Source of the DNA: Mucilaginibacter mallensis
Lineage (GTDB): Bacteria > Bacteroidota > Bacteroidia > Sphingobacteriales > Sphingobacteriaceae
Length of the DNA: 64,000 nucleotides
Reading direction: 5' to 3'
NCBI RefSeq assembly: GCF_900105165.1
Contig: NZ_LT629740.1
Coordinates: 248,001-312,000, forward strand
Shown piece by piece: positions 1-64,000 of the stretch (the stretch's first letter is position 1; every line of letters starts with the position of its first letter). A program made the translations under genes and the position numbers. The notes beneath the pieces are model-generated. The model was not told where the DNA came from, did no database searches, and saw nothing but the letters and a program-made list of their open reading frames with translations.

Positions 1-574
1 ATGCCCGTGCCGATTCCTTAACATCATGCTCGGTATAATTGCCCCGGCCAATGGTAAACAGTTCCATCAGCTCACGGGCAAAATTCTCATTAGGGTGCCC
101 TTTTTGATTTTGCTGATTATTTAAAAACTGTAGCATAGCCGGTGATTTGGATACCTCCATCACCATAGTGCGAAAATTACCCAGGGCATTGCTGCGCTGT
201 ATATTATTGAGTTGTTGAGCAAATGATGCACGGTTGCTGCGGCAGGCAAAATGGTTATGCCAAAATAGGGTCATCTTTTCCCTTAGCTGAGCATCGGTTT
301 TGCTCATTTTATCAATCCAGGCCAGGTTAAGATCTTTTTCCTGCTGACGCTGCTCCTGCAAAAATATTTTTTTGGCGCCGATGTCGCCTTTCATCAGCAT
401 GGTGTAATCGGTGCTATCCTTAATTATATCAATTGAATCGCTATTATCAGACGTTTTAAACAGTTGTTTAACTGTTGCTTTGGCGGTCAGGTGCTCGTCA
501 TCGCTTACATCCTCAAACCGCATCCCAAATGCTGCCCTTGTAAACAGGTGTTTTATTGGCTTAATGTTATCCAT
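1..574 (-). CDS. DUF1800 family protein, N-terminal part (runs off window)
   Basis: The reverse strand is open from an ATG at 574 to the window edge, about 191 codons. The translation begins MDNIKPIKHLFTRAAFG and later shows LFWHNHFA and NENFARELMELFTIGRG. These are the recognisable blocks of DUF1800, a family of unknown biochemical role that in Bacteroidota often lies next to a DUF1501 gene. The C-terminal half and any partner gene are outside the window. It is divergent from the DUF3857 gene at 710, with about 135 bp between the two starts. Family assignment is good; function is unknown. Confidence 0.8.
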   Translation of the reverse strand, partial: MDNIKPIKHLFTRAAFGMRFEDVSDDEHLTAKATVKQLFKTSDNSDSIDIIKDSTDYTMLMKGDIGAKKIFLQEQRQQEKDLNLAWIDKMSKTDAQLREKMTLFWHNHFACRSNRASFAQQLNNIQRSNALGNFRTMVMEVSKSPAMLQFLNNQQNQKGHPNENFARELMELFTIGRGNYTEHDVKESARA

Positions 575-709
575 GCCGCTGTATGACTACGGTATTTGCA
601 ATTGGTTTAACATGGTGTATTACTAATAGTTATATTTATTTACGACAGGTGATATTTTCTTTAACATATCCTGTCAACTTTATTATATTAGTGCCGATTA
701 AACCTCACA

Positions 710-2656
710 ATGAATAAGATTTTTGCGCTGTTAGCGCTAAGCATATTTACATTGTTTGTTAAGGCGCAAACCCCTAAAGCACCAACACAAACAATATCAA
801 CAAAAGAAAGCCAGTTAAAGAAGGAAAGCCTGCCGGTAAAGGAAGGCCAGCCATATGGCAAGGTAGATACCGCCGACCTTGAACTCAAAAGCTGTGATTT
901 TGAAAAGGATGCCAATGCCATGGTGCTTTTTGATAAGGCTGAAGTATCATTTGACCCCTATGGCGAGATCACTTTTATACGCCATAAAAGGATCAAGATA
1001 TTTAATGACAAGGGGAAAGACCAAGCCAATATAAACATACCCTATATTGACGGTATGCACGGTGTTGAGGCTGAGACAATAAATCTTAACGGCAATACTA
1101 TAGAATATATCCCGGTTGATGATAAACTCATTTATAAGGAAAAGATTAACAAATACCACCGGTCGTTGATCCTTACATTCCCAGGCGTAAAGCCCGGGTC
1201 TATTATTGAACTGAAATATAAATGGACAATACGTTCCTTCCTTTTACCGGCATGGGAGTTTCAATCAGAAATTCCAACACGCTACTCGGAACTTGATATT
1301 ACAATAGCTAAAGAAAATCGTATTGCTATAGTCTTTAAGATAAGCCAGGATTTCTCGAAGAAAATTGATGAGGATGTGATTTTTAGAGGCAGAAGAACAG
1401 TACGGGCGCTATCAAATATACATTCATTTAAAGTAGAGCCTTATATGACCCCTATTGAAGACAACTTGCAAAGGGCTCAATTTAAACCCTACAGCTTTCT
1501 TTGGCCAGCAATTAGTAAGGAACTGATATATGATGATGATTTTGGTAAACAACTAAACCAAAAGTTAAACGATGAAAAAGCGATACTAGCAAAGATTGAT
1601 TCCATTAAGAGCGAAAAGCTTAAGGTAGATTCTATTTTTAATATAGTAAAAAACAGGATGGTATGGGATAAAAAAGACCGCTGGTTTACTAATGTAGGGG
1701 TGCAAAAGGCCTGGGATAAAAAGACCGGAAATTCTGCTGAAATTAACCTGATATTATACCATTTACTGGTAAAGGCAGGTATAAAAGCATATCCAATGGT
1801 TGTAAGCACCCCCGATAATGGTATTATTGACCCAGACTATCCTGACCTAGCGCAATTTAATAAGGTGGTGGTTTATATACAGCGGGATAGCACGAAACAT
1901 TATATACTTGATGCTACAGGTAAATATAGCATATATAACCAAATACCTTATGAATTATTGAGCTCATATGGTTTTTTGGTAGCCCCTAAAACAGGTAATA
2001 ATATATTATTTAATATTCAATGTGATACCGCATCAGCCCAATTGGTTTTTGTAAATGCTGATATAAAATCAGAAGGCAAAATGAGCGGAACGGCCGACAT
2101 CGTAAGCAATGGTTATAACAAGGTAAATAGCCTGAAATTATATGACGACCTGGGCGAGAAGAAATATATTGATAATCTTACCGATGCTGATAACAACCTG
2201 AAAATATCATCGCTTAAACTGGAAAATCAGCATAGCGATACCTTGTCATTAGAGCAGCATATTAACTTCGATCTTAATTTATCAGCCTCTGATAATAACT
2301 ACATTTATTTTAATCCTAATTTGTTTACCTTATTTGGTACTAATCCCTTTTTAAGCGAAGACAGGTATAGTAATATTGATTTTATTTTCAAAAATAATGT
2401 TTACATAAGCGGTGTATACAAAATACCTGATGGTTACAAAGTTGATGTTTTGCCACAAAACCAGATAATGAGTACAGAGGATAAAGGCCTGATTTTTAAA
2501 AGGATCATAGGTGAACAGGACGGGAATGTATTGGTGCGCTATATTATATCCAGAAAAAGGACCCGTTACACAAAGGAAGAATATCATGAATTGTACCAGT
2601 TCTATAAAAAAATGTTCGAAATGCTCAATGAGCAAATTGTATTGAAGAAGTCGTAG
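710..2656 (+). CDS. Secreted DUF3857/transglutaminase-like protein, copy 1 (catalytic residues lost)
   Basis: The protein has 648 residues. It opens with a signal peptide (about 1-19, ending VKAQ), followed by a DUF3857 domain (about 60-270), a transglutaminase-like core (about 290-410) and a beta-rich C-terminal part. It is probably exported to the periplasm or cell surface. Aligned by eye with the third paralogue (4677-6608), the catalytic Cys is Ser342 in the motif GNSAEI and the catalytic His is Lys385 in QFNK. Only the Asp (D401 in YILDA) remains, so it is unlikely to be a working transglutaminase or protease. It is the first of three head-to-tail paralogues, 35 bp before the next. The role of the family is not established; binding of a glycan or peptide is one possibility. 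Confidence 0.85.
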   Translation: MNKIFALLALSIFTLFVKAQTPKAPTQTISTKESQLKKESLPVKEGQPYGKVDTADLELKSCDFEKDANAMVLFDKAEVSFDPYGEITFIRHKRIKIFNDKGKDQANINIPYIDGMHGVEAETINLNGNTIEYIPVDDKLIYKEKINKYHRSLILTFPGVKPGSIIELKYKWTIRSFLLPAWEFQSEIPTRYSELDITIAKENRIAIVFKISQDFSKKIDEDVIFRGRRTVRALSNIHSFKVEPYMTPIEDNLQRAQFKPYSFLWPAISKELIYDDDFGKQLNQKLNDEKAILAKIDSIKSEKLKVDSIFNIVKNRMVWDKKDRWFTNVGVQKAWDKKTGNSAEINLILYHLLVKAGIKAYPMVVSTPDNGIIDPDYPDLAQFNKVVVYIQRDSTKHYILDATGKYSIYNQIPYELLSSYGFLVAPKTGNNILFNIQCDTASAQLVFVNADIKSEGKMSGTADIVSNGYNKVNSLKLYDDLGEKKYIDNLTDADNNLKISSLKLENQHSDTLSLEQHINFDLNLSASDNNYIYFNPNLFTLFGTNPFLSEDRYSNIDFIFKNNVYISGVYKIPDGYKVDVLPQNQIMSTEDKGLIFKRIIGEQDGNVLVRYIISRKRTRYTKEEYHELYQFYKKMFEMLNEQIVLKKS

Positions 2657-2691
2657 CTATTATTATATTTATACTGATTAAACCTTATCCA

Positions 2692-4665
2692 ATGAATAAA
2701 TTTTTTACCCTGATTGCGTTATTTGCAATTGCCTTTTCTGCTAAAGCACAGCAAGTAACCCCCGTTTATGAGCCTTATGGCAAGGTTAGTAACGAAGACC
2801 TGGCGATGAAAGCCTGCGACTTTGACAAAGATGCTAATGCCGAGATCCTGATCCGCAAAGGTGACCAGTATTATGATCAGAATCTTAATATTATTATGGA
2901 TTATCATGAACGTATTAAGATTTTCAATGATGAGGGAAAGGACAAGGCAAACATCAGGATAGAATATTATTCAATTGATAACTACGAATATATTACAGGC
3001 ATACAGGCCGAAACTATAAACATGGTTGATGGCAAACAGGAAATTACCAAACTGGATAAGAAACTGATATATAAACAAACAGTTGATAAGTACAGGAGTG
3101 TTATAACCTTTACTATGCCTAACGTTAAGGCAGGTTCAATTATTGAATATAAGTATACCTTTAATACAGCCTCGGCTGAAAATATACCTACATGGTATTT
3201 CCAGGACAATGTACCCATCAGGTATGGAGAATATATGACTAATATTCCTGAATGGTTTTTCTTCTCAACGCAAACACATATGCACTCCATGTATACAAAA
3301 CGTACCAGCACAAATGGTACCGGGAACATAACGATTGATCATAGCCCAATCTCCTACACGTCGGCAATAGAAGACAGGGTACTGGTTAATGAACCGGCCC
3401 TGCGTGATGAGCCCTATATGAGCTCAAGAAATGATAACCTGGAATGCGTGCTCTTTAACCTCACATCATTCAGGCCACCCTACGGATTTGTTCAGAATTT
3501 TTCTGAAACGTGGGCAAAAGTTGGTGAAAAGCTTAGCGCGAACGAGGATTTTGGTGGTCAGTTTAAAAGAAAATTAACAAACGAGGATGCGATAATTGAA
3601 AAGGCCAAAGCACTTAAAACTGACGATGAAAAGATAGCCTATCTTTTTAAGGAAGTGCAAAATGATATGAAGTGGAACGAAGAGGATGATTGGTATACCA
3701 ATGATGGCACTTGCAAAGCGTGGGATAGCAAAACAGGTAATTCAACCGAAATTAACCTAATACTATACCATTTGCTTAAAAAGTCGGGCGTTAAGGCCTT
3801 GCCAATGGTTGTAAGTACGCGTAAACACGGCAAGGTAAACCCGGTTTTCTCTTATGTATACCAATTTAACCGTGCTGTAGTATATATACCTGTTGATAGT
3901 ACTAAAAGCTACATACTTGATGCCAGTAGCAAGTATAATATGTATAATGAAATTCCTTATAATCTTCTGAATTCATCGGGCTTATATGTAAACAGCGATC
4001 TGAAAGATTATGAACTGGTTTTCCTGAATAAACAAGCACCTGTACGCACATCGATATTTATAACTGCCGATATAAAACCTGATGGGAAAGTAAATGGCAC
4101 AGCGCAATTAAGCAGTTATAGCTATGGCCGTATAGATGGTATTAAACGCTATAAAACAGATGGGGAGAAAAAATATATCGACTATTTAAGGGATGATGAT
4201 AATAATTTAAAAATAGCATCACTTAAAATGGATAATATGGATGTTGATACCTTGCCATTGATGCAGAGTATTAATTTTAATCTTGACCTTGCCGGCTCTG
4301 ATGAAAACTACATTTATTTTAATCCAAACCTGTTTACATCGTTACATAAAAATCCTTTTTTAAGCGATACGCGCACCACTGATATTGATTTTGGCTACCT
4401 GGATAATCTTACACTTAACGGTATGTATAAAGTGCCGGCAGGTTATAAGATTGATGCCTTGCCTAAAAACGTCAGCATGACCACGCCCGATAATGGAATT
4501 ACCTTCAGGCGCTTTATAGCTGAACAGGATGGCACCATAGCTGTGCGCTATACCATAAGTTATAAAAAGAGCATCTATTTTAAAGAGAATTATGCCGATT
4601 TTCATGAGTTTTTTAAGAAGATGTATGAAATGCTGAATGAACAAATAGTGCTTAAAAAATCCTGA
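2692..4665 (+). CDS. Secreted DUF3857/transglutaminase-like protein, copy 2 (catalytic residues lost)
   Basis: This 657-residue protein is a close paralogue of the gene before it. They share the signal peptide plan, the DUF3857 domain, the YxNDGTCKAWDSKTGNS region and a nearly identical C-terminus (MLNEQIVLKKS in both). The transglutaminase Cys position is Ser351 (GNSTEI) and the His position is Arg394 (QFNR), with Asp410 kept, so it is predicted to be catalytically dead. Its 5' leader also resembles that of copy 1, which points to a tandem duplication that included the upstream region. It ends 11 bp before the third paralogue, so co-transcription is likely. Function is unknown. Confidence 0.85.
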   Translation: MNKFFTLIALFAIAFSAKAQQVTPVYEPYGKVSNEDLAMKACDFDKDANAEILIRKGDQYYDQNLNIIMDYHERIKIFNDEGKDKANIRIEYYSIDNYEYITGIQAETINMVDGKQEITKLDKKLIYKQTVDKYRSVITFTMPNVKAGSIIEYKYTFNTASAENIPTWYFQDNVPIRYGEYMTNIPEWFFFSTQTHMHSMYTKRTSTNGTGNITIDHSPISYTSAIEDRVLVNEPALRDEPYMSSRNDNLECVLFNLTSFRPPYGFVQNFSETWAKVGEKLSANEDFGGQFKRKLTNEDAIIEKAKALKTDDEKIAYLFKEVQNDMKWNEEDDWYTNDGTCKAWDSKTGNSTEINLILYHLLKKSGVKALPMVVSTRKHGKVNPVFSYVYQFNRAVVYIPVDSTKSYILDASSKYNMYNEIPYNLLNSSGLYVNSDLKDYELVFLNKQAPVRTSIFITADIKPDGKVNGTAQLSSYSYGRIDGIKRYKTDGEKKYIDYLRDDDNNLKIASLKMDNMDVDTLPLMQSINFNLDLAGSDENYIYFNPNLFTSLHKNPFLSDTRTTDIDFGYLDNLTLNGMYKVPAGYKIDALPKNVSMTTPDNGITFRRFIAEQDGTIAVRYTISYKKSIYFKENYADFHEFFKKMYEMLNEQIVLKKS

Positions 4666-4676
4666 TAATTACTGTT

Positions 4677-6608
4677 ATGCGTAAATTTTTAAATGGCTTG
4701 TTGTTAACAGTTGTTCTGGCAGGTGTTGTTGGCACTAAGGGCAATTGCCAGGATGTTATTCCGAAGGAATTTTATACTGCCGCGGGTATACCCGATTCTT
4801 TAAAAGAGGATGCTAATTCAATTGTACGTTACTCAATTGACGAAGTAACCATAAAAGGGCCGGGCGAAGCAGTAGTTAAACACCATAGTCTGATTACCAT
4901 TTTGAATGAAAAAGGCGATGACGAAGCTAACATACGATACACCTATAATAAAAAGTATGATACTTATAGTTTTATAGATGTGCGTGCCTTTGATGCAAAT
5001 GGGGTGCAGGTAAAAAAGTATCACAAAAGCGACTTTTATGATTATGCACTCATAGGTGGTTGGGATGTAGCCAATGATGAGCGTTACCTCGACCTTAAGC
5101 ATACTGTAGCAAGTTACCCAACAACAATTGAGGTGGAGTATGAAGAGGATATAAGTAGTTTTATAAGTCTGGATAATTGGTATATACAAAATATAGAGCA
5201 ATCGGTACAAAATGAAACCTATAAGGTGCTGGCTAAACCGGCTATAGGCTTCAGGTATAAATACACTAACATTAAGCTTAACGCTGAGAAAGGCAAGGCT
5301 GATGATTATGATACCTACACTTGGCAGGTGAAAAATTTAAAGGCCATTAAAAAGGAGGAGAATGTTTTAATGACCTCAGTAATTCCCTTCGTTTCATTTG
5401 GCACAAATGCTTTTAATTGCGATGGTTATCCGGGCAATATAAGTACATGGCAGGATTATGGCAAATGGGTATATGGCTTAAATAAGGATGTTTGTACGCT
5501 AAGCCCGCAACGCGTAGCTGAAATAAGAAAAATGACCGATACCATTAAAACGGATAAAGAGAAAGCGAAGTTTTTATATCAGTATTTACAACAAAATACA
5601 CGTTATGTAAGTGTACAATTAGGAATTGGGGGTTGGAAACCGTTTGATGCCAATTTTGTGGATACCAAAAAGTATGGTGATTGTAAAGCGCTGGCCAATT
5701 ATATGTATGCTTTGTTAAAGGCTGTAAATATCCCGTCTTATTGGGCGGTGGTGTACGCTGGTTTTAACGGACTATCATCAGATCCTGCTTTTCCGAAAAA
5801 TCAGTTTAACCATGAAATTTTGTGCATTCCATTTAAAAATGATACTACCTGGCTTGATTGCACCATGACTACCCGGCAATTTGGCCAGCCGGGGCCATTT
5901 ACTGAAAACCGTAATGCGCTGCTGATTACAGAAGATGGCGGTAAACTGGTAAACACACCTAAGAGTAAACCCGAAGATAACCAGTTTAACAGCGAAGTGC
6001 ACGTTGTGCTTGATGCTGATGGCGGGGCCAAAGCGCAGGTGAAAATTTTAAGCACAGGTGAGTACAGGGAAGAATACATCCAAATGGGATATAAAAAACA
6101 GGATGAGCAAAAGGATGATCTGTTAAATGATCTTAGCATGAGGCAGCCTTCAGTCTTTAATTTTCAATATGGTAATGATAAAGATGGAATTAAGGAATTA
6201 GACCTGAACCTGGAATATGACAAACTATATGATATTGCCTCCGGCGACAAACAGTTTTATCATACCAATATTTTTGAATTGTGGAATTTAACAGTACCTA
6301 TATCAGAAAAAAGAAAAAGTGATTATTGCTTTGATTTTCCAAGGATAAAAACCTGCGTAACCACCATCGATCTGCCTGTTGGCTTTGAGGTAGAAACCTT
6401 GCCTGCTAACCAGCATCTGAAATTTACTTATGGTGATTATGACATAAAATTTGTTTATGATGCGGCTAAAAACCAAGTGGTCAGCACCGCTAAATTTAAT
6501 TTAGCAAACCAGGTTATACCGGCTGCAAAATATACCGAAATGCAGCAATACATGGATGCCATTGCCAAAGCGCAAAATAAAAAGCTGGTAATACATCGCA
6601 AGGCGTAA
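4677..6608 (+). CDS. Secreted DUF3857/transglutaminase protein, copy 3 (catalytic triad intact)
   Basis: The protein has 643 residues with a signal peptide (about 1-24, ending KGNCQ), a DUF3857 domain and a transglutaminase-like core. Unlike its two upstream neighbours it keeps the full triad: Cys336 in YGDCKALA, His379 in QFNHE and Asp394 in WLDCT. It is therefore the only member of this trio likely to have cysteine-hydrolase or transglutaminase-type activity. It is more diverged from copies 1 and 2 than they are from each other. It lies 11 bp after copy 2 and 11 bp before the aat start, so all four genes may share a transcript. The substrate is unknown. Confidence 0.85.
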   Translation: MRKFLNGLLLTVVLAGVVGTKGNCQDVIPKEFYTAAGIPDSLKEDANSIVRYSIDEVTIKGPGEAVVKHHSLITILNEKGDDEANIRYTYNKKYDTYSFIDVRAFDANGVQVKKYHKSDFYDYALIGGWDVANDERYLDLKHTVASYPTTIEVEYEEDISSFISLDNWYIQNIEQSVQNETYKVLAKPAIGFRYKYTNIKLNAEKGKADDYDTYTWQVKNLKAIKKEENVLMTSVIPFVSFGTNAFNCDGYPGNISTWQDYGKWVYGLNKDVCTLSPQRVAEIRKMTDTIKTDKEKAKFLYQYLQQNTRYVSVQLGIGGWKPFDANFVDTKKYGDCKALANYMYALLKAVNIPSYWAVVYAGFNGLSSDPAFPKNQFNHEILCIPFKNDTTWLDCTMTTRQFGQPGPFTENRNALLITEDGGKLVNTPKSKPEDNQFNSEVHVVLDADGGAKAQVKILSTGEYREEYIQMGYKKQDEQKDDLLNDLSMRQPSVFNFQYGNDKDGIKELDLNLEYDKLYDIASGDKQFYHTNIFELWNLTVPISEKRKSDYCFDFPRIKTCVTTIDLPVGFEVETLPANQHLKFTYGDYDIKFVYDAAKNQVVSTAKFNLANQVIPAAKYTEMQQYMDAIAKAQNKKLVIHRKA

Positions 6609-6619
6609 ATTTGCTCCTG

Positions 6620-7255
6620 ATGATATTCAGGCTTGATGAACGTTTACTATTTCCGGAACCTGCTTTGGCCGAGGAAGATGGCTTGCTGGCTGTTGGCGGC
6701 GACTTGTCGACCAAACGTTTGCTGCTGGCTTATCAAAATGGTATATTCCCCTGGTATAGCGATGATTCGCCTATACTATGGTATTCGCCGCATGAAAGGT
6801 TTGTGCTTTTTCCGGATGAACTGAAGGTTTCAAAAAGTATGCGGCAAGTGCTGCGGTCGGGTAAATTCACCATCAGCATGAATAAAGCTTTCAGCGATGT
6901 TATTGAAGCCTGCTCCGTTGTTGAACGTATAGGGCAGGATGGCACCTGGATCACCGAAGATATGAAAGCCGCCTACAAGCAATTACATGCCGAAGACTAT
7001 GCGCATTCAGTTGAAGTTTGGGAACAGGGGAGTTTGGTCGGCGGTTTTTATGGTGTACAGGTTGGTCATGTTTTTTGTGGTGAGAGTATGTTTAGTCGCG
7101 TTAGCAATGCATCAAAAACCGCGCTGATATGGTTATGTAATAGTGGCTTATATAAATTAATCGATTGTCAGGTGCATACTGAGCACCTGGAATCAATGGG
7201 TGCAAGGATGATACCCCGTGAAGAATATATGGCTTTGCTGCGTGGGAATGGTTAA
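6620..7255 (+). CDS. aat: Leucyl/phenylalanyl-tRNA--protein transferase
   Basis: This 211-residue cytoplasmic enzyme transfers Leu or Phe from charged tRNA to the N-terminus of proteins that start with Arg or Lys, marking them for ClpAP in the N-degron pathway. Visible family blocks are GLLAVGGDLS, NGIFPWYS, WYSPHERFVL, TWITEDM, HSVEVWE, GGFYGVQVG, FCGESMFS and DCQVHTEHLESMGAR, which span the full family length. The ATG at 6620 is preferred over the in-frame TTG at 6611 because MIFRLDERLLFP is the usual N-terminus. It follows the third DUF3857 gene by 11 bp. Identification is secure. Confidence 0.95.
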   Translation: MIFRLDERLLFPEPALAEEDGLLAVGGDLSTKRLLLAYQNGIFPWYSDDSPILWYSPHERFVLFPDELKVSKSMRQVLRSGKFTISMNKAFSDVIEACSVVERIGQDGTWITEDMKAAYKQLHAEDYAHSVEVWEQGSLVGGFYGVQVGHVFCGESMFSRVSNASKTALIWLCNSGLYKLIDCQVHTEHLESMGARMIPREEYMALLRGNG

Positions 7256-7288
7256 TGAATTTTTAACTTAGCGAACCATCTCCTCCCT

Positions 7289-7373
7289 GTCATTGCGAGC
7301 GATAGCGTGGCAACCTCGTCGCCTGTATATTGAACGCGACGAGGTTGCTTCGTCGTTCCTCCTCGCAATGACA
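7289..7373. repeat. REP-like palindrome, family 1 copy a
   Basis: Outer arms TGTCATTGCGAG and CTCGCAATGACA are complementary, and an inner stem around CGACGAGG is present. The right half (7328-7373) recurs at 34043-34088 with a single visible mismatch over 46 bp. The outer arms also recur at 16077-16185. Confidence 0.85.
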
Positions 7374-7390
7374 TAGGGAGTAAAGGGATA

Positions 7391-7472
7391 GAGACTTACG
7401 AAGTTTAATTCGGTGTTGTCTGTTTTCAATGGTCTCATTGAGGGCTACGCCGGTTTAAAACTTCGTAAGTCT
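7391..7472. repeat. Inverted repeat with long loop
   Basis: The arm AGACTTACGAAGTTT at about 7392-7406 is matched by its reverse complement AAACTTCGTAAGTCT at about 7457-7471. They enclose roughly 50 bp that shows no coding potential. It may be a stem-loop or a decayed mobile unit. Confidence 0.65.
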
Positions 7473-7488
7473 GGGCACAACAAAACAT

Positions 7489-7565
7489 GTCATTCTGAGC
7501 GATAGCGAAGAAACTTTCAGGCGGATGCCAGGCGTTCAGGTTCTTCGCTATCGCTCAGAATGACA
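7489..7565. repeat. REP-like palindrome, family 1 copy b
   Basis: The arms TGTCATTCTGAGCGATAGCG and their reverse complement (CGCTATCGCTCAGAATGACA) pair over about 20 bp, with GAAGAA/TTCTTC extending the stem. It is a diverged member of the CATTGCGAG/CATTCTGAG palindrome family and lies directly upstream of ruvC. Confidence 0.85.
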
Positions 7566-7576
7566 AAAGAGAAAAT

Positions 7577-8179
7577 ATGCAGCAGATCAACCAAAAAGAG
7601 CGGATAATTTTAGGCATCGACCCGGGTACGTCGGTAATGGGTTATGGACTGGTGAAAGAAGTCGGCTCAAAAGTGGAACTGATCAGCCTGGGCGTGGTGA
7701 AGATGGAAAAGATAGACGATCACATGCTGAAGTTGCAGCGCATATTTGAAAAAACCGTTGCCCTTATTGATAACTATCACCCCGATTGCCTGGCAATTGA
7801 GGCGCCTTTTTACGGTAAAAACATCCAGGTAATGTTAAAGCTGGGCCGCGCGCAGGGCGTGTGTATGGCAGCTGCATTATCGCGCAATATTACTATTACC
7901 GAATACGCTCCCCGCAAAATAAAACAATCCATAACCGGTAATGGTAATGCCACAAAGGAACAGGTGGCAAACATGCTGCAAACTTTGCTTGGTTTTAAAG
8001 AAACCCCGGAGTTTTTGGATGCTACCGATGGTTTGGCAGTGGCCGTTTGCCATTCCTTTCAGCGCGTGCCCGTTGGTAAAAGCGGAAAGGTCACCAGTAA
8101 GAAAGCTTACTCAGGCTGGGAAACTTTTGTTAAGGATAACACCAGCAGGGTTGCCGGTATAGCTAAAAAGGCAAAATAA
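7577..8179 (+). CDS. ruvC: Crossover junction endodeoxyribonuclease RuvC
   Basis: This is the Holliday-junction resolvase of homologous recombination. As a dimer with RuvAB it nicks symmetric strands at branched DNA. The protein has 200 residues, a little longer than E. coli RuvC because of a Lys-rich C-terminal tail. The RNase H-like active site is visible: Asp15 in GIDPGT, Glu75 in AIEAPFYG, and Asp148 and Asp151 in FLDATDGLAVA. The ATG at 7577 gives MQQINQKERIILGIDPG. ruvA and ruvB are not in the window. Identification is secure. Confidence 0.96.
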   Translation: MQQINQKERIILGIDPGTSVMGYGLVKEVGSKVELISLGVVKMEKIDDHMLKLQRIFEKTVALIDNYHPDCLAIEAPFYGKNIQVMLKLGRAQGVCMAAALSRNITITEYAPRKIKQSITGNGNATKEQVANMLQTLLGFKETPEFLDATDGLAVAVCHSFQRVPVGKSGKVTSKKAYSGWETFVKDNTSRVAGIAKKAK

Positions 8180-8254
8180 GACCCCGCGTTTGTCATATAT
8201 TTATCACCATTTAGCGGCTATTAATCAATGGATACGCTCTTGCTAAAACCTTTC

Positions 8255-8285
8255 TTTGAATTGTAAATAATTAGCGCTACCTTTG
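8255..8285 (+). promoter_or_regulatory. Bacteroidota-type promoter of the DEAD-box helicase gene
   Basis: A -33 box TTTG at 8255-8258 and a -7 box TACCTTTG at 8278-8285 are separated by 19 bp, matching the Bacteroidota consensus. The predicted start of transcription is near 8291, which gives a leader of about 36 nt before the ATG at 8327. It argues against the upstream TTG at 8294. Confidence 0.8.
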
Positions 8286-8326
8286 CGCCCGATTTGGCGA
8301 TGTTGCCAAATTCGTTATTTAAATTC

Positions 8327-10213
8327 ATGAACCCATTTATTGAACTGGGAATCCGTCATGATATTGTTAATGCCATCTCTGAGTTAGGATTTGAAAATCC
8401 TACGCCAATCCAGGAACAGTCAATTCCGGTATTGTTAACAGGCAGCAACGATTTTGTCGGATTAGCCCAAACCGGGACCGGTAAGACTGCTGCCTTTGGA
8501 CTGCCATTATTAGAACTACTGGATTTCGAAGAAAACTATCCGCAGGCACTTATATTGTGCCCAACGCGCGAACTTTGTTTACAAATTACTAATGATTTGA
8601 ACAATTACTCCAAAAATATGCCCAACGTACACGTTGTTGCTGTTTATGGTGGAGCAAGTATTTCAGATCAATTACGCCAGATTAAACGCGGTGTGCAAAT
8701 TGTTGTTGCTACACCCGGGCGTATGCTTGATATCATCAATCGTAAAGCGATTGATTTTTCGAAGGTTAAGTTTGTAGTTTTAGACGAAGCTGATGAAATG
8801 CTCAACATGGGCTTTCAGGAAGACATTGACAGTATTCTCTCTACTACGCCCGACGAGAAAAAAACATGGCTGTTTTCAGCCACCATGCCTGCCGAAGTTC
8901 GCAGGATCGCGAAAAAATACATGACCGATCCGCATGAGCTTACCATGGGCACAAAAAACACAGGTAATGCTAACATTGAGCACGAATATTACATCATCCG
9001 TGCCCGTGACAAGTATGCCGCTTTTAAACGTATTGTTGATTTTAACCCTGAAATTTTCGGTATTGTATTTTGCCGTACCAAAATTGAAACTCAGGAAATT
9101 GCTGAGTCATTAATTAAAGACGGTTACAATGCCGATTCTTTACATGGTGACTTATCACAACAACAACGTGATAAAGTAATGAAACGCTACCGCGACCGCA
9201 GCCTGCAATTATTAATTGCTACTGATGTTGCTGCACGTGGTATTGATGTTAATGATGTAACACACGTTATTAACTATTCATTACCTGATGAATTGGAGAA
9301 TTACACCCACCGTAGCGGCCGTACAGCCCGTGCAGGTAAAACAGGTGTATCAATTTCTATCATCAACGGTAAGGAGCTTGGTAAAATCCGCCAGATAGAA
9401 AGAGTTATCGGCAAGAAATTTATTAAAGCTGAAATACCAACAGGATTTGACGTTGTTGAAAAACAATTGTTTGCCCTGGTACATAAAGTACACAATGTTG
9501 AAGTTAATGAGCAGCAAATTGAACAGTACACTCCACGTATAATGGAAGAGTTCAAAGAGCTGAGCAAGGAAGATATTATTAAACGCTTTGCATCATTAGA
9601 GTTTAACCGCTTTTTAGAATATTACAAAAACGCACCTGATTTGAACGCTGCCGTTGAAGAGCGCCGTCCGTTTGAAGAACGTGGTGAGCGTGGCGAACGC
9701 GGAGAACGTGCTCCACGCAGCGGTGGTAAATCAGAATTTACCCGTTTGTTTATAAACTTAGGTTCAGTTGATGAATTTAACCGTGGCGATTTGCTGGGTT
9801 ACATTTGCAATAACACCAAAATAAGCGGCCGCACAGTTGGTAAAATTGATGTAAAGGGTGTTTACTCTTTCTTTGAAGTTGCCAATGATGATGTTGAGAA
9901 AGTAATGACCGGCTTTAAAGGTATTGATTTTAAAGGCCGCGAAGTTAGAATAGAAGTATCAGGCGAAGGTACCAGCAGCACCCGTACAGGTGGTGAACGT
10001 CGTGAAGGTGGCTACAACCGTTCAGGTGGTGGCGAACGTCGCGAAGGTGGCTATAACCGTTCAGGTGGTGGTGAAAGAAGCGGAAGCGGCGAACGTCGTG
10101 AAGGCGGCTTTAACCGTGAGCGCAGTAATGCAGGTGGTTCAGCTGGTGGTGGTTTCCGTGATTTTTCAGGCAAACGCCGTGAAGATCGCCCTGAACGCCG
10201 CAGAAGATTTTAG
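8327..10213 (+). CDS. DEAD-box ATP-dependent RNA helicase with DbpA-like RNA-binding domain and RGG-rich tail
   Basis: A 628-residue RNA helicase of the DeaD/CsdA/CshA type, likely acting in ribosome assembly, RNA decay or cold adaptation. In order it has a Q motif (GFENPTPIQ, 21-29), Walker A AQTGTGKT (47-54), DEAD (153-156), SAT (184-186), motif VI HRSGRTARAG, a DbpA-like RNA-binding domain (about 470-550, GSVDEFNRGDLLGYI) and a tail rich in GGERREGGYNRS repeats that is probably disordered and RNA-binding. The ATG at 8327 is chosen because the -7 box at 8278-8285 leaves almost no leader for the in-frame TTG at 8294. The paralogue-level name cannot be settled from motifs alone. Confidence 0.93.
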   Translation: MNPFIELGIRHDIVNAISELGFENPTPIQEQSIPVLLTGSNDFVGLAQTGTGKTAAFGLPLLELLDFEENYPQALILCPTRELCLQITNDLNNYSKNMPNVHVVAVYGGASISDQLRQIKRGVQIVVATPGRMLDIINRKAIDFSKVKFVVLDEADEMLNMGFQEDIDSILSTTPDEKKTWLFSATMPAEVRRIAKKYMTDPHELTMGTKNTGNANIEHEYYIIRARDKYAAFKRIVDFNPEIFGIVFCRTKIETQEIAESLIKDGYNADSLHGDLSQQQRDKVMKRYRDRSLQLLIATDVAARGIDVNDVTHVINYSLPDELENYTHRSGRTARAGKTGVSISIINGKELGKIRQIERVIGKKFIKAEIPTGFDVVEKQLFALVHKVHNVEVNEQQIEQYTPRIMEEFKELSKEDIIKRFASLEFNRFLEYYKNAPDLNAAVEERRPFEERGERGERGERAPRSGGKSEFTRLFINLGSVDEFNRGDLLGYICNNTKISGRTVGKIDVKGVYSFFEVANDDVEKVMTGFKGIDFKGREVRIEVSGEGTSSTRTGGERREGGYNRSGGGERREGGYNRSGGGERSGSGERREGGFNRERSNAGGSAGGGFRDFSGKRREDRPERRRRF

Positions 10214-10271
10214 TTTTCATATTGCTTCTTAACAGAAGCATTTGAGTTTGTTTAGTTTAGTTTAGTTTGAT

Positions 10272-10308
10272 GAAGCCTCCCGTCGTAAGATCCGGGGGGC
10301 TTTCGTTT
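10272..10308 (+). terminator. Rho-independent terminator after helicase gene
   Basis: The stem AAGCCTCCCG/CGGGGGGCTT with a short loop is followed by TTCGTTTT. It lies just after a (TTTAG)n run at about 10245-10269. The minus-strand lipoprotein gene ends at 10308, so the hairpin may serve both directions. Confidence 0.8.
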
Positions 10309-10628
10309 TATTTAGTAAATGCGATGGTTGCCGAATCGGGCGTAACCAACTCCAGCTGATGCTCGTCGACCTTTACTATAGCATATTTGGTATAGGGCAG
10401 ATTGCCCTCAAATGAAGTATAAATAGTATCACCCTTAATAAAATAATCCTCCGGATCAGGCGAATCACTCTCCAGGGCGAAAGACTTGTCGGTAATTTTA
10501 AGTTTGCTGCCATCGGCCTTTGAATGCCACTCGCCTACCAGTTTCTTGTTTGATGTATTTTTACATGCCGGGGTAAATAGTATAAATGCACATGCTGCGT
10601 GCACAAATATCAAGGGGTAGTTTTTCAT
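10308..10628 (-). CDS. Small hypothetical lipoprotein
   Basis: This 106-residue protein has a hydrophobic N-terminus ending in a lipobox-like FTPAC with the acylated Cys at 22, so it is predicted to be a lipoprotein. The mature part (GEWHSKADGSKLKITDKSF and following, with repeated short beta-strand patterns) looks like a small lipocalin-like or META-type beta domain. That is only an impression. It is followed in the minus direction by the shared terminator at 10272-10308 and preceded by another small exported protein 23 bp upstream. Specific function is not recognised. Confidence 0.65.
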   Translation of the reverse strand: MKNYPLIFVHAACAFILFTPACKNTSNKKLVGEWHSKADGSKLKITDKSFALESDSPDPEDYFIKGDTIYTSFEGNLPYTKYAIVKVDEHQLELVTPDSATIAFTK

Positions 10629-10651
10629 GGCAACAAACGTTTAATTCCAGA

Positions 10652-10930
10652 TTATCGGTCTTTTAATTCCGATTTTTTACAGTAATACTTATGTCCCTTT
10701 GAATTTACATAATAATAATGAGAATATTTATCAATGTAAATAGTTTGGCCTTTAGGGCCCGTTTTGCCTTTATATTTTTTGTCAACAACAGCGGCTTTAC
10801 CTTTAGCGGCAATTTCTGATGTTTTGTGGCCAACTGCTTTGGCGTCTTTGTTTACTGTACTTTGTGCATGGCTTTGAGTGGCCACGAATAATCCTGTTGC
10901 TAAAAATGCAATCTTAAATAAGTTTTTCAT
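10652..10930 (-). CDS. Small secreted basic protein, unknown function
   Basis: The protein has 92 residues with a signal peptide MKNLFKIAFLATGLFVATQS and a likely cleavage at SHAQ. The mature part is Lys- and Tyr-rich, with a motif GPKGQTIYIDKYSHYYYV that resembles short Gly-Pro/Tyr-rich modules seen in small Bacteroidota exported proteins. No enzymatic motif is seen. It lies between gpsA and the small lipoprotein on the same strand, 35 bp after gpsA ends, so it may be co-transcribed. Confidence 0.65.
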   Translation of the reverse strand: MKNLFKIAFLATGLFVATQSHAQSTVNKDAKAVGHKTSEIAAKGKAAVVDKKYKGKTGPKGQTIYIDKYSHYYYVNSKGHKYYCKKSELKDR

Positions 10931-10965
10931 GTTGCTTGTTAATTGAGTTATGTTGTGATATATAC

Positions 10966-11973
10966 TTAACTCAATTCTTCGGCTAAATGTTTCATTTCTA
11001 ATGCAGGGGAATGTTTTTGGTACAGAATATTATATACAGCGTTGCAAATAGGCATGTGTACTTTGTAGTTTTTGTTTACCTCGTGTAGGCAATTTACAGC
11101 ATAATAACCTTCGGCTATCATGTTCATTTCTAATTGCGCCGATCTAACGGTGTAGCCCTTGCCTATCATGTTGCCAAAGGTACGGTTACGGCTAAACTGG
11201 GAGTAAGCAGTAACCATTAGATCACCCAGATAGGCCGATTCTTTTATATCCCTGTCGATAGGATGTACGGTATCAACAAAGCGTTCCAACTCGCGTATAG
11301 CGTTTGATATTAATACCGATTGAAAATTATCGCCATAACCTATGCCGTGGCATATGCCGCTGGCAATAGCGTATACATTTTTTAGTACAGCGCCGTACTC
11401 TGTGCCATATATATCGTCGGATACATTGGTTTTAATATAGCGGGTATTTATCATCCCGGCAAACTCAGCTGCCAGCTCAATATCGCGCGAGGCAATTGTT
11501 AAATAAGATAATTTCTCAAGCGCCACTTCTTCAGCATGGCATGGCCCGCTGATCACTACAAAATCATCAAATGATACGTTGTAATGCTGGTTTAAAAATT
11601 CGCCGATGATCTGGTTTTCATCGGGTACTATACCTTTTATGGCTGATACTATTTTTTTGCCTGCCAGATCAGCAGGGGTAATACCTTTTAATGCATCTTT
11701 CAGGAACGCGGCAGGTACATTCAGCAATATAAAATCTGCCGGTGTTATCAGTTCTTTAAGATTGGTTGAGATATTGGCTGTGGGTACTTTAATATCAACA
11801 GAGCTCAGGTAATTAGGGTTGTGCCCGAATTTATGGATATGCTCAACCGCTTGCGTGCTGCGCATCCACCAAAAAATCTCCTTCTCAGTAACATTGTCCG
11901 AGAGCATTTTAACATTAGCAGTAGCCCAACTGCCCCCGCCTACAACCGTGATCTTATTTTTTTGCTTAATCAT
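10966..11973 (-). CDS. gpsA: NAD(P)H-dependent glycerol-3-phosphate dehydrogenase
   Basis: This 335-residue enzyme reduces dihydroxyacetone phosphate to sn-glycerol 3-phosphate, the backbone for phospholipid synthesis. It shows an N-terminal Rossmann motif VVGGGSWATA (about 10-19), the family block FVVISGPCHAEEV and the catalytic-lysine region YGAVLKNVYAIASGICHGIGYG. The ATG at 11973 is preferred; the two codons before it are in-frame TTGs. A terminator-like hairpin ends six bases upstream of this ATG, which is unusual and may mean attenuation or a short transcript boundary. Confidence 0.95.
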   Translation of the reverse strand: MIKQKNKITVVGGGSWATANVKMLSDNVTEKEIFWWMRSTQAVEHIHKFGHNPNYLSSVDIKVPTANISTNLKELITPADFILLNVPAAFLKDALKGITPADLAGKKIVSAIKGIVPDENQIIGEFLNQHYNVSFDDFVVISGPCHAEEVALEKLSYLTIASRDIELAAEFAGMINTRYIKTNVSDDIYGTEYGAVLKNVYAIASGICHGIGYGDNFQSVLISNAIRELERFVDTVHPIDRDIKESAYLGDLMVTAYSQFSRNRTFGNMIGKGYTVRSAQLEMNMIAEGYYAVNCLHEVNKNYKVHMPICNAVYNILYQKHSPALEMKHLAEELS

Positions 11974-11978
11974 CAACA

Positions 11979-12022
11979 AAATAAAAATGTCCTGCCTGGA
12001 AATTGTTTTTCCGGGCAGGACA
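11979..12022 (-). terminator. Terminator-like hairpin immediately upstream of gpsA
   Basis: The arms TGTCCTGCC (11988-11996) and GGCAGGACA (12014-12022) form a perfect 9-bp stem with a 17-nt loop. On the minus strand the stem is followed by TTTTTATTTTG. It would end transcripts from the adaptor gene side, but it sits right against the gpsA start codon at 11973. Confidence 0.75.
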
Positions 12023-12098
12023 AATATAGGTAGATGTGAGATATGAGATGTTAGATTTGAGATTTTATTTGTAAGCGTTCTGAAGATTAAAAAAGGGA

Positions 12099-12168
12099 GT
12101 CATGCTGAGGCACTCGAAGCATGCGGGCAAAGGCCTCTACGCTTACCCTTCGAGTGCCTCAGCATGAC
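12099..12168. repeat. Perfect palindrome with 21-bp arms (family 1-like)
   Basis: The arms beginning GTCATGCTGAGGCACTCG and their exact reverse complement pair over 21 bp around a loop of about 28 bp. The outer word GTCATGCTGAG resembles the GTCATTCTGAG arms at 7489-7565. Confidence 0.85.
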
Positions 12169-12294
12169 CCCACGCTCAGTATTTGTAAGAAATATTTCCG
12201 TCGGACACCCATGGTATTTAGATATGAGATAGGAAACTTCTAATTTGCGTGGTGCAAACGCGGGCCTCCCATCTCAAATCTCATATCAATCCTT

Positions 12295-13635
12295 CTAGTT
12301 ATCAGCTGGCTTGTCAAATAGTTTTGATTTGTCAACTTTCTCAACCAACATGCCATCGCTCAATGTTTTTGATATAGCGGAGTATGGTGCCGATACTACT
12401 TCATCGCCTTTTTTAAGGCCGGTTAATACCTGTATGTAGCTATCATCCTGTATGCCTGTAGTAACTAATACCTGTTTCAGTTTGCCGGCATTGTATACAA
12501 ATACATATTCCTTAACAACGGTACTCATTTTTACCTGTTTGTCATCATCGCTGCTGCTGGCATCACCTGGTTTAGTTGCCTTTTTCTCTTCGCGGGTAGT
12601 TACCGATTGTATCGGAACGGTTATGCCATGCACGTGATTGGTCCTGATATCAACTGTAGCAGTTAATCCCGGGCGGAAAGGTGAAGGGTTAGTAGCAGTT
12701 TTGTTAAGCAATGCCATGTATGATTCAGGGTTGATACGCACTTTAACCGTGAAGTTGGTAACCTGATCGGCATTGGTGCCCACCACATTTGCCGAGCTAC
12801 CAATTTCTGATACAGCGCCTGAGAATTTTTTATCCACAAATGCATCCACATCAATATTTGATGAATCGCCAAGCTCTATACGATTGATGTCATTCTCGTT
12901 TACATCAACATTTACATCCATTTTACTCAGATCAGATACAGTCATGATATCAGTACCGGCAAATTGTATGGTGCCCAACACACGGTCACCTTTTTCAACA
13001 GATAGTTTTGATATTACCCCATCAATAGGCGAAAAAATGCTGGTTTTGTCCAGGTCTGCCTGAGCTTCCTGTACCGATGCTGATGATTGCGCCAGGCCAT
13101 AGTTTGAACCGATAACATTTTGTTTGGCAGCTTCAAGCCCGGCTTTCGCACCTTCGTAGCTTGCTTTGGCAGCATCAAACTCGGCTGCTGTAAGTACTTT
13201 GTTATCGAAAAGTGTTTGATCGCGTTTGTAGATGGAAGCCTGGTTATCATAAGTAGCCTGTGCCTGTGCCAGCAATTGTTTTGAGTTGCCTACACTTGCC
13301 TTTTGGGTATTGTATGATGCCACGTTACGTTCAAAAGCAGATTTTAATGCATCGGGCCTTATTTTACACAGCAGCTGGCCTTTTTTAACCACATCGCCCT
13401 CCCTTACAGGCAGCTCAACAATCTCACCCGAAACCTCGGCACTTATTTTCACTTCAAGGTGCGGCTTTATCTTGCCGCTGGCGGTAACGGTTTCAACAAT
13501 GTCGCGTACGGCTACTTTTTCGGTTGCCACCTGCGTTTTGCTTTGGCCGCCTAACAGGCCGGTCATTTTACCTATCACCAGTAAAACGATTACCACGCCA
13601 ACCGTTATTAATATATATTTTGTAGTTTTTCCCAT
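12295..13635 (-). CDS. Efflux periplasmic adaptor (HlyD/MacA/AcrA membrane-fusion protein)
   Basis: The protein has 446 residues with one N-terminal membrane anchor (about 6-27), a biotinyl-lipoyl-like half (VKISAEVSGEIVELPVREGD, KGQLLCKIRP), a long alpha-helical hairpin (about 115-200, Ala/Gln-rich), the returning lipoyl half (TSIFSPIDGVISKLSVEKGD) and beta-barrel and membrane-proximal domains. It would bridge an inner-membrane pump to TolC. The TolC gene lies upstream on the same strand, 133 bp away. No ABC or RND pump gene is adjacent: gpsA is downstream and a deacetylase is divergent upstream. The transported substrate cannot be inferred. Confidence 0.9.
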   Translation of the reverse strand: MGKTTKYILITVGVVIVLLVIGKMTGLLGGQSKTQVATEKVAVRDIVETVTASGKIKPHLEVKISAEVSGEIVELPVREGDVVKKGQLLCKIRPDALKSAFERNVASYNTQKASVGNSKQLLAQAQATYDNQASIYKRDQTLFDNKVLTAAEFDAAKASYEGAKAGLEAAKQNVIGSNYGLAQSSASVQEAQADLDKTSIFSPIDGVISKLSVEKGDRVLGTIQFAGTDIMTVSDLSKMDVNVDVNENDINRIELGDSSNIDVDAFVDKKFSGAVSEIGSSANVVGTNADQVTNFTVKVRINPESYMALLNKTATNPSPFRPGLTATVDIRTNHVHGITVPIQSVTTREEKKATKPGDASSSDDDKQVKMSTVVKEYVFVYNAGKLKQVLVTTGIQDDSYIQVLTGLKKGDEVVSAPYSAISKTLSDGMLVEKVDKSKLFDKPADN

Positions 13636-13639
13636 GATG

Positions 13640-13762
13640 CGTTTGATTTCGGATTTCGGATTTTCGATTTCGGATTTTTTATTTTTTTTAATTTCTTGTC
13701 TTATTATGTAAGCCCAACTTCCTGACTTTCGGTCTTTACTGACTTCCCGACTTTCGGACTTT
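13640..13762. repeat. Word-like repeats between tolC-like and adaptor genes
   Basis: The stretch is built from permutations of GATTTCGGATT (13644-13681) and of CGACTTTCGGACTTT (13722-13760). The same GATTTCGGATT words occur inside radA at about 24711-24737. No reading frame is supported. Confidence 0.7.
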
Positions 13763-13768
13763 TCTATC

Positions 13769-15220
13769 TTACAACGTTATCGGTATACCCAAATAATAGT
13801 CAATTACTTTGCTTCTGAATATAACCGTGTATTTGGCCTGTATCATATCAGTTTCGGCCTTGTTGTAGTTGGTTAATGAGGTATTATAATCAAGCGAGTT
13901 CACCAACCCTACATTATACCTTTGCTGTACTATGTTAAAAGCCTCTTTATTGGCATTGTAAGTTTGTATGGCCGATAGATAACTTTTCTCTGCCGACTCC
14001 ACATCCAGCACCGCCTGCGAAATAGTTTTGGTTAAGGTATTGCGTGCAAGCTGGGTGCTTATTTGCGCGTATTCGTAATTAAGCTTAGCTTTCCTTACCG
14101 AGGTACGTGCCGTAAAGCGGTTGAAAATAGGTATCTGCAAGCTAATGCCTACGCTTTGGTTAAAGTTATCATCAAACTGGCGGGTAAATGAATATGGCCC
14201 GTAAATAGGGTTTGATACCGGCTGTAAGCTATTAACAATAGCGCCTGTTGATGAAACCACACCTATAGGCTGTACAACAGGTGTAGTAAGCCCTGTTATC
14301 CTGAACTTATCCTGTGCGCTTGAGTAGTACGATGCAAGGTTGCCATACAGTGCCAGTGTTGGGTAATAATTGCCCTTGGCTATTTTAATTTGCTGCTGAT
14401 AACTTTTTTCCTGCAATTCAGCCAGGTGCACATCGGGGTTAACGCCCATGGCTGTTTTAGCAACTTCATCAGCATCAAACACTGTTTTAATATCATTAAA
14501 ATGGCTTACATCGGGTTTCTCAACAATAATATCCGAGTCGGGGCTCATTTCCATGTACTGTTTTAATGTCAGGATAGAAGAAGCATATTGGTTTTGCGCC
14601 GTTGTAAGGTTAAGCTCCGCGGTTGACAGGCCCGCTTTTGCCTGCGAAAGATCGGCAAGGGTTTGGTTACCGGCGTTAAAGCTTTTCTGCGACCTGTCGA
14701 GCGTAATATTCGCAATGCCGATTTGCTGTTTGGCGGCAGTTATCAGGTCCATATTTGCCAGTATTTGCAGATAATCGGTCACCACGTTTAAAACAAGGTC
14801 GTTCTTTACTTTCTCTACGCTTGTTTTATCAGCATCGAGTATGAGTTTGTTTTCGATGATCTGGTTGCGCAGCTGCCCGCCCTGGAAAAGCGTAACCTGC
14901 ACTGCCGCGCTGGCATTTACGTTAAAAATTGTTTGATTGGCATACACATAAGCACCTGCTACCGGGCTACGACCAAAACCCCAACCGGCTGTTGGATTTG
15001 CACTTGCGCTGGGTAATAAATTATACTTGCTTTGGTCAACATCCTGGGCAGCTAATGACTGGGTTACCTGTGCCTGTTGTATGGTTAGGTTACGCTGCAA
15101 GGTAAGGTTGACTGCTTTTTGCAGGCTTATTACCTGCTGGGCATTGGCGGTAAAACCAATTGCAGTAAGCATAATACCGAGTAGAATTGCCTTTTTAAAT
15201 TTTAATATATGTTGTGCCAT
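13769..15220 (-). CDS. TolC family outer-membrane efflux protein
   Basis: The protein has 483 residues, a signal peptide (about 1-27, ending TANAQ) and two repeated outer-membrane efflux (OEP) domains made of long Gln/Ala/Asn-rich helices, for example ITLDRSQKSFNAGNQTLADL and its second-half counterpart VQQRYNVGLVNSLDYNTSL. It would form the trimeric outer-membrane channel that pairs with the adaptor encoded next (12295-13635). The gap between the two genes is filled with short TTTCGGATT-type repeats. It is divergent from the deacetylase gene at 15341. Confidence 0.92.
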   Translation of the reverse strand: MAQHILKFKKAILLGIMLTAIGFTANAQQVISLQKAVNLTLQRNLTIQQAQVTQSLAAQDVDQSKYNLLPSASANPTAGWGFGRSPVAGAYVYANQTIFNVNASAAVQVTLFQGGQLRNQIIENKLILDADKTSVEKVKNDLVLNVVTDYLQILANMDLITAAKQQIGIANITLDRSQKSFNAGNQTLADLSQAKAGLSTAELNLTTAQNQYASSILTLKQYMEMSPDSDIIVEKPDVSHFNDIKTVFDADEVAKTAMGVNPDVHLAELQEKSYQQQIKIAKGNYYPTLALYGNLASYYSSAQDKFRITGLTTPVVQPIGVVSSTGAIVNSLQPVSNPIYGPYSFTRQFDDNFNQSVGISLQIPIFNRFTARTSVRKAKLNYEYAQISTQLARNTLTKTISQAVLDVESAEKSYLSAIQTYNANKEAFNIVQQRYNVGLVNSLDYNTSLTNYNKAETDMIQAKYTVIFRSKVIDYYLGIPITL

Positions 15221-15340
15221 AAGGTTATATTTGTCCGTTCACGGATTTGTGATAGACCCGTGCCTTTAATAAAATTATACTTAATGTTGTTAATGGACAG
15301 GCTGCTATGAACTATGAACCATCAACTATTACCTAAAAAA

Positions 15341-15964
15341 ATGTACCTGTTTAAAACACCCTTGCTGCTAAAAAAGCTGTATCCCCAACTTATATGGGAT
15401 ATGAAACAGGACAAACCTTGCATTTATCTCACTTTTGACGATGGCCCCATACCTATTGTTACACCGTTTGTATTAAATATTTTAAAACAGTATAATGCCA
15501 AAGCCACCTTTTTTTGTATCGGCGATAATGTACGCAAACACCCTGACATTTTTGAACAGATAAAGGCTGATGGCCATGCCATCGGCAATCATACCTACAA
15601 CCATTTAAAAGGCTGGAAAACAGATAGCCAGGATTACCTCAAAAATACATTAAAAGCTGATGAATTACTACATACAAAACTTTTTCGTCCGCCCTATGGC
15701 AGGATAAAAAGAGAGCAGATAAAACTACTAAAAAATGCGATACCCGGCATTAAAATGGTGATGTGGGATGTGCTCAGCGGCGACTTTGATATTAACCTGC
15801 AACCGGAGAAATGTTTACAGCGTGTTTTAAAGCACACCCAAAGCGGCTCCATCGTAGTTTTCCACGACAGTCTGAAAGCATTTAACCGCCTGGAATATGT
15901 TTTGCCAAAGGCGATGGAGGTATGGAGCGAGGCAGGGTATAGTTTTGGTGCCCTAAGCGTTTGA
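15341..15964 (+). CDS. Polysaccharide deacetylase (NodB homology, CE4)
   Basis: This 207-residue metal-dependent deacetylase acts on N-acetylated glycans. All five CE4 motifs are visible: TFDDGP (catalytic and metal Asp), HTYNH (metal His pair), RPPYGR, the MWDVLSGDFD block and VVFHDS. No clear signal peptide was found, although the N-terminus is moderately hydrophobic. The ATG at 15341 is preferred over the one at 15314, because the nine extra codons come from a word-like repeat (CTATGAACTATGAACC) that also occurs in other gaps. It is divergent from the TolC gene. The substrate (peptidoglycan, chitin-like or other) is not shown. Confidence 0.9.
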   Translation: MYLFKTPLLLKKLYPQLIWDMKQDKPCIYLTFDDGPIPIVTPFVLNILKQYNAKATFFCIGDNVRKHPDIFEQIKADGHAIGNHTYNHLKGWKTDSQDYLKNTLKADELLHTKLFRPPYGRIKREQIKLLKNAIPGIKMVMWDVLSGDFDINLQPEKCLQRVLKHTQSGSIVVFHDSLKAFNRLEYVLPKAMEVWSEAGYSFGALSV

Positions 15965-16010
15965 GAGGGGAACTTTTTGATAATAAGGGCGACCAATAGT
16001 GCTCGTTTAT

Positions 16011-16064
16011 GTTTTGTCCGTCCGTTCCCGGGGGCCGCTAGTTGCGAACATTTCCGGCCACACC
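16011..16064 (+). repeat. Dispersed repeat of TTGTCCGTCCG type, copy a
   Basis: The ordered words TTGTCCGTCCG, GCGAACA, CCGG and ACCT recur, reversed, at about 21414-21467. A weaker copy lies at about 16204-16262. Confidence 0.6.
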
Positions 16065-16076
16065 TTCTCACCAAGC

Positions 16077-16185
16077 GTCATTGCGAGGAGTGGAACGATG
16101 TGGCAATCCCCGACTATGCAAGTTAACCAAGCTTATCCCTTCGCTCTGTACAGTTTGGGATTGCCACGCTATCGCTCGCAATGAC
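16077..16185. repeat. REP-like palindrome, family 1 copy c
   Basis: The outer arms GTCATTGCGAG/CTCGCAATGAC and the inner arms TGGCAATCCC/GGGATTGCCA pair across a central loop of about 45 bp. The arms match those at 7289-7373. Confidence 0.85.
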
Positions 16186-16367
16186 GATGGCGGAGAGAAT
16201 GAATGCTAATCCGTTCGTCCGCTTAGGGGGATAGGGTGATGCGAACACTTGCGGACGCTTTCAGGGTTTGGTCGTGCGTGGCATGAGTGCGGTGGCATTG
16301 GGTAGATAACATATTTAATTTGAATGTCTTATTTTTTCTTCACTTACAATGCATGTCCTGTTTATTG

Positions 16368-16375
16368 TAAATTTG
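16368..16375 (+). promoter_or_regulatory. Possible -7 box (TAAATTTG) for HEPN-like gene
   Basis: TAAATTTG fits TAnnTTTG and lies 58 bp before the ATG at 16434. No convincing TTTG was found 19-21 bp upstream, so this is weak. Confidence 0.4.
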
Positions 16376-16433
16376 TTTATAACATAAAGTTTAGTTCTTA
16401 AGTGCAAACTAGGCTTCTTAAATAATTAATAAT

Positions 16434-17873
16434 ATGAGTGAAATTTACAAAATAGAAAAGGAAGATCAATTAGTCGTTGGCGTTCCTGAGAAGAATATAG
16501 TTACCTTTCTTGAAAGCATTGGTTTGCCATCTGATAATATAATCGCAAATGATGAACAAAGAGCTATTATAAATAAGAATTTACCTGATCTAATTGCTAA
16601 TCTTCCAGATGAGATAAAATCAGATGCAAGATATCTTTCTAAATATGTAGTTGGCGCCGGATTTGGGTTATTTGATTATTCCTTGAACGCTATATGGAAT
16701 GAAGTAACGTTGGCTTTAAGAAAAAAAGTTATTGCTTACGGACTTGATATCTTTTATGATGCAGCAGTAGGACCAAGTATAAGATCTTCATATTCGTCTG
16801 AAGAGGATTTAGCTGGAATAAAAGATAAAACATTATTAACAACTTGCAATAAACTAGAATTAATTTCGGATACAACATATAAAAAGCTTTCTCATATATT
16901 GGACATGAGAAATGATATTGGTATTTCTCATCCTACAAATGCAATAATAAATGCTTACGAATTATTGGGTTGGTTGAGTACTTGTGTTAAAGAAGTGCTT
17001 CATGATCAACCATCAGAGCGAGCAATACAAATTAAGGGCTTTATTGATAATATAAAAACCCAAGCAACTGTATTAGACCAAAATGTCTTAGATAGTGTTG
17101 TTCCTGAATTACAAAAACTTAGCTCGTACCATTGTAGTCGAATATTGCAAACAGTTTTCGGAATTTATGTTTCGGAAGACACTTCTCCTACATTGAGAAA
17201 AAATATCTCTTTAATTGCGCCGACATTATGGGATGCATCACAAGATGCAATAAAAAATAAACTTGGTATAATATTACAGGGCTATAAAACAAATTTACAC
17301 ACATATAAATACGAAAAAGGTAATGATTTCTTTGATTTAGTTAATGGCAATAGTTATCGGCCAAAAACTGAAGTTATTTCCGTTTTAAGTGACCTGACAG
17401 ATGATTTAATATCTGCAAATGCTGGATACGACAATTATTATCATGAGGCTCCTATTATAACTAAGATTATGACGTATCTTAGTTCTCCTACAGATCTACC
17501 TGCTGAAGTTTCAAAAGATTTAATAGAAGTTGTAATGCAATGCCGTATAGGCAGGGGGTATAGTCATGAAAATGGTGTTTCGCCAAAAGGAAAGCCTTTA
17601 TATGATAAATTTTTCGGGCTAATGAGAGAGGAATTTATACCAGAATTTATCCATCTAATCACTACCACCAGAATTAGAACAAAGCTGAGAAATGGTATCT
17701 CAGTCAGGCAGTTTATCGAACTTCTGACATTGGTTAGGTCAACGTTAGTAACGGAAAGATACATTGAAGCACTTGACTATTTAATAGCTAAACTTCCTAC
17801 CAATGCTGAAGCTATGCTTGATGCAGAATTTAAAAAAATCACAAGTAGTTTTCTTTCTTGGAAACAAAAATAA
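16434..17873 (+). CDS. Uncharacterised protein with HEPN-like Rx6H motif (possible orphan defence RNase)
   Basis: This 479-residue protein has no family I recognise and no signal peptide or membrane segment. The clearest clue is LDMRNDIGISHPT at 156-168: Arg159-Asn160 followed by His166 matches the RNx(4-5)H pattern of HEPN ribonucleases, including Abi-type proteins, and it lies between two predicted helices as HEPN motifs do. The rest is mostly alpha-helical (for example 80-110 and 430-470). The gene is visibly richer in A+T and in ATA/AAT codons than its neighbours. It stands alone between palindromic repeats and has no partner gene. A role as a stand-alone abortive-infection or toxin-like RNase is inference; a structural role is also possible. 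Confidence 0.75.
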   Translation: MSEIYKIEKEDQLVVGVPEKNIVTFLESIGLPSDNIIANDEQRAIINKNLPDLIANLPDEIKSDARYLSKYVVGAGFGLFDYSLNAIWNEVTLALRKKVIAYGLDIFYDAAVGPSIRSSYSSEEDLAGIKDKTLLTTCNKLELISDTTYKKLSHILDMRNDIGISHPTNAIINAYELLGWLSTCVKEVLHDQPSERAIQIKGFIDNIKTQATVLDQNVLDSVVPELQKLSSYHCSRILQTVFGIYVSEDTSPTLRKNISLIAPTLWDASQDAIKNKLGIILQGYKTNLHTYKYEKGNDFFDLVNGNSYRPKTEVISVLSDLTDDLISANAGYDNYYHEAPIITKIMTYLSSPTDLPAEVSKDLIEVVMQCRIGRGYSHENGVSPKGKPLYDKFFGLMREEFIPEFIHLITTTRIRTKLRNGISVRQFIELLTLVRSTLVTERYIEALDYLIAKLPTNAEAMLDAEFKKITSSFLSWKQK

Positions 17874-17882
17874 ACTGCCCCC

Positions 17883-17911
17883 GCTACCGCAAGCGGGACG
17901 CTTGCGGTAGC
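17883..17911. repeat. Tight palindrome, family 3 copy a
   Basis: The arms GCTACCGCAAGCG and CGCTTGCGGTAGC are exact 13-bp reverse complements around a 3-bp loop. A diverged copy lies at 37203-37229, and related words flank the insertion sequence at 38536-40080. Confidence 0.85.
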
Positions 17912-17922
17912 TAGAGTCTTTT

Positions 17923-17984
17923 ACCCTCTTTGCCGCTTGCGGCAGAGAGGGTGGTCGAGCGGCTGAGCGAAGACCGGGTGAGTC
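17923..17984 (+). repeat. Palindromic repeat family 2, copy a
   Basis: Contains ACCCTCTTTGCCGC...GCGGCAGAGAGGGT followed by GCGAAGACCGGGTGAGTC. The same order of words appears at 37072-37131, 40662-40727 and 42095-42152, always just past the end of a gene. Confidence 0.8.
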
Positions 17985-18316
17985 GGCGGAGCGCGTTGCA
18001 GCTCCGCGTTAGGGATGGCAGCGGATACCGGCCCCGTGATTAATGCCTGTGCAGTATGAGCGTACAGCCCGGGCCGCAGGTAACGCCCTAAAATAAAACC
18101 ACTACCACATAGCACTTACAATCTATTAATAATTGCGGTAATATACCATGATGTAGTACATTATTTGGCTACCTATACTCATCCAAAAGAATTTACTGCT
18201 ACTATAATCTCAGCCCGCCAATAACGAACTTAAGCCAACCTTACACCGAAAATTTACCCTCTCCACAATAGCTGATAACTTTTCGAAAAAAAGTGTTAAA
18301 ATGTTAGCATAAAGCG

Positions 18317-18324
18317 TATCTTTG
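18317..18324 (+). promoter_or_regulatory. -7 box (TATCTTTG) upstream of carB
   Basis: TATCTTTG matches TAnnTTTG. The upstream -33 box is not a clean TTTG. Transcription would start near 18330, giving a leader of about 125 nt that includes CGCTGA/TCAGCG arms (18331-18362). Confidence 0.6.
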
Positions 18325-18454
18325 CACCCCGACGCTGAGAAGTCGGGATTTTCGCTTTCAGCGCATAGTATTTCATGTTCACAGTCGGTAGTTTACAGTC
18401 CTTAACCGGACCGCGACTTAAGACCCAAAACTTAAGACTAAAAGTTTAACAACT

Positions 18455-21271
18455 ATGCCCAAAGACACCTCCATTAAACACGTATTGATCATTGGTTCAG
18501 GCCCTATTATTATAGGCCAGGCTTGTGAATTTGATTACGCCGGATCGCAGGCGGCGCTTTCGTTAAAGGACGAAGGTATCACCGTATCTATCATCAACAG
18601 CAACCCGGCAACCATCATGACCGACAAAGTTATTGCCGACCATGTGTACCTGCTGCCACTTGAGCCTGAAAGTATTGAGAAAATATTACAGGAACAACAG
18701 ATTGACGCTGTATTGCCTACCATGGGTGGCCAAACAGCGCTAAACCTGTGCATAAGCGTTGCCGAGCAGGGTATTTGGGAAAAGTATGGCGTAAAGATAG
18801 TAGGTGTTGACCTGGCAGCCATCGAGAAGACCGAAAACCGCGAGGCCTTTCGCCAGCTGATGGTTGATATTGGCGTAGGGGTGGCAACATCAAAAATTGC
18901 CAACTCGTTTTTAGAAGGTAAAGAAGCAGCGCAGCAGATCGGCTTTCCGCTGGTTATACGCCCAAGCTATACGCTGGGTGGTAAAGGCGCAGGCTTTGTA
19001 CATAAAAAAGAAGATTTTGACGCAGCCCTGAGCCGTGGCTTGCAGGCATCGCCAACTCATGAGGTTTTGGTGGAGCAGGCAGTTTTAGGCTGGAAGGAAT
19101 ATGAGCTGGAGCTATTGAGGGACAGTAATGACAACGTGATCATCATCTGCTCTATCGAGAACTTCGACCCAATGGGTATCCATACCGGCGACTCGATAAC
19201 CGTGGCACCAGCCATGACCCTGAGCGACCGCTGCTACCAGGAAATGCGTAACCAGGCCATCAAAATGATGCGCGCCATAGGTAACTTCGCAGGGGGCTGT
19301 AACGTACAGTTCTCGGTTAACCCGGCTGATGAGGCGATCATCGCCATCGAGATCAACCCGCGTGTATCACGTTCATCGGCACTGGCATCAAAAGCAACCG
19401 GTTACCCTATCGCTAAAATAGCTGCAAAGCTGGCCATAGGTTACAACCTTGATGAAATAGAAAACCAGATCACCAAAACCACTTCAGCTTATTTTGAGCC
19501 GACGCTGGATTACGTGATCGTAAAGATCCCACGCTGGAACTTTGATAAATTTAAAGGTGCCAACCGCGAGCTGGGCCTGCAAATGAAATCGGTAGGTGAG
19601 GTAATGGGTATAGGTCGCAGCTTTATCGAGGCTTTACAGAAGGCTTGTCAGAGTCTGGAGATCGGTCGTGCCGGCTTAGGTGCGGATGGTCGCCAGAGCC
19701 GCAACCTGGAAGAGATCATGCACAGTTTGGAGCATCCAAGCTGGGACAGGTTGTTCCACATTTATGATGCCTTGAGCCTGGGTGTGCCGATTGAGTCGGT
19801 AAGAAAAGCAACTAAGATAGATCGCTGGTTCCTGAACCAGATAATGGATGTAGTGAACCTGGAAACAGAACTACGCCGTTACTCACTGAATAATATCCCT
19901 GAAGACTTCTTATTCACCCTGAAACAAAAAGGTTTCTCGGATACACAAATCGCCTACATACTGGGTAATGTTACCGAGGAAGATGTTTACCAGCGCCGCA
20001 AAGCACTGGGTATAAAAAGGGTTTATAAAATGGTGGATACCTGCGCTGCAGAGTTCTCGGCCAAAACACCTTACTACTACTCAACCTACGAAGGCGAGAA
20101 TGAATCGGTAGCATCAGATAAAAAGAAAATAATAGTATTGGGCTCAGGTCCTAACCGTATAGGTCAGGGTATTGAGTTTGATTATAGCTGCGTTCACGGT
20201 CTGCTTGCCGCCAAGGAATCAGGTTTTGAAGCCATCATGGTTAACTGTAACCCTGAAACGGTATCAACCGACTTTAACATGGCAGATAAGCTGTACTTTG
20301 AGCCGGTTTACTGGGAGCATGTGCGGGAGATCATCGAACTGGAAAAACCTTATGGTGTGATAGTACAGCTGGGTGGTCAAACTGCCTTGAAGATGGCAGA
20401 GAAAATGCACGAGCATGGCATCAAGATCATCGGTACCTCGTTTGATAACATGGATATCGCTGAGGATCGCGGTCGTTTCTCTGACCTGTTGAAAGAACTT
20501 GAAATCCCATATCCAAAATATGGCGTAGCCGAAAGCGCTGAAGAAGCACTGGAAGTTGCACATGAAGTTGGTTACCCGGTACTTGTACGCCCAAGCTACG
20601 TATTAGGCGGACAAGGCATGAGCATTGTGATAAACGATGAGGACCTGGAGAAAGCTGTTGTAGGCTTGTTAAAGAACCTGCCAGGCAATCGTGTACTGAT
20701 TGACCACTTCCTTGATCGTGCGGCTGAGGCGGAGTCGGACTCGATAAGCGATGGCGATGATGTGCATATAGTAGGTATGATGGAACACATTGAGCCTGCC
20801 GGTATCCACTCAGGCGATTCATTCGCGGTGTTGCCACCGTTTGATCTTTCTGATAGCGCTATACAGCAGATGGAAGAATATACGGTTAAAATAGCCAAAG
20901 CATTAAACGTGCTTGGCTTGCTGAACATACAATTCGCTATCAAGAATGATAAGGTGTATGTGATAGAGGCTAATCCGCGTGCATCACGTACGGTACCATT
21001 CATAGCTAAAGCATACGATGTGCCTTACATTAACATAGCTGCCAAAGTTATGCTGGGTGTAAACAAGCTAAAAGACTTCACCATTGAGCGCAAGCTATGG
21101 GGCTACGCGATAAAAGAACCGGTGTTCTCATTCGATAAGTTCCCTGAAGTAAACAAGGAACTCGGCCCTGAGATGAAATCAACCGGCGAAGCGATCCGCT
21201 TTATACCTAACCTGCAGGATCCATACTTCAGGCATCTGTATAAAGAGAAATCAATGTATTTGAGCAAATAA
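18455..21271 (+). CDS. carB: Carbamoyl-phosphate synthase large subunit, short form
   Basis: CarB makes carbamoyl phosphate from bicarbonate, ammonia (from CarA) and two ATP for pyrimidine and arginine synthesis. The protein has 938 residues with the usual duplicated layout: an N-terminal half starting VLIIGSGPIIIGQACEFDYAGSQA, with ATP-grasp block RPSYTLGGKGAGF, and a second half starting IIVLGSGPNRIGQGIEFDYSC, with RPSYVLGGQGMSI. It stops at about the end of the second ATP-grasp unit, so the C-terminal MGS-like allosteric domain (about 135 residues in the 1073-residue E. coli enzyme) is absent. A clean terminator follows. carA is not in the window. Confidence 0.96.
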   Translation: MPKDTSIKHVLIIGSGPIIIGQACEFDYAGSQAALSLKDEGITVSIINSNPATIMTDKVIADHVYLLPLEPESIEKILQEQQIDAVLPTMGGQTALNLCISVAEQGIWEKYGVKIVGVDLAAIEKTENREAFRQLMVDIGVGVATSKIANSFLEGKEAAQQIGFPLVIRPSYTLGGKGAGFVHKKEDFDAALSRGLQASPTHEVLVEQAVLGWKEYELELLRDSNDNVIIICSIENFDPMGIHTGDSITVAPAMTLSDRCYQEMRNQAIKMMRAIGNFAGGCNVQFSVNPADEAIIAIEINPRVSRSSALASKATGYPIAKIAAKLAIGYNLDEIENQITKTTSAYFEPTLDYVIVKIPRWNFDKFKGANRELGLQMKSVGEVMGIGRSFIEALQKACQSLEIGRAGLGADGRQSRNLEEIMHSLEHPSWDRLFHIYDALSLGVPIESVRKATKIDRWFLNQIMDVVNLETELRRYSLNNIPEDFLFTLKQKGFSDTQIAYILGNVTEEDVYQRRKALGIKRVYKMVDTCAAEFSAKTPYYYSTYEGENESVASDKKKIIVLGSGPNRIGQGIEFDYSCVHGLLAAKESGFEAIMVNCNPETVSTDFNMADKLYFEPVYWEHVREIIELEKPYGVIVQLGGQTALKMAEKMHEHGIKIIGTSFDNMDIAEDRGRFSDLLKELEIPYPKYGVAESAEEALEVAHEVGYPVLVRPSYVLGGQGMSIVINDEDLEKAVVGLLKNLPGNRVLIDHFLDRAAEAESDSISDGDDVHIVGMMEHIEPAGIHSGDSFAVLPPFDLSDSAIQQMEEYTVKIAKALNVLGLLNIQFAIKNDKVYVIEANPRASRTVPFIAKAYDVPYINIAAKVMLGVNKLKDFTIERKLWGYAIKEPVFSFDKFPEVNKELGPEMKSTGEAIRFIPNLQDPYFRHLYKEKSMYLSK

Positions 21272-21277
21272 TATATC

Positions 21278-21312
21278 AAAGGCCTCTACTTTAAAAAGCA
21301 GAGGCCTTTTTT
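21278..21312 (+). terminator. Rho-independent terminator of carB
   Basis: The arms AAAGGCCTCT and AGAGGCCTTT enclose a loop of about 14 nt and are followed by a T run, starting 6 bp after the carB stop codon. Confidence 0.9.
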
Positions 21313-21316
21313 GTGC

Positions 21317-21340
21317 GATTCCCTCCCGTGGGAGGGAATC
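21317..21340. repeat. Short perfect palindrome GATTCCCTCCC
   Basis: GATTCCCTCCC and GGGAGGGAATC pair around a 2-bp centre. A related word, GGGAGGGAATC, recurs near 21485-21495 in the same gap. Confidence 0.7.
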
Positions 21341-21413
21341 GCACAGACCTCTTCTTCCCCGTTTTTAACACAAGAATTGCACTAAAAGAGGAATTTGTTC
21401 ATTGGTGCAGTGG

Positions 21414-21467
21414 GGATAGGTTTGTCCGGAGTTTGTTCGCAGGTATCGGTCAGGAAAGCGGACGGAC
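21414..21467 (-). repeat. Dispersed repeat of TTGTCCGTCCG type, copy b
   Basis: Read on the minus strand it shows TTGTCCGTCCG, GCGAACA and TCCGG in the same order as 16011-16064. Confidence 0.6.
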
Positions 21468-21557
21468 AAGATAACCCCTCCAAAGGGAGGGAATCTCACT
21501 GCCTCTACTTTTAGCACAATACCAAAACCTTTAAGCTTTACGCTTTCGCCTTTCCGC

Positions 21558-22022
21558 TTACTTATCCACCATTAACCCGCTAACTTCAAAAGTAAGGCTT
21601 TGTTTAGGGTTGGCATTTACGTTATGCTGCTTTTTCCCTGCAACCGTATCTCCGGCAAAATGCTGACCATCATCAGCAATAAATTGTTTCTGGGCCACAC
21701 CCTCAATAATTACTGTACGGCCTTTTAAATCGGTTGGTATGGTTACGGCATAATCCTTAAAATGCGCGTTAATGATCTTTCCGTTGCCTGCATCCAGCTC
21801 AAACCAGCCACCTTTTGTTTTGGTGACTTTAATTACTTTGCCTTCAATGGTTGTACTTATGCGGGTTCTGTTGCCCATATACGCTTCAAGCTTTGTGGCG
21901 GGCATCATACTGGTTATGCTGGGTTTTTTGCCATAAACCGTGCCATGTGGCAAGGGTGTATGTTGCTGTGCCCCGGCACCAATTGATAAGAACAGGGCAA
22001 CAAGTAAATACAATAATTTCAT
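21558..22022 (-). CDS. Secreted DUF4920 domain protein
   Basis: The protein has 154 residues with a signal peptide (about 1-18, ending GAGAQ). The mature part reads as DUF4920: YGKKPSI near the start, KLEAYMGNRTRISTTIEGKV, KTKGGWFELDAG and RTVIIEGVAQKQFIADDGQH. The fold is probably a small beta-barrel of the OB-like type. It is predicted to be periplasmic; its biochemical role is unknown. It stands alone between carB and the NHL-repeat gene and is read in the opposite direction to both. Confidence 0.8.
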   Translation of the reverse strand: MKLLYLLVALFLSIGAGAQQHTPLPHGTVYGKKPSITSMMPATKLEAYMGNRTRISTTIEGKVIKVTKTKGGWFELDAGNGKIINAHFKDYAVTIPTDLKGRTVIIEGVAQKQFIADDGQHFAGDTVAGKKQHNVNANPKQSLTFEVSGLMVDK

Positions 22023-22170
22023 AACGACAGTGGCTTTATTAACTAATTATTGGAACAATAAACAGCCGTCATAGTTTCAACGCAACAAAATCAGCGCTTT
22101 AAAACGTTAAAATATGTGAAAGTATCTAAAATATTACTGACTTATTAATCCAATACGATAACTTCGCAGT

Positions 22171-22178
22171 TAGTTTTG
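22171..22178 (+). promoter_or_regulatory. Possible -7 box (TAGTTTTG) for NHL-repeat lipoprotein gene
   Basis: The match to TAnnTTTG is good, but the leader would be about 105 nt and no clear -33 box was found. Confidence 0.35.
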
Positions 22179-22288
22179 TGCGGCTTGGTATAAGCCATCA
22201 GGATACTACTTTTGCAAGATCAGCGTTATGGTCAGAGTTTTAATTTATAACATATAAAAATCTTTATTATTTGTCACCTTATATATAC

Positions 22289-23680
22289 ATGAAAAGCCCC
22301 TTATTAAGCAAAGTACTTTTATCAGCATTTAGTTTATCTATATTATTGATTATAAACGGTTGTGGTAAAACAGATACTACTACACCGGCAGTTTTAGCTA
22401 CTTTATCAACAAACGGATTAATAGTAAACTTAACATCCACAGGCGCGCAAAGCGGAGGTGTAATAACCAACAATGGTGGTGCTGATATAACATTAGCTGG
22501 TGTTTGCTACAGTTCATCAAACCAAACGCCAACAACATCAGATTCCAAAACATCTGATACCCTGGTAAACAACCCTGCTGGTACAAAAAGCTTTACAAGC
22601 ACATTAAAAAGTTTAACAGCTGCTACAACCTATTATGTAAGGGCATATGCAACCAATAGCGCCGGTACAGCGTACGGAGCTATTATAACATTCAAAACTA
22701 ACAACGTTACAGGCATAAATACTAATGTAAGCACATTAGCAGGCAGCATAACAGGCGGATTTTTTGACGGAAGCGGAGCAAGCGCATTATTTGCAAATCC
22801 CCAAGGTGTAGTTACCGATGCGCAGGGCAACGTTTATGTAGCTGATGGCTTTAATAATCGTATAAGAAAAATCACATCAACTGGAGTTACTACTACTTAT
22901 GCGGGCGACGGCAATGCAGGATTTTTGAATGGCCCTGCTGCAAGCGCTGAGTTTTATGCTCCACAAGGAATAGCTATTGATGCCCAGGGTAATTTGTATG
23001 TGGCTGATTTAGGTAACAACGTGATACGTAAAATTAGTACTGCGGGTGTAGTCAGCACATTCTGCGGTAACGGAACACGCGGCTATGTAAATGGTGCAGC
23101 TACATTAGCTGAATTTAACAACCCGCAGGGGCTATGTGTTGATGCCAGCGGAAATGTTTTTGTTGCCGACCGCAGCAATAACCTTGTACGCAAAATAACT
23201 GCAGCAGGGGTTGCCAGCAACTTTGCGGGTTCGGGCGCAGCTTATTATTTTGATGGTACAGGTTCTGATAACTCATTTAATGGCCCTAAAGGCGTAGCAG
23301 TTGATGCTTCGGGCAACGTTTATGTGGCTGATGCCGGAAACTATTCTATACGAAAAATAAGCCCGGCACAAGTGGTTACTACCCTTGTGGGCAACCCTGT
23401 ACAAACAACTATAGTAGGCACACCTGCAGGCATATCAATTGACAGCAAAGGCAATCTGTATATAGCAGACCAGAGTGGCCGCATACTTGAAATAACTACA
23501 AGCAAGATATTATATGTATTAGCAGGCTCGGCTAATACCGCAGGCTATGTTGACGGCACAGGTACAGCCGCGAAATTTTCTAGTCCGCAGGGATTAACCA
23601 TTGATAATAATGGTAATATTTATGTGGCCGATTATAACAACAATATTATCCGCAAAGTAACCGGAGCTATACAACAATAA
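22289..23680 (+). CDS. NHL-repeat lipoprotein with N-terminal Ig/FN3-like domain
   Basis: The protein has 463 residues with a lipoprotein signal ending LLIINGC (Cys at about 25). An Ig/FN3-like domain (about 35-140, LTAATTYYVRAYATNSAGTA) is followed by about six NHL repeats (about 150-460) of the form FNNPQGLCVDASGNVFVAD...NNLVRKI, which should build a six-bladed beta-propeller. Such proteins bind ligands or partners at the cell surface; no catalytic motif is seen. The ATG at 22289 is chosen over 22271 because it begins a normal lipoprotein signal (MKSPLLSKVLLSAFS). A bidirectional terminator separates it from radA. Confidence 0.88.
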   Translation: MKSPLLSKVLLSAFSLSILLIINGCGKTDTTTPAVLATLSTNGLIVNLTSTGAQSGGVITNNGGADITLAGVCYSSSNQTPTTSDSKTSDTLVNNPAGTKSFTSTLKSLTAATTYYVRAYATNSAGTAYGAIITFKTNNVTGINTNVSTLAGSITGGFFDGSGASALFANPQGVVTDAQGNVYVADGFNNRIRKITSTGVTTTYAGDGNAGFLNGPAASAEFYAPQGIAIDAQGNLYVADLGNNVIRKISTAGVVSTFCGNGTRGYVNGAATLAEFNNPQGLCVDASGNVFVADRSNNLVRKITAAGVASNFAGSGAAYYFDGTGSDNSFNGPKGVAVDASGNVYVADAGNYSIRKISPAQVVTTLVGNPVQTTIVGTPAGISIDSKGNLYIADQSGRILEITTSKILYVLAGSANTAGYVDGTGTAAKFSSPQGLTIDNNGNIYVADYNNNIIRKVTGAIQQ

Positions 23681-23700
23681 CAAATAGGATATTATAAACT

Positions 23701-23738
23701 AAAAAGACCTGACGCAATTATTTGCGCCAGGTCTTTTT
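23701..23738. terminator. Bidirectional terminator between NHL gene and radA
   Basis: AAAAAGACCTGACGC pairs with GCGCCAGGTCTTTTT around a short A+T loop, with runs of A and T on both sides. The two genes converge here. Confidence 0.9.
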
Positions 23739-23741
23739 AGT

Positions 23742-25223
23742 TTAGCCAAACAGCAAGCCAAATACTTCTTCAATATTACCTACCGTGCGTACCTCAATGG
23801 CATAGCGGGTAAGGTCTATCCGTTTCTTATCTTTCCCGCCTGATGGCAGGTTGTATTTGGAGATGAATATCTGTTCAAAGCCTAGCTTCTGCGCTTCGGC
23901 AATGCGTTGTTCTACACGGTTTACTGCGCGTATTTCGCCTGAGAGACCTATCTCGCCGGCGAAACATGTTTTAAAAGGGATAGGGATATCTTCATGAGAT
24001 GAGATGATAGCCGCAGCTAAACCGAGGTCGATAGCCGGGTCCTCAACCCGGATGCCACCTGTTATATTCAGGAATACATCTTTGGCGCCCAGTTTAAATC
24101 CGCAGCGCTTTTCGAGCACAGCCAGCAGCATGTTCATACGGCGGGTATCAAAGCCGGTGGCGGTGCGCTGCGGTGTGCCATAGGCCGATGTACTTACCAA
24201 TGCCTGCGTCTCAATCAGCATAGGGCGCATGCCCTCCAGTGTGGCAGATATAGTAATGCCGCTCAACGGCTCATCACGTTGTGATAACAATATTTCTGAG
24301 GGGTTTGATACCTCACGCAAGCCTTCGCCCAGCATCTCGTAAATGCCCAGCTCTGATGCTGAACCAAAGCGGTTTTTAACAGCCCGCAGAATGCGGTAAA
24401 CATGATGTCTGTCGCCCTCAAACTGCAAAACGGTATCAACCATATGCTCCAGTATTTTAGGCCCTGCAATCATACCATCTTTGGTAATATGGCCAATCAG
24501 GAATACGGGTGTAGAGCTTTCCTTGGCAAAACGCAATAGCTCGGCGGTGCATTCCCGCACCTGCGATACACTGCCTGGGGTTGATTCGATATGCGAAGAG
24601 TGCAAGGTTTGGATAGAATCCACCACCACCAGGTCGGGTTGCAGTTGTTCTATCTGCTTAAATATGTTTTGGGTTGATGTTTCCGTAAGTATATAGCAGC
24701 CCTTGCCAAATTCGGATTTCGGATGTTTGATTTCGGAATTAAAGTTGATTTTGGGTTCGTGGTTCGTGGCTTGTGGTTCCTGCTTCTCCGATGGGTCGAG
24801 TCTTTCGGCTCTCATTTTTATCTGCTTTTCGCTTTCCTCGCCGGAGATATAAAGGATCTTTAGATTAGGCATACTCAATGCCAACTGCAGCATTAAGGTT
24901 GATTTACCAATGCCCGGTTCACCGCCTATCAACACCAATGAGCCCGCGACAATGCCACCACCCAGCACCCGGTTAAATTCCTTATCGGGCGTAAGCATGC
25001 GCTGTTCCTCGCTGAAAACTATATCCGGGATCTCAACAGGTTTGTTGGCGCGTTGCTGTGTGGTTGATGAGGTGGCTTTCCAGTCAGGTACTGAGCCATT
25101 ACTTTTCTCAATAATTTCTTCTACAAAGGTATTCCATTGCTGGCACGACGGGCATTTGCCCAGCCATTTAGGTGATTCAAAGCCACAGCTTTGGCAAAAG
25201 TAAGCGATCTTGGTTTTAGCCAT
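23742..25223 (-). CDS. radA: DNA repair protein RadA, with in-frame insert
   Basis: RadA is a RecA-like helicase that drives branch migration in recombination. The protein has 493 residues with an N-terminal zinc finger (C10, C13, C24, C27: CQSC and CPSC), Walker A GGEPGIGKST (100-109), the RadA motif KNRFG and a Lon-protease-like C-terminal domain. Between MRAERL and the conserved LTETSTQNIF, where bacterial RadA normally has about ten residues, this protein has close to forty (about 143-178). The inserted DNA (about 24707-24790) is made of TTTCGGATT and GGTTCGTGG words like those in the window's intergenic repeats. The frame is kept, so the protein is probably functional. Confidence 0.95.
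   Translation of the reverse strand: MAKTKIAYFCQSCGFESPKWLGKCPSCQQWNTFVEEIIEKSNGSVPDWKATSSTTQQRANKPVEIPDIVFSEEQRMLTPDKEFNRVLGGGIVAGSLVLIGGEPGIGKSTLMLQLALSMPNLKILYISGEESEKQIKMRAERLDPSEKQEPQATNHEPKINFNSEIKHPKSEFGKGCYILTETSTQNIFKQIEQLQPDLVVVDSIQTLHSSHIESTPGSVSQVRECTAELLRFAKESSTPVFLIGHITKDGMIAGPKILEHMVDTVLQFEGDRHHVYRILRAVKNRFGSASELGIYEMLGEGLREVSNPSEILLSQRDEPLSGITISATLEGMRPMLIETQALVSTSAYGTPQRTATGFDTRRMNMLLAVLEKRCGFKLGAKDVFLNITGGIRVEDPAIDLGLAAAIISSHEDIPIPFKTCFAGEIGLSGEIRAVNRVEQRIAEAQKLGFEQIFISKYNLPSGGKDKKRIDLTRYAIEVRTVGNIEEVFGLLFG
24707..24790. repeat. Word-like repeat inserted in frame within radA
   Basis: On the plus strand it reads TTCGGATTTCGGATGTTTG, then TTCGTGGTTCGTGGCTTG. The first half matches the words at 13644-13681 between the tolC-like and adaptor genes. 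It encodes the low-complexity stretch EPQATNHEPKINFNSE of RadA. Confidence 0.7.
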
Positions 25224-25303
25224 GTTTGTTGATGTGCAGATATGCGGATGTGCAAATGTGCAGATAATTTAAGATAAATACTAATAATTTTAGTATACAA
25301 GTG

Positions 25304-25336
25304 CGCCCGTTCAAGCGTGGGACGCTTGAACGGGCG
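25304..25336. repeat. Perfect palindrome CGCCCGTTCAAGCGT
   Basis: The arms at 25304-25318 and 25322-25336 are exact 15-bp reverse complements around GGG. The AAGCG...CGCTT core resembles family 3 at 17883-17911. It lies between radA and the FAD monooxygenase gene, next to word-like repeats on both sides. Confidence 0.85.
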
Positions 25337-25374
25337 GTGCTACGGGCGGGTGATTTGCCATGGACCATCAACTA

Positions 25375-26976
25375 CTAACCACTCACCCCCGCTACATTCT
25401 GCAAATAGCTATCCATCATCCCGATATCGGCCACATCGTTCATATAACCAATATACATATCGGGGCGCACAATTATGGCTTTTTGCTGGTGAGGGTTGGC
25501 TTCAAATGTTTCAAAAACTTCCAGGTTTTTACCTGAGGGCGGCAGGTAGAAGAAATTGAGCTTACCCGCGTATTTTTGGGTGATCCATTTAGCCATGGTG
25601 AACAGGAACAGTTCATCAAACTTGCCTAAAATAATAAGCGTGAAGCCCGGTTTGCTGCACCACTCATGCAGATCGGTTTCTACATGCTGTTTTTCGTCGA
25701 AAAGTTTGAGATATGGCAGCCTATCGCCCGCCTTTACTTTAGTGCTTTTGCTCAGGTGCAGGTTAATGTTGCTATCGCGATAATTGATATCGATCTGCGA
25801 TACACGTTTAAAAAACGCGGTCCTGATGTTCCCGCTTTTCCAGGCAAAGCCTAAAATACGGAACAGCAGCCATTTCTTAAACAGCTTAGCATACCATTTG
25901 GTCGACATGATGACATTGAACGCCGCATCCGTAGTATTCAACAGCTCTTTAGCAACAGGCATACGCTCGGCGGCATAGCTATCCAGTATGGTGGGTTTTA
26001 TCTGCCCGTTTACTACACCTGCCAGCTTCCAGGCCAGGTTATAGGCATCCTGCAAACCGGTATTCATGCCCTGCCCGCCAACCGGGGAGTGGATATGTGC
26101 CGCATCGCCAATCAGAAAACAACGTTGCACTCTGAAATTATCCGCCATGCGGTGGTGCAACTTATAGGTAGTAAACCAATTGGTTTGCATTAGAGTTATA
26201 GTTCTTTTGGTAATGGCATTCAGATAGGGCAGCATCTCTTCCACTTGTACATCCTCCCTTTCGCCGAACTCTTCGGGTAAATTACCTATGATACGACAGC
26301 TATCCTGCTCGGGCATGGGGAAGAATGCCGTAAAGCTCTTTTCCCCAAGAAACATATTTAAATGATCTTCGGTTAGTGAAGATGCATTCAGTTTGGCATC
26401 GATCAGGTAAAAGGAATGCGCGTAAGTATCGCCCTTAAAAGGGATCTGCAATTGCTTGCGTACACTGCTATGCGCTCCATCGGCACCGACTACCCAATCG
26501 CAGGTGAGCGTATATTCACCCTCAGCGTTTTGCAGTTGAACGGTTGCGCCATCAGCATTTTGTTGCAGCGAGGTTAGGGTGGTGTTCCAGTATACAGGGC
26601 AACAATTCAGCGTAAGGTAATCAAGCAGCAGGCGTTCATTTTTGCTTTGCTCATACATGAGTATGTAGGGGAAGGGTGTTAAGCCTTCGCCTATATTATG
26701 TAGCGATAGCGTGGCCTCTTCTACACCATTGTGATTAAAAATAGCACCCTGTGCCTTCTTTCCATTATTAACAGCCTTATCAACCACACCCATTTGCCGG
26801 TAGATCTCCAGCGACCGGGCCTGTACAGCTAATGCTTTTGAATGATTGGTTGGGCCTGCCTTGCTATCAATGATAATTGGCTGCACACCATACCGCAGCA
26901 ATTGAGCGGCCATCATCAAGCCAGAGGGCCCGGCGCCTACTATCAGTACATGGGTATGTTGTGTAGTAAATACCAT
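25375..26976 (-). CDS. FAD-dependent aromatic-type monooxygenase
   Basis: A 533-residue flavoprotein of the PheA/TfdB/UbiH-type group A hydroxylases. It has an N-terminal dinucleotide motif GAGPSG (14-19), the DG-type motif VVGADGAHSSVRKQL, the FAD ribityl-binding block GDAAHIHSPVGGQGMNTG and a C-terminal thioredoxin-like extension typical of phenol hydroxylase relatives. It would use NAD(P)H and O2 to hydroxylate an aromatic or polyketide-like substrate, which cannot be named from sequence. It starts 6 bp after the RsmI-like gene ends on the same strand, so the two are probably co-transcribed. The link between their functions is unclear. Confidence 0.88.
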   Translation of the reverse strand: MVFTTQHTHVLIVGAGPSGLMMAAQLLRYGVQPIIIDSKAGPTNHSKALAVQARSLEIYRQMGVVDKAVNNGKKAQGAIFNHNGVEEATLSLHNIGEGLTPFPYILMYEQSKNERLLLDYLTLNCCPVYWNTTLTSLQQNADGATVQLQNAEGEYTLTCDWVVGADGAHSSVRKQLQIPFKGDTYAHSFYLIDAKLNASSLTEDHLNMFLGEKSFTAFFPMPEQDSCRIIGNLPEEFGEREDVQVEEMLPYLNAITKRTITLMQTNWFTTYKLHHRMADNFRVQRCFLIGDAAHIHSPVGGQGMNTGLQDAYNLAWKLAGVVNGQIKPTILDSYAAERMPVAKELLNTTDAAFNVIMSTKWYAKLFKKWLLFRILGFAWKSGNIRTAFFKRVSQIDINYRDSNINLHLSKSTKVKAGDRLPYLKLFDEKQHVETDLHEWCSKPGFTLIILGKFDELFLFTMAKWITQKYAGKLNFFYLPPSGKNLEVFETFEANPHQQKAIIVRPDMYIGYMNDVADIGMMDSYLQNVAGVSG

Positions 26977-26982
26977 TTATCC

Positions 26983-27687
26983 TCAACGGAATAGTAAGAA
27001 AATGGTTGGCCTTTTATGCAGGTCGGGTACTTTTTTCTGCCACTCGGATATGGGTTTGGTTTGTACAAACTCCGTTTCTGCTGTAAGGTCGCAGGCTATG
27101 CACAGGCGGGTCTTGGGGTTGGCAGTTTTCAGTATCTCCTCCAGCATTGGGTTATTACGGAAAGGTGTTTCAATAAACAATTGAGTTTGATTGTTCTTTA
27201 TCGCCAAAGCTTCCAGTTCTTTTATCTTTTTGCTGCGCTCTACCTTGTCAATAGGCAAATAACCATGAAAGGTAAAGCTTTGCCCGTTAAACCCGGAAGC
27301 CATTATCGCCAGTAAAATAGAGCTTGGCCCAACTAATGGAACAACCTTTATACCCATGCGGTGTGCTTTCTCCACAATCTCCGATCCGGGATCAGCAACG
27401 CCGGGGCAACCGGCCTCACTCATCAGGCCAACATCGGTACCGGCTTGCAGTCCTTTGAAAAAGTCGGCGGTATCATCGCGTTTGTATTTGCCGTAATCAT
27501 GTATCAGCAGTTCGCTTTGCGGGGTTTTCAGACCCGCTTCCTTCAGAAACTTGCGGGCGGTTTTTTCATTTTCCACAATGTACTCCTTAATGTTGTTGAT
27601 GGTATCAACAAGGTAGGGGGTAAATGATTTTGCCGATGCATTTTCGGCAAGAGGTACGGGGATCAAATAGAGGGTTCCATAAGGCAT
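26983..27687 (-). CDS. RsmI-like SAM-dependent methyltransferase (tetrapyrrole methylase fold)
   Basis: The protein has 234 residues. It starts MPYGTLYLIPVPL and carries GLMSEAGCPGVADPG and VPLVGPSSILLAIMASGFNG, the SAM-binding loops of the RsmI/tetrapyrrole methylase superfamily. RsmI methylates the 2'-OH of C1402 in 16S rRNA. Bacteroidota often have a second RsmI-like protein of this shorter form, so it may be a paralogue with a different target. The ATG at 27687 is chosen because the 40 extra codons upstream are poor in family similarity and overlap the divergent gene's promoter region. Confidence 0.88.
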   Translation of the reverse strand: MPYGTLYLIPVPLAENASAKSFTPYLVDTINNIKEYIVENEKTARKFLKEAGLKTPQSELLIHDYGKYKRDDTADFFKGLQAGTDVGLMSEAGCPGVADPGSEIVEKAHRMGIKVVPLVGPSSILLAIMASGFNGQSFTFHGYLPIDKVERSKKIKELEALAIKNNQTQLFIETPFRNNPMLEEILKTANPKTRLCIACDLTAETEFVQTKPISEWQKKVPDLHKRPTIFLLFR

Positions 27688-27727
27688 ATTGCAAAATTGC
27701 TTTTTTTTATTTAATTTAAGCAGTGAA

Positions 27728-27735
27728 AAGGAGGT
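27728..27735 (+). promoter_or_regulatory. Strong Shine-Dalgarno (AAGGAGGT) fixing a TTG start
   Basis: AAGGAGGT ends 7 bp before the TTG at 27743. Such sites are rare in Bacteroidota and none was noticed elsewhere in this window. Confidence 0.65.
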
Positions 27736-27742
27736 TACGCTA

Positions 27743-28459
27743 TTGAAATCATTAGGTTTAAACTGGTTTATAGAAGGTTCGCTCGACTTTGAGCATAAAA
27801 AGTACATCCTTTTGGATTATTTGCAGGAGATAAACCGCCACTTTGATAAAAGTAAACTCTATCCAAACCTCACCGATCTGGTGTTTCACTACAACAACCT
27901 GCTCGATTTTAAGCAGAACAAAACCATATTGCAGCAGGCTTTTCCGCAGTGGTTAACCAAGGCTGATATTGAAGCTGTAAAGCTGACCTATAAAAAGATG
28001 GTGGAGGATGACAGCACTATGCAGGAAATAGAGCATATCATTACCTACGCCTTGCTAAAAATGGACCCGGCCATACAAACAGGCCGCGAGATATATGATT
28101 TTGTTGAAAGCCGGCTGAACATTAACCCAATAGGTTTAGTGCCGCTGATGCCTTACCAGGGCTATTTCTCGCTGCGTAATGGCAACGATCGTACCAACTG
28201 GATCTATGAATATCATCTCACCATTTTCGAGAACACAAAGGATCAGTATCGTGGCATCAATATCCAATTTGTAGATACTTACGAGCAAAGCATCACCAAC
28301 ACTCCTGAGGCTATCAAACTAAACTTGATTAATCAACGCAAACATCTGCCCAACCCGGCGGTGTATTATGTGCAAAGCGATATCAGTTTCCCGCTGGAGC
28401 AAACGTTGCTGCCTGTGGCTAAAAGAAGTTTGGTAAAGTATATTATGAAGGCGGCGTGA
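27743..28459 (+). CDS. Conserved hypothetical cytoplasmic protein
   Basis: The protein has 238 residues and begins (M)KSLGLNWFIEGSLDFEHKKY. There is no signal peptide or membrane segment. It is rich in helices (YLQEINRHFDKSKLYPNL, TYKKMVEDDSTMQEIEHII) with a beta-rich C-terminal third. I recall similar proteins in Sphingobacteriaceae annotated only as hypothetical; no function is known to me. The TTG at 27743 is chosen because of the AAGGAGGT site; no ATG is available near the expected N-terminus. It is divergent from the RsmI-like gene, with 55 bp between starts. Confidence 0.75.
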   Translation: MKSLGLNWFIEGSLDFEHKKYILLDYLQEINRHFDKSKLYPNLTDLVFHYNNLLDFKQNKTILQQAFPQWLTKADIEAVKLTYKKMVEDDSTMQEIEHIITYALLKMDPAIQTGREIYDFVESRLNINPIGLVPLMPYQGYFSLRNGNDRTNWIYEYHLTIFENTKDQYRGINIQFVDTYEQSITNTPEAIKLNLINQRKHLPNPAVYYVQSDISFPLEQTLLPVAKRSLVKYIMKAA

Positions 28460-28464
28460 TTATG

Positions 28465-28535
28465 GTGTTGTAGGTTGTGAGTTGAAGGTTGTAAGTAAAC
28501 TCCTTCCTACCTATAACTTACAACACACACAACAA
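28465..28535. repeat. Word-like hairpin repeat
   Basis: TGTAGGTTGTGAGTTGAAGG and TTGTAAGT are followed by ACTTACAACACACACAAC, so the two halves can pair imperfectly. It lies between convergent genes. Confidence 0.6.
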
Positions 28536-28540
28536 TTTTC

Positions 28541-29353
28541 TTAATTCCCTTTATTCAAAACCAATCCCTGTTCAGGTATCCATTTATCATATTCAATAGT
28601 TTGGGCAATGCTTTTGGCATAATCACGGCCACGGAGCTTTTCAACCAGGTGAAGTGCACCATCAATCCCGGCTGAGATACCTGCAGTGGTAATTATGTTC
28701 CCATTATCAACAAAACGGGTATTGGCTAATACTTTTGTGTTGGGAAACGCCTTTTGCAGGTTATCAATCTGTAAGAAATAGGTGGTAGCGGTCATATTAT
28801 CAAGTATGCCGGCCTTGCCTAAAATATAGGCGCCTGTACAAACGGACAGGAAGTAAGATGCTGTTGTCCTTTGCGCGCGTATCCATGAGATCACAGCTGT
28901 ATCTGCTACTGTTGCCGCAAAACTGCCGCCAAATACCACCAATACATCAGCCTTTGGGGCATCCTTTATGCTGTATTGAGGGATAAATGACAAGCCATTG
29001 GTATGCAGCTCACTTTTTGTTTTTGATACAGTTACTATGTGAAACCCTGCTGTGGTGAAAACTTCCATCGGCCCGGCAAAATCAAGGAGTTCAACCCCAT
29101 CCTGGATATAAAAACAAACGGTAACAGGTTTTAAATTGAGCTGTTTTTTGAAATCGTTTAGTGACATACTGATCAATGTCATACCGCACATCGGGCATTT
29201 CCCGGCTTTATCAAAAGTCTGGTAATCACAACTGCCACAGGGCGGACAAACAAATACCGAATCAATGATAGTTGATTTTTGAGTTGTAGTTTGCGCGTGG
29301 GAAATAGTGTAACAGGTTAGTAGTAATATTATTACTAAATATCTTCTTTTCAT
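28541..29353 (-). CDS. Exported DJ-1/PfpI protein with N-terminal heavy-metal-binding domain
   Basis: The protein has 270 residues and three parts. A signal peptide (about 1-20, ending ISHAQ) is followed by a Cys-rich metal-binding module (C36, C39, C42, C53, C56; CPPCGSC and GKCPMCGM) and a DJ-1/PfpI domain (about 75-265) with the nucleophile elbow SVCTGA (Cys172) and acidic residues in DFAGPMEVF (D91, E97). The DJ-1 part most resembles isocyanide-hydratase/AraC-N-terminal-type members. The fusion to an export signal and metal-binding module suggests periplasmic handling of metals or thiols. The reaction is unknown. Confidence 0.85.
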   Translation of the reverse strand: MKRRYLVIILLLTCYTISHAQTTTQKSTIIDSVFVCPPCGSCDYQTFDKAGKCPMCGMTLISMSLNDFKKQLNLKPVTVCFYIQDGVELLDFAGPMEVFTTAGFHIVTVSKTKSELHTNGLSFIPQYSIKDAPKADVLVVFGGSFAATVADTAVISWIRAQRTTASYFLSVCTGAYILGKAGILDNMTATTYFLQIDNLQKAFPNTKVLANTRFVDNGNIITTAGISAGIDGALHLVEKLRGRDYAKSIAQTIEYDKWIPEQGLVLNKGN

Positions 29354-29486
29354 AGCCGATGAAGTTATTTAGTAAATATAAAGAAAGCTCATTGATAATG
29401 AGGGCTTTTCTAAAAGTGTTATTGCAAGATATGGAGGAATTACGAATAGGATTAAATAATCGAATTGCTTGTGATGTATAACCGGT

Positions 29487-29535
29487 AAATGGGGCATGCT
29501 GATCCGCTGGTTAGCGGACAACATGCCCCATTTTT
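29487..29535. terminator. Terminator-like hairpin after ABC exporter gene
   Basis: AAATGGGGCATG pairs with CATGCCCCATTT, with a nested CCGCTGGTTAGCGG hairpin inside and a T run on the plus-strand side. It lies between two minus-strand genes. Confidence 0.7.
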
Positions 29536-29552
29536 ATTGAAATTATTATTTC

Positions 29553-31310
29553 TTACGCTTCCTCAACCTCTAACTTCTCACCAATCTGTTGCCTCCACAT
29601 GGCGTAGTATAAGCCTTTTTGTGCGAGCAGATCAGCGTGCTTGCCTGATTCAATGATATGGCCTTTTTCCAGCACATATACCCTGTCGGCATGCATAATG
29701 GTTGATAAACGGTGAGCGATAAGTATGGTGATGTGGCCGCCTGATACAGATACGTCCTTTATAGTTTCGGTAATCTCTTCTTCCGTTAATGAGTCCAGTG
29801 AAGATGTTGCTTCATCAAACACCAAAATATCAGGTCTGCGTAACAAAGCACGCGCTATGGATAAACGTTGTTTTTCACCACCTGAAACCTTTACACCGCC
29901 TTCGCCAATAACGGTATCCAAACCTTTATCGGCCCTGGCCAGTAATGTTCTGCAAGCGGCTCTTTGTAAGGCATCCATACATTCCTCGTCAGTAGCCTCA
30001 GGGCGCACGAACAATAAATTCTCGCGGATAGTTCCCGAAAATAATTGGGTATCCTGAGTTACAAAGCCAATCTTTTCGCGTAATTGATCAAGGTCTATAT
30101 CCTTACTTAATACATTATTGTATAAAATATCGCCTTCTAATGGCTGATATAAGCCTACCAGCAATTTTACCAGTGTGGTTTTACCTGATCCCGATGGGCC
30201 AACAAATGCTATCGTTTCACTATTATTAGCCTCAAAATCAATATGGTTAAGCGCGTTGCGGTTTGCGGTGAGGTGTTTAAAGCTCACGTTATCAAAAGTT
30301 AGCGTATTTACTTTTTCCAACAGCACAGGTTTCTCTGGTTTCTTGTCGATTGGCGTACTGGTTATACGGTCAAAATTAGCCAGTGAAACCTCGGCTTCGC
30401 GCCATGAAACGATCACGTTTCCAAGCTCCTGTAATGGATTGAATAGGAAGAATGAGTAGAATAATAAGCTTAAATATTGTCCCGCTGTTATGGTATGGTC
30501 GTATATCAGCAACAGTAATACCACCATCATCACGCTGCGTATAAAGTTAACGGTGGTGCCTTGTACAAAGCTCATGCTGCGCACATATTTCACCTTTTTA
30601 AGCTCAAGGCCGAGGATCTTATAGGTAGTATTATTTAAACGGCCTATCTCTTGCTTAACCAGACCCAAACTTTTTACCAGCTCGATGTTCCTTAATGATT
30701 CGGTTGTAGATCCGGCCAGCGCCGTAGTTTCAGACAGGATGCTCCTTTGTACTTTCTTGATCCTGCGGCTTAGCGAAGTACTTACAAAAGTGATAATAGG
30801 AATAGCTGCCAGATACACTAACGTTACCTTATAGCTTATGGATAGAGAGTAAATAATAACAAAGGTCATCCCGGTAAGGCTCACGAATAATATACCGATA
30901 AAGGCGGTAATAAATGCCTCGCTATCCAAACGTACCTTTTGCAATATGCCCAGTGTTTCGCCGCTGCGCTGATCTTCAAAAACCTGGTAGGGCAGTTCAA
31001 GCGAATGCTTTAAACCATCGGCATACATTTTGGCACCAACTTTTTGTGTGATGATATTGGTATAATAATCCTGGAAGTTTTTTGCTATACGCGATACCAT
31101 GGCAACACCAATAGCCATACCTACCAGCTTTAATGTACCCGCCAGGTAAACACTAAAGGCCAGTTTATCACTTTGGTTGATAACCTTATCCAATATACGG
31201 CCCGAAATATAGGGGTCTATAAGCGAAAAGCCGATGTTCATTGCCGCCAGGAAGAGGGCAAAAACAATAATACCACGATATTCTTTAAGATATGATAGGA
31301 GTATTTTCAT
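29553..31310 (-). CDS. ABC exporter, fused permease and ATPase
   Basis: This 585-residue half-transporter has an N-terminal six-helix transmembrane domain (about 1-310) and a C-terminal nucleotide-binding domain. Walker A is GPSGSGKTT, the signature is VSGGEKQR, Walker B is ILVFDEATSSLD, and the switch His lies in IAHRLST. It is of the MsbA/multidrug/peptide exporter type and would work as a homodimer in the inner membrane. The substrate is unknown. The ATG at 31310 is used; the TTG seven codons earlier falls just inside the frr terminator region. It follows frr on the same strand but is separated from it by a strong terminator. Confidence 0.92.
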   Translation of the reverse strand: MKILLSYLKEYRGIIVFALFLAAMNIGFSLIDPYISGRILDKVINQSDKLAFSVYLAGTLKLVGMAIGVAMVSRIAKNFQDYYTNIITQKVGAKMYADGLKHSLELPYQVFEDQRSGETLGILQKVRLDSEAFITAFIGILFVSLTGMTFVIIYSLSISYKVTLVYLAAIPIITFVSTSLSRRIKKVQRSILSETTALAGSTTESLRNIELVKSLGLVKQEIGRLNNTTYKILGLELKKVKYVRSMSFVQGTTVNFIRSVMMVVLLLLIYDHTITAGQYLSLLFYSFFLFNPLQELGNVIVSWREAEVSLANFDRITSTPIDKKPEKPVLLEKVNTLTFDNVSFKHLTANRNALNHIDFEANNSETIAFVGPSGSGKTTLVKLLVGLYQPLEGDILYNNVLSKDIDLDQLREKIGFVTQDTQLFSGTIRENLLFVRPEATDEECMDALQRAACRTLLARADKGLDTVIGEGGVKVSGGEKQRLSIARALLRRPDILVFDEATSSLDSLTEEEITETIKDVSVSGGHITILIAHRLSTIMHADRVYVLEKGHIIESGKHADLLAQKGLYYAMWRQQIGEKLEVEEA

Positions 31311-31335
31311 TAAAATTTTTGATTTCTGCAAAAAT

Positions 31336-31370
31336 AAAAAAAGGGAATGGCTAACAAGCTCATTCCCTTT
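31336..31370 (-). terminator. Terminator of frr
   Basis: On the minus strand AAAGGGAATG pairs with CATTCCCTTT, followed by a U tract (plus-strand A run at 31336-31342). Confidence 0.9.
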
Positions 31371-31391
31371 AATTTGACATTAGGTTGGTAT

Positions 31392-31955
31392 TTACACCGT
31401 CATCACGTCTTTTTCCTTAGCTTCAGAATGGTGATCAACCTTGATGATATAGGCATCAGTAAGCTTTTGGATCTCACCTTCGCCGGTTTTCATTTCATCT
31501 TCTGATACGCCTTCGGTTTTCAGTTTCCTTATTTTTTCATTGGCATCTTTACGGATATTGCGGATCGCAATTTTACCGGTTTCAGCCTCAGCCTTAACTT
31601 TTTTAACTAAATCGCGGCGACGCTCTTCAGTAAGCGGCGGTACGTTAATACGGATAATAACACCGTCGTTCTGTGGGTTTAAACCTAAGTTAGCTTCTTT
31701 AATAGCTTTCTCTATCGGCACCAATAATGATTTTTCCCATGGCTGCACCACAAGGGTACGGGCATCGGGCGAGTTTACATTACCTACCTGACTCAACGGG
31801 GTTGGACTACCGTAGTAATCAACCATAATATCATCCAACATAGCAGGGTTTGCTTTACCTGCACGTATTTTCTGTAATTCGCTTTCGCAATGGTCAATAG
31901 CTTTGTCCATTAAAGCCTTTGCATCAGTTACCTGTTTTTTAACGAGTTCGCTCAT
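31392..31955 (-). CDS. frr: Ribosome recycling factor
   Basis: The protein has 187 residues. It splits post-termination ribosomes together with EF-G. The usual blocks are present: KIRAGKANPAMLDDIMVDYYG, TPLSQVGNV, PWEKSLLVPIEKAI, GVIIRINVPPLTEERRRDLVKK and AIRNIRKDAN. Length is standard. It lies downstream of pyrH on the same strand with a 138-bp gap, and a clear terminator follows. Confidence 0.97.
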   Translation of the reverse strand: MSELVKKQVTDAKALMDKAIDHCESELQKIRAGKANPAMLDDIMVDYYGSPTPLSQVGNVNSPDARTLVVQPWEKSLLVPIEKAIKEANLGLNPQNDGVIIRINVPPLTEERRRDLVKKVKAEAETGKIAIRNIRKDANEKIRKLKTEGVSEDEMKTGEGEIQKLTDAYIIKVDHHSEAKEKDVMTV

Positions 31956-32093
31956 CGTTTAATATTTTGGACAAAAATAGTAAAAAGTATCATTTCTACC
32001 TTAACTAAATTCCTACCCATTAATAGGCACTTTGAAAAATCTAATAGTTTATCCGCAGTTCCCAGTATGACGCGTGGAGAAGGAATGCGCTCT

Positions 32094-32798
32094 TTATTTA
32101 ACCAACGTTCCGATAGCTTCACCTTTGGCAATTTTCATGAAATTACCTGGTTTGTTCATATCGAAAACGATGATTGGGAGTTTATTTTCCTGGCAAAGGG
32201 TGATGGCTGTCATGTCCATTACGTTAAGGCCTTTGTCGTATACTTCCTGGAAAGTAATCTCGTCGTAACGGGTTGCTGTTGGGTCCTTCTCAGGGTCGGC
32301 GGTGTAGATGCCGTCAACGCGGGTACCTTTTAAAACCACATCGGCCTTAATTTCAATAGCGCGAAGAGATGCGGCAGTATCGGTAGTAAAATATGGGTTA
32401 CCGGTTCCAGCACCGAAAATAACGATCTTATTTTCTTGTAAGTGGTGCATTGCCCTGCGGCGGATGTACGGCTCGCAGATCTGCTCCATCTTTATGGCTG
32501 ACTGCAGGCGGGTTTCAACACCGATGCTTTCCAATGCATTTTGCATGGCCATACAGTTAATTACTGTTGCCAGCATACCCATATAGTCGGCCTGGGCGCG
32601 CTCCATACCTGATTTTTCGGCGCTTAGGCCTCTAAAGATATTTCCTCCACCAACAACAATTGCAATTTCCAGGCCTTCGTCATGCACATTTTTAATGTCT
32701 TGTGCGTACTGCAATACCTGATTATTATCGATACCGTATTGTCTTTCGCCCATCAGGGATTCGCCGCTCAGCTTTAGGAGGATTCTTTTATATTTCAT
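32094..32798 (-). CDS. pyrH: UMP kinase
   Basis: This 234-residue enzyme phosphorylates UMP to UDP in pyrimidine nucleotide synthesis. It belongs to the amino-acid kinase fold, with [12 protein letters not shown] at the N-terminus, [27 protein letters not shown] and [13 protein letters not shown]. The ATG at 32798 ([14 protein letters not shown]) is the usual start. A -7-like box TACTTTTG lies at 32814-32821 on the minus strand, which would give a leader of only about ten bases. Confidence 0.96.
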
Positions 32799-32813
32799 GA
32801 GGTAGTTGTTTGT

Positions 32814-32821
32814 CAAAAGTA
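32814..32821 (-). promoter_or_regulatory. Possible -7 box (TACTTTTG) for pyrH
   Basis: Read on the minus strand it fits TAnnTTTG. The -33 position shows only TTTT. It lies 15 bp upstream of the pyrH ATG. Confidence 0.4.
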
Positions 32822-32852
32822 TATAATAAAAATCAGTGTTAAAATTTTATGT

Positions 32853-33968
32853 CTATTTTGTTAAATAATCGCCTTTGAATACGGTGCCCTGCACCTCAAA
32901 GTTCTCGTCGAAAACAATCATATCCGCATCATAACCCGCTTCGATTTTCCCCTTTTTGGTTAAAGAAGCAAGTTGTGCAGGATATAATGAAGCCATGTTT
33001 ATAGCTTCGGCCAAATTAATACCTACATGCTCCACACAATTTTGTACGGCCTTTAACATGGTAAGGCATGAGCCCGATAAAGTCCCGTCAGGCATTACAT
33101 AGCGGTCTTTTTCAAACCTGTGCTGATAAGTACCTTCAGTTGCAGCGGTAACGGCGTCAGTGATTAGAAATAACTTATCGCCCAGTTCGCGCTTTGCTAA
33201 ACGGATCATGGCAAAATCAACGTGCACGCCATCGGCGACTACGCTGGTGTATGGTCTTTCTTCAAAAATGGCAGGGATATAGCCAGGCTCGCGATGATGC
33301 ATCTGCGGCATGGCATTAAATAAATGCGTTACCGCCTTTATTGGGTTATTCAAAAAAGTTTTTCCTTGCTGATAAGTAGCATTACTATGGCCGGATGATA
33401 AGATCACCCCATGATCATTTAAATAATCAACAACTTCTGCATCCTGTAGTTCGGGCGCAATGGTCATCATAGTGATTACGCCATCTGCCTGCTCAATCCA
33501 TTTCTGTACCAGTTCAAGCGTGGCTTTTTTGATGAACTTTTCGGGATGAGCACCTTTCTTGATTGGGTTCAGGAACGGACCTTCCAAATGCACACCTAAA
33601 AAGTTGCCTTTACAGGTTGCGCGATAAGTTTTGGCGGTCTCAATACCTTTTTCAACAATATCATCGTTATTAGTGCCGATAGTAGCAAAAAAGCCGATTG
33701 TTCCCTGGCTCAGCAGATCATCTTCCATCCGCTCCAAAGCAGCAACTTCGGGTGTACCGGCGAATAGCTTGCCGCCACTGCCATAAATTTGCAGGTCTAT
33801 CAATCCCGGCGCCAGGAAAGCACCACTAAGATCAATTTTGTTTGCATCCTGCGGGATGGCAGTTTCATCAATAATATTTACGATCTGGGTACCGTCAACT
33901 AAAACGGCTTTGCTCCGGGCTATGGAGCCATCAGAAATAAGCTGGAGGTTATGGTAGGCTGTTATCAT
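32853..33968 (-). CDS. nagA: N-acetylglucosamine-6-phosphate deacetylase
   Basis: This 371-residue amidohydrolase removes acetate from GlcNAc-6-phosphate in amino-sugar recycling and catabolism. Family blocks are LAPGLIDLQIYGSGG (the NagA form of the first metal motif), GVHLEGPFLNP with the metal Glu, SSGHSNATY, THLFNAMPQMHHREPG, VADGVHVD and the catalytic Asp in FLITDAVTAA. The ATG at 33968 (MITAYHNLQLISDG) is preferred over 33995. It sits between tsf and pyrH, which is not where this gene is found in the E. coli rpsB-tsf-pyrH-frr cluster. Confidence 0.94.
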   Translation of the reverse strand: MITAYHNLQLISDGSIARSKAVLVDGTQIVNIIDETAIPQDANKIDLSGAFLAPGLIDLQIYGSGGKLFAGTPEVAALERMEDDLLSQGTIGFFATIGTNNDDIVEKGIETAKTYRATCKGNFLGVHLEGPFLNPIKKGAHPEKFIKKATLELVQKWIEQADGVITMMTIAPELQDAEVVDYLNDHGVILSSGHSNATYQQGKTFLNNPIKAVTHLFNAMPQMHHREPGYIPAIFEERPYTSVVADGVHVDFAMIRLAKRELGDKLFLITDAVTAATEGTYQHRFEKDRYVMPDGTLSGSCLTMLKAVQNCVEHVGINLAEAINMASLYPAQLASLTKKGKIEAGYDADMIVFDENFEVQGTVFKGDYLTK

Positions 33969-33982
33969 ATCAATCCTTTTAT

Positions 33983-34008
33983 TGTAGAGACGCAATATTT
34001 TGCGTCTC
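33983..34008. repeat. Palindrome GAGACGCAAT
   Basis: GAGACGCAATATTTTGCGTCTC is nearly self-complementary. It lies just upstream of nagA and next to the family 1 fragment. Confidence 0.75.
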
Positions 34009-34042
34009 AGAGTTATTCAAGATACGAGATGTGTCGCTTGCA

Positions 34043-34088
34043 TATTGAATGCGACGAGGTTGCTTCGTCGTTCCTCCTCGCAATGACA
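34043..34088. repeat. REP-like family 1, half copy
   Basis: 46 bp matching 7328-7373 with one visible difference (C to T). Here only the right half of the palindrome is present. Confidence 0.85.
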
Positions 34089-34107
34089 ATAGGAGAAAAC
34101 AATATTG

Positions 34108-34141
34108 CAAAAAAAATCCCCCTCGTTAAAAACGAGGGGGA
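34108..34141 (-). terminator. Terminator of tsf
   Basis: TCCCCCTCGTT and AACGAGGGGGA pair perfectly around a 3-nt loop. A run of eight A's on the plus strand gives the U tract on the minus strand. Confidence 0.92.
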
Positions 34142-34149
34142 TAATAAAA

Positions 34150-34989
34150 TTAAGCTCCTAAAGCTACCCGCTTAAACGCGGTAACTGTTAAACCTTTTTC
34201 AACAGTGCTCAAAAACTGAGCAACGTTTTTAGATGGGTCCTTTACAAACTCCTGGTTTAGTAAAGTTGAATCTTTGTAGAATTTGTTAAGCTTACCAGCA
34301 GCGATCTTTTCAACCATATCTTCTGGTTTGCCTTCAGCGCGAATCTGCTCTTTAGCAATCTCAAGCTCACGCTCGATAGTTGTAGAGTCAACACCGTCTT
34401 TATCTAAAGCAACTGGGTTCATAGCTGCAATTTGCATAGCAACGTCTTTACCTGCTTCATCAGCACCGGCAACGTTAGCGCTTAAAGCAACTAATACACC
34501 TAAACGGAAGTTACCATGTATGTAAGCGATAACTTTTTCGCCATCAACAACTTCATATTTAGATACACCTATTTTTTCACCTATTTTACCTGTACGGTCA
34601 ACAATAGCTTCAGCTATTGAAACACCTTCAATTTGTAACTGACCTAATTCTTCAATTGAAGCAGGTGCGTTTTCTACTGCTACGTTAGCAATCGCGTTAG
34701 CAAAAGCAACAAACTCAGCATTTTTAGCCACGAAATCAGTTTCGCAGTTTAATTCAATAATTACACCGCGTTTTCCATCTGCAGAAGTACGTGCTATAAC
34801 AACACCTTCGTTTGATTCCCTGTCCTGACGGCTGGCAGCTACTTTAGCGCCTTTTTTACGTAAAAAATCAATAGCAGCTTCAAAGTCACCGTTAGTTTCG
34901 GTTAAAGCTTTTTTGCAATCCATCATACCGGCACCAGTTTGCTGGCGCAGTTTGTTCACATCGGCTGCAGATATTTGTAATGTAGACAT
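34150..34989 (-). CDS. tsf: Translation elongation factor Ts
   Basis: EF-Ts is the guanine-nucleotide exchange factor for EF-Tu. The protein has 279 residues. It shows the N-terminal UBA-like module VNKLRQQTGAGMMDCKKAL, the TDF-like core ELNCETDFVAKN and the C-terminal QEFVKDPSKNVAQFL. It follows rpsB on the same strand with a 181-bp gap that contains word-like repeats, and is closed by a strong terminator. Confidence 0.97.
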   Translation of the reverse strand: MSTLQISAADVNKLRQQTGAGMMDCKKALTETNGDFEAAIDFLRKKGAKVAASRQDRESNEGVVIARTSADGKRGVIIELNCETDFVAKNAEFVAFANAIANVAVENAPASIEELGQLQIEGVSIAEAIVDRTGKIGEKIGVSKYEVVDGEKVIAYIHGNFRLGVLVALSANVAGADEAGKDVAMQIAAMNPVALDKDGVDSTTIERELEIAKEQIRAEGKPEDMVEKIAAGKLNKFYKDSTLLNQEFVKDPSKNVAQFLSTVEKGLTVTAFKRVALGA

Positions 34990-35014
34990 TCTTTTAATTT
35001 TTTTTGTTGGTGAT

Positions 35015-35168
35015 TGTTGTATGTTATGAGTTGTGAGTTAAAGGTAATACCTATGGCAGCACACCCTTTATAACATACAGCATTAATATGTGTTTAACAA
35101 AGTTAAAGGTTGTATGTTATGGTAATAAGAAGAAATCCTACAACACACAACCTACAACCTTCAACTAA
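35015..35168. repeat. Word-like hairpin repeat between rpsB and tsf
   Basis: TGTATGTTATGAGTTGTGAG at the left and CCTACAACACACAACCTACA at the right are made of complementary words, with a central TTGTATGTTATGG unit. It resembles 28465-28535. Confidence 0.6.
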
Positions 35169-35170
35169 TA

Positions 35171-36040
35171 TTATTCTGTTTCAGCTGGTTCAGTACCGGT
35201 TTCGGCAGCAGCTTCGGCAACTTCAGCAGTAGTTGCTGTTGTTTTGCGGCTTCTTTTTCCGCTTTCGCCTCTGTCAGGTGTTACTGCTTCAGGAGCATCA
35301 GCTTTAGCTTTCGCTGCTGCTGCTTCTTTTTCAGCTTCATCTTCTTTCTCGCGTTTACGCTCGTCTAAACCTTCTTCGATAGCTTTGATAATGATACCGG
35401 TGATCAATGAAATTGATTTGGTAGCATCGTCATTCGCTGGGATAGGGAAATCGATGTTTGAAGGATCAGAGTTGGTATCAACCATTGCAAAGGTTGGGAT
35501 GTTTAACTTTAATGCTTCTGAAACCGCGATGTGCTCTTTCTTAACGTCGATCAGGAACAATGCAGCCGGTAAACGGTTAAGATCCGCGATACCACCTAAT
35601 AATGTTTCTAATTTGATACGCTCACGTTGTATCATCAGTCTTTCTTTTTTAGAAAGGTTGCTGTAAGTACCGTCTTTAGTCAATTTATCGATGTTTGACA
35701 TCTTTTTGATTGACTTGCGAACAGTAGCAAAGTTAGTTAACATACCACCTAACCAACGTTCGGTTATGAAAGGCATGTTTACACCTTTTGCATATTCAGC
35801 CACGATATCTTTCGCTTGTTTCTTTGTAGCTACGAATAATACCTTACGGCCTGATTTTACAATTTGTTTTATAGCTGCAGCAGCTTCTTCAACCTTAGTT
35901 AAGGTTTTGTTTAAGTCGATAATATGGATACCGTTGCGCTCCATGAAAATGTACTGTGACATTTTCGGATCCCATTTGCGGGTAAGGTGACCAAAGTGTA
36001 CACCAGCGTCCAGTAACTCGTCGTATGTTGTTCTTGCCAT
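35171..36040 (-). CDS. rpsB: 30S ribosomal protein S2 with long acidic/Ala-rich tail
   Basis: The protein has 289 residues. The S2 core is clear: LLDAGVHFGHLTRKWDPKM, VLFVATKKQAKDIV, ERWLGGMLTNF, GIADLNRLPAALFLIDV and DTNSDPSNIDFPIPANDDA. After about residue 230 there is a charged, low-complexity tail rich in Ala, Glu, Lys and Thr that E. coli S2 lacks; such tails occur in Bacteroidota. It is 18 bp downstream of rpsI. Confidence 0.97.
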   Translation of the reverse strand: MARTTYDELLDAGVHFGHLTRKWDPKMSQYIFMERNGIHIIDLNKTLTKVEEAAAAIKQIVKSGRKVLFVATKKQAKDIVAEYAKGVNMPFITERWLGGMLTNFATVRKSIKKMSNIDKLTKDGTYSNLSKKERLMIQRERIKLETLLGGIADLNRLPAALFLIDVKKEHIAVSEALKLNIPTFAMVDTNSDPSNIDFPIPANDDATKSISLITGIIIKAIEEGLDERKREKEDEAEKEAAAAKAKADAPEAVTPDRGESGKRSRKTTATTAEVAEAAAETGTEPAETE

Positions 36041-36058
36041 TTTGTTGTCTCCTTGTGA

Positions 36059-36448
36059 TTAGCGTTTACTGAATTGGAATCTCTTACGTGCTTTCTTGCG
36101 TCCTGGTTTTTTACGCTCAACCATACGGTCATCACGTGTCATTATACCTTTAGCGCGCAGTGAAGGTTTCTTTTCAGGATCAAGTTCAACAATTGCTTTC
36201 GCGATAGCTAAACGAACGGCCTCAGCCTGTCCTTTTACACCACCACCTGCAACATTTACTTTTACATCAAATTTTCCGGTTGAACCAGAAACCTCAGTGC
36301 TCTGAGTAACGATGTATTGTAATGGCAATGTAGGGAAGTACTCTTTGTAATCTTTACCGTTTACGATAATTGCGCCGCTGCCATCTGTTAGGTAGATGCG
36401 TGCAACTGCTGTTTTTCTTCTGCCCGAAGTGTTAGTTGTTGTTGGCAT
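36059..36448 (-). CDS. rpsI: 30S ribosomal protein S9
   Basis: The protein has 129 residues. It shows GRRKTAVARIYLTDGSG, GGGVKGQAEAVRLAIAKA and the basic C-terminal GRKKARKRFQFSKR whose last residues reach the P site of the ribosome. It sits 25 bp after rplM, the same pairing as in most bacteria. Confidence 0.97.
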   Translation of the reverse strand: MPTTTNTSGRRKTAVARIYLTDGSGAIIVNGKDYKEYFPTLPLQYIVTQSTEVSGSTGKFDVKVNVAGGGVKGQAEAVRLAIAKAIVELDPEKKPSLRAKGIMTRDDRMVERKKPGRKKARKRFQFSKR

Positions 36449-36473
36449 TTTTTTTCTCCTTTAAAAATAAAAG

Positions 36474-36911
36474 TTAAATGGTAGTTGGGTTTTGTGCTGC
36501 ATGAGGGTGCTCAGCGCCTGCATATACATGCAAATTGCCAAACAATGCCTTGCCCAAACGACTTTTAGGTAACATACCACGCACGGCTTTTTCAATTACG
36601 CGTGTTGGATGTTTTGCCATTAACTCCTTAGGAGAAATGAAACGCTGACCACCTGGATAACCAGTGTAAGAAACATACTGCTTTTCGCTGAATTTGTTTC
36701 CGGTCAACTTTACCTTGTCTGCGTTGATAACTATTACATTATCACCACAGTCTACGTTTGGGGTAAAATCCGGCTTGGTTTTCCCTCTGATGATCATTGC
36801 GATCTTAGTGGACAAGCGCCCCAAAATCTCGCCTTGTGCGTCAATAACAACCCATTGTTTGTTGACGGTTTTTTTGTTGGCTGAGACAGTTTTGTAACTT
36901 AACGTATTCAC
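36474..36911 (-). CDS. rplM: 50S ribosomal protein L13
   Basis: The protein has 145 residues. It shows WVVIDAQGEILGRLSTKIA, DNVIVINADKVKLTGNK, YPGGQRFISPKELMAKHP and the C-terminal RLGKALFGNLHVYAGAEHPH. The start codon is GTG at 36911; no ATG is available in frame nearby. It is first in the rplM-rpsI-rpsB-tsf series and is driven by the promoter at 36966-36996. Confidence 0.97.
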   Translation of the reverse strand: MNTLSYKTVSANKKTVNKQWVVIDAQGEILGRLSTKIAMIIRGKTKPDFTPNVDCGDNVIVINADKVKLTGNKFSEKQYVSYTGYPGGQRFISPKELMAKHPTRVIEKAVRGMLPKSRLGKALFGNLHVYAGAEHPHAAQNPTTI

Positions 36912-36965
36912 TTGCTTTAAATTAAATTAATTAAACGTTTATTATACCCCGCATTTTCGGGACTG

Positions 36966-36996
36966 CAAAGATAGCTGTTTTTGTGTTATTTACAAA
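36966..36996 (-). promoter_or_regulatory. Consensus Bacteroidota promoter of the rplM operon
   Basis: On the minus strand TTTG (36996-36993), 19 bp, then TATCTTTG (36973-36966). This is an exact match to the consensus in boxes and spacing. The leader to the GTG at 36911 would be about 50 nt. Confidence 0.88.
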
Positions 36997-37071
36997 TGGT
37001 TTTTGTAATTAGTTTATTGGGTTGATTAAGTTAAGTGGTGGGTGGTTTTTAAACTTCTATTTTAGGAGCCT

Positions 37072-37131
37072 CACCCTCTTTGCCGCTTGCGGGAGAGAGG
37101 GTCGACGAGCGAAGCAATGTCGGGGTGAGTC
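37072..37131 (+). repeat. Palindromic repeat family 2, copy b
   Basis: CACCCTCTTTGCCGC then GGGAGAGAGGGTCGACGAGCG and GTCGGGGTGAGTC. Same word order as 17923-17984. Confidence 0.8.
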
Positions 37132-37202
37132 AAAACTTGGAATAGGCATGGAATTGACAAGATGTCGAGATTAGTCTACACCTTCAATATAAACCTCTCC
37201 CC

Positions 37203-37229
37203 GCTACAGCAAGCGTCCCGCTTGTGGTA
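37203..37229. repeat. Diverged palindrome, family 3 copy b
   Basis: GCTACAGCAAGCG and CGCTTGTGGTA pair with mismatches around TCC. It is related to 17883-17911. Confidence 0.65.
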
Positions 37230-37237
37230 ATTATATT

Positions 37238-38377
37238 TTACTTTAGGGCTACGGTAACAATTGTATGGTCTTCAGAACCTTCATTTTCAACTTTCATGCC
37301 GATCTTTACTATAAATTTATTATTCTCGAACACCTTTTCACCAGTATGAAAAACGTCGGTTGAATCTTCTTTATTCATTAATTTAAATCCATTCTGTTTC
37401 AAATAATCCGGGAAAGTATAATTGGGGTTATTGTCATTAGCAACAAATGCTAGTTTATTTTGCTGCAATGTTATGATAGATTTCAGGCTTTCGTTAATCC
37501 ACGTGTTGCCATTTCCGGCATTTTGCCAGCCATTATGTATTTTTTTTAATTCGCTGATGACATCAGACTGTTTAATTGTTATCAAATGTAAAAGGTCGGG
37601 CATTGTAATATCCCGTTGTTCTGTATTCTCAAATTGCCGAACACTATTATCATCTGCCAAAAGGTCAACATTATTAGGATTTATTTTTGAATAGATCATA
37701 TGTATTTCTTGCCCTTTATAAAATTTCTCAAACTGGTATGAAGGAACATCTTTGGTAACAATATAAGTTTTACCTTCCCTGGTATTAAATTTAACTACCA
37801 ACCTCGAAATATCGGCTTCATCCCCTTTGAGGTTTCTTATTTTAAGTGAACTGCCCGAAACTATTTGCCCTATTGTAGCTTCTTGTGTGTCTTTCAAAAC
37901 ATGATCCTGTACAGTAGAAAATGCAAAAGAAATTAAAAAATAAATTACCACACCGGGTGTCACCAAAACAGGCAAAAACTGGTAATGTATTTTAGGCTTA
38001 CCTATTTTCCTTACATAGTTTTCGTTCCAGGTTTTACGATGGGAAATTGTATAAAAAGCAAATAAGCAGCATAATGCCGATCCTAAAAACGATAAAGCAA
38101 AGACATGGCCTACTGCAAAATCAAAAAACGGAATCACAAACAAAAAGATAAACAAAGAAGCTATTGAAAGCGACATCCACATATAATAGTTTCGCTTATT
38201 TAATACGGTATATTTCGCCGCTCTTTCTTCTATAAATTCTTTTTTTGCAATTTCTATAAGGCCTACAATACCACTCGGTTCAGCCCCCTCCTGTTTTAAT
38301 TCATAAATAATTGTTTCATCGGTATACTCCTTGCCTAACATTAATTTTGCCTGGTCAATAAAATATCGGATATCCAT
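37238..38377 (-). CDS. Hypothetical membrane protein with DUF3592-like segment
   Basis: The protein has 379 residues. A soluble N-terminus (about 1-60, MDIRYFIDQAKLMLGKEYTD) is followed by three hydrophobic segments (about 66-85, 88-108 and 135-153), then a C-terminal soluble region. The part around LVVKFNTREGKTYIVTKDVP to HMIYSKINPNNVDLL recalls the DUF3592 pattern of a beta domain beside membrane helices; this is tentative. The gene is A+T-rich and lies alone between repeats and the insertion sequence. No function is recognised. Confidence 0.7.
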   Translation of the reverse strand: MDIRYFIDQAKLMLGKEYTDETIIYELKQEGAEPSGIVGLIEIAKKEFIEERAAKYTVLNKRNYYMWMSLSIASLFIFLFVIPFFDFAVGHVFALSFLGSALCCLFAFYTISHRKTWNENYVRKIGKPKIHYQFLPVLVTPGVVIYFLISFAFSTVQDHVLKDTQEATIGQIVSGSSLKIRNLKGDEADISRLVVKFNTREGKTYIVTKDVPSYQFEKFYKGQEIHMIYSKINPNNVDLLADDNSVRQFENTEQRDITMPDLLHLITIKQSDVISELKKIHNGWQNAGNGNTWINESLKSIITLQQNKLAFVANDNNPNYTFPDYLKQNGFKLMNKEDSTDVFHTGEKVFENNKFIVKIGMKVENEGSEDHTIVTVALK

Positions 38378-38610
38378 TTATTTATTAAAGTTTAAGTTTT
38401 ATTTAAGCATCAGCCTTAACGGCGATAAAGATATTTGATAAATATATACAATTAACATACTACTTCAATCTGGTACTTTATATCGAAAGCTACCCTTCGC
38501 TACCACAAACGTCCATTCAAACACACAAGCGAGACGTGGCTGTTGCACAACAAACGAATAATATTTGATAAATATTATGTCAAGACATTGATTTTTAGTA
38601 TCTTAATGTC

Positions 38611-39780
38611 ATGCAAGGAAAGAAACATTATCAGGAAAAACTCTTCACCAATTTCCAGTTATCTGACCGTGTTCCTGCGGATAATATATATAGGAAATTA
38701 AAAGAGATATTAGATCTGCAATTCTTATATGTTGCTACTGCAAAGTACTACGGGAAAGACGGGCAAAAAAGTATTGACCCGATTGTTTTCTTTAAGCTAT
38801 TACTTGTTGGCTATTTAGAAAATCAACCAAGCGACAGGCGAATTATTAATATGGCTTCTATGCGCCTGGATATTCTGTATTTTATCGGTTATGATGTTGA
38901 TGAAGAGTTACCATGGCACTCTACGTTGAGCCGTACACGTCAGCTTTATGATGAAGATATATTTAATCAATTATTTAAGCAGGTACTAAAGCAGTGCATC
39001 GACAAAGGTATGTTAACCGGTAAAAGACAGGCTATTGATAGTGTCTATGTGAAGGCTAATGCAGCAATGGATAGCATTAAGGAAAAAGCTATTTTAGATG
39101 ATGCTTTGGCATTTACCAGCCAATTGAAAGAAGATAAATCAGATAATGATAGTCCACAGCATCCCGACCAGCCGGGTGTGGCACCCCAAAAGCGGAGTAA
39201 TGCTAACCGGGTCAGTACTACTGATCCCGATGCAAGGATGTCGGTAAAGCCTGGCAAAATAACAAGGCTTAATTATCTTAGCCAATTGAGCGTCGATACT
39301 TCCAGCTATATTATTACAAGTATTGGGGCTTACCATGCCGATAAGAAAGATTGTCAATGCCTTGATTCAGTACTTGATACAATTGATAATAACCTAAAAG
39401 AGTATGGTTTAGCGGCTGAAGAAATCATTGCCGATACAAATTACAGCAGTTCATCGGTGTTGGAAAGCCTAATATCAAGAGGCATTAATGGCTACATTCC
39501 TAATACAGGAACCTATAAACAAGAGCGGGAAGGATTTACCTATGATTCGGAAAATGACCGTTACATATGCGATCAGGGAAATACTTTAAAGTTCATCGGT
39601 TACAAGAACCACCATGGCGTTTCAAAAACCTACATGAGCAAACGGTCTGACTGTAAAAATTGCCCTGTACGTACCCAATGTATTGGCACATCAACCTATA
39701 AAACATTAACCAATTCTTTGAAACGCCCCTTGTTTGACGAAATGCACCAACGTATGAATGCAAACTACGGTAGCAAATGA
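38611..39780 (+). CDS. IS1182-type transposase, N-terminal part
   Basis: The protein has 389 residues. It shows the N-terminal block FKLLLVGYLENQPSDRRI and STLSRTRQLYDEDIF, a first catalytic Asp in AIDSVYVKANA (D143), a second in IIADTNYSSSSV (D275) and a Cys-rich stretch CKNCPVRTQC. It stops at TGA just after NYGSK, before the third catalytic acid (Glu of STVEPV), which is encoded in the -1 frame by the next ORF. On its own this product should be inactive. Confidence 0.88.
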   Translation: MQGKKHYQEKLFTNFQLSDRVPADNIYRKLKEILDLQFLYVATAKYYGKDGQKSIDPIVFFKLLLVGYLENQPSDRRIINMASMRLDILYFIGYDVDEELPWHSTLSRTRQLYDEDIFNQLFKQVLKQCIDKGMLTGKRQAIDSVYVKANAAMDSIKEKAILDDALAFTSQLKEDKSDNDSPQHPDQPGVAPQKRSNANRVSTTDPDARMSVKPGKITRLNYLSQLSVDTSSYIITSIGAYHADKKDCQCLDSVLDTIDNNLKEYGLAAEEIIADTNYSSSSVLESLISRGINGYIPNTGTYKQEREGFTYDSENDRYICDQGNTLKFIGYKNHHGVSKTYMSKRSDCKNCPVRTQCIGTSTYKTLTNSLKRPLFDEMHQRMNANYGSK

Positions 39781-40007
39781 TGACGATAAGAAAAAGCACA
39801 GTAGAACCCGTCATTGGCAATCTGATCGAATACCTAGGGATGCGAAAAGTAAATACAATAGGGATAAAACTGGCCAATAAATGTATGATAATGGCTGGAA
39901 TCGCTTATAATCTTAAAAAGTTGATCAAATACGGAGGAAACCACTTTTGGGATGAAATATTATGGTTATTAACGTCTCAAATAACAACCGATATGCATTA
40001 CATATAA
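39777..40007 (+). CDS. IS1182-type transposase, C-terminal part in -1 frame
   Basis: 76 residues starting at an ATG that overlaps the upstream stop (ATGA). It contains RKSTVEPVIGNLIEYLGMRKVN, the DDE catalytic Glu region of IS1182 transposases. Either a one-base change has broken a single gene, or the product is made by coupling or frameshifting. No good slippery heptamer is visible at the junction, so a broken gene is the simpler reading. Confidence 0.82.
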   Translation: MMTIRKSTVEPVIGNLIEYLGMRKVNTIGIKLANKCMIMAGIAYNLKKLIKYGGNHFWDEILWLLTSQITTDMHYI

Positions 40008-40180
40008 AATACGGGGCATCAAAAATGATAAGCTATACCAATAATTATGAGAGGCAAAAACTTCGTTGTGCAACAGCCACAGCACGCTTGCGGTAGCTTC
40101 CAATCTATAAAAACCTGCTCCTTTCTTGCCAATCCCCTGCACTTTATTACTTTTACATCATACTATTATATACTACTAAC

Positions 40181-40642
40181 ATGATCATCATTAAAAACTA
40201 CGGCGAATTTGAGTCCTATCTAGGTAAGGAGCTCGGTACTTCAGGCTGGCACACCGTTACCCAGGAACAAATAAACGAATTTGCCCATGCCACAATTGAT
40301 CATCAATGGATCCATACCGACCCTGAGCGCGCCGCCATTGAAAGCCCGTTTAAGGCAACCATAGCGCACGGTTATTTAATGGTATCGCTGCTGCCCTACT
40401 TTTGGCACCAGATTGCTGATGTGCAGAACCTGAAAATGCAGATCAATTACGGAATTGAAGGCCTAAGATTTTCACAACCGGTAATAGTAAACAGCCAGGT
40501 ACGCCTTAAAGCCAGGCTTGCAGCCATAGTAAATTTAAGAGGTGTTACCAAAGCCACCATAGGCGTTGAAATGGAGATAGACGGCCAAAAGAAACCAGCC
40601 TATGTAGGCGAGGTAGTTTTTTTATATCACTTTTTGGATTAG
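40181..40642 (+). CDS. MaoC-like (R)-specific enoyl-CoA hydratase
   Basis: The protein has 153 residues with a single hotdog fold. The hydratase motif is visible: Asp40 and His45 in IDHQWIHTD, followed by TIAHGYLMVSLLPYFWHQ. It would add water to a trans-2-enoyl-CoA to give the (R)-3-hydroxyacyl-CoA. NodN-type proteins have this form. It lies 100 bp after the insertion sequence and stands alone. Confidence 0.88.
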   Translation: MIIIKNYGEFESYLGKELGTSGWHTVTQEQINEFAHATIDHQWIHTDPERAAIESPFKATIAHGYLMVSLLPYFWHQIADVQNLKMQINYGIEGLRFSQPVIVNSQVRLKARLAAIVNLRGVTKATIGVEMEIDGQKKPAYVGEVVFLYHFLD

Positions 40643-40661
40643 GGTTACCTAATATATCTTC

Positions 40662-40727
40662 CAGCCCTCTTTCCGCCGCAGGCGAAGAGAGGGCCGACAA
40701 GCGGCTTAGCGAAGTCGGGGTGAGTCA
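40662..40727 (+). repeat. Palindromic repeat family 2, copy c
   Basis: AGCCCTCTTTCCGCC, then GAAGAGAGGGCCGACAAGCGG and GAAGTCGGGGTGAGTC. It starts about 20 bp after the MaoC-like gene ends. Confidence 0.8.
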
Positions 40728-40760
40728 AACGAAGCGCGGGAAGAAAATCCGGCTTTTTGT

Positions 40761-40970
40761 CTAAACTTTCAAAATGCCGGCACTCACCAGCACGCTACCT
40801 ATTATAGTAAGCAGAATAATCCCCATCACTACAAAGGATACATTATGCCCAAAGTTGAACGTCCATCCTAAGCCGCTGCGCTTTTCAACCATAATATTCG
40901 GGTCTTTGGGGTTGTAGTAAAATATCCCCCACTTCCACAACTCGTAATTATTTTTGTCAAACTCATTCAT
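40761..40970 (-). CDS. DUF5808 small membrane protein
   Basis: The protein has 69 residues. The N-terminal half carries WKWGIFYYNPKDPNIMVEKR and GLGWTFNFGH, the DUF5808 signature. The C-terminal half is one hydrophobic helix (about 46-67). It is predicted to be a small inner-membrane protein of unknown role. A -7-like box TAATTTTG lies at 41001-41008 on the minus strand. Confidence 0.8.
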   Translation of the reverse strand: MNEFDKNNYELWKWGIFYYNPKDPNIMVEKRSGLGWTFNFGHNVSFVVMGIILLTIIGSVLVSAGILKV

Positions 40971-41417
40971 ATTATAAATCTACGTAAACTAATCATCCGG
41001 CAAAATTATAGTCAACCAACTTTTATCCATTTTCAACCAGCAAATTTTTAATGTAAAAAATTAAAAATTTAACTACAATTCATTAAATCAAAACCTTTAA
41101 AACACACTGCTGCACCAAATTACCAATACACACAAGTAAATCGTAAAACACGTCCTTTTTAAGCAACTCAAAGTTTTACTAATAGTTAATAATTCAATAA
41201 AAAATCCTCAGTTTTTTTACAATCTTTTTTAAAACACTTTTAATTTTTTGCTGTTTTAAAAGTAAATCAGCTAAAAAATTATTTTAATTGAAACTTTGAG
41301 TAAGTCGCAATCGTAAAAACGACAATAGCGGCTCTATAACATATCTACCCTTTTGAATACAGCTGCATTTTAGTAAAAATTAATATATTTTGATAAAATA
41401 CGGTAACAGTTACCACA
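40971..41417. other. A+T-rich intergenic region
   Basis: This 447-bp stretch is very rich in A and T runs. Apart from a TAATTTTG box (41001-41008, minus strand) for the DUF5808 gene, I see no gene, repeat or hairpin. Confidence 0.6.
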
Positions 41418-42080
41418 ATGAAGGCCATTATCAAACATCGGTTATACTTTTACGCCGCTATACTGCTGCTAATGGCTGGCTGCAAATTGGATAAACCCGA
41501 TTACGCTAATTTTTTTGCTACTGCAAACACCTACCAGCCCGTAACCAAAGGCTCCTATTGGACATACCAGGAGAATGCCAGCGGTGATTTAGATACCAGC
41601 ACCACTACCATGACCGGCCTTTCAACTGTAATTAATAACAGAACGTATTATCAGGTAAGCACAGTTTACCAATCGCAGGTATTTCCGACAGAGTCAGGCT
41701 ATTTTTCAAATAGCGGACATATTTACACCACATTGGGAAAGAGTGGAAGTGATACATTAGAAACTTATTATCTGAACGATACTACAGCAGTAAACGGTAC
41801 ATGGATTGCAAAGGTTAATGGCAGCGGAACATTAAGCGGAATTCCTTCCCGCATTGCAGGCCAGATAGTTGAAAAGAATATAAGCAGAACCGTAAACGGT
41901 AAAACTTTTACCAATGTTATCCACACCAAATTTTATCTTCAACAGGACACCGGCACCGGCTTTACTACAGGTATTACCTTCGATTATTTCATAGCCAAAG
42001 GCGTAGGGATTATTGAGGAAGATGCAACAGGCGTTGATTTTACAACTGTCAGAATCCTGCTTGATTATTCCATTAAATAA
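41418..42080 (+). CDS. Hypothetical lipoprotein
   Basis: The protein has 220 residues. The signal ends in the lipobox LLLMAGC (Cys22), so it is predicted to be lipid-anchored. The mature part is beta-rich, Thr/Ser-rich and acidic, with YQPVTKGSYWTYQENASGD near the start, a pattern common in Bacteroidota surface lipoproteins of unknown function. It stands alone and is followed by a family 2 repeat. Confidence 0.78.
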   Translation: MKAIIKHRLYFYAAILLLMAGCKLDKPDYANFFATANTYQPVTKGSYWTYQENASGDLDTSTTTMTGLSTVINNRTYYQVSTVYQSQVFPTESGYFSNSGHIYTTLGKSGSDTLETYYLNDTTAVNGTWIAKVNGSGTLSGIPSRIAGQIVEKNISRTVNGKTFTNVIHTKFYLQQDTGTGFTTGITFDYFIAKGVGIIEEDATGVDFTTVRILLDYSIK

Positions 42081-42094
42081 ATCATAATCTATAT

Positions 42095-42152
42095 TCTCTC
42101 TTTCCACGCAATGAAGAGAAGGCCGACTAGCGGAGCGAAGTCGGGATGAGTC
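42095..42152 (+). repeat. Palindromic repeat family 2, copy d
   Basis: TCTCTCTTTCCACGC, then GAAGAGAAGGCCGACTAGCGG and GAAGTCGGGATGAGTC. It starts 15 bp after the lipoprotein gene ends. Confidence 0.75.
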
Positions 42153-42247
42153 AACGAACCGCGTTCAAACATCGATCATTTCTTCCATTTTATTCTTAAT
42201 ACTGGCAGGATAGTTGCATATATCTTAAAAAGATAAATCTATCTATT

Positions 42248-42385
42248 ATGGAAACTATCGAAAAATCAGTTAAAGTATTAAATAACGGCAATGGTTTATC
42301 GGCAGGTCTGAAAACTTTACTTGCGCAACAGCAGGCAGGGATCACTAACGGTCATGATAAAATCAAATATTTGCGTGATGGTTAG
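42248..42385 (+). CDS. Small 45-residue protein, unknown function
   Basis: ATG at 42248 to TAG at 42385 encodes 45 residues beginning METIEKSVKVLNNGNGLSAG and ending KIKYLRDG. The stretch is polar and probably helical at both ends, with no signal peptide, Cys or membrane segment. Codon use looks like that of a real gene, and a rho-independent terminator follows at 42414-42439, which supports an independent transcript. It is about 185 bp upstream of the PAS-LuxR regulator. It could be a small regulator or a peptide precursor; neither is shown. Confidence 0.55.
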   Translation: METIEKSVKVLNNGNGLSAGLKTLLAQQQAGITNGHDKIKYLRDG

Positions 42386-42413
42386 TCTTAATATTGGTTA
42401 TACTATAATTAGT

Positions 42414-42439
42414 AAAGCCGCCCATTGCGGACGGCTTTT
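42414..42439 (+). terminator. Terminator after small ORF
   Basis: AAAGCCG and CGGCTTT pair around an 11-nt loop and are followed by TTG. Confidence 0.65.
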
Positions 42440-42571
42440 GCCATGTTAAGGTTTAGGTAGAATAATACGCCCAATGATAGTTTAGTTTTAGCATTAAAGA
42501 AATACCTATTTATAGGTATTCTCGTGTATTTTTATTACTTTTAGAACAGCCTTGCCCTATTACGTATATAT

Positions 42572-43339
42572 ATGAAACTGAAACTGTTTGCTGATGAAAT
42601 CAACAAGGTATGGAAGAGTGTAGCCACTGAGAACATAGCAGAATTTCCACAAGTTGAGCTTGAACTTTATAAAAAAATACTTACTTTTTTCCAGGTAGGC
42701 AATTACTTCTATTATATATTTAATTTTAAAGACAGGGAATTTGAACTGATAAGTGATGGCGTTGAAACTGTATTGGGACATATGCCATCAGATTTTACAA
42801 TAGATTTTTATTTAGATATTATACATCCCGACGACAGGCCATACTTTTTAAGCTTTGAAAGTTATACCGCGCAGTTTTTACCACAGATGCCGCCCGATAA
42901 AATAATAAAGTACAAAGTAAGAAGTGATTATCGGATAAAAAAGAAGAATGGCGATTATATACGGGTAATGCACCAGGCGCTTACCATACAGTTTGAGGAT
43001 AATGGCACAGTGGCCCGTTCACTGGGCGTACTTACCGATATTACACACCTAAAACCCGACGGCAAACCGGTATTATCCTATATCGGCATGGAGGGTGAAC
43101 CATCCTACCTTGATGTTGACGTAAAAAGCATGTTTATTGATAGCCAGGAAACACTCACCCAGCGCGAAAAACAGGTACTGCGGCTGTTGGTTGAGGGAAA
43201 AGCAAGTAAGGAAATAGGCGCTATATTAAACATTAGCAAGCAAACCGTTGATACCCACCGCAAAAATATGCTGAACAAAAACAACCTCAGCAATACAGGC
43301 GAATTGATAGCCAAAGCCATACGCCAGGGCTGGATCTGA
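42572..43339 (+). CDS. PAS-LuxR transcriptional regulator
   Basis: The protein has 255 residues. A PAS_3-type sensor (about 45-165, with IIHPDDRPYF and YRIKKKNGDYIRVMHQ) precedes a LuxR helix-turn-helix (about 194-250, LTQREKQVLRLLVEGKASKE and ISKQTVDTHRKNML). It has no receiver or membrane domain, so it probably senses a cytoplasmic ligand or redox cue directly. The acyl-lipid desaturase gene follows on the same strand about 155 bp later with its own promoter. A regulatory link is possible but not shown. Confidence 0.9.
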   Translation: MKLKLFADEINKVWKSVATENIAEFPQVELELYKKILTFFQVGNYFYYIFNFKDREFELISDGVETVLGHMPSDFTIDFYLDIIHPDDRPYFLSFESYTAQFLPQMPPDKIIKYKVRSDYRIKKKNGDYIRVMHQALTIQFEDNGTVARSLGVLTDITHLKPDGKPVLSYIGMEGEPSYLDVDVKSMFIDSQETLTQREKQVLRLLVEGKASKEIGAILNISKQTVDTHRKNMLNKNNLSNTGELIAKAIRQGWI

Positions 43340-43448
43340 TGCATTTTTTATACTATAAATGGTGCTGATCCGTTAATGAAATGCAGTTCAAACGTATAAG
43401 ATACGGATTAAATATCCGCTTTCAAAATCCTTTTTAAGGTTTTAATCG

Positions 43449-43456
43449 TATCTTTG
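43449..43456 (+). promoter_or_regulatory. -7 box (TATCTTTG) of desaturase gene
   Basis: Exact TAnnTTTG match. It overlaps the in-frame TTG at 43454, so that TTG cannot be the start. A GTG at 43496 would then have a leader of about 34 nt. Confidence 0.7.
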
Positions 43457-43495
43457 CAAAATAATACAATTCATTTTCTATCAATACCCAATTAC

Positions 43496-44236
43496 GTGTA
43501 CATATTAATTTTCTTTTTAGCTCACTGGTTCCTCTCCCTATTTTTTCAGACGTTTTACTTACACAGGTACGCTTCTCATAAAATGTTCACCACAAGTAAA
43601 TTTACCGAGCGTACATTTCACCTGATGACTTTTATTTTCCAGGGATCATCATTTTTAAACCCGCGTGCATATGCTATTATGCACCGTGAGCACCATGCTT
43701 ATAGTGATACCGCTAAGGATCCGCATTCACCATATTTCTTTACTGATGTTTTCCAGATGATGTGGAACACCGTGCAAAGTTTCAGGCTATATGAAAAAAG
43801 ACTAAAAGAACCTGATGCTGAATTTAAAGGCAATTACCCTGAGTGGCATTTGGTTGATTATTATGGTTCAACCATGATATCGCGCATCATATTCGGTTGC
43901 TTATACATTACCTTTTATATAGTATTTGCTACCCATTGGTGGATGTTTTTATTATTGCCGATACACTTTATGATGGGCCCAATTCATGGTGCTATTGTAA
44001 ACTGGTGCGGTCATAAATATGGTTATGCCAATTTTGATAATAACGATAAATCAAAAAACACCACACCGTTTGATTTTTTAATGCTGGGCGAACTGTTCCA
44101 GAATAATCACCACAAACGCCCCAACAATGCAAACTTTGCAGCCCGTTGGTTTGAGTTCGACCCGGTTTTCCCGGTAATGAAACTGATGCACTGGGTGCGC
44201 ATCATCAAACTGCGGCCGGCTACCTTAAATAGTTAA
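43496..44236 (+). CDS. Acyl-CoA/acyl-lipid fatty acid desaturase
   Basis: The protein has 246 residues from a GTG start; the frame opens earlier, at 43454, but that codon lies in the promoter. Three His boxes of the membrane desaturases are visible: HRYASH, HREHHAYSD and NNHHKRP. Hydrophobic segments at the N-terminus (ILIFFLAHWFLSLFF) and in the middle (IIFGCLYITFYIVFA) place it in the inner membrane. It would put a double bond in fatty acyl chains using a di-iron centre and O2. The GTG start is less certain than the identity. Confidence 0.87.
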   Translation: MYILIFFLAHWFLSLFFQTFYLHRYASHKMFTTSKFTERTFHLMTFIFQGSSFLNPRAYAIMHREHHAYSDTAKDPHSPYFFTDVFQMMWNTVQSFRLYEKRLKEPDAEFKGNYPEWHLVDYYGSTMISRIIFGCLYITFYIVFATHWWMFLLLPIHFMMGPIHGAIVNWCGHKYGYANFDNNDKSKNTTPFDFLMLGELFQNNHHKRPNNANFAARWFEFDPVFPVMKLMHWVRIIKLRPATLNS

Positions 44237-44248
44237 CAATTAAAATTT

Positions 44249-44282
44249 AAAGTGCAGATAGTTCAAAACTATCTGCACTTTT
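44249..44282 (+). terminator. Terminator-like hairpin between desaturase and aminotransferase genes
   Basis: AAGTGCAGATAGTT and AACTATCTGCACTT pair perfectly over 14 bp around a 3-nt loop, then TTT. It ends the desaturase transcript but lies only 24 bp before the next start codon. Confidence 0.85.
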
Positions 44283-44305
44283 GCATTATATATAAAATTT
44301 ATACA

Positions 44306-45562
44306 ATGAGTGTTTCCGTATTAGCTAAAAATCTGCGCGGCTCCGAAATCATTAAAATAGCCGGTGAAATAAACGAACTTAAACGACAAGGACAAAACAT
44401 TGCCAACTTAACCATCGGCGATTTCGATTCGAACATATATCCTATTCCTACCGAGCTAAAGCAAGGCATAGTTGAAGCTTATAACGATAATCAAACCAAC
44501 TACCCGCCGGCTGATGGTATGCTTAACCTGCGCGAGAGCGTGTCGGCATTCCTGAAAAGCAGGTATGCCTTGGATTATGCCCCTAACCAGATCCTGATCT
44601 CAGGCGGTTCAAGGCCATTGATCTATTCTACATTTTTAGCAGTTGTCGATCCCGGTGATACCGTTGTTTTCCCAACACCATCGTGGAATAACAACCATTA
44701 CAGCGACCTAACCAGCGCCAATGCTATAATGATTGAAACCCGTGCCGAAAACAATTTTATGCCTACGGCAGATGAGATCCGCCCGCATATTAAAGGCGCT
44801 GCTTTACTGGCATTGTGCTCACCTTTGAACCCAACGGGCACCATGTTCAACAAAAAGGATTTGGAAGAGATCTGCGACCTGGTAATCGCCGAAAATAAAA
44901 CACGTGCAGCAGGCGAAAAACCATTATATCTATTATACGATCAGATCTACTCGCAACTAACCTTCGGGGTGCACAAACATTACGACCCGGTTACCTTGCG
45001 CCCCGAATTAAAAGATTACACCATATTTATTGATGGCGCATCAAAATGCTTTGCAGCAACAGGCGTGCGTGTAGGCTGGGGCTTCGGTCCGGCAAATGTG
45101 ATTGATAATATGAAAGCCATTGTTGGCCACATGGGTGCATGGTCGCCAAAGGCGGAGCAGGTGGCTATGGCTAAATTCCTGACCAACGATACTTATGTTA
45201 ACAATTACCTTACCCAGATAAAAGCAAACATCCAGGCCAGCTTAAACACCCTGCACGAAGGTTTCCAGCAATTAAAAGCTGAAGGCTTCAGTGTTGATTC
45301 TATCGAACCAATGGGTGCCATCTACCTAACTATTAAAGTTGATTATGCCGGCAAAACCACACCTGATGGAACCGTGCTAAAAACATCAGCAGATATCAAC
45401 TTTTACCTGATAAAAGAAGCTAAGGTGGCCTTTGTGCCATTCTCCGCATTCGGCACAGGTGAGGATGTAAACTGGTTCAGGGCATCAGTAGGTGCAAGTA
45501 CCTTGCAGGATATTCAGCAAATGATCCCGAGGATTAAGGAAGCTTTGAGTAAATTGAAATAA
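44306..45562 (+). CDS. Pyridoxal-phosphate aminotransferase, class I/II
   Basis: The protein has 418 residues. It has the fold-type I layout with NYPPADGMLNLRESVSAFL, SGGSRPLIYS, CSPLNPTGTMF, YDQIYSQLTF and the PLP lysine in IFIDGASKCFAATGVRVGW (Lys247). It is most like aspartate/aromatic aminotransferases of group I. The substrate cannot be fixed by motifs. The ATG at 44306 is chosen (MSVSVLAKNLRGSEI); the 18 extra upstream codons fall in the hairpin. It converges with the MFS gene at a shared terminator. Confidence 0.9.
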   Translation: MSVSVLAKNLRGSEIIKIAGEINELKRQGQNIANLTIGDFDSNIYPIPTELKQGIVEAYNDNQTNYPPADGMLNLRESVSAFLKSRYALDYAPNQILISGGSRPLIYSTFLAVVDPGDTVVFPTPSWNNNHYSDLTSANAIMIETRAENNFMPTADEIRPHIKGAALLALCSPLNPTGTMFNKKDLEEICDLVIAENKTRAAGEKPLYLLYDQIYSQLTFGVHKHYDPVTLRPELKDYTIFIDGASKCFAATGVRVGWGFGPANVIDNMKAIVGHMGAWSPKAEQVAMAKFLTNDTYVNNYLTQIKANIQASLNTLHEGFQQLKAEGFSVDSIEPMGAIYLTIKVDYAGKTTPDGTVLKTSADINFYLIKEAKVAFVPFSAFGTGEDVNWFRASVGASTLQDIQQMIPRIKEALSKLK

Positions 45563-45577
45563 TTTACTATTACATAG

Positions 45578-45624
45578 AATAGGGCATCATAATGGCTCGA
45601 ATGCCGGTATGATACCCTATTTTG
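45578..45624. terminator. Bidirectional terminator between aminotransferase and MFS genes
   Basis: AATAGGGCATCAT pairs with ATGATACCCTATT (one mismatch) around an 18-nt loop, with a T run after the right arm and A/T-rich sequence on the left. Confidence 0.82.
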
Positions 45625-45640
45625 CCTTAATGCATGTAGT

Positions 45641-46951
45641 TTAAATCGCCGTATCTCTCCTGTTAATATCTTCTAATGATAGCGGTATCAGATTCTTTGT
45701 TTTTAAGTAAGTAACCGTTACTACCGTTAAGGTAACGCAGCCGCCAAAAAGTACAGCGGGTACTGTTCCTAATATACTTGCTGCTGTGCCCGATTCAAAG
45801 TCGCCAAGCTCATTGGATGAACCGATGAACATGGAGTTTACTGCTGATACACGGCCGCGCATCTCATCAGGTGTTAATAGCTGCATAATGGTGCCGCGGA
45901 TGATCACACTTACGCTATCAAATGCACCCTCGGTAAAGAGGAAAAACAGCGACAGGTAGAAATTTCTCGACAAACCGAAACAAATTATTGATGCGCCGAA
46001 GCCTGTAACTGCTATCAGCAGGTTGCGCCATGGTTTACCCATAGGAGAAAAACGCGACATGGCCAGCATAGTAATAACTGCCCCGGCAGAGCCTACCGCG
46101 CGCATAATTCCTAAGCCTTCGGGCCCCACTTTTAATATTTCATTGGCAAATACCGGCAGCAATGCCACTACGCCGCCAAAAAATACGGAGAATAGGTCTA
46201 GGCTCATCGCGCCGAGCATCATCTTGTTTTTAAAAACAAAGTGTATACCTTCTGCAAGGCTCTTCCAGATGTTTTCCTTCGGTTTAAAAACAGGCGGATA
46301 TTTTTTCAGGAAGTATACCAATACTAATGATACCAATATCAGGAAGAGTATAACAGCGAAAGTGGCTGTTATGCCGCTTACGCCAGGTATAAATTTATTG
46401 GCAAAGCCATATATTAAACCACCGGTGGCAGGCCCCAATATAGATGCTATCTGCCAGCTTGAGCTGCTCCAGGTACTGCCGTTAGGGTAAAGCTCCTTGG
46501 GTATGCTATGCGCGTAAACGGTAAATGTTGCCGGGCCATAAAACGCGCGGGCAACGCCGTTACAAAATATCATTACATAAATTATAGGCACAATCCAGTC
46601 GGCGTGGATGTATGGGCGCATGCTGGTTAATGTAACTGTGCCCATTACCAGCGACGATAAAAATACGCCTGTGTAAATAAGCAACAGCATTTTTCGCTTT
46701 TCGGATTTATCGGCTATATATCCGCCATATAGGGCAATACCAACCGCGGGTATAGCTTCGCAAAGGCCAAGCATGCCGAGCTTAAAGGTACTATGAGTTA
46801 ACTGATAAATGTAAAAACCGATAACAACGGTTTGCATTTGATAAGCAAAGGTGAAGAAAAACCGCATCCCGATGTAGGCGCGGAAATCTTTGAATCGCAA
46901 TGCTGCAAAAGAATCTTTTTTTTGGGGTTGACTATGTCCTTCGTCTGGCAC
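45641..46951 (-). CDS. MFS transporter
   Basis: The protein has 436 residues and about twelve hydrophobic segments. The family loop after helix 2 reads GGYIADKSEKRKMLLL. It resembles the MFS_3/EntS-like branch of exporters (ALRFKDFRAYIGMRFFFTFAYQ at the N-terminus). It would export a small molecule using the proton gradient; the substrate is unknown. It stands alone and converges with the aminotransferase gene. Confidence 0.88.
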   Translation of the reverse strand: MPDEGHSQPQKKDSFAALRFKDFRAYIGMRFFFTFAYQMQTVVIGFYIYQLTHSTFKLGMLGLCEAIPAVGIALYGGYIADKSEKRKMLLLIYTGVFLSSLVMGTVTLTSMRPYIHADWIVPIIYVMIFCNGVARAFYGPATFTVYAHSIPKELYPNGSTWSSSSWQIASILGPATGGLIYGFANKFIPGVSGITATFAVILFLILVSLVLVYFLKKYPPVFKPKENIWKSLAEGIHFVFKNKMMLGAMSLDLFSVFFGGVVALLPVFANEILKVGPEGLGIMRAVGSAGAVITMLAMSRFSPMGKPWRNLLIAVTGFGASIICFGLSRNFYLSLFFLFTEGAFDSVSVIIRGTIMQLLTPDEMRGRVSAVNSMFIGSSNELGDFESGTAASILGTVPAVLFGGCVTLTVVTVTYLKTKNLIPLSLEDINRRDTAI

Positions 46952-47038
46952 TTAATGTTTTTTGTGATGTGCCGCAAATTTAAGATTATGCGGCGGTTTT
47001 TTATGTAAAATTACGGTAAGGTTTGAGTTACACCCATA

Positions 47039-48424
47039 TTAATTTAAGCCATGCTGGTCTATAAGATACATTAAAGAGGCAATTGCAGCCGCGCCGAGTT
47101 CCAGCTCGCGCTTGTTTACATTCTCAAAAACATCGTTGGCACTATGGTGCACATCAAAGTAACGCTGCGAATCTGGCAGGTAACCTATCAATACAACTCC
47201 CGGGGCTTTTGCTTTCAGCGGCTCTATGTCGCTTCCGCCACCGCCGGCAGTAAGTCGATCGGCACCATAAGGTTCAAGAAGTTTTTTCCATTTCAGGTTG
47301 ATGTTCTGCACAAATGCGGGTGATGCACCGCTGAAACCGAATCCACGGGGTGTAAAACCGCCCAGGTCCGATTCAATGGCGGCAATATGTTCTTCCTTGT
47401 TTTTGGCCGCTAATTCAGCATATTTTTCACCGCCTTTGTCGCCATTTTCCTCGTTGATAAAAAATACTGCCCTGATGGAATTTTTTGGCTGATAGCCCAG
47501 CACTTTAAGCAAACGCACCGCCTCAACCGACTGCATGATACCCGTGCCATCATCATGCGCACCTTCAGCCAGGTCCCATGAATCCAGGTGACCGCCAACA
47601 GTAATAAATTTGTTAGGATTCTCGGTCCCGGTTAATTCGCCAACAACGTTGTACGAAAGAGTATCAGGCAAGAGCTTACAACTCATTTTTAAGTAAAATT
47701 GTACAGGTGCTGTATTTTTTTGCTTTAGCAGCTCACTCAACTGGTTTGCTGCGATAGTTGATATGGCTGCCGCCGGAATGTTAATGCCCGCTTTATCATA
47801 AGATGTAGCACCGGTGTGCGGATAATTGTCGATGCTCTCGGTCAGGGAACGGACAATTACGCCTATTGCGCCATATTTTGCTGCCGCTTCCGGGCCTGCA
47901 AAACGCTGGTCGCCGGCTGTGCCGTAGGCTCGCAATGTTTCAATAAAGCGAGGATCAAACGGGCGGTTAAAGAAAACTATTTTACCTTTTATAGCTGCAA
48001 CGCCAAGTGTATCCAGTTCCTTTAAGCTATGCACCTCAATAACATCGGCAGTAATGCCATTTGCCGGGGTAGCTACCGACATGCCCAATGCTGCAATGGC
48101 AACAGGTATGTGGTTATTGCCAATAATTATCACCCCATTCTCTTTATCACCCCGTACCCAATGAGGCACCATTACCGGCTGCAGAAAAACACGGTCGAAA
48201 CCATAGCTTTCCATTAGTTTTTTACCCCATTCAATCGCTTTCTGTGCATTTGGTGAACCACTTAAACGCGGGCCAATATTCTTACATAAATAATGCAGAT
48301 TAGCATAGCATTTGCCATTAACCAGTTCCTCATCATATATTTTGCGCAGCATAAGTGAGTCCTGTGCTTTGAGCAATGCGGTTGAGAAAATAAAAGCGAA
48401 TAGTAAGGTAAATTTTAATTTCAT
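47039..48424 (-). CDS. Secreted M28 family zinc aminopeptidase with PA domain
   Basis: The protein has 461 residues with a signal peptide (about 1-20, ending LLKAQ), an N-terminal part, a PA insert domain (about 120-255) and an M28 catalytic domain (about 270-460). Zinc ligands and catalytic residues are visible in GGHLDSWD, HDDGTG, INEENG, ESDLGG and DVHHSAND. It is predicted to cleave N-terminal residues from peptides outside the inner membrane. It is 50 bp downstream of recG, in the same direction. Confidence 0.92.
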   Translation of the reverse strand: MKLKFTLLFAFIFSTALLKAQDSLMLRKIYDEELVNGKCYANLHYLCKNIGPRLSGSPNAQKAIEWGKKLMESYGFDRVFLQPVMVPHWVRGDKENGVIIIGNNHIPVAIAALGMSVATPANGITADVIEVHSLKELDTLGVAAIKGKIVFFNRPFDPRFIETLRAYGTAGDQRFAGPEAAAKYGAIGVIVRSLTESIDNYPHTGATSYDKAGINIPAAAISTIAANQLSELLKQKNTAPVQFYLKMSCKLLPDTLSYNVVGELTGTENPNKFITVGGHLDSWDLAEGAHDDGTGIMQSVEAVRLLKVLGYQPKNSIRAVFFINEENGDKGGEKYAELAAKNKEEHIAAIESDLGGFTPRGFGFSGASPAFVQNINLKWKKLLEPYGADRLTAGGGGSDIEPLKAKAPGVVLIGYLPDSQRYFDVHHSANDVFENVNKRELELGAAAIASLMYLIDQHGLN

Positions 48425-48474
48425 ACGAATGCGTTTATTACAAATATAATATTGTGTAGTAAAAAGCAGTATGA

Positions 48475-50577
48475 TCAGGATATTTTATCCCAGCTTAAGC
48501 CTTGGTCTTTTGATTGTAAGGAGTGGTGCAGGATCTGGTTTTCAGGCAGCGCCAATTGCGGATCGGCCTCAAAAATGCCTTCAACACACTGGCGGATCTG
48601 TATTAGTAGTTGCTGGTCGGTAACAATGTTAGCTATCTTAAGATCGAGCACACCACTTTGCTGGGTACCCTCAATGTTACCTGGGCCGCGTAGTTCCAGG
48701 TCTATTTCGGCTATTTCGAAACCGTTGTTGGTTTTAACCATGGTACTGAGCCTTTTTCTGCCATCGGCACTCAACTTATGGCTGCTCATGAGTATACAAT
48801 AGGATTGCTCGGCACCGCGCCCCACGCGCCCGCGCAGCTGGTGTAATTGCGATAAGCCAAAGCGCTCCGCATTTTCAATAATCATTACCGAGGCATTGGG
48901 TATGTTAACACCTACCTCAATTACCGTGGTTGCAACCATTATCTGCGTTTCGTGCTTAATAAAGCGCTGCATCTCATAATCTTTTTCATGCGGCTTTAGT
49001 TTGCCGTGTACTATGCTGATGTTGTAATCGGGTGCAGGAAATTCATGCGACATTACCGCAGCGCCATCCTCGAGGTTCTTCAGGTCGAGCTTTTCACTTT
49101 CCTGTATCAGCGGATATACCACATAGATCTGCCGTCCTTTGGCAATTTCCTGTTTCATAAAGCCGAACATTCGCAAACGCTGATTTTCATATAAATGGTG
49201 TGTTTCGATAGGTTTACGACCTGCCGGTAATTCATCAATTATAGAAATATCCAGATCGCCATAAAGCGTCATAGCTAATGTGCGGGGGATGGGAGTAGCC
49301 GTCATCACCAGGATATGTGGTGGGATGCTATTCTTTCGCCATAGCCTTGCCCTTTGCTCCACACCAAAGCGGTGCTGCTCATCAATAACCACAAGGCCCA
49401 GGTTTTTGTATTGTACCTTATCCTCAATAAGCGCGTGGGTGCCTATCAGTATTTTAAGGTCGCCGCTTTCCAGGCGCTCATGCAAAATCTTTCGGGCTTT
49501 AGGTTTGGTTGAGCCGGTTAACAGGGCCACCTCAACAAAATCATCGCCCACCAAACTTTTTATAGTTTGATAATGCTGATTCGCCAATATCTCAGTCGGC
49601 GCCATAATACAGGTTTGGAAACCGTTGTCAATAGCTATCAGCATGCTCATGAGCGCTACAACAGTTTTTCCGCTACCAACATCGCCCTGCAATAAACGGT
49701 TCATCTGAACGCCGCGCTGCGTGTCCTGCCGTATCTCTTTTAAAACCTTTTTTTGAGAGTTAGTTAGTTCAAAAGGTAATTTATGGTGATAGAACTCATT
49801 AAAGTAATTACCTACCGTGCCAAATATATTACCCTTGAATTTATTGGTGCGGTGTAACTTGGTTTTTAATAGTTTAAGCTGTAAAAGGAACAGCTCTTCA
49901 AACTTAAGCCGGTGCCTTGCTTCATTAAGCGCGGCGGCATCCTCCGGGAAATGAATATTGCGGTACGCCTCAACTCTTGATACCAGTTTAAACCTGTTGA
50001 TGATATATAAGGGCAGGTTTTCGTGAATGTCCTTGGCGTATTGTTCAAGCAGCGTGGCTACCAGCTTTTGGATGCCCTTGCTATCCAGCGAAAACGGCTT
50101 TAACTTTTCTGTTGAGCTATAGGCGGGCTGCAGCGTTAAATTACCTTTTCTCTGCAGTACTTCTGCTGAATATGGCTCTATCTCGGGATGTGCCATCTGC
50201 ACCTTGCCGTTAAAAAAGGTTGGCTTACCAAATATAATGTACGCCTTGCCCGGGATCAGCGCCTTTTCGACCCAGCGTATACCCTGGAACCATGCTAGTT
50301 CCATCACCCCGGTATCATCCTGCGCCTGGAAGATGAGGCGTTTGGTATGCTTCTCGCCCAGCAGCTCTTTATGCGTTAGGCGCGCTATTACTTGTACATG
50401 GGGCAGTTCAGGTTCAATCTCCCGGATCTTATAAAAGCGGGTCCTGTCGATATACTTATACGGAAAATGGCGTAAAAGATCCTCGAAAGTGGCTATCTGC
50501 AACTCCTTTTTCAAAACATCGGCACGACTAAGGCCCATGCCTTTTAAGTACTCGATCGGGGTTTGAAAAGGGCTCAA
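48475..50577 (-). CDS. recG: ATP-dependent DNA helicase RecG
   Basis: The protein has 700 residues. It has an N-terminal wedge/OB domain (about 50-190), then helicase domains with motif I LLQGDVGSGKTVVA, DEQHRFGVEQRARL, MTATPIPRTLAMTLYGDL and the C-terminal ENAERFGLSQLHQLRGRVGRG. It remodels stalled forks and branched DNA. Length and order are standard. It lies 20 bp after ridA ends in the same direction, and is probably co-transcribed. Confidence 0.97.
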   Translation of the reverse strand: MSPFQTPIEYLKGMGLSRADVLKKELQIATFEDLLRHFPYKYIDRTRFYKIREIEPELPHVQVIARLTHKELLGEKHTKRLIFQAQDDTGVMELAWFQGIRWVEKALIPGKAYIIFGKPTFFNGKVQMAHPEIEPYSAEVLQRKGNLTLQPAYSSTEKLKPFSLDSKGIQKLVATLLEQYAKDIHENLPLYIINRFKLVSRVEAYRNIHFPEDAAALNEARHRLKFEELFLLQLKLLKTKLHRTNKFKGNIFGTVGNYFNEFYHHKLPFELTNSQKKVLKEIRQDTQRGVQMNRLLQGDVGSGKTVVALMSMLIAIDNGFQTCIMAPTEILANQHYQTIKSLVGDDFVEVALLTGSTKPKARKILHERLESGDLKILIGTHALIEDKVQYKNLGLVVIDEQHRFGVEQRARLWRKNSIPPHILVMTATPIPRTLAMTLYGDLDISIIDELPAGRKPIETHHLYENQRLRMFGFMKQEIAKGRQIYVVYPLIQESEKLDLKNLEDGAAVMSHEFPAPDYNISIVHGKLKPHEKDYEMQRFIKHETQIMVATTVIEVGVNIPNASVMIIENAERFGLSQLHQLRGRVGRGAEQSYCILMSSHKLSADGRKRLSTMVKTNNGFEIAEIDLELRGPGNIEGTQQSGVLDLKIANIVTDQQLLIQIRQCVEGIFEADPQLALPENQILHHSLQSKDQGLSWDKIS

Positions 50578-50597
50578 ATAATAAGGATATTTAAGTA

Positions 50598-50978
50598 TTA
50601 ACCTTTAATAGCAGTAACTGATATCTCCACATTAACATTCTTAGGCAAACCGGCAACAGCCACAGTTTCGCGTGCAGGGAACTTGTCGGTAAAGTAAGAA
50701 CCATACACTTCATTAACCTGGGCAAAGGTTTGCATGTCTTTTAAAAAGATGGTAGTTTTTACAATATTGCCGAAGCCAACACCGGCCTCTGTTAAAAGCG
50801 CTTTAATGTTTTCCATTACCTGGGTGGTTTCGGTTTTAATATCATCAAGCACAAGATCATTGGTTACCGGGTTAATGGCAACCTGGCCTGAAAAAAATAT
50901 AAAATTGCCGGCTTCAATAGCCTGGCTGTAAGGACCGATTGGCGCAGGGGCGTTAACGGTATTGATAACTGTTTTCAT
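50598..50978 (-). CDS. ridA: RidA family reactive intermediate deaminase
   Basis: The protein has 126 residues. It shows the RidA/YjgF pattern APAPIGPYSQAIEAGNFIFFSGQ, MENIKALLTEAG, VVKTTIFLKDM-like strand and FPARETVAVAGLP with the active-site Arg. RidA hydrolyses 2-aminoacrylate-type imines made by PLP enzymes, protecting them from damage. It lies just upstream of recG on the same strand. Confidence 0.93.
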   Translation of the reverse strand: MKTVINTVNAPAPIGPYSQAIEAGNFIFFSGQVAINPVTNDLVLDDIKTETTQVMENIKALLTEAGVGFGNIVKTTIFLKDMQTFAQVNEVYGSYFTDKFPARETVAVAGLPKNVNVEISVTAIKG

Positions 50979-51026
50979 TAAAATAAGTGTTTTTTAGCGT
51001 AGCAGATCACAGTAATTTTTAGGTGA

Positions 51027-51173
51027 TCAATGTCTTTTAAGTATGAACCAATCTATCAGTTTCCAGATAATACCCAACAGGAACACAGTTATTGCAATAG
51101 CATTAATAACATGCATTACTTTAAGGTTGAAACTGGTGGGCCTGTTAGGATCCTTTTTTCTGAAGAAGTACAT
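51027..51173 (-). CDS. Small membrane protein, DUF6728-like
   Basis: ATG at 51173 to TGA at 51027 encodes 48 residues beginning MYFFRKKDPNRPTSFNLKVM, followed by one hydrophobic helix (INAIAITVFLLGIIW) and a short basic tail. The FRKKDPNRPTxFNLKxMH pattern is one I associate with DUF6728, a small Bacteroidota family of unknown role; that name is from memory. It lies between the terminator of the ompA-like gene and ridA, on the same strand, and is shorter than usual ORF cutoffs. Confidence 0.65.
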   Translation of the reverse strand: MYFFRKKDPNRPTSFNLKVMHVINAIAITVFLLGIIWKLIDWFILKRH

Positions 51174-51245
51174 AGTACAAATATAAGCAGAAACACTAAA
51201 GCTTAAAGCAGAATACCAAAGCTTTTCATTTGGAAAATATGGGAA

Positions 51246-51279
51246 ACAAAAAAGGCCCCGATATCGGGGCCTTTTTTCA
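51246..51279 (-). terminator. Terminator of ompA-like gene
   Basis: AAAAAAGGCCCCGAT and ATCGGGGCCTTTTTT form a perfect 30-bp palindrome with A and T runs at both ends. Confidence 0.92.
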
Positions 51280-51300
51280 ATATATTATTTTATCTAATAA

Positions 51301-52638
51301 TTATTGGTGGAATTCAACACGACGGTTAGCAACGCGGCCTTCTTCTGTTGAGTTGTCAGCTATTGGGTGAGTTTCACCGAAAGCTTTAATTTTTAAGTGT
51401 TTAGCATCAACACCTGAGTTAACTAAGTAAGTTTTTACTGAGTTAGCACGGTCTTTAGATAAACGCATGTTGTGAGCAGCAGTACCTTCTGATGAAGCGT
51501 AACCAGCAACTGTAAGTGTTTTACCAGTAGCCCTTAAGTCAGCTGAAGTAGCATCTAATACTGGGTAAGAAGAAGTTCTTAATACAGAGCTATCAAATTC
51601 AAACTGGATGTTAGAATAAGGAGCTGCTTTAACAGAATCTTTCTTAGTAGTATCTTTAGGGAATACGATAACGCAACCAGAACCGTCAACTACGCTGCCA
51701 GCAGGTGTGTTAGGGCATTTGTCGAATTGATCAGAAACACCGTCACCGTCAGAATCTTTCTTAAGATCAGCAACCGCAGTTTCAACATTGGTAACACGAC
51801 CTTTTAAAGCTTCAACTTCCTGACGTAAAGCTGCGTCATACAGTTCGTCATACATCATAGCAATTGGGTTCACCCAATCGATATTTTTCTTTGCACTTGA
51901 ACCGAAAGTATACTCTAAACCACCATAGCTATATGAATAACGGTTTTGAGTTGGGTAAGAATGGTAACCTGCGAAATTGTAACCACCGATGAAGTTAACT
52001 TTGTAACCAAAGTTTAAAGCTAACGCGTCAGATAATTTAAATTTAACACCTACGCCTACCGGTACAACAACTTCTTTAACAGTATTGCTATATACATTAG
52101 CAAAAGCGCCTTCAGTACCACCAGCTAAATCAAATTTAGGTTTGTAGAAATCTAAACCGTAACCAGCATCACCATAAAAGTTAACTGCATTTGCACGGTG
52201 TAAGAAAGAAACGCTACCGAAATTGACAATAGCATTTAAGCTAACAGCGTTTGTTTTGGTTTTGTAATCAATACCGCCAAATTTAGATGGTCCGTACTGA
52301 TATCCATCATTATTACCTTTAACTGTACCACCTAAGTAATCTAATGATAAGCTGAAGAAATGAGAGAATGCATCTCTGATTGATACTCCATAACCTAATT
52401 CAGGAGTGAAGTGAGTAGTAACGTTGTTACCAAGAGGAGTTTGACCCGATAACATACCGGCGTTTATACCGATGCTAATGTGGTTGTACTGGCCTAATCC
52501 ACCAAATACCTTGGCAGATGAGGTTGCAGAAGACACCGTCTTGGTAGAATCAGTTGATGTCTGAGCTTTAGCTGCACCCAGAGCCATCAAGGAAACAACT
52601 GACAATGCGACTGTTTTCTTTAATGTAGAATAATTCAT
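51301..52638 (-). CDS. OmpA family outer-membrane protein
   Basis: The protein has 445 residues with a signal peptide (about 1-25, ending AAKAQ), an N-terminal beta-barrel (about 45-265, repeated aromatic beta-strands such as NRYSYSYGGLEYTFGS), a short coiled-coil (LRQEVEALKGRVTNVETAV), a thrombospondin type 3 calcium repeat (DSDGDGVSDQFDKCPNTP) and a C-terminal OmpA peptidoglycan-binding domain (FEFDSSVLRTSSYPVLD to RVANRRVEFHQ). It anchors the outer membrane to the cell wall and is probably abundant. It has a clear -7 box and a strong terminator, consistent with a single-gene transcript. Confidence 0.94.
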   Translation of the reverse strand: MNYSTLKKTVALSVVSLMALGAAKAQTSTDSTKTVSSATSSAKVFGGLGQYNHISIGINAGMLSGQTPLGNNVTTHFTPELGYGVSIRDAFSHFFSLSLDYLGGTVKGNNDGYQYGPSKFGGIDYKTKTNAVSLNAIVNFGSVSFLHRANAVNFYGDAGYGLDFYKPKFDLAGGTEGAFANVYSNTVKEVVVPVGVGVKFKLSDALALNFGYKVNFIGGYNFAGYHSYPTQNRYSYSYGGLEYTFGSSAKKNIDWVNPIAMMYDELYDAALRQEVEALKGRVTNVETAVADLKKDSDGDGVSDQFDKCPNTPAGSVVDGSGCVIVFPKDTTKKDSVKAAPYSNIQFEFDSSVLRTSSYPVLDATSADLRATGKTLTVAGYASSEGTAAHNMRLSKDRANSVKTYLVNSGVDAKHLKIKAFGETHPIADNSTEEGRVANRRVEFHQ

Positions 52639-52675
52639 AGTTTTAAGATTAAACGATTTTAATTGTGATTTTTTT

Positions 52676-52683
52676 CAAAATTA
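52676..52683 (-). promoter_or_regulatory. -7 box (TAATTTTG) of ompA-like gene
   Basis: On the minus strand TAATTTTG fits TAnnTTTG; a TTTG lies 23 bp further upstream. The leader would be about 33 nt. Confidence 0.6.
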
Positions 52684-52787
52684 GTAATTATGTTTGAAAC
52701 CAATACCAAATTTTGTTCCAAAACTTGTAATACTTATACAAATAAACTAAAAAAATTGTTTAAATAAAATATATAAACGCATTAATA

Positions 52788-54077
52788 ATGAAATATCCCG
52801 CTGTAAATGAGTTCTTATTTACAAATAATAGAAAAAATTTCGTTTCGCGAATAAAATTAAATTCTATAGCTATTTTCAACTCAAATGATGAATTTCCAAG
52901 GAGTGGCGACCAAACCTTTACATTTAAGCAGAATGCGGATTTTTTTTATTTAACAGGTATTGATCAGGAACAAAGTATTTTAATTTTATTTCCTGATTGT
53001 CCTAATCTACTATACAAAGAAGTACTTTTTTTAAGACAAACTAACGAACACATTGCAGTTTGGGAGGGACACAAGTACACAAAAGAGGAAGCCAAACGGG
53101 TTTCGGGTATTGAGAGTGTATTTTGGCTGAGTGAATTTGATGCCATATTGCATAGCATTATTAATTATGCAACGCACATATATATAAACGCGAATGAGAA
53201 CGACCGCTTTAGCTTTGAGGTGCCCTATCGTGACCTGCGCTTTCTTCAGGACCTGCGTATAAAATACCCGCTACATCATTATGAACGTTCGGCACCTATA
53301 ATGCGTGAACTGAGGGCTGTAAAGTCTGACATAGAGGTTGAGCTTACCAAAAAAGCCTGCGCTATAACAAGAGACGCTTTTATACGCGTACTTAAATTTG
53401 TGAAACCCGGTGTTGCCGAGTATGAAATAGAGGCTGAAATAATACATGAGTTTATAAAACAGCGTGCTACCGGGCATGCCTATAGCCCCATAATAGCATC
53501 AGGTAAAAATGCTATAGTGCTGCATTATATTGATAATAACCAGGTTTGTAATGACGGAGATGTGATATTGTTTGACTTTGGTGCCGAATACGCCAACTAC
53601 AATGCCGATATGAGTCGCTCCATACCTGTAAATGGCCGTTTTACAAAACGCCAGCGCGATGTTTATGATGCCGTTTTAAGAGTGATGCGCGCTGCAACCA
53701 AACTTATTGTAGCCGGAGCCGTATGGAATGATTACCATGATGAGGTTGGAAAAATAATGACCGGCGAGCTTATTGGCCTTGGCTTACTGGATAAACACGA
53801 TGTTGCAAAGCAGGATCCTAAAATGCCTGCCTATAAAAAATACTTTATGCACGGCACATCACATCATTTGGGTTTGGATGTGCATGATTTTGCCAGCAGG
53901 TACAAACCTTTTGAGGCGGGTAATATATTAACCTGTGAGCCGGGGATTTATATTCCGCAGGAGGGTTTGGGCATAAGGCTGGAGAATAATATACTGATCA
54001 CCAAAGATGGTAATATTGATCTGATGGCTGATATACCACTTGAGGCTGATGAGATTGAAGAGATAATGAATGCTTAG
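52788..54077 (+). CDS. pepP: Xaa-Pro aminopeptidase (M24B)
   Basis: The protein has 429 residues. An N-terminal AMP_N domain (about 5-140, NADFFYLTGIDQEQSILIL) precedes the M24 pita-bread domain with the metal ligands in FDFGAEYANYNADMSRSIP, HGTSHHLGLDVHD, CEPGIYIP and IRLENN. It removes N-terminal residues before proline using two Mn ions. It has no signal peptide and is divergent from the ompA-like gene. The symbol is by family similarity. Confidence 0.9.
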   Translation: MKYPAVNEFLFTNNRKNFVSRIKLNSIAIFNSNDEFPRSGDQTFTFKQNADFFYLTGIDQEQSILILFPDCPNLLYKEVLFLRQTNEHIAVWEGHKYTKEEAKRVSGIESVFWLSEFDAILHSIINYATHIYINANENDRFSFEVPYRDLRFLQDLRIKYPLHHYERSAPIMRELRAVKSDIEVELTKKACAITRDAFIRVLKFVKPGVAEYEIEAEIIHEFIKQRATGHAYSPIIASGKNAIVLHYIDNNQVCNDGDVILFDFGAEYANYNADMSRSIPVNGRFTKRQRDVYDAVLRVMRAATKLIVAGAVWNDYHDEVGKIMTGELIGLGLLDKHDVAKQDPKMPAYKKYFMHGTSHHLGLDVHDFASRYKPFEAGNILTCEPGIYIPQEGLGIRLENNILITKDGNIDLMADIPLEADEIEEIMNA

Positions 54078-54078
54078 T

Positions 54079-54160
54079 TAAAGGTTGATTAGGTGAGTGG
54101 TTGATTAAGTTATTAGTTGTAATCATTCACTCAATGAAACTAATCAACCATTCACCCTAA
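54079..54160. repeat. Word-like hairpin repeat between pepP-like gene and meaB
   Basis: AAGGTTGATTAGGTGAGTGG and GGTTGATTAAG are answered by ACTAATCAACCATTCACCC, so the two halves can pair. The genes on both sides converge here. Confidence 0.65.
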
Positions 54161-55045
54161 ATACCTGTTCACAAAATTATACAGGTTGAACCCGGGCTGG
54201 TTCGCTTCCTTTGCAATTTGCTGTTGCAGGTCCCTTTTATTTACGTTTGCCATGCGTTTTTGCTGGATCATACGATAAGCCTTTTCGGCCAGCAGCATTT
54301 CCTTACGGCTATTTTGCCGGTGTTGCGCCGTGGTAATAAAGCTGATGATCTGATCAATCCCTTCACCTTGCGAAGCTATCGCTTTAAAAACAGGCAGCTG
54401 ATCACTCTTTTGTTCGGTAATCTTTTTTAAATTGTTGGTTAACAGGTCGGCATCTGCCCTGTCGGCTTTGTTTACTATAAAGGCATCTGCAATTTCCATC
54501 AGGCCCGACTTGATATTTTGTATCTCATCGCCGCTTTCAGGTACTAAAACCAATAGGGTAATATCGGCCAAACCGGCAATTTCAACTTCCGACTGTCCAA
54601 CGCCCACCGTTTCAATAAATATATAATCAAAGCCTGCAGCGCGCAATACATCAGTCATTTCAATCGTTTTGGCTGATAGCCCGCCTAATGAACCACGTGT
54701 GGCCAGCGAACGGATAAAAACTCCGGGATCATTAAAATGCGCCGACATCCGGATGCGGTCGCCCAATAAGGAACCAAAATTGAAAGGTGAAGTGGGATCG
54801 ATAGCCAGAACAGCTATTTTGTTGCCATCCTTTAGTAAATTGCTGATAAGCGCATTAACTAAAGTGCTTTTACCCGCACCGGGTGGGCCGGTTATGCCTA
54901 TTATAGGTGTATTTTTAGTAAAACTCAGGCTTTTTAATAATTCATCAGCGCCGCTAAGGCTATTCTCAACAATAGTTAACGCGCGGGCTACTGCTTTAAA
55001 GTTGTCGCGGTTTAAGGCCGCTAATGTATGGCTAATGGCGCTCAC
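54152..55045 (-). CDS. meaB: Methylmalonyl-CoA mutase-associated GTPase MeaB
   Basis: The protein has 297 residues. It is a G3E-type GTPase that protects and loads adenosylcobalamin for methylmalonyl-CoA mutase. Visible features are P-loop GITGPPGAGKSTLVNALI (Walker A at 53-61), AIDPTSPFNFGSLLGDRIRM, DYIFIETVGVGQSE and the base-recognition NKAD. No mutase genes are in the window, although many Bacteroidota have them elsewhere. Confidence 0.93.
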   Translation of the reverse strand: MSAISHTLAALNRDNFKAVARALTIVENSLSGADELLKSLSFTKNTPIIGITGPPGAGKSTLVNALISNLLKDGNKIAVLAIDPTSPFNFGSLLGDRIRMSAHFNDPGVFIRSLATRGSLGGLSAKTIEMTDVLRAAGFDYIFIETVGVGQSEVEIAGLADITLLVLVPESGDEIQNIKSGLMEIADAFIVNKADRADADLLTNNLKKITEQKSDQLPVFKAIASQGEGIDQIISFITTAQHRQNSRKEMLLAEKAYRMIQQKRMANVNKRDLQQQIAKEANQPGFNLYNFVNRYLG

Positions 55046-55191
55046 AGGGTTATTTTATATCTGCAAAACAATAAAATTATCACAAGATAACTTAATATTT
55101 GCCCGGAAATTAGTTGTTTCAATAAAAAAGCGAATATTTACAACGCGATGCATACCGCATGGCGCAGCAATAATTTATATAAACTCATAAC

Positions 55192-56250
55192 ATGGTGACA
55201 AAACCATCCATACTGCTCACGTTTGATTCTATGAAATACCCCAATTCTGGATTTTTTTCCTTTGGGAAAAGTCTGGGTGATGCGGTGCTGACACAAAATG
55301 CGGGGCGTTATAAGCTTTATTACTATGTACACCAAAGGGCAAACTACTTATTCAATAAAAAGGTGAGCCTGGTGTTCCTTTCCAAGCTACATAAATTATT
55401 CTTCCCCGAGCCAAGCCGGTTTGCATTGGTACATTTTACCGACCAGTATTGCAGGCTAAAACCACAAAAGGTTAAAGGGAAAAAAGTGCTGACTATACAT
55501 GACATTAACCCGGTGCACGAGCAGCGCAAATCGGAGCGTAAAATACAAAAGCACCTGAGAAAATTGCAGGGCTATATAGATGTATGCGACAGGGTAGTAG
55601 CCATATCTCATTTTGTGGCCGGTGATATTTTAAAGTATTTCCCTGAGGCTAAAGATAAAATAAGGGTAATTTATAATGGTGCCGATATCCTGCAGGTTGA
55701 TGATGCGCATGAACCAAATTATTTGCCGCCTGCCAAATTTTTGTTTGCCATAGGTTTTATAGCGCCCAAAAAGAACTTTCACGTTTTGCCGGCCCTGCTA
55801 ATAGGTAATGATTATACGCTGGTTATCTCGGGTGTGGAAACGCCCTATAAAAGCAAAATAATGGAAGAGGCCGAAAAGCTGGACTGCGCCGACCGGGTAA
55901 AAATAACCGGACCTATAAGCGAGGCCGATAAAGCCTGGTATTATAAAAACTGCGCAGCATTTGTATTCCCATCATTGGCAGAAGGTTTTGGATTGCCTGT
56001 AATTGAAGCCATGCATTTTGGCAAGCCTGTGTTTTTATCAACCCATACCTCCCTGCCCGAAATTGGCGGCGATGCAGCTTTTTACTTCAACAGTTTTGAG
56101 CCGGAAGCCATGCGACAGGTTTTTACCAAAGGGATGGAAACATTTGAAACTGAAAACTGGCAACAAAAAGTAATTGCCCACGCCATGAAATTCGACTGGC
56201 ATGAAACAGCAAATCAATATTTGGCATTGTATGATGAGTGTTTAAAGTAA
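55192..56250 (+). CDS. Glycosyltransferase family 4
   Basis: The protein has 352 residues with a GT-B fold. The donor-binding half shows FAIGFIAPKKNFHVLP and the conserved E(x7)E block FPSLAEGFGLPVIEAMHFGKP. The N-terminal half has VLTIHDINPVHEQRKSERK and VAISHFVAGDIL. It is predicted to add a sugar to a lipopolysaccharide or other surface glycan at the inner face of the membrane. It is the first gene of the glycan cluster 55192-63184 and is 49 bp from the next gene on the same strand. Confidence 0.9.
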   Translation: MVTKPSILLTFDSMKYPNSGFFSFGKSLGDAVLTQNAGRYKLYYYVHQRANYLFNKKVSLVFLSKLHKLFFPEPSRFALVHFTDQYCRLKPQKVKGKKVLTIHDINPVHEQRKSERKIQKHLRKLQGYIDVCDRVVAISHFVAGDILKYFPEAKDKIRVIYNGADILQVDDAHEPNYLPPAKFLFAIGFIAPKKNFHVLPALLIGNDYTLVISGVETPYKSKIMEEAEKLDCADRVKITGPISEADKAWYYKNCAAFVFPSLAEGFGLPVIEAMHFGKPVFLSTHTSLPEIGGDAAFYFNSFEPEAMRQVFTKGMETFETENWQQKVIAHAMKFDWHETANQYLALYDECLK

Positions 56251-56299
56251 CGAACACTACAATTAGCAGTAGTTTTAATAGCTATTTATCTTACAAAGA

Positions 56300-57250
56300 A
56301 TGTTTAAAAAAAGGAATATAATAAGCAAATTGTGGTTAAAGTATACGGATAGAGCCGCTTATGTAACTTACAAGTGGGATCTGGCGAATTATGGCGAATC
56401 GGAGCAGATAAATTTTTTAATCGGGAGTGAAAAATTAAACACAACTGCTAAAATTAATGCTGTTATCAATTCTACAGGCAAACTAAACTTATTGCATAGC
56501 GGCAACGCAGGTGACATTATATATGCTTTGCCCACTATAAAAAAAATATATGAAACAACAGGTGTGCATATAAACCTGTTATTGAAATTAAACCAGCCTT
56601 CAAAAATACAGGCCTTCAGAGCTCATCCACTGGGTAATGTAATGCTGAATCAAAAAATGGCAGATATGTTGTTTCCCTTAATTCAGTCGCAAGAATATAT
56701 AAGGACAACAGCGGTATATACAAATCAGGTTATTGATATAGATCTTGATTATTTCCGGGCCGGTTTTATACCCATGAATACGGGCAATATTGCGCGATGG
56801 TGCAGCTATATTACGGGCTTTAGTCCGGATTTATGGAAGAAGTGGCTGATAGTTACACCTGATACTGATTTTTCTGACACGATAATAGTAGCCAGAAGTG
56901 GCCGGTATCACAATGAAACCATTAATTATTCATTTATAAATAAATACAATAATCTGAAGTTTATAGGTGTAAAAAGCGAGTATGATGATATTAAAAAATT
57001 CATTCCTAAAATAGAATGGATCGAAGTTGAAGATTTTTTGCAGATGGCCCGGATGATTGCTGGCTGTAAGTTTTTTATCGGTAATCAGTCCTTTCCCTAT
57101 TCAATAGCCGAAGCGTTAAAAGTTCCGCGAATATTAGAGGTAGCTTTTGATGTTATAAATGTGGTGCCTGAAGGAGAAAATGGTCACGACTTTTTTTTGC
57201 AGGATCACTTTGAATCGCTGGTTGAAAGTTTAAATGCGGGCGGTAAATAA
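56300..57250 (+). CDS. Glycosyltransferase family 9-like protein
   Basis: The protein has 316 residues. LLHSGNAGDIIYALPTIKKI resembles the N-terminal GDxxxxxP block of GT9 heptosyltransferases, and the C-terminal MIAGCKFFIGNQSFPYSIAEAL resembles their donor-site end. The match is partial, with no clear catalytic Asp in the usual place, so it may be a diverged or non-canonical transferase. It follows the GT4 gene by 49 bp and converges with the GT2 gene, 2 bp away. Confidence 0.65.
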   Translation: MFKKRNIISKLWLKYTDRAAYVTYKWDLANYGESEQINFLIGSEKLNTTAKINAVINSTGKLNLLHSGNAGDIIYALPTIKKIYETTGVHINLLLKLNQPSKIQAFRAHPLGNVMLNQKMADMLFPLIQSQEYIRTTAVYTNQVIDIDLDYFRAGFIPMNTGNIARWCSYITGFSPDLWKKWLIVTPDTDFSDTIIVARSGRYHNETINYSFINKYNNLKFIGVKSEYDDIKKFIPKIEWIEVEDFLQMARMIAGCKFFIGNQSFPYSIAEALKVPRILEVAFDVINVVPEGENGHDFFLQDHFESLVESLNAGGK

Positions 57251-57252
57251 AA

Positions 57253-57993
57253 CTAAGCCCTGGGATCGTCCCTGTGTTTAAACTTATATATTTTATATCG
57301 TAGCCATATTGTCAACCCGAAATATTTAAAAATCATTCCCCCTTTAGCTTTTTGGAAAGGAACATCAATTTGGGTGCCTGATATGCCTGTATGATTAAAA
57401 TTGGCTAAGGTATAGTCTTTATAAATAAAGTGAAAATCTTTATCTGCATATAACTTAAGGGTTAATGCAAAATCGGCCGATATCCTGTATTGCGTATCAT
57501 ATTTATATTTAATAAATACCGCCTTTGGGTAGATCATAGCCTGATGATAGGCGCCAAATTTTGCAAATCTGTACTCATTTAAATATCCGGCCCGTTTTCT
57601 TCCTTCTGCAAATACATTCGCATAATAAATTGCTGTATTATCGGTAAGTTCAGTAACCATTGTTGAAAATTCAGGCAGCAGTTCATCATCGGCACCCAAA
57701 AAATATACCCATTCACCTGTAATATGCTGTATTGCCTTATTCATGGCGTCATAAACCCCGTTGTCGGGCTCACTTAACCAATATTTAATCTGGCTGGTAT
57801 TTTCCTGTAATATGTTCACTGTGCCATCAGTACTATTGCCATCTATCACAATAATTTCAATGGCCGGGTATTGTTGTTGGTAAATACTATTGAGGCAGTT
57901 TTGCAAATGTTCAACGGCATTATAGGTAACAATAATTATTGAAATAACTGCTGTATTGTATGCCGGTAATGTTGAAATATGCTCTTTACTCAT
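57253..57993 (-). CDS. Glycosyltransferase family 2
   Basis: The protein has 246 residues with a GT-A fold. It begins the domain with ISIIIVTYNAVEHLQNCLNS, has IEIIVIDGNSTDGTV and the metal-binding DxD-type motif YFLGADDELL. It resembles WcaA-type transferases of colanic-acid and O-antigen pathways. It is read against its neighbours, ending 2 bp from the end of the GT9-like gene. Confidence 0.9.
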   Translation of the reverse strand: MSKEHISTLPAYNTAVISIIIVTYNAVEHLQNCLNSIYQQQYPAIEIIVIDGNSTDGTVNILQENTSQIKYWLSEPDNGVYDAMNKAIQHITGEWVYFLGADDELLPEFSTMVTELTDNTAIYYANVFAEGRKRAGYLNEYRFAKFGAYHQAMIYPKAVFIKYKYDTQYRISADFALTLKLYADKDFHFIYKDYTLANFNHTGISGTQIDVPFQKAKGGMIFKYFGLTIWLRYKIYKFKHRDDPRA

Positions 57994-58142
57994 TGGGGCG
58001 ATCGTTTATATTTACTGTTTTACACACAGCACGCTTTATTAGCAGGCAAAAGTACTTTTAAACGCTTAAAACTGTTATTTAATTCTGAACAATTAAAATA
58101 CTTAAAACAAATATCCTGTTAAAACTGAAAGGGATGATTAGT

Positions 58143-58150
58143 TAGCTTTG
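58143..58150 (+). promoter_or_regulatory. -7 box (TAGCTTTG) just before GT9 start
   Basis: The box ends 5 bp before the ATG at 58156. Transcription would start at or next to the start codon, giving a leaderless or nearly leaderless mRNA. No exact -33 TTTG is seen. Confidence 0.5.
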
Positions 58151-58155
58151 TACCG

Positions 58156-59298
58156 ATGGAAATAAAAAACAGGAACTTATTTAGATTAACACGTTTTGTA
58201 ATATTTAAAATATCGTACTTATTTAAATTCCTGGCTAAGTTCAGATCGGGTAAGAAACGGCTGCTCATTTTAAAAACCGATGCGATTGGTGATTATATCC
58301 TGTTCAGGAATTTTATTGAGATCGTTAAACTTTCGGATGAGTATAAGAACTACGAGATCGATCTTTTAGGCAATCCGCTATGGCGCGATATAGTATTAAG
58401 CTATGATGCGCCTTTTGTTACTGAACTGATGTTTACCCGTATTTATGACCTGTATGAAGCCCCGCTGAAAACATTTAAACTAGGCTGGCAACTGTTCAAA
58501 AGGAATTATGCAGTGGTTTTACAGCCATCATCAAACCGCTTATTAATTACCGATGGCCTGGCAGCGCTTACAGCAGCCAAACAAATTATAGGCTACGAAG
58601 GCAATACCGAAAGCATACAACAACGCTATAAAACCAAAAGCGATAAGTTCTACACACAAAGGCTGCTGCTCCCGGCTGCTGTTTATTTTGAGTTCGACCG
58701 GAGTAAATTCTTTTTCGAGGCGGTATTGAAGCAGAAGCTGGATATAAATGGGCCGTTAATCAAAACTAAACAAACTGAAAGAAAGGGGATAATCATATTC
58801 CCCGGCGCGGGTATCATCAAGCGGGGCTGGGAGCCTGAGAAATTCCTGGAGCTTATCAAACTGATAAAACAGCAAACCAACCAGCCGGTTTATATTGCTG
58901 GCGGACCGGCAGAGGCTGCCGTTGCGGAGTATTTAACCAATGCATTGCCACAAGGAGAGGTGATCAACTTAACAGGTAAAACCACCCTGCCGCAATTGGT
59001 TGAGCTTATTGGCTCAGCCGCACTGGTAGTGAGTAACGAAACCAGTGCCATACATATAGCTGCTGCCGCGCAAACCCCGGCTATTTGTATTTTGGGCGGT
59101 GGCCATTTTGGGCGGTTTGCGCCTTATCCGGCTCATATGGCGCAAACAACAATATGTGCCTACGAAAAAATGGAATGTTACAACTGCAACTGGAACTGTA
59201 TATATGAAACTATGCCCAATGCGCCTTACCCATGCATTAGCATTGTAAGTTTAGATAAGGTATGGCTTATGGCACAACAGGCGCTCAATCAATTATAA
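58156..59298 (+). CDS. Glycosyltransferase family 9 (heptosyltransferase-like)
   Basis: The protein has 380 residues. It has LILKTDAIGDYILFRNFIEI, FPGAGIIKRGWEPEKFLELI, LPQLVELIGSAALVVSNETSAIHIAAA and a C-terminal Cys-rich end (ECYNCNWNC). These match GT9 enzymes that build the LPS inner core. The acceptor and donor cannot be told. A probable promoter ends only 5 bp before the ATG, and the downstream ABC exporter starts 82 bp later on the same strand. Confidence 0.9.
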   Translation: MEIKNRNLFRLTRFVIFKISYLFKFLAKFRSGKKRLLILKTDAIGDYILFRNFIEIVKLSDEYKNYEIDLLGNPLWRDIVLSYDAPFVTELMFTRIYDLYEAPLKTFKLGWQLFKRNYAVVLQPSSNRLLITDGLAALTAAKQIIGYEGNTESIQQRYKTKSDKFYTQRLLLPAAVYFEFDRSKFFFEAVLKQKLDINGPLIKTKQTERKGIIIFPGAGIIKRGWEPEKFLELIKLIKQQTNQPVYIAGGPAEAAVAEYLTNALPQGEVINLTGKTTLPQLVELIGSAALVVSNETSAIHIAAAAQTPAICILGGGHFGRFAPYPAHMAQTTICAYEKMECYNCNWNCIYETMPNAPYPCISIVSLDKVWLMAQQALNQL

Positions 59299-59348
59299 TA
59301 CAAATTACTACTAAGCGTTTTATGATACGGTAATTACTAAATTACTAT

Positions 59349-59356
59349 TAGCTTTG
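59349..59356 (+). promoter_or_regulatory. -7 box (TAGCTTTG) of glycan-cluster ABC exporter
   Basis: Exact TAnnTTTG match, 24 bp before the ATG at 59380. No clean -33 box at 19-21 bp. Confidence 0.55.
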
Positions 59357-59379
59357 CACACTTTTTATTTTAATAATTA

Positions 59380-61212
59380 ATGAAGACATATTTTAGGCTG
59401 CTATCATTTGCCAAACCAATTGAAAAGTTTGCCATCCCTTATATATTGTTTACTTTACTTTATGTAGTGTTCAGCACGCTGGTATTCCCATTGCTGATCC
59501 CGTTACTTAACCTGCTTTTTTTAACTGATAACAGCCAGATCACTCATAAAGTTGTGAGTAATCCGTCAACATTCAATCTTACAGGCTGGTTCAACTACTA
59601 CATGTATTACTTTGTAAGTACTTATGGTAAGTGGGGCGCTTTGCGCTTTGTATGTTCTGTACTTATTGTTACCATATTACTGGGCAACCTGTTCCGCTAT
59701 CTTTCAGCGAGGATAATGGAAAATCTGCGGGTACATACATTGCTTAATCTGCGCCGCCGCGTTTTTAATAATGTGATGGACCTGCAATTAAGCTATTTTA
59801 ACAATGAGCGTAAAGGTAATATTATCTCAAAAGTAGCATCAGATGTGCAGGTAGTACAGTTTTCTGTTACCTCAACCCTGCAGGTAATATTTAAAGATCC
59901 TATACAGTTAATAGCTTTTTTAGTTACACTGTTCCTGATCTCGGTAAAACTTACTTTATGGTCACTATTAGTAGTGCCTGTAGCAGGTTTAATTATATCA
60001 AGAATAGTTAAGCGGCTTAAATCACAGGCAATTGCTGCCCAGCAATCCTATGCCAATATGATCAGCTATCTGGATGAGGCCCTGTCGGGGATTAGAATTG
60101 TAAAAGCATTTAACGCTGCCGATTATATCAAAAATCGTTTCGACGATGAGAATAAGCGTTATACCAAAATATTGCGCTCCATGGCCAAGCGCCAGCAGGC
60201 AGCATCACCGGTATCAGAAACGCTTGCAGTTACCATGATATCGTGCATAGTACTATATGGCGGTTACCTGATCCTGAATAAACGTTCGGATGGTTTGAGC
60301 GGGGCTCAGTTCATCGCTTATATTGGTATCTTTTCGCAACTGATGCGCCCTGCAAAATCTATATCAGATTCATTTGGTAACATACACGCGGGTATTGCAG
60401 CCGGTGAACGTGTGCTTCAGCTTATTGATGAAAAACCTACCATTTTTGATGCGCCTGATGCTAAGCCGTTAGCAGAATTTGAACATGCCATTGAATTTAA
60501 GAATGTAACTTTTGCCTACGGTGAAAGAACCGTACTTGATAATATTAACATAACCATTCCCAAGGGTAAATCAATAGCATTGGTTGGCCCGTCGGGGGGG
60601 GGCAAGTCTACATTGATAGATCTTATACCAAGGTTTATTGTTCCTAAATCAGGGCAGATATTATTTGATGGAGTTGACATTGAAACGGCGGTTACCGATT
60701 CATTACGTGCGCAACTGGGTATTGTAAACCAGGAATCGATATTGTTTAACGATACTATTTTTGGTAACATAGCTTTCGGTAAAACAGATGTAACCATGGA
60801 GCAAGTAGTTGCCGCGGCCAAAATTGCCAACGCCCACAACTTTATTATTGAAACAGAAAAAGGTTACCAAACCAATATTGGCGACCGTGGCGCAAAACTA
60901 TCAGGTGGCCAGCGCCAGCGTATCTGTATAGCCCGCGCGGTATTAAAAAACCCACCAATAATGTTGCTGGATGAAGCTACATCGGCATTGGATACCGAAT
61001 CAGAAAAACTGGTGCAGGATGCCTTGAATAACCTGATGAAAAACCGTACCTCACTTATCATCGCGCACCGCCTCAGCACAATCCAAAATGCTGATAGTAT
61101 CATCGTACTGGAGAACGGTAAAATAGTGCAGCAGGGTAATCACCAGGAGCTGATGAACGAGGAGGGTTTGTATAAGAAATTAATCAATATGCAAACTTTT
61201 AATGCTGATTAA
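59380..61212 (+). CDS. MsbA-type ABC exporter
   Basis: A 610-residue half-transporter with N-terminal six-helix membrane domain (about 15-340) and C-terminal ATPase: Walker A GPSGGGKST, signature LSGGQRQR, Walker B IMLLDEATSALD and switch His in IAHRLST. It resembles lipid A/LPS flippase MsbA. Its place among glycosyltransferase genes supports a role in moving a lipid-linked glycan across the inner membrane, though multidrug-type transport is not excluded. Confidence 0.9.
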   Translation: MKTYFRLLSFAKPIEKFAIPYILFTLLYVVFSTLVFPLLIPLLNLLFLTDNSQITHKVVSNPSTFNLTGWFNYYMYYFVSTYGKWGALRFVCSVLIVTILLGNLFRYLSARIMENLRVHTLLNLRRRVFNNVMDLQLSYFNNERKGNIISKVASDVQVVQFSVTSTLQVIFKDPIQLIAFLVTLFLISVKLTLWSLLVVPVAGLIISRIVKRLKSQAIAAQQSYANMISYLDEALSGIRIVKAFNAADYIKNRFDDENKRYTKILRSMAKRQQAASPVSETLAVTMISCIVLYGGYLILNKRSDGLSGAQFIAYIGIFSQLMRPAKSISDSFGNIHAGIAAGERVLQLIDEKPTIFDAPDAKPLAEFEHAIEFKNVTFAYGERTVLDNINITIPKGKSIALVGPSGGGKSTLIDLIPRFIVPKSGQILFDGVDIETAVTDSLRAQLGIVNQESILFNDTIFGNIAFGKTDVTMEQVVAAAKIANAHNFIIETEKGYQTNIGDRGAKLSGGQRQRICIARAVLKNPPIMLLDEATSALDTESEKLVQDALNNLMKNRTSLIIAHRLSTIQNADSIIVLENGKIVQQGNHQELMNEEGLYKKLINMQTFNAD

Positions 61213-61386
61213 TTAATGTTTTCCCCGGGCGATTTTTGTGAGGAAATGAGCCTAATGTAAAAGATCCTTTACACAAATGCTGGTCTACCTATGTTAAATC
61301 AGTGCATCAAGATTGTTACTTTTAATAGATACGTTTTTTGCGAACTTTCGGTTCAATATCAAGTTATCTACTAAAACCCCTGTAAC

Positions 61387-62364
61387 ATGATAAATTTTGA
61401 CGTAACCTCTTATAAAACAAAATCAGCGGTATTATTTGTCATATTTAACCGGCCCGATACTACTTTAAAGGTATTTGAGCAGATTAAATTAGCACAGCCC
61501 CCCCGCTTATATATTGCTGCTGATGCCCCTCGCGCTGATGTTCCTGAAGATAAATTGTTATGTGAACAGGCAAGGGCAATTATCGATATGATTGATTGGG
61601 CATGTGATGTAAAAACACTTTTTAATAAGCAAAATGCAGGCTGCAAAAAAGGGGTTTCGTCTGCCGTTACCTGGTTTTTTAATAACGAAGAGGAAGGGAT
61701 AATTTTAGAGGATGATTGTTTGCCGGCAAACAGTTTCTTTAAGTTTTGTGATACCCTGTTAGATAAATACCGGGATGATTATCGCATAAGGCATATTACA
61801 GGTTGCAATCTTCAGCACGGTAAAAAATGGGGTAACAATAGCTACTACTTTTCAAACATGACCTTTGTTTGGGGCTGGGCAAGCTGGAAACGAGTTTGGG
61901 ACGATTACAAAAAACTGGATAATTATAATTATGAAGAAGTAAAAGAGCAGTTAGGTAACATTTTTGGCGAGCCTTTATTAGTTGATAGCTGGTTAAATAT
62001 ATTTGAAGAGGTAAAAGCCGGTAAATTAAATTCATGGGGTTACCAGCTTGATTTTGTGAACTTTTTTAACAACGGGCTTACCATTGTACCTAATGATAAT
62101 TTGATATCAAATATAGGCTTTGGCCCTGCAGCTACCCATACCCTTCAGGCAAATAGCCTCAACGCTAATGTGCCGGTAACGGAAATTACAGAAATAACAC
62201 ACCCTGTATTTGTATTGCCCGAAAAACAGGCCGATATGTGCATATTAAACCGCGACTTTAATATTGAAGAAAGGAAGCGGAGGCAAAACTTATTGCGTCG
62301 CAAGGTAAAAAGATGGTTTAAGCAAGCGCTTAGAACTGCGGCAACCTATATGTTTATCAGCTAA
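61387..62364 (+). CDS. Nucleotide-diphospho-sugar (GT-A) transferase
   Basis: The protein has 325 residues. VLFVIFNRPDTTLKVFEQIK at the N-terminus and the metal-binding IILEDDCLPANSFFKF, then FVWGWASWKRVWDDY, are typical of the GNT-I-like/hemolysin-type putative glycosyltransferases found in LPS clusters. The last 40 residues are strongly basic (RKRRQNLLRRKVKRWFKQ) and may contact the membrane. It converges with the methyltransferase gene, 7 bp away. Confidence 0.85.
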   Translation: MINFDVTSYKTKSAVLFVIFNRPDTTLKVFEQIKLAQPPRLYIAADAPRADVPEDKLLCEQARAIIDMIDWACDVKTLFNKQNAGCKKGVSSAVTWFFNNEEEGIILEDDCLPANSFFKFCDTLLDKYRDDYRIRHITGCNLQHGKKWGNNSYYFSNMTFVWGWASWKRVWDDYKKLDNYNYEEVKEQLGNIFGEPLLVDSWLNIFEEVKAGKLNSWGYQLDFVNFFNNGLTIVPNDNLISNIGFGPAATHTLQANSLNANVPVTEITEITHPVFVLPEKQADMCILNRDFNIEERKRRQNLLRRKVKRWFKQALRTAATYMFIS

Positions 62365-62371
62365 TTGCAGA

Positions 62372-63184
62372 TTACTTATTTAATTTGTCTTTAATATATT
62401 GCCAGTCGGTCATCAACAGGCCTTTTGTTTTGCCATATATTTTCTCCTCCGTGTTCTTCACAAACTTCTTTGCTTTCCTGAGCAAAAAACTCTCCCGTAC
62501 AGGTACCAGTATATCATGGCTGAATTGCTGTTTGCTGAACATGTGTAAAAACTTGCCGTCGCTATAAAAATTATAACCCAAGTGCTGGGCTATATAGGCC
62601 AGCGAGCTGGTGGTATAAAATGATATATGCTGCCCGGTTTCGAGCGATAAATATGCCCATTCTTTAAAATCAGCAATTTTTTCGGGCTGAATTTCAGTGG
62701 TAAAAAGCAGGTTATCCGAAAGTTTAAGCATGTTTTTTATCTCCTCAACCGGATCGGGCAGGTGCTCAAGTACTTCAAAGGCAGTTATTAGCTCAAAGTT
62801 TGTTTCAGCAGGCAGATCGGCAAGCGAAAAATGCTCGGCAAATAAATTGGGGCAATATTTATCGGTATTGTAAAAGTTGAACCCCTTATCGCGCATTAAA
62901 CGGGTAAACAATCCATATCCTCCGGCATAATCTAAAAAAAGGCCTTCATGCTTAAAATTCTTAATTAAAAGCTTGCTTGCCCTATCGGCCAAATAAATAT
63001 TGCGCGAAGCCAGGCCAATATCCAGTTTGGTTATTACAGATGCGTATGCTTCTTCCAGCCAAAAAGGCTCCTCGGTTTGTATAAAGCCGGTTTCATTGCA
63101 TTTGTAATACTTAACCTCATACTTATTCAGAACTGTTTTGGTAAATAATAATGAAGTTTCGCCACCTGTAATTTTGCTTCTCAT
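62372..63184 (-). CDS. Class I SAM-dependent methyltransferase
   Basis: The protein has 270 residues. The SAM-binding site is read in GLFLDYAGGYGLFTRLM, and the post-I acidic residue region in LITAFEVLEHLPDPVEEI. It has the form of methyltransferases that end or modify surface glycans. The N-terminus holds Cys/His residues (YYKCNETGFIQTEEPFW) reminiscent of a methyltransferase zinc region, but incomplete. It lies at the edge of the glycan cluster; the target is unknown. Confidence 0.85.
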   Translation of the reverse strand: MRSKITGGETSLLFTKTVLNKYEVKYYKCNETGFIQTEEPFWLEEAYASVITKLDIGLASRNIYLADRASKLLIKNFKHEGLFLDYAGGYGLFTRLMRDKGFNFYNTDKYCPNLFAEHFSLADLPAETNFELITAFEVLEHLPDPVEEIKNMLKLSDNLLFTTEIQPEKIADFKEWAYLSLETGQHISFYTTSSLAYIAQHLGYNFYSDGKFLHMFSKQQFSHDILVPVRESFLLRKAKKFVKNTEEKIYGKTKGLLMTDWQYIKDKLNK

Positions 63185-63499
63185 TTATTGGGGTTTACGT
63201 GGCATTATAATAATTGCCGCATGGAATTGGGGCTGAAATTAAACAAATTACAGATATTTATAACACTTATTAAGATAGTGTCAAGTCAACAGTCTTTAGT
63301 CGTAAGTCTAAAGCCATATTTCGTTCTTTTTGAATTTTGACTCAAGACTTTAGGCTCATGACTAGCGACATTTTATGATTGACACGACACTAGTGCTATA
63401 TATGAAAAAATGTGATACCCTTTTTCAAGAGTATCACATTATAATATTACTTTGAACCTGATGTGCAGAAGTTTCTGATCTCCTGGTTCTCAAATCTTG
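63185..63499. other. Intergenic region with word-like repeat and terminator
   Basis: A word-like inverted repeat runs from about 63279 to 63390 (GTCAAGTCAACAGTCTTTAG on the left, GACTCAAGACTTTAGGCTC and TGATTGACACGACAC on the right). A hairpin at 63405-63439 follows. No gene is visible. Confidence 0.65.
63405..63439 (-). terminator. Terminator of outer-membrane barrel gene
   Basis: ATGTGATAC (63410-63418) and GTATCACAT (63431-63439) form a perfect 9-bp stem, with a U tract on the minus strand. Confidence 0.8.
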
Positions 63500-64000
63500 T
63501 TACTTAATCCTGAATCCCAATCCTACCTGGAAAACCTGGTTACGATAATCAGGGCCATTATTATTGCCATTTGCAGTCAAATCAAGCGCATACCGTGCAC
63601 GTATTTCAACTACTGGGTTAATGTCAAAGCTTACGCCAAAAACACCGGCTACTATGGTGTTATTACCATTGTAATTATAATTATCGGTAGTGGTACCTGT
63701 TGGATCGTGGTAAGTGTTATTTGTTGAAGTTAAAAACGATACCTGCGGGCCTAACAACAGGTTAAATCCCGGAACTAAATGAAACTTGGCAAGTAATGGC
63801 ACATCAATAAAATTGGCGCGCGATGTAAAGTTAGTACCGTCATCTAATTGTGCTGAGAAACCTTTTTGGGAGAATAACACTTCAGGCTCGAATGATACAG
63901 GGTAAGCAATAGGCACATCAAAATAAAGCCCGGCATTAAAACCTGCTATAGTACCGGTAGAGTTATATGAATCATAAGCATCAACTGTATTGGCTATGTT
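63500..64000 (-). CDS. Outer-membrane beta-barrel (PorT-like) protein, C-terminal part
   Basis: The frame is open from the stop at 63500 to the window edge, 167 codons including the stop. The visible part has alternating aromatic beta-strands: GFNAGLYFDVPIAYPVSFEP, EVLFSQKGFS, FIDVPLLAKFHLVPGFNLLLG and a C-terminal VFQVGLGFRIK. This is the pattern of small Bacteroidota PorT/OmpW-type barrels. An internal ATG at 63916 is not the start, since the barrel pattern continues beyond it to the edge. Signal peptide and start are outside the window. Confidence 0.82.
   Translation of the reverse strand, partial: NIANTVDAYDSYNSTGTIAGFNAGLYFDVPIAYPVSFEPEVLFSQKGFSAQLDDGTNFTSRANFIDVPLLAKFHLVPGFNLLLGPQVSFLTSTNNTYHDPTGTTTDNYNYNGNNTIVAGVFGVSFDINPVVEIRARYALDLTANGNNNGPDYRNQVFQVGLGFRIK

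Follow-up and report, generated by a model that had tools for sequence, protein, structure and literature searches.

Three consecutive genes near the start of the window, a 64,000-nucleotide stretch of the Mucilaginibacter mallensis genome, encode related proteins with a DUF3857 domain and a transglutaminase-like fold, of which only the third retains a complete catalytic triad. The question raised by this locus is what the two copies lacking the catalytic Cys and His contribute beside an apparently intact enzyme. An earlier note had assigned the residues of the triad and of its replaced counterparts, and had proposed that an active enzyme and two inactive paralogues, all exported, form a dedicated module. 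The features on which the following analysis rests are these:

2..574, minus strand: start of a DUF1800 gene, transcribed away from copy 1 across a 135-bp spacer; a linked neighbour
710..2656, plus strand: copy 1, P type; ORF of 648 aa, DUF3857/transglutaminase-fold, predicted exported; catalytic Cys and His absent
1733..1735, plus strand: Ser342 codon of copy 1, at the catalytic Cys position (codon and alignment column)
1862..1864, plus strand: Lys385 codon of copy 1, at the catalytic His position (codon and alignment column)
1910..1912, plus strand: Asp401 codon of copy 1, acid kept (codon and alignment column)
2692..4665, plus strand: copy 2, P type; ORF of 657 aa, DUF3857/transglutaminase-fold, predicted exported; catalytic Cys and His absent
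3742..3744, plus strand: Ser351 codon of copy 2, at the catalytic Cys position (codon, column and structure model)
3871..3873, plus strand: Arg394 codon of copy 2, at the catalytic His position (codon, column and structure model)
3919..3921, plus strand: Asp410 codon of copy 2, acid kept (codon, column and structure model)
4677..6608, plus strand: copy 3, A type; ORF of 643 aa, DUF3857/transglutaminase-fold, predicted exported; Cys-His-Asp triad complete
5682..5684, plus strand: Cys336 codon of copy 3, catalytic (codon, column and structure model)
5811..5813, plus strand: His379 codon of copy 3, catalytic (codon, column and structure model)
5856..5858, plus strand: Asp394 codon of copy 3, third triad residue (codon, structure model and counts among A rows)

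Reading of the codons together with the alignment places the triad of copy 3 at Cys336/His379/Asp394, with Ser342/Lys385/Asp401 at the corresponding positions of copy 1 and Ser351/Arg394/Asp410 at those of copy 2. AlphaFold2 models were obtained for copy 2 (mean pLDDT 92.6) and copy 3 (90.1), and copy 1 was placed by alignment. In these models Ser351 and Cys336 are each the first residue of an equivalent helix (351-364 in copy 2, 336-349 in copy 3), Arg394 and His379 each begin an equivalent strand (394-400 and 379-386), and Asp410 and Asp394 directly follow the next strand (406-409 and 389-393). The residue assignments made earlier thus prove correct to the residue in codons, in aligned columns and in the models of copies 2 and 3. 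The same note had pointed out that its reading would fail if another Cys/His pair occupied the active site of copies 1 and 2; column conservation across the clade reveals no convincing pair of this kind. The best-kept Cys or His of the two copies (His92/His72, in 71 of 111 rows) lies in the N-terminal domain. Within the core of copy 2, neither Cys341 nor His360 is among the commonest residues of its own column, and the column of His379 holds His in 29 of 111 rows and Asn in 65.

The Pfam models suggested as a check gave a matching picture. All three copies pass the DUF3857 model (PF12969, cut-off 24.6 bits) with 35.6, 40.1 and 67.8 bits for copies 1, 2 and 3, and copy 3 alone passes Transglut_core (PF01841, cut-off 23 bits; 30.7 bits), for which copies 1 and 2 yield no match at E<=1. 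Clade relatives fall on both sides of the latter threshold, L036 (32.6 bits), L043 (24.8) and L086 (32.9) passing it and L077 (20.0), L084 (20.7) and L160 (22.7) remaining below. The DUF3858 model (PF12970, cut-off 27 bits) is passed by the clade member L043 with 30.0 bits; copies 2 and 3 fall short of it with 23.9 and 20.2 bits, and copy 1 has no match. NCBIfam holds no family for any of the three proteins. A common fold is shown by structural comparison: aligned with VIA-align, the transglutaminase-like cores of the predicted models match LapG with Z scores of 11.3 for copy 2 and 11.8 for copy 3 (rmsd 3.0; 135 and 133 residues aligned).

On sequence grounds, copies 1 and 2 are members of a Cys-less clade, designated P, and copy 3 is a member of an active clade, designated A. 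P and A form the two sides of a single branch with support of 100 in a FastTree phylogeny of 131 P and 73 A rows, and the split remains at 100/100 when the flanking domains alone are used (29 P and 28 A rows). One count found Cys and His in 139 of 139 A rows and Cys in none of 244 P rows. Of 385 family matches, 362 had at least 400 aa and more than 200 bits with the P or A profile and were counted further; the remaining 23 comprise fragments together with distant members of the DUF3857 family (L009, a TPR fusion, L011, L020, L025, L089 and L090). Among the counted rows, which include a few repeats (5 of 232 P and 2 of 130 A rows; L012/L146 and L017/L145 are duplicated and L108 overlaps L137), Cys occupies the catalytic position in 0/232 P rows and 130/130 A rows, a difference beyond chance. 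The third triad residue of A is Glu in 122 of 130 rows and Asp, as in copy 3, in only eight; the corresponding position in P is Asp in 230 of 232. L090, among the uncounted members, carries Cys-His-Asp and falls on the active side of the tree, yet scores 193.1 with the P profile and 182.5 with the A profile, which goes against a naive score cut between P and A.

Active and inactive paralogues have been maintained together across lineages. In a sample of 198 genomes of the phylum, A was detected in 51, all of which also contain P, and each of the 54 A genes has a P gene next to it in the same orientation (54/54). These figures are neither exhaustive nor independent, as the searches scored few candidates per genome and the genomes are related; the adjacency count started from A matches, the loci themselves having been chosen by P matches, and in one instance (L071, genome G134) the pair was judged from search places only, with no ORF rows. 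A class sample of 247 genomes, overlapping the first, gave P in 24 of 24 genomes with A and a single exception to adjacency, G233, in which one A gene is not beside P but P occurs elsewhere. The earlier note had suggested examining the synteny of the trio in other Sphingobacteriaceae. As a speciality of that family the trio did not hold up, whereas within the phylum sample the P+A unit recurs in 14 family codes, the extra P copies being an expansion often seen in Mucilaginibacter; over both samples the P/A split is kept across 19 family codes. Across 54 loci, evolutionary rates gave a partial correlation of 0.37 between P and A, lower than the 0.43 between A and the neighbouring RuvC gene. The failure to find A in any sampled genome without P suggests that the catalytically dead copies serve as working partners and are not debris. 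Conversely, P without A occurs in eight of 59 P genomes of the phylum sample and in two of 26 of the class sample, one of which (G068) is also one of the eight while the other (G306) is new. Some P proteins must therefore act without an A enzyme.

This survival of P alone bears on the possibility that the Cys-less proteins are themselves enzymes, performing a different chemistry with a new set of cleft residues (Asp/Glu353, Asn355, Ser375-Thr376-Arg377 and Asp410, in copy 2 numbering) in the same pathway as A. P-specific conservation is indeed strong around the former active site: over 111 rows, Asn355 is retained in 94%, Ser375 in 92%, Thr376 in 84%, Arg377 in 80%, and Gly380 and Asp410 in 98% each. 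P genes are under purifying selection similar to that on A; relative to L091, dN/dS is 0.073 for copy 2 and 0.098 for copy 3, and measurable P pairs lie at 0.05-0.10 except for one at 0.21. The set nevertheless includes no conserved nucleophile, no Cys or His newly gained in the core is widely conserved, and the same pattern would be expected from a binding cleft. We consider a separate enzymatic activity of P unlikely.

The organization of the genes bears on a second possibility, that the Cys-less protein acts as inhibitor or decoy, holding the enzyme off until it is in place, and not as a helper. The one-way co-occurrence fits an enzyme that is harmful when alone, and the junctions between P and A are tight, with a median gap of 2 nt and 101 of 113 gaps within -15..30 nt; for P-P junctions the median is 52.5 nt and 22 of 72 fall within the same range. 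However, P multiplies and A does not. Single loci contain runs of one A and one to four P genes, and the longest run, assembled from two overlapping loci of one contig, comprises seven P genes and one A. Neither this multiplication nor the survival of P without A would be expected of a mere inhibitor, and we give this role, too, only a small chance of being the right one.

Far less probable still is the view that tandem duplication left the inactive copies behind as relics without function. Copy 1 diverges more than the other two and has no close orthologue (49% at best among its eight top matches), so that some P copies are evidently not retained stably, and some relatives carry broken P copies with split frames (L061, L116, L158 and L159). 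Set against this are a single old split retained across the 19 family codes and mirrored in the flanking domains, full-length frames with low dN/dS, a conserved motif peculiar to P and the pairing of 54 of 54 A genes, on which grounds we reject the view. The idea that Ser substitutes for Cys in copies 1 and 2, keeping them active as a Ser-His-Asp or Ser-Lys variant, is equally remote and is rejected because the position varies freely across the clade: Ser is the commonest substitute (148/232) and His is kept in 23 of 232 P rows, but the other 84 rows hold Ala, Val, Ile, Gly, Gln, Trp, Thr, Pro, Leu, Phe or His at the Cys position, and the His position is mostly Arg (70), Tyr (47), Lys (32), Ser (17), Thr (13) or Asn (12).

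The reading that we favor, and regard as somewhat better than even, is that the trio constitutes one exported enzyme-pseudoenzyme unit in which the Cys-less P protein is likely to be an obligate partner of A. Copy 3, consisting of a DUF3857 beta-domain, a transglutaminase-fold core bearing the Cys-His-Asp triad and a C-terminal beta-domain, would be the catalytic subunit, predicted to act on an exported substrate by cleaving or transferring an amide bond. The other two copies derive from an old Cys-less sister lineage that possesses its own conserved cleft residues instead of catalysis. By a simple hydropathy test, 226 of 227 P rows and 129 of 129 A rows with at least 600 aa carry a hydrophobic segment resembling a signal peptide at the N-terminus, from which we infer the route of export; a lipobox-like motif accompanies this segment in only 27 P and 16 A rows. 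P and A would presumably be made from the same transcript. A Bacteroidetes-type promoter pattern, applied as a regular expression, has no match at 575-709. P could then bind A, its substrate, or both, and so position, activate or restrain the enzyme. The first proposal, that substrate binding or regulation of the active copy falls to the inactive ones, is a reasonable supposition, and the module itself is well supported by the co-occurrence, adjacency, gap lengths and N-terminal segments given above. Because each run has a single active gene and a growing number of Cys-less ones, the latter may endow one catalytic subunit with several binding specificities.

A second enzyme subfamily, A2, shows the design of enzyme plus Cys-less protein repeated: all 12 members have C-H-D, and 11 of them are directly followed by a gene of Cys-less type, an assignment that is tentative in three cases. 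Among neighboring genes, only a DUF1800-DUF1501 pair stands out, doing so in two lineages. At the present locus (L010), a second DUF1800 gene and a DUF1501 gene lie past the window edge, beyond the divergent DUF1800 gene, and such genes may belong to the module. The downstream Aat- and RuvC-like genes of Mucilaginibacter and the other recurring neighbors of family f22 look like plain gene order within a family. A broader scheme, doubtful but worth stating, is that Bacteroidota employ one catalyst with many adaptors, a single exported transglutaminase-fold subunit working with exchangeable Cys-less recognition paralogues; the two enzyme subfamilies might each have a cognate Cys-less lineage, and the main one might be tied to DUF1800-DUF1501 surface proteins that it modifies or installs. 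For DUF1800 and DUF1501, families of unknown function, the observations point to a possible link to an enzyme. More generally, the pairing is legible in 19 family codes by one rule, that A is not found without P; the runs provide a natural experiment in gene number, with one A per one to seven P; and a role becomes open to testing for large sets of 'DUF3857' proteins.

Searches of solved structures with single sequences gave nothing useful, and profile searches then returned a sole DUF3857-type structure, BDI_1141 of Parabacteroides distasonis (PDB 3kd4, 'putative protease'). It shares the full-length three-domain build of the trio (Z of 19.7 and 25.9 with the predicted models of copies 2 and 3), and its profile score is nearer the active type (49.3 bits with A3, 14.9 with A2). 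The alignment places Pro (YGTPLEI) at the position of the A-clade Cys, and the nucleophile is apparently absent, in a stretch where the alignment is weak (7.0 bits). Fold-based names such as 'putative protease' or 'transglutaminase domain protein' are misleading for Cys-less members, apparently including 3kd4.

Loss of catalytic residues from a transglutaminase- or papain-like fold has precedents in protein 4.2 (EPB42), Rad4/XPC, human menin, FBXO21 and Pseudomonas RloB, the last being fused to seven membrane helices and having genes for an aspartic protease and an ATP-grasp protein alongside (PMC10318531, PMC12239564). In the portions of these two sources that were compared, none of these proteins is described in tandem with its own active paralogue, and the literature that was searched yielded no paper on the A/P enzyme-pseudoenzyme pairing. 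A Cys-His-Asp/Glu triad is usual in the transglutaminase superfamily, according to the part of the source consulted (PMC4866520), and copy 3 fits the triad of transglutaminase-like cysteine enzymes, its core matching LapG (Z given above), Streptococcus pyogenes TglA (10.9) and the Cytophaga hutchinsonii protein 3isr (10.5). Unlike these enzymes and mammalian TG2, TG3 and factor XIII, copies 1 and 2 are without Cys and His, and the trio is further distinguished from all of them by its flanking DUF3857 and C-terminal domains and by the fixed tandem of an enzyme with its inactive paralogue.

The trio in the window comprises three tandem genes on the plus strand, referred to here as copies 1 to 3, which diverge from a DUF1800 gene:

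2-574, minus strand: start portion of the DUF1800 gene, cut by the window edge
710-2656, plus strand: copy 1
2692-4665, plus strand: copy 2
4677-6608, plus strand: copy 3

Copies 1 and 2 are separated by 35 nt and copies 2 and 3 by 11 nt, and 3′ of copy 3 lies a gene starting at 6611 that we take to be Aat-like; another neighbor is presumably RuvC-like. The element GATTAAACCT is found directly 5′ of the ATG in both copies 1 and 2 (about 696-712 and 2676-2694), as if the upstream stretch had been duplicated together with the gene. These two proteins share 47% identity, and each is about 17-22% identical to copy 3. At another place the genome has a second tandem pair, whose first member lacks Cys (GNVAEIN, FNY) and whose second is active (GDC, GNH). 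It also encodes a longer fusion protein, presumably TPR-containing, that carries both Cys and His.

An earlier note had assigned the triad Cys336-His379-Asp394 to copy 3 and the substitutions Ser342/Lys385 and Ser351/Arg394 to copies 1 and 2, with only the aspartate kept. The nine codons agree exactly with these assignments, and the aspartates of copies 1 and 2 are Asp401 and Asp410. Pfam profile searches matched DUF3857 in all three proteins and Transglut_core above the cut-off in copy 3 alone. In the predicted structures of copies 2 and 3, the triad-equivalent residues occupy matching places: the Cys/Ser position is the first residue of the central helix, the His/Arg position is the first residue of the next strand, and the Asp position comes after the strand that follows. 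A search for an alternative Cys/His pair in the active sites of copies 1 and 2 found none; the sole other core histidine with some conservation, His379 of copy 2, is His in 29 and Asn in 65 of 111 sequences from its Cys-less clade.

Relatives were collected as a first set of 80 loci (20 + 60), together with stretches of the genome itself, and a second set of 76, mainly from Mucilaginibacter but also from Pedobacter, Hufsiella, Niastella, Paraflavitalea and a Chitinophagaceae genome. The 362 rows counted, among them 7 repeats, fall into an active clade (A; 130 rows), which includes copy 3, and a Cys-less clade (P; 232 rows), which includes copies 1 and 2. All 130 A rows carry the catalytic Cys and His, followed by Glu in 122 and Asp in 8. 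No P row has Cys at the catalytic position, which is occupied instead by Ser (148), Ala (21), Val (19), Ile (13), Gly (9), Gln (7), Trp (5), Thr (4), Pro (3), Leu (1), Phe (1) or His (1); the catalytic His is retained in 23 of the 232, and Asp is present at the third position in 230. Twelve added loci contributed 12 P rows, all lacking Cys, and 9 A rows, in which Cys and His are joined by Glu. The aspartate of copy 3 (5856-5858) represents the minority third-triad state of its clade.

Because the first P and A profiles had been built from rows picked by triad, the split was checked independently by tree. Domains outside the transglutaminase core separated 29 P from 28 A sequences with support of 100/100, and a FastTree analysis that took in 131 P and 73 A rows plus 5 others gave the same division with support of 100. 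Among the P rows, many from family code f22 and some from a few other codes have lost Cys alone and retain His and Asp, which suggests that Cys was lost before His. At five loci (L078, L082, L085, L087 and L088), the Cys-less members have Gln in place of the Cys, and no A gene was found in the genomes concerned; these loci share an upstream gene that we take to resemble dihydroorotase.

The Cys-less genes are maintained under constraint comparable in the numbers to that of A genes. Comparison of the window with locus L091 gives dN/dS values of 0.073 (copy 2) and 0.098 (copy 3). Other measurable P pairs range from 0.048 to 0.104, with one at 0.213, and other A pairs from 0.048 to 0.069, many pairs of both types being saturated. 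The best match to copy 2 in the named-genome set is 82% identical (a metagenome-assembled genome labelled M. xinganensis). Copy 1 is turning over faster, as judged from its eight top matches, none of which exceeds 49.4%. Residues conserved in the cleft region of 111 P rows (copy 2 numbering) are Asn355, Leu358, Ser375, Thr376, Arg377, Gly380, Phe392, Asn393 and Asp410, and on the strength of these P-specific positions we read the old cleft as a putative repurposed binding cleft. Conserved in 68 A rows (copy 3 numbering) are Gln305, Arg309, Tyr310, the Gly-rich loop 316-319, Asp335, Cys336, Lys337, Asn341 and His379.

The two clades occur together across genomes. In a sample of 198 genomes from the phylum (cut-offs of >350 bits for A and >250 bits for P), A was detected in 51 and P in 59, with P present in all 51 A genomes, alone in 8, and neither in 139; misses are possible, as no more than six candidates per genome are scored, and a Fisher test of this co-occurrence overstates significance because the sampled genomes are related. 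At each of the 54 places encoding A, a P gene lies within 400 bp on the same strand, upstream of A at 39 places and downstream at 15. A class-level sample of 247 genomes, overlapping the first, gave P in 24 of 24 A genomes and P alone in 2. Nine of ten A places in the nine A genomes that it adds to the phylum sample adjoin P; the exception, genome G233, has P elsewhere. A is found in 14 family codes in the phylum sample and in 19 with the class sample added. The module of active and inactive copies that had been proposed for the trio is thus supported and greatly widened. The inactive copies may bind substrate or regulate the active one.

Within single loci, each tandem run containing A has exactly one A gene, accompanied by one P in 78 runs, two in 41, three in 4, four in 5 and none in 2, these P numbers being lower bounds because loci end at the ends of contigs or fetched stretches. 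In the two runs lacking P (L159 and L164), the neighboring P is split or cut off. The longest run, seven P genes followed by one A, spans the overlapping loci L137 and L108 (L137 4035 to L108 9907, JABDHD010000004.1). Gaps between P and A have a median of 2 nt (101 of 113 within -15 to 30 nt), and those between P genes a median of 52.5 nt (22 of 72 in that range), sizes that are approximate because each gene was taken to begin at the earliest start codon of its frame. The tight P-A junctions suggest matched synthesis of the two proteins.

A second, more distant DUF3857 subfamily also has active (A2) and Cys-less (P2) types, at these loci:

L011, 4471-8374: active gene (C-H-D), then Cys-less gene
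L020, 4111-7994: active gene (C-H-D), then Cys-less gene
L197-L206: further A2/P2 loci

In searches that used the L011 and L020 members, with E-value cut-offs of 1e-60 and 1e-30, A2 was found in 12 and P2 in 9 of the 198 genomes. All 12 A2 sequences have the C-H-D triad, and 11, including that of G014, are directly followed by a P2-kind gene (8 clear, 3 tentative); at L204, L205 and L206 the similarity to P2 is weak (54.7-62.3 bits) and the catalytic-column assignment unsure. In genome G225, A2 and P2 are on different contigs. Cys-less P2 rows group with P in the tree and A2 rows with the active ones (support 94/98, not starred), which fits a history in which Cys was lost once, long ago, and pairing then came about twice, as P/A and as P2/A2. 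Long-branch attraction may instead lie behind the grouping of P2 with P that a single old loss would explain.

Two DUF1800 genes and a DUF1501 gene diverge from the trio (2-574 in the window; beyond it, L010 6451-10298). Such genes occur in the stretch around the cluster at 34 of the 76 loci of the second, mainly Mucilaginibacter set and 10 of 75 in the first. In the window, at L012 and L143 and at eight f22 loci, they lie directly upstream and divergent. Linkage is not general, because DUF1800, present in 20 of 26 genomes checked and never in more than two copies, is beside the cluster in 10 of these 20 (G000, G014 and eight f22), and the search found no DUF1800 in six A/P genomes among the 26. 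In G081 it lies downstream of a lone P at a distance of a few kb, in G060 it is about 11 kb away, and in the remainder it is elsewhere. In the tree, the linked DUF1800 genes of f1 belong to another clade than those of f22, and unlinked genes fall between them; the linkage therefore probably has two origins. A type IX sorting domain is present in one DUF1501 protein from f22. DUF1800/DUF1501 may be functionally tied to the enzyme. One study reports both beside bacterial chitin synthase genes (PMC5122149).

In the literature searched, a single paper mentions DUF3857, as a neighbor of lolA (PMC6341742). It contained no mention of DUF3858, and its coverage of inactive or pseudoenzyme bacterial transglutaminases held nothing on the A/P system, although subscription papers were mostly outside the search and a prior description is possible. 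Copy 3 is filed as a transglutaminase-like Cys-His-Asp protein, and copies 1 and 2 as partners that share its fold but lack the Cys, an arrangement of the enzyme-pseudoenzyme kind. Over their lengths, the models of copies 2 and 3 match 3kd4, the solved structure of the DUF3857-type protein BDI_1141 from Parabacteroides distasonis, titled a putative protease (Z 19.7, rmsd 5.0, 484 aligned; and Z 25.9, rmsd 3.7, 489 aligned). This protein appears to carry Pro at the position of the A-clade Cys, within an alignment stretch that scores weakly. The predicted cores of copy 2 (Z 11.3) and copy 3 (Z 11.8) match that of LapG, and at its N-terminus the copy 2 model has a domain similar to Ost1/ribophorin I and to the N-domains of M1 aminopeptidases (Z about 8-11.6).
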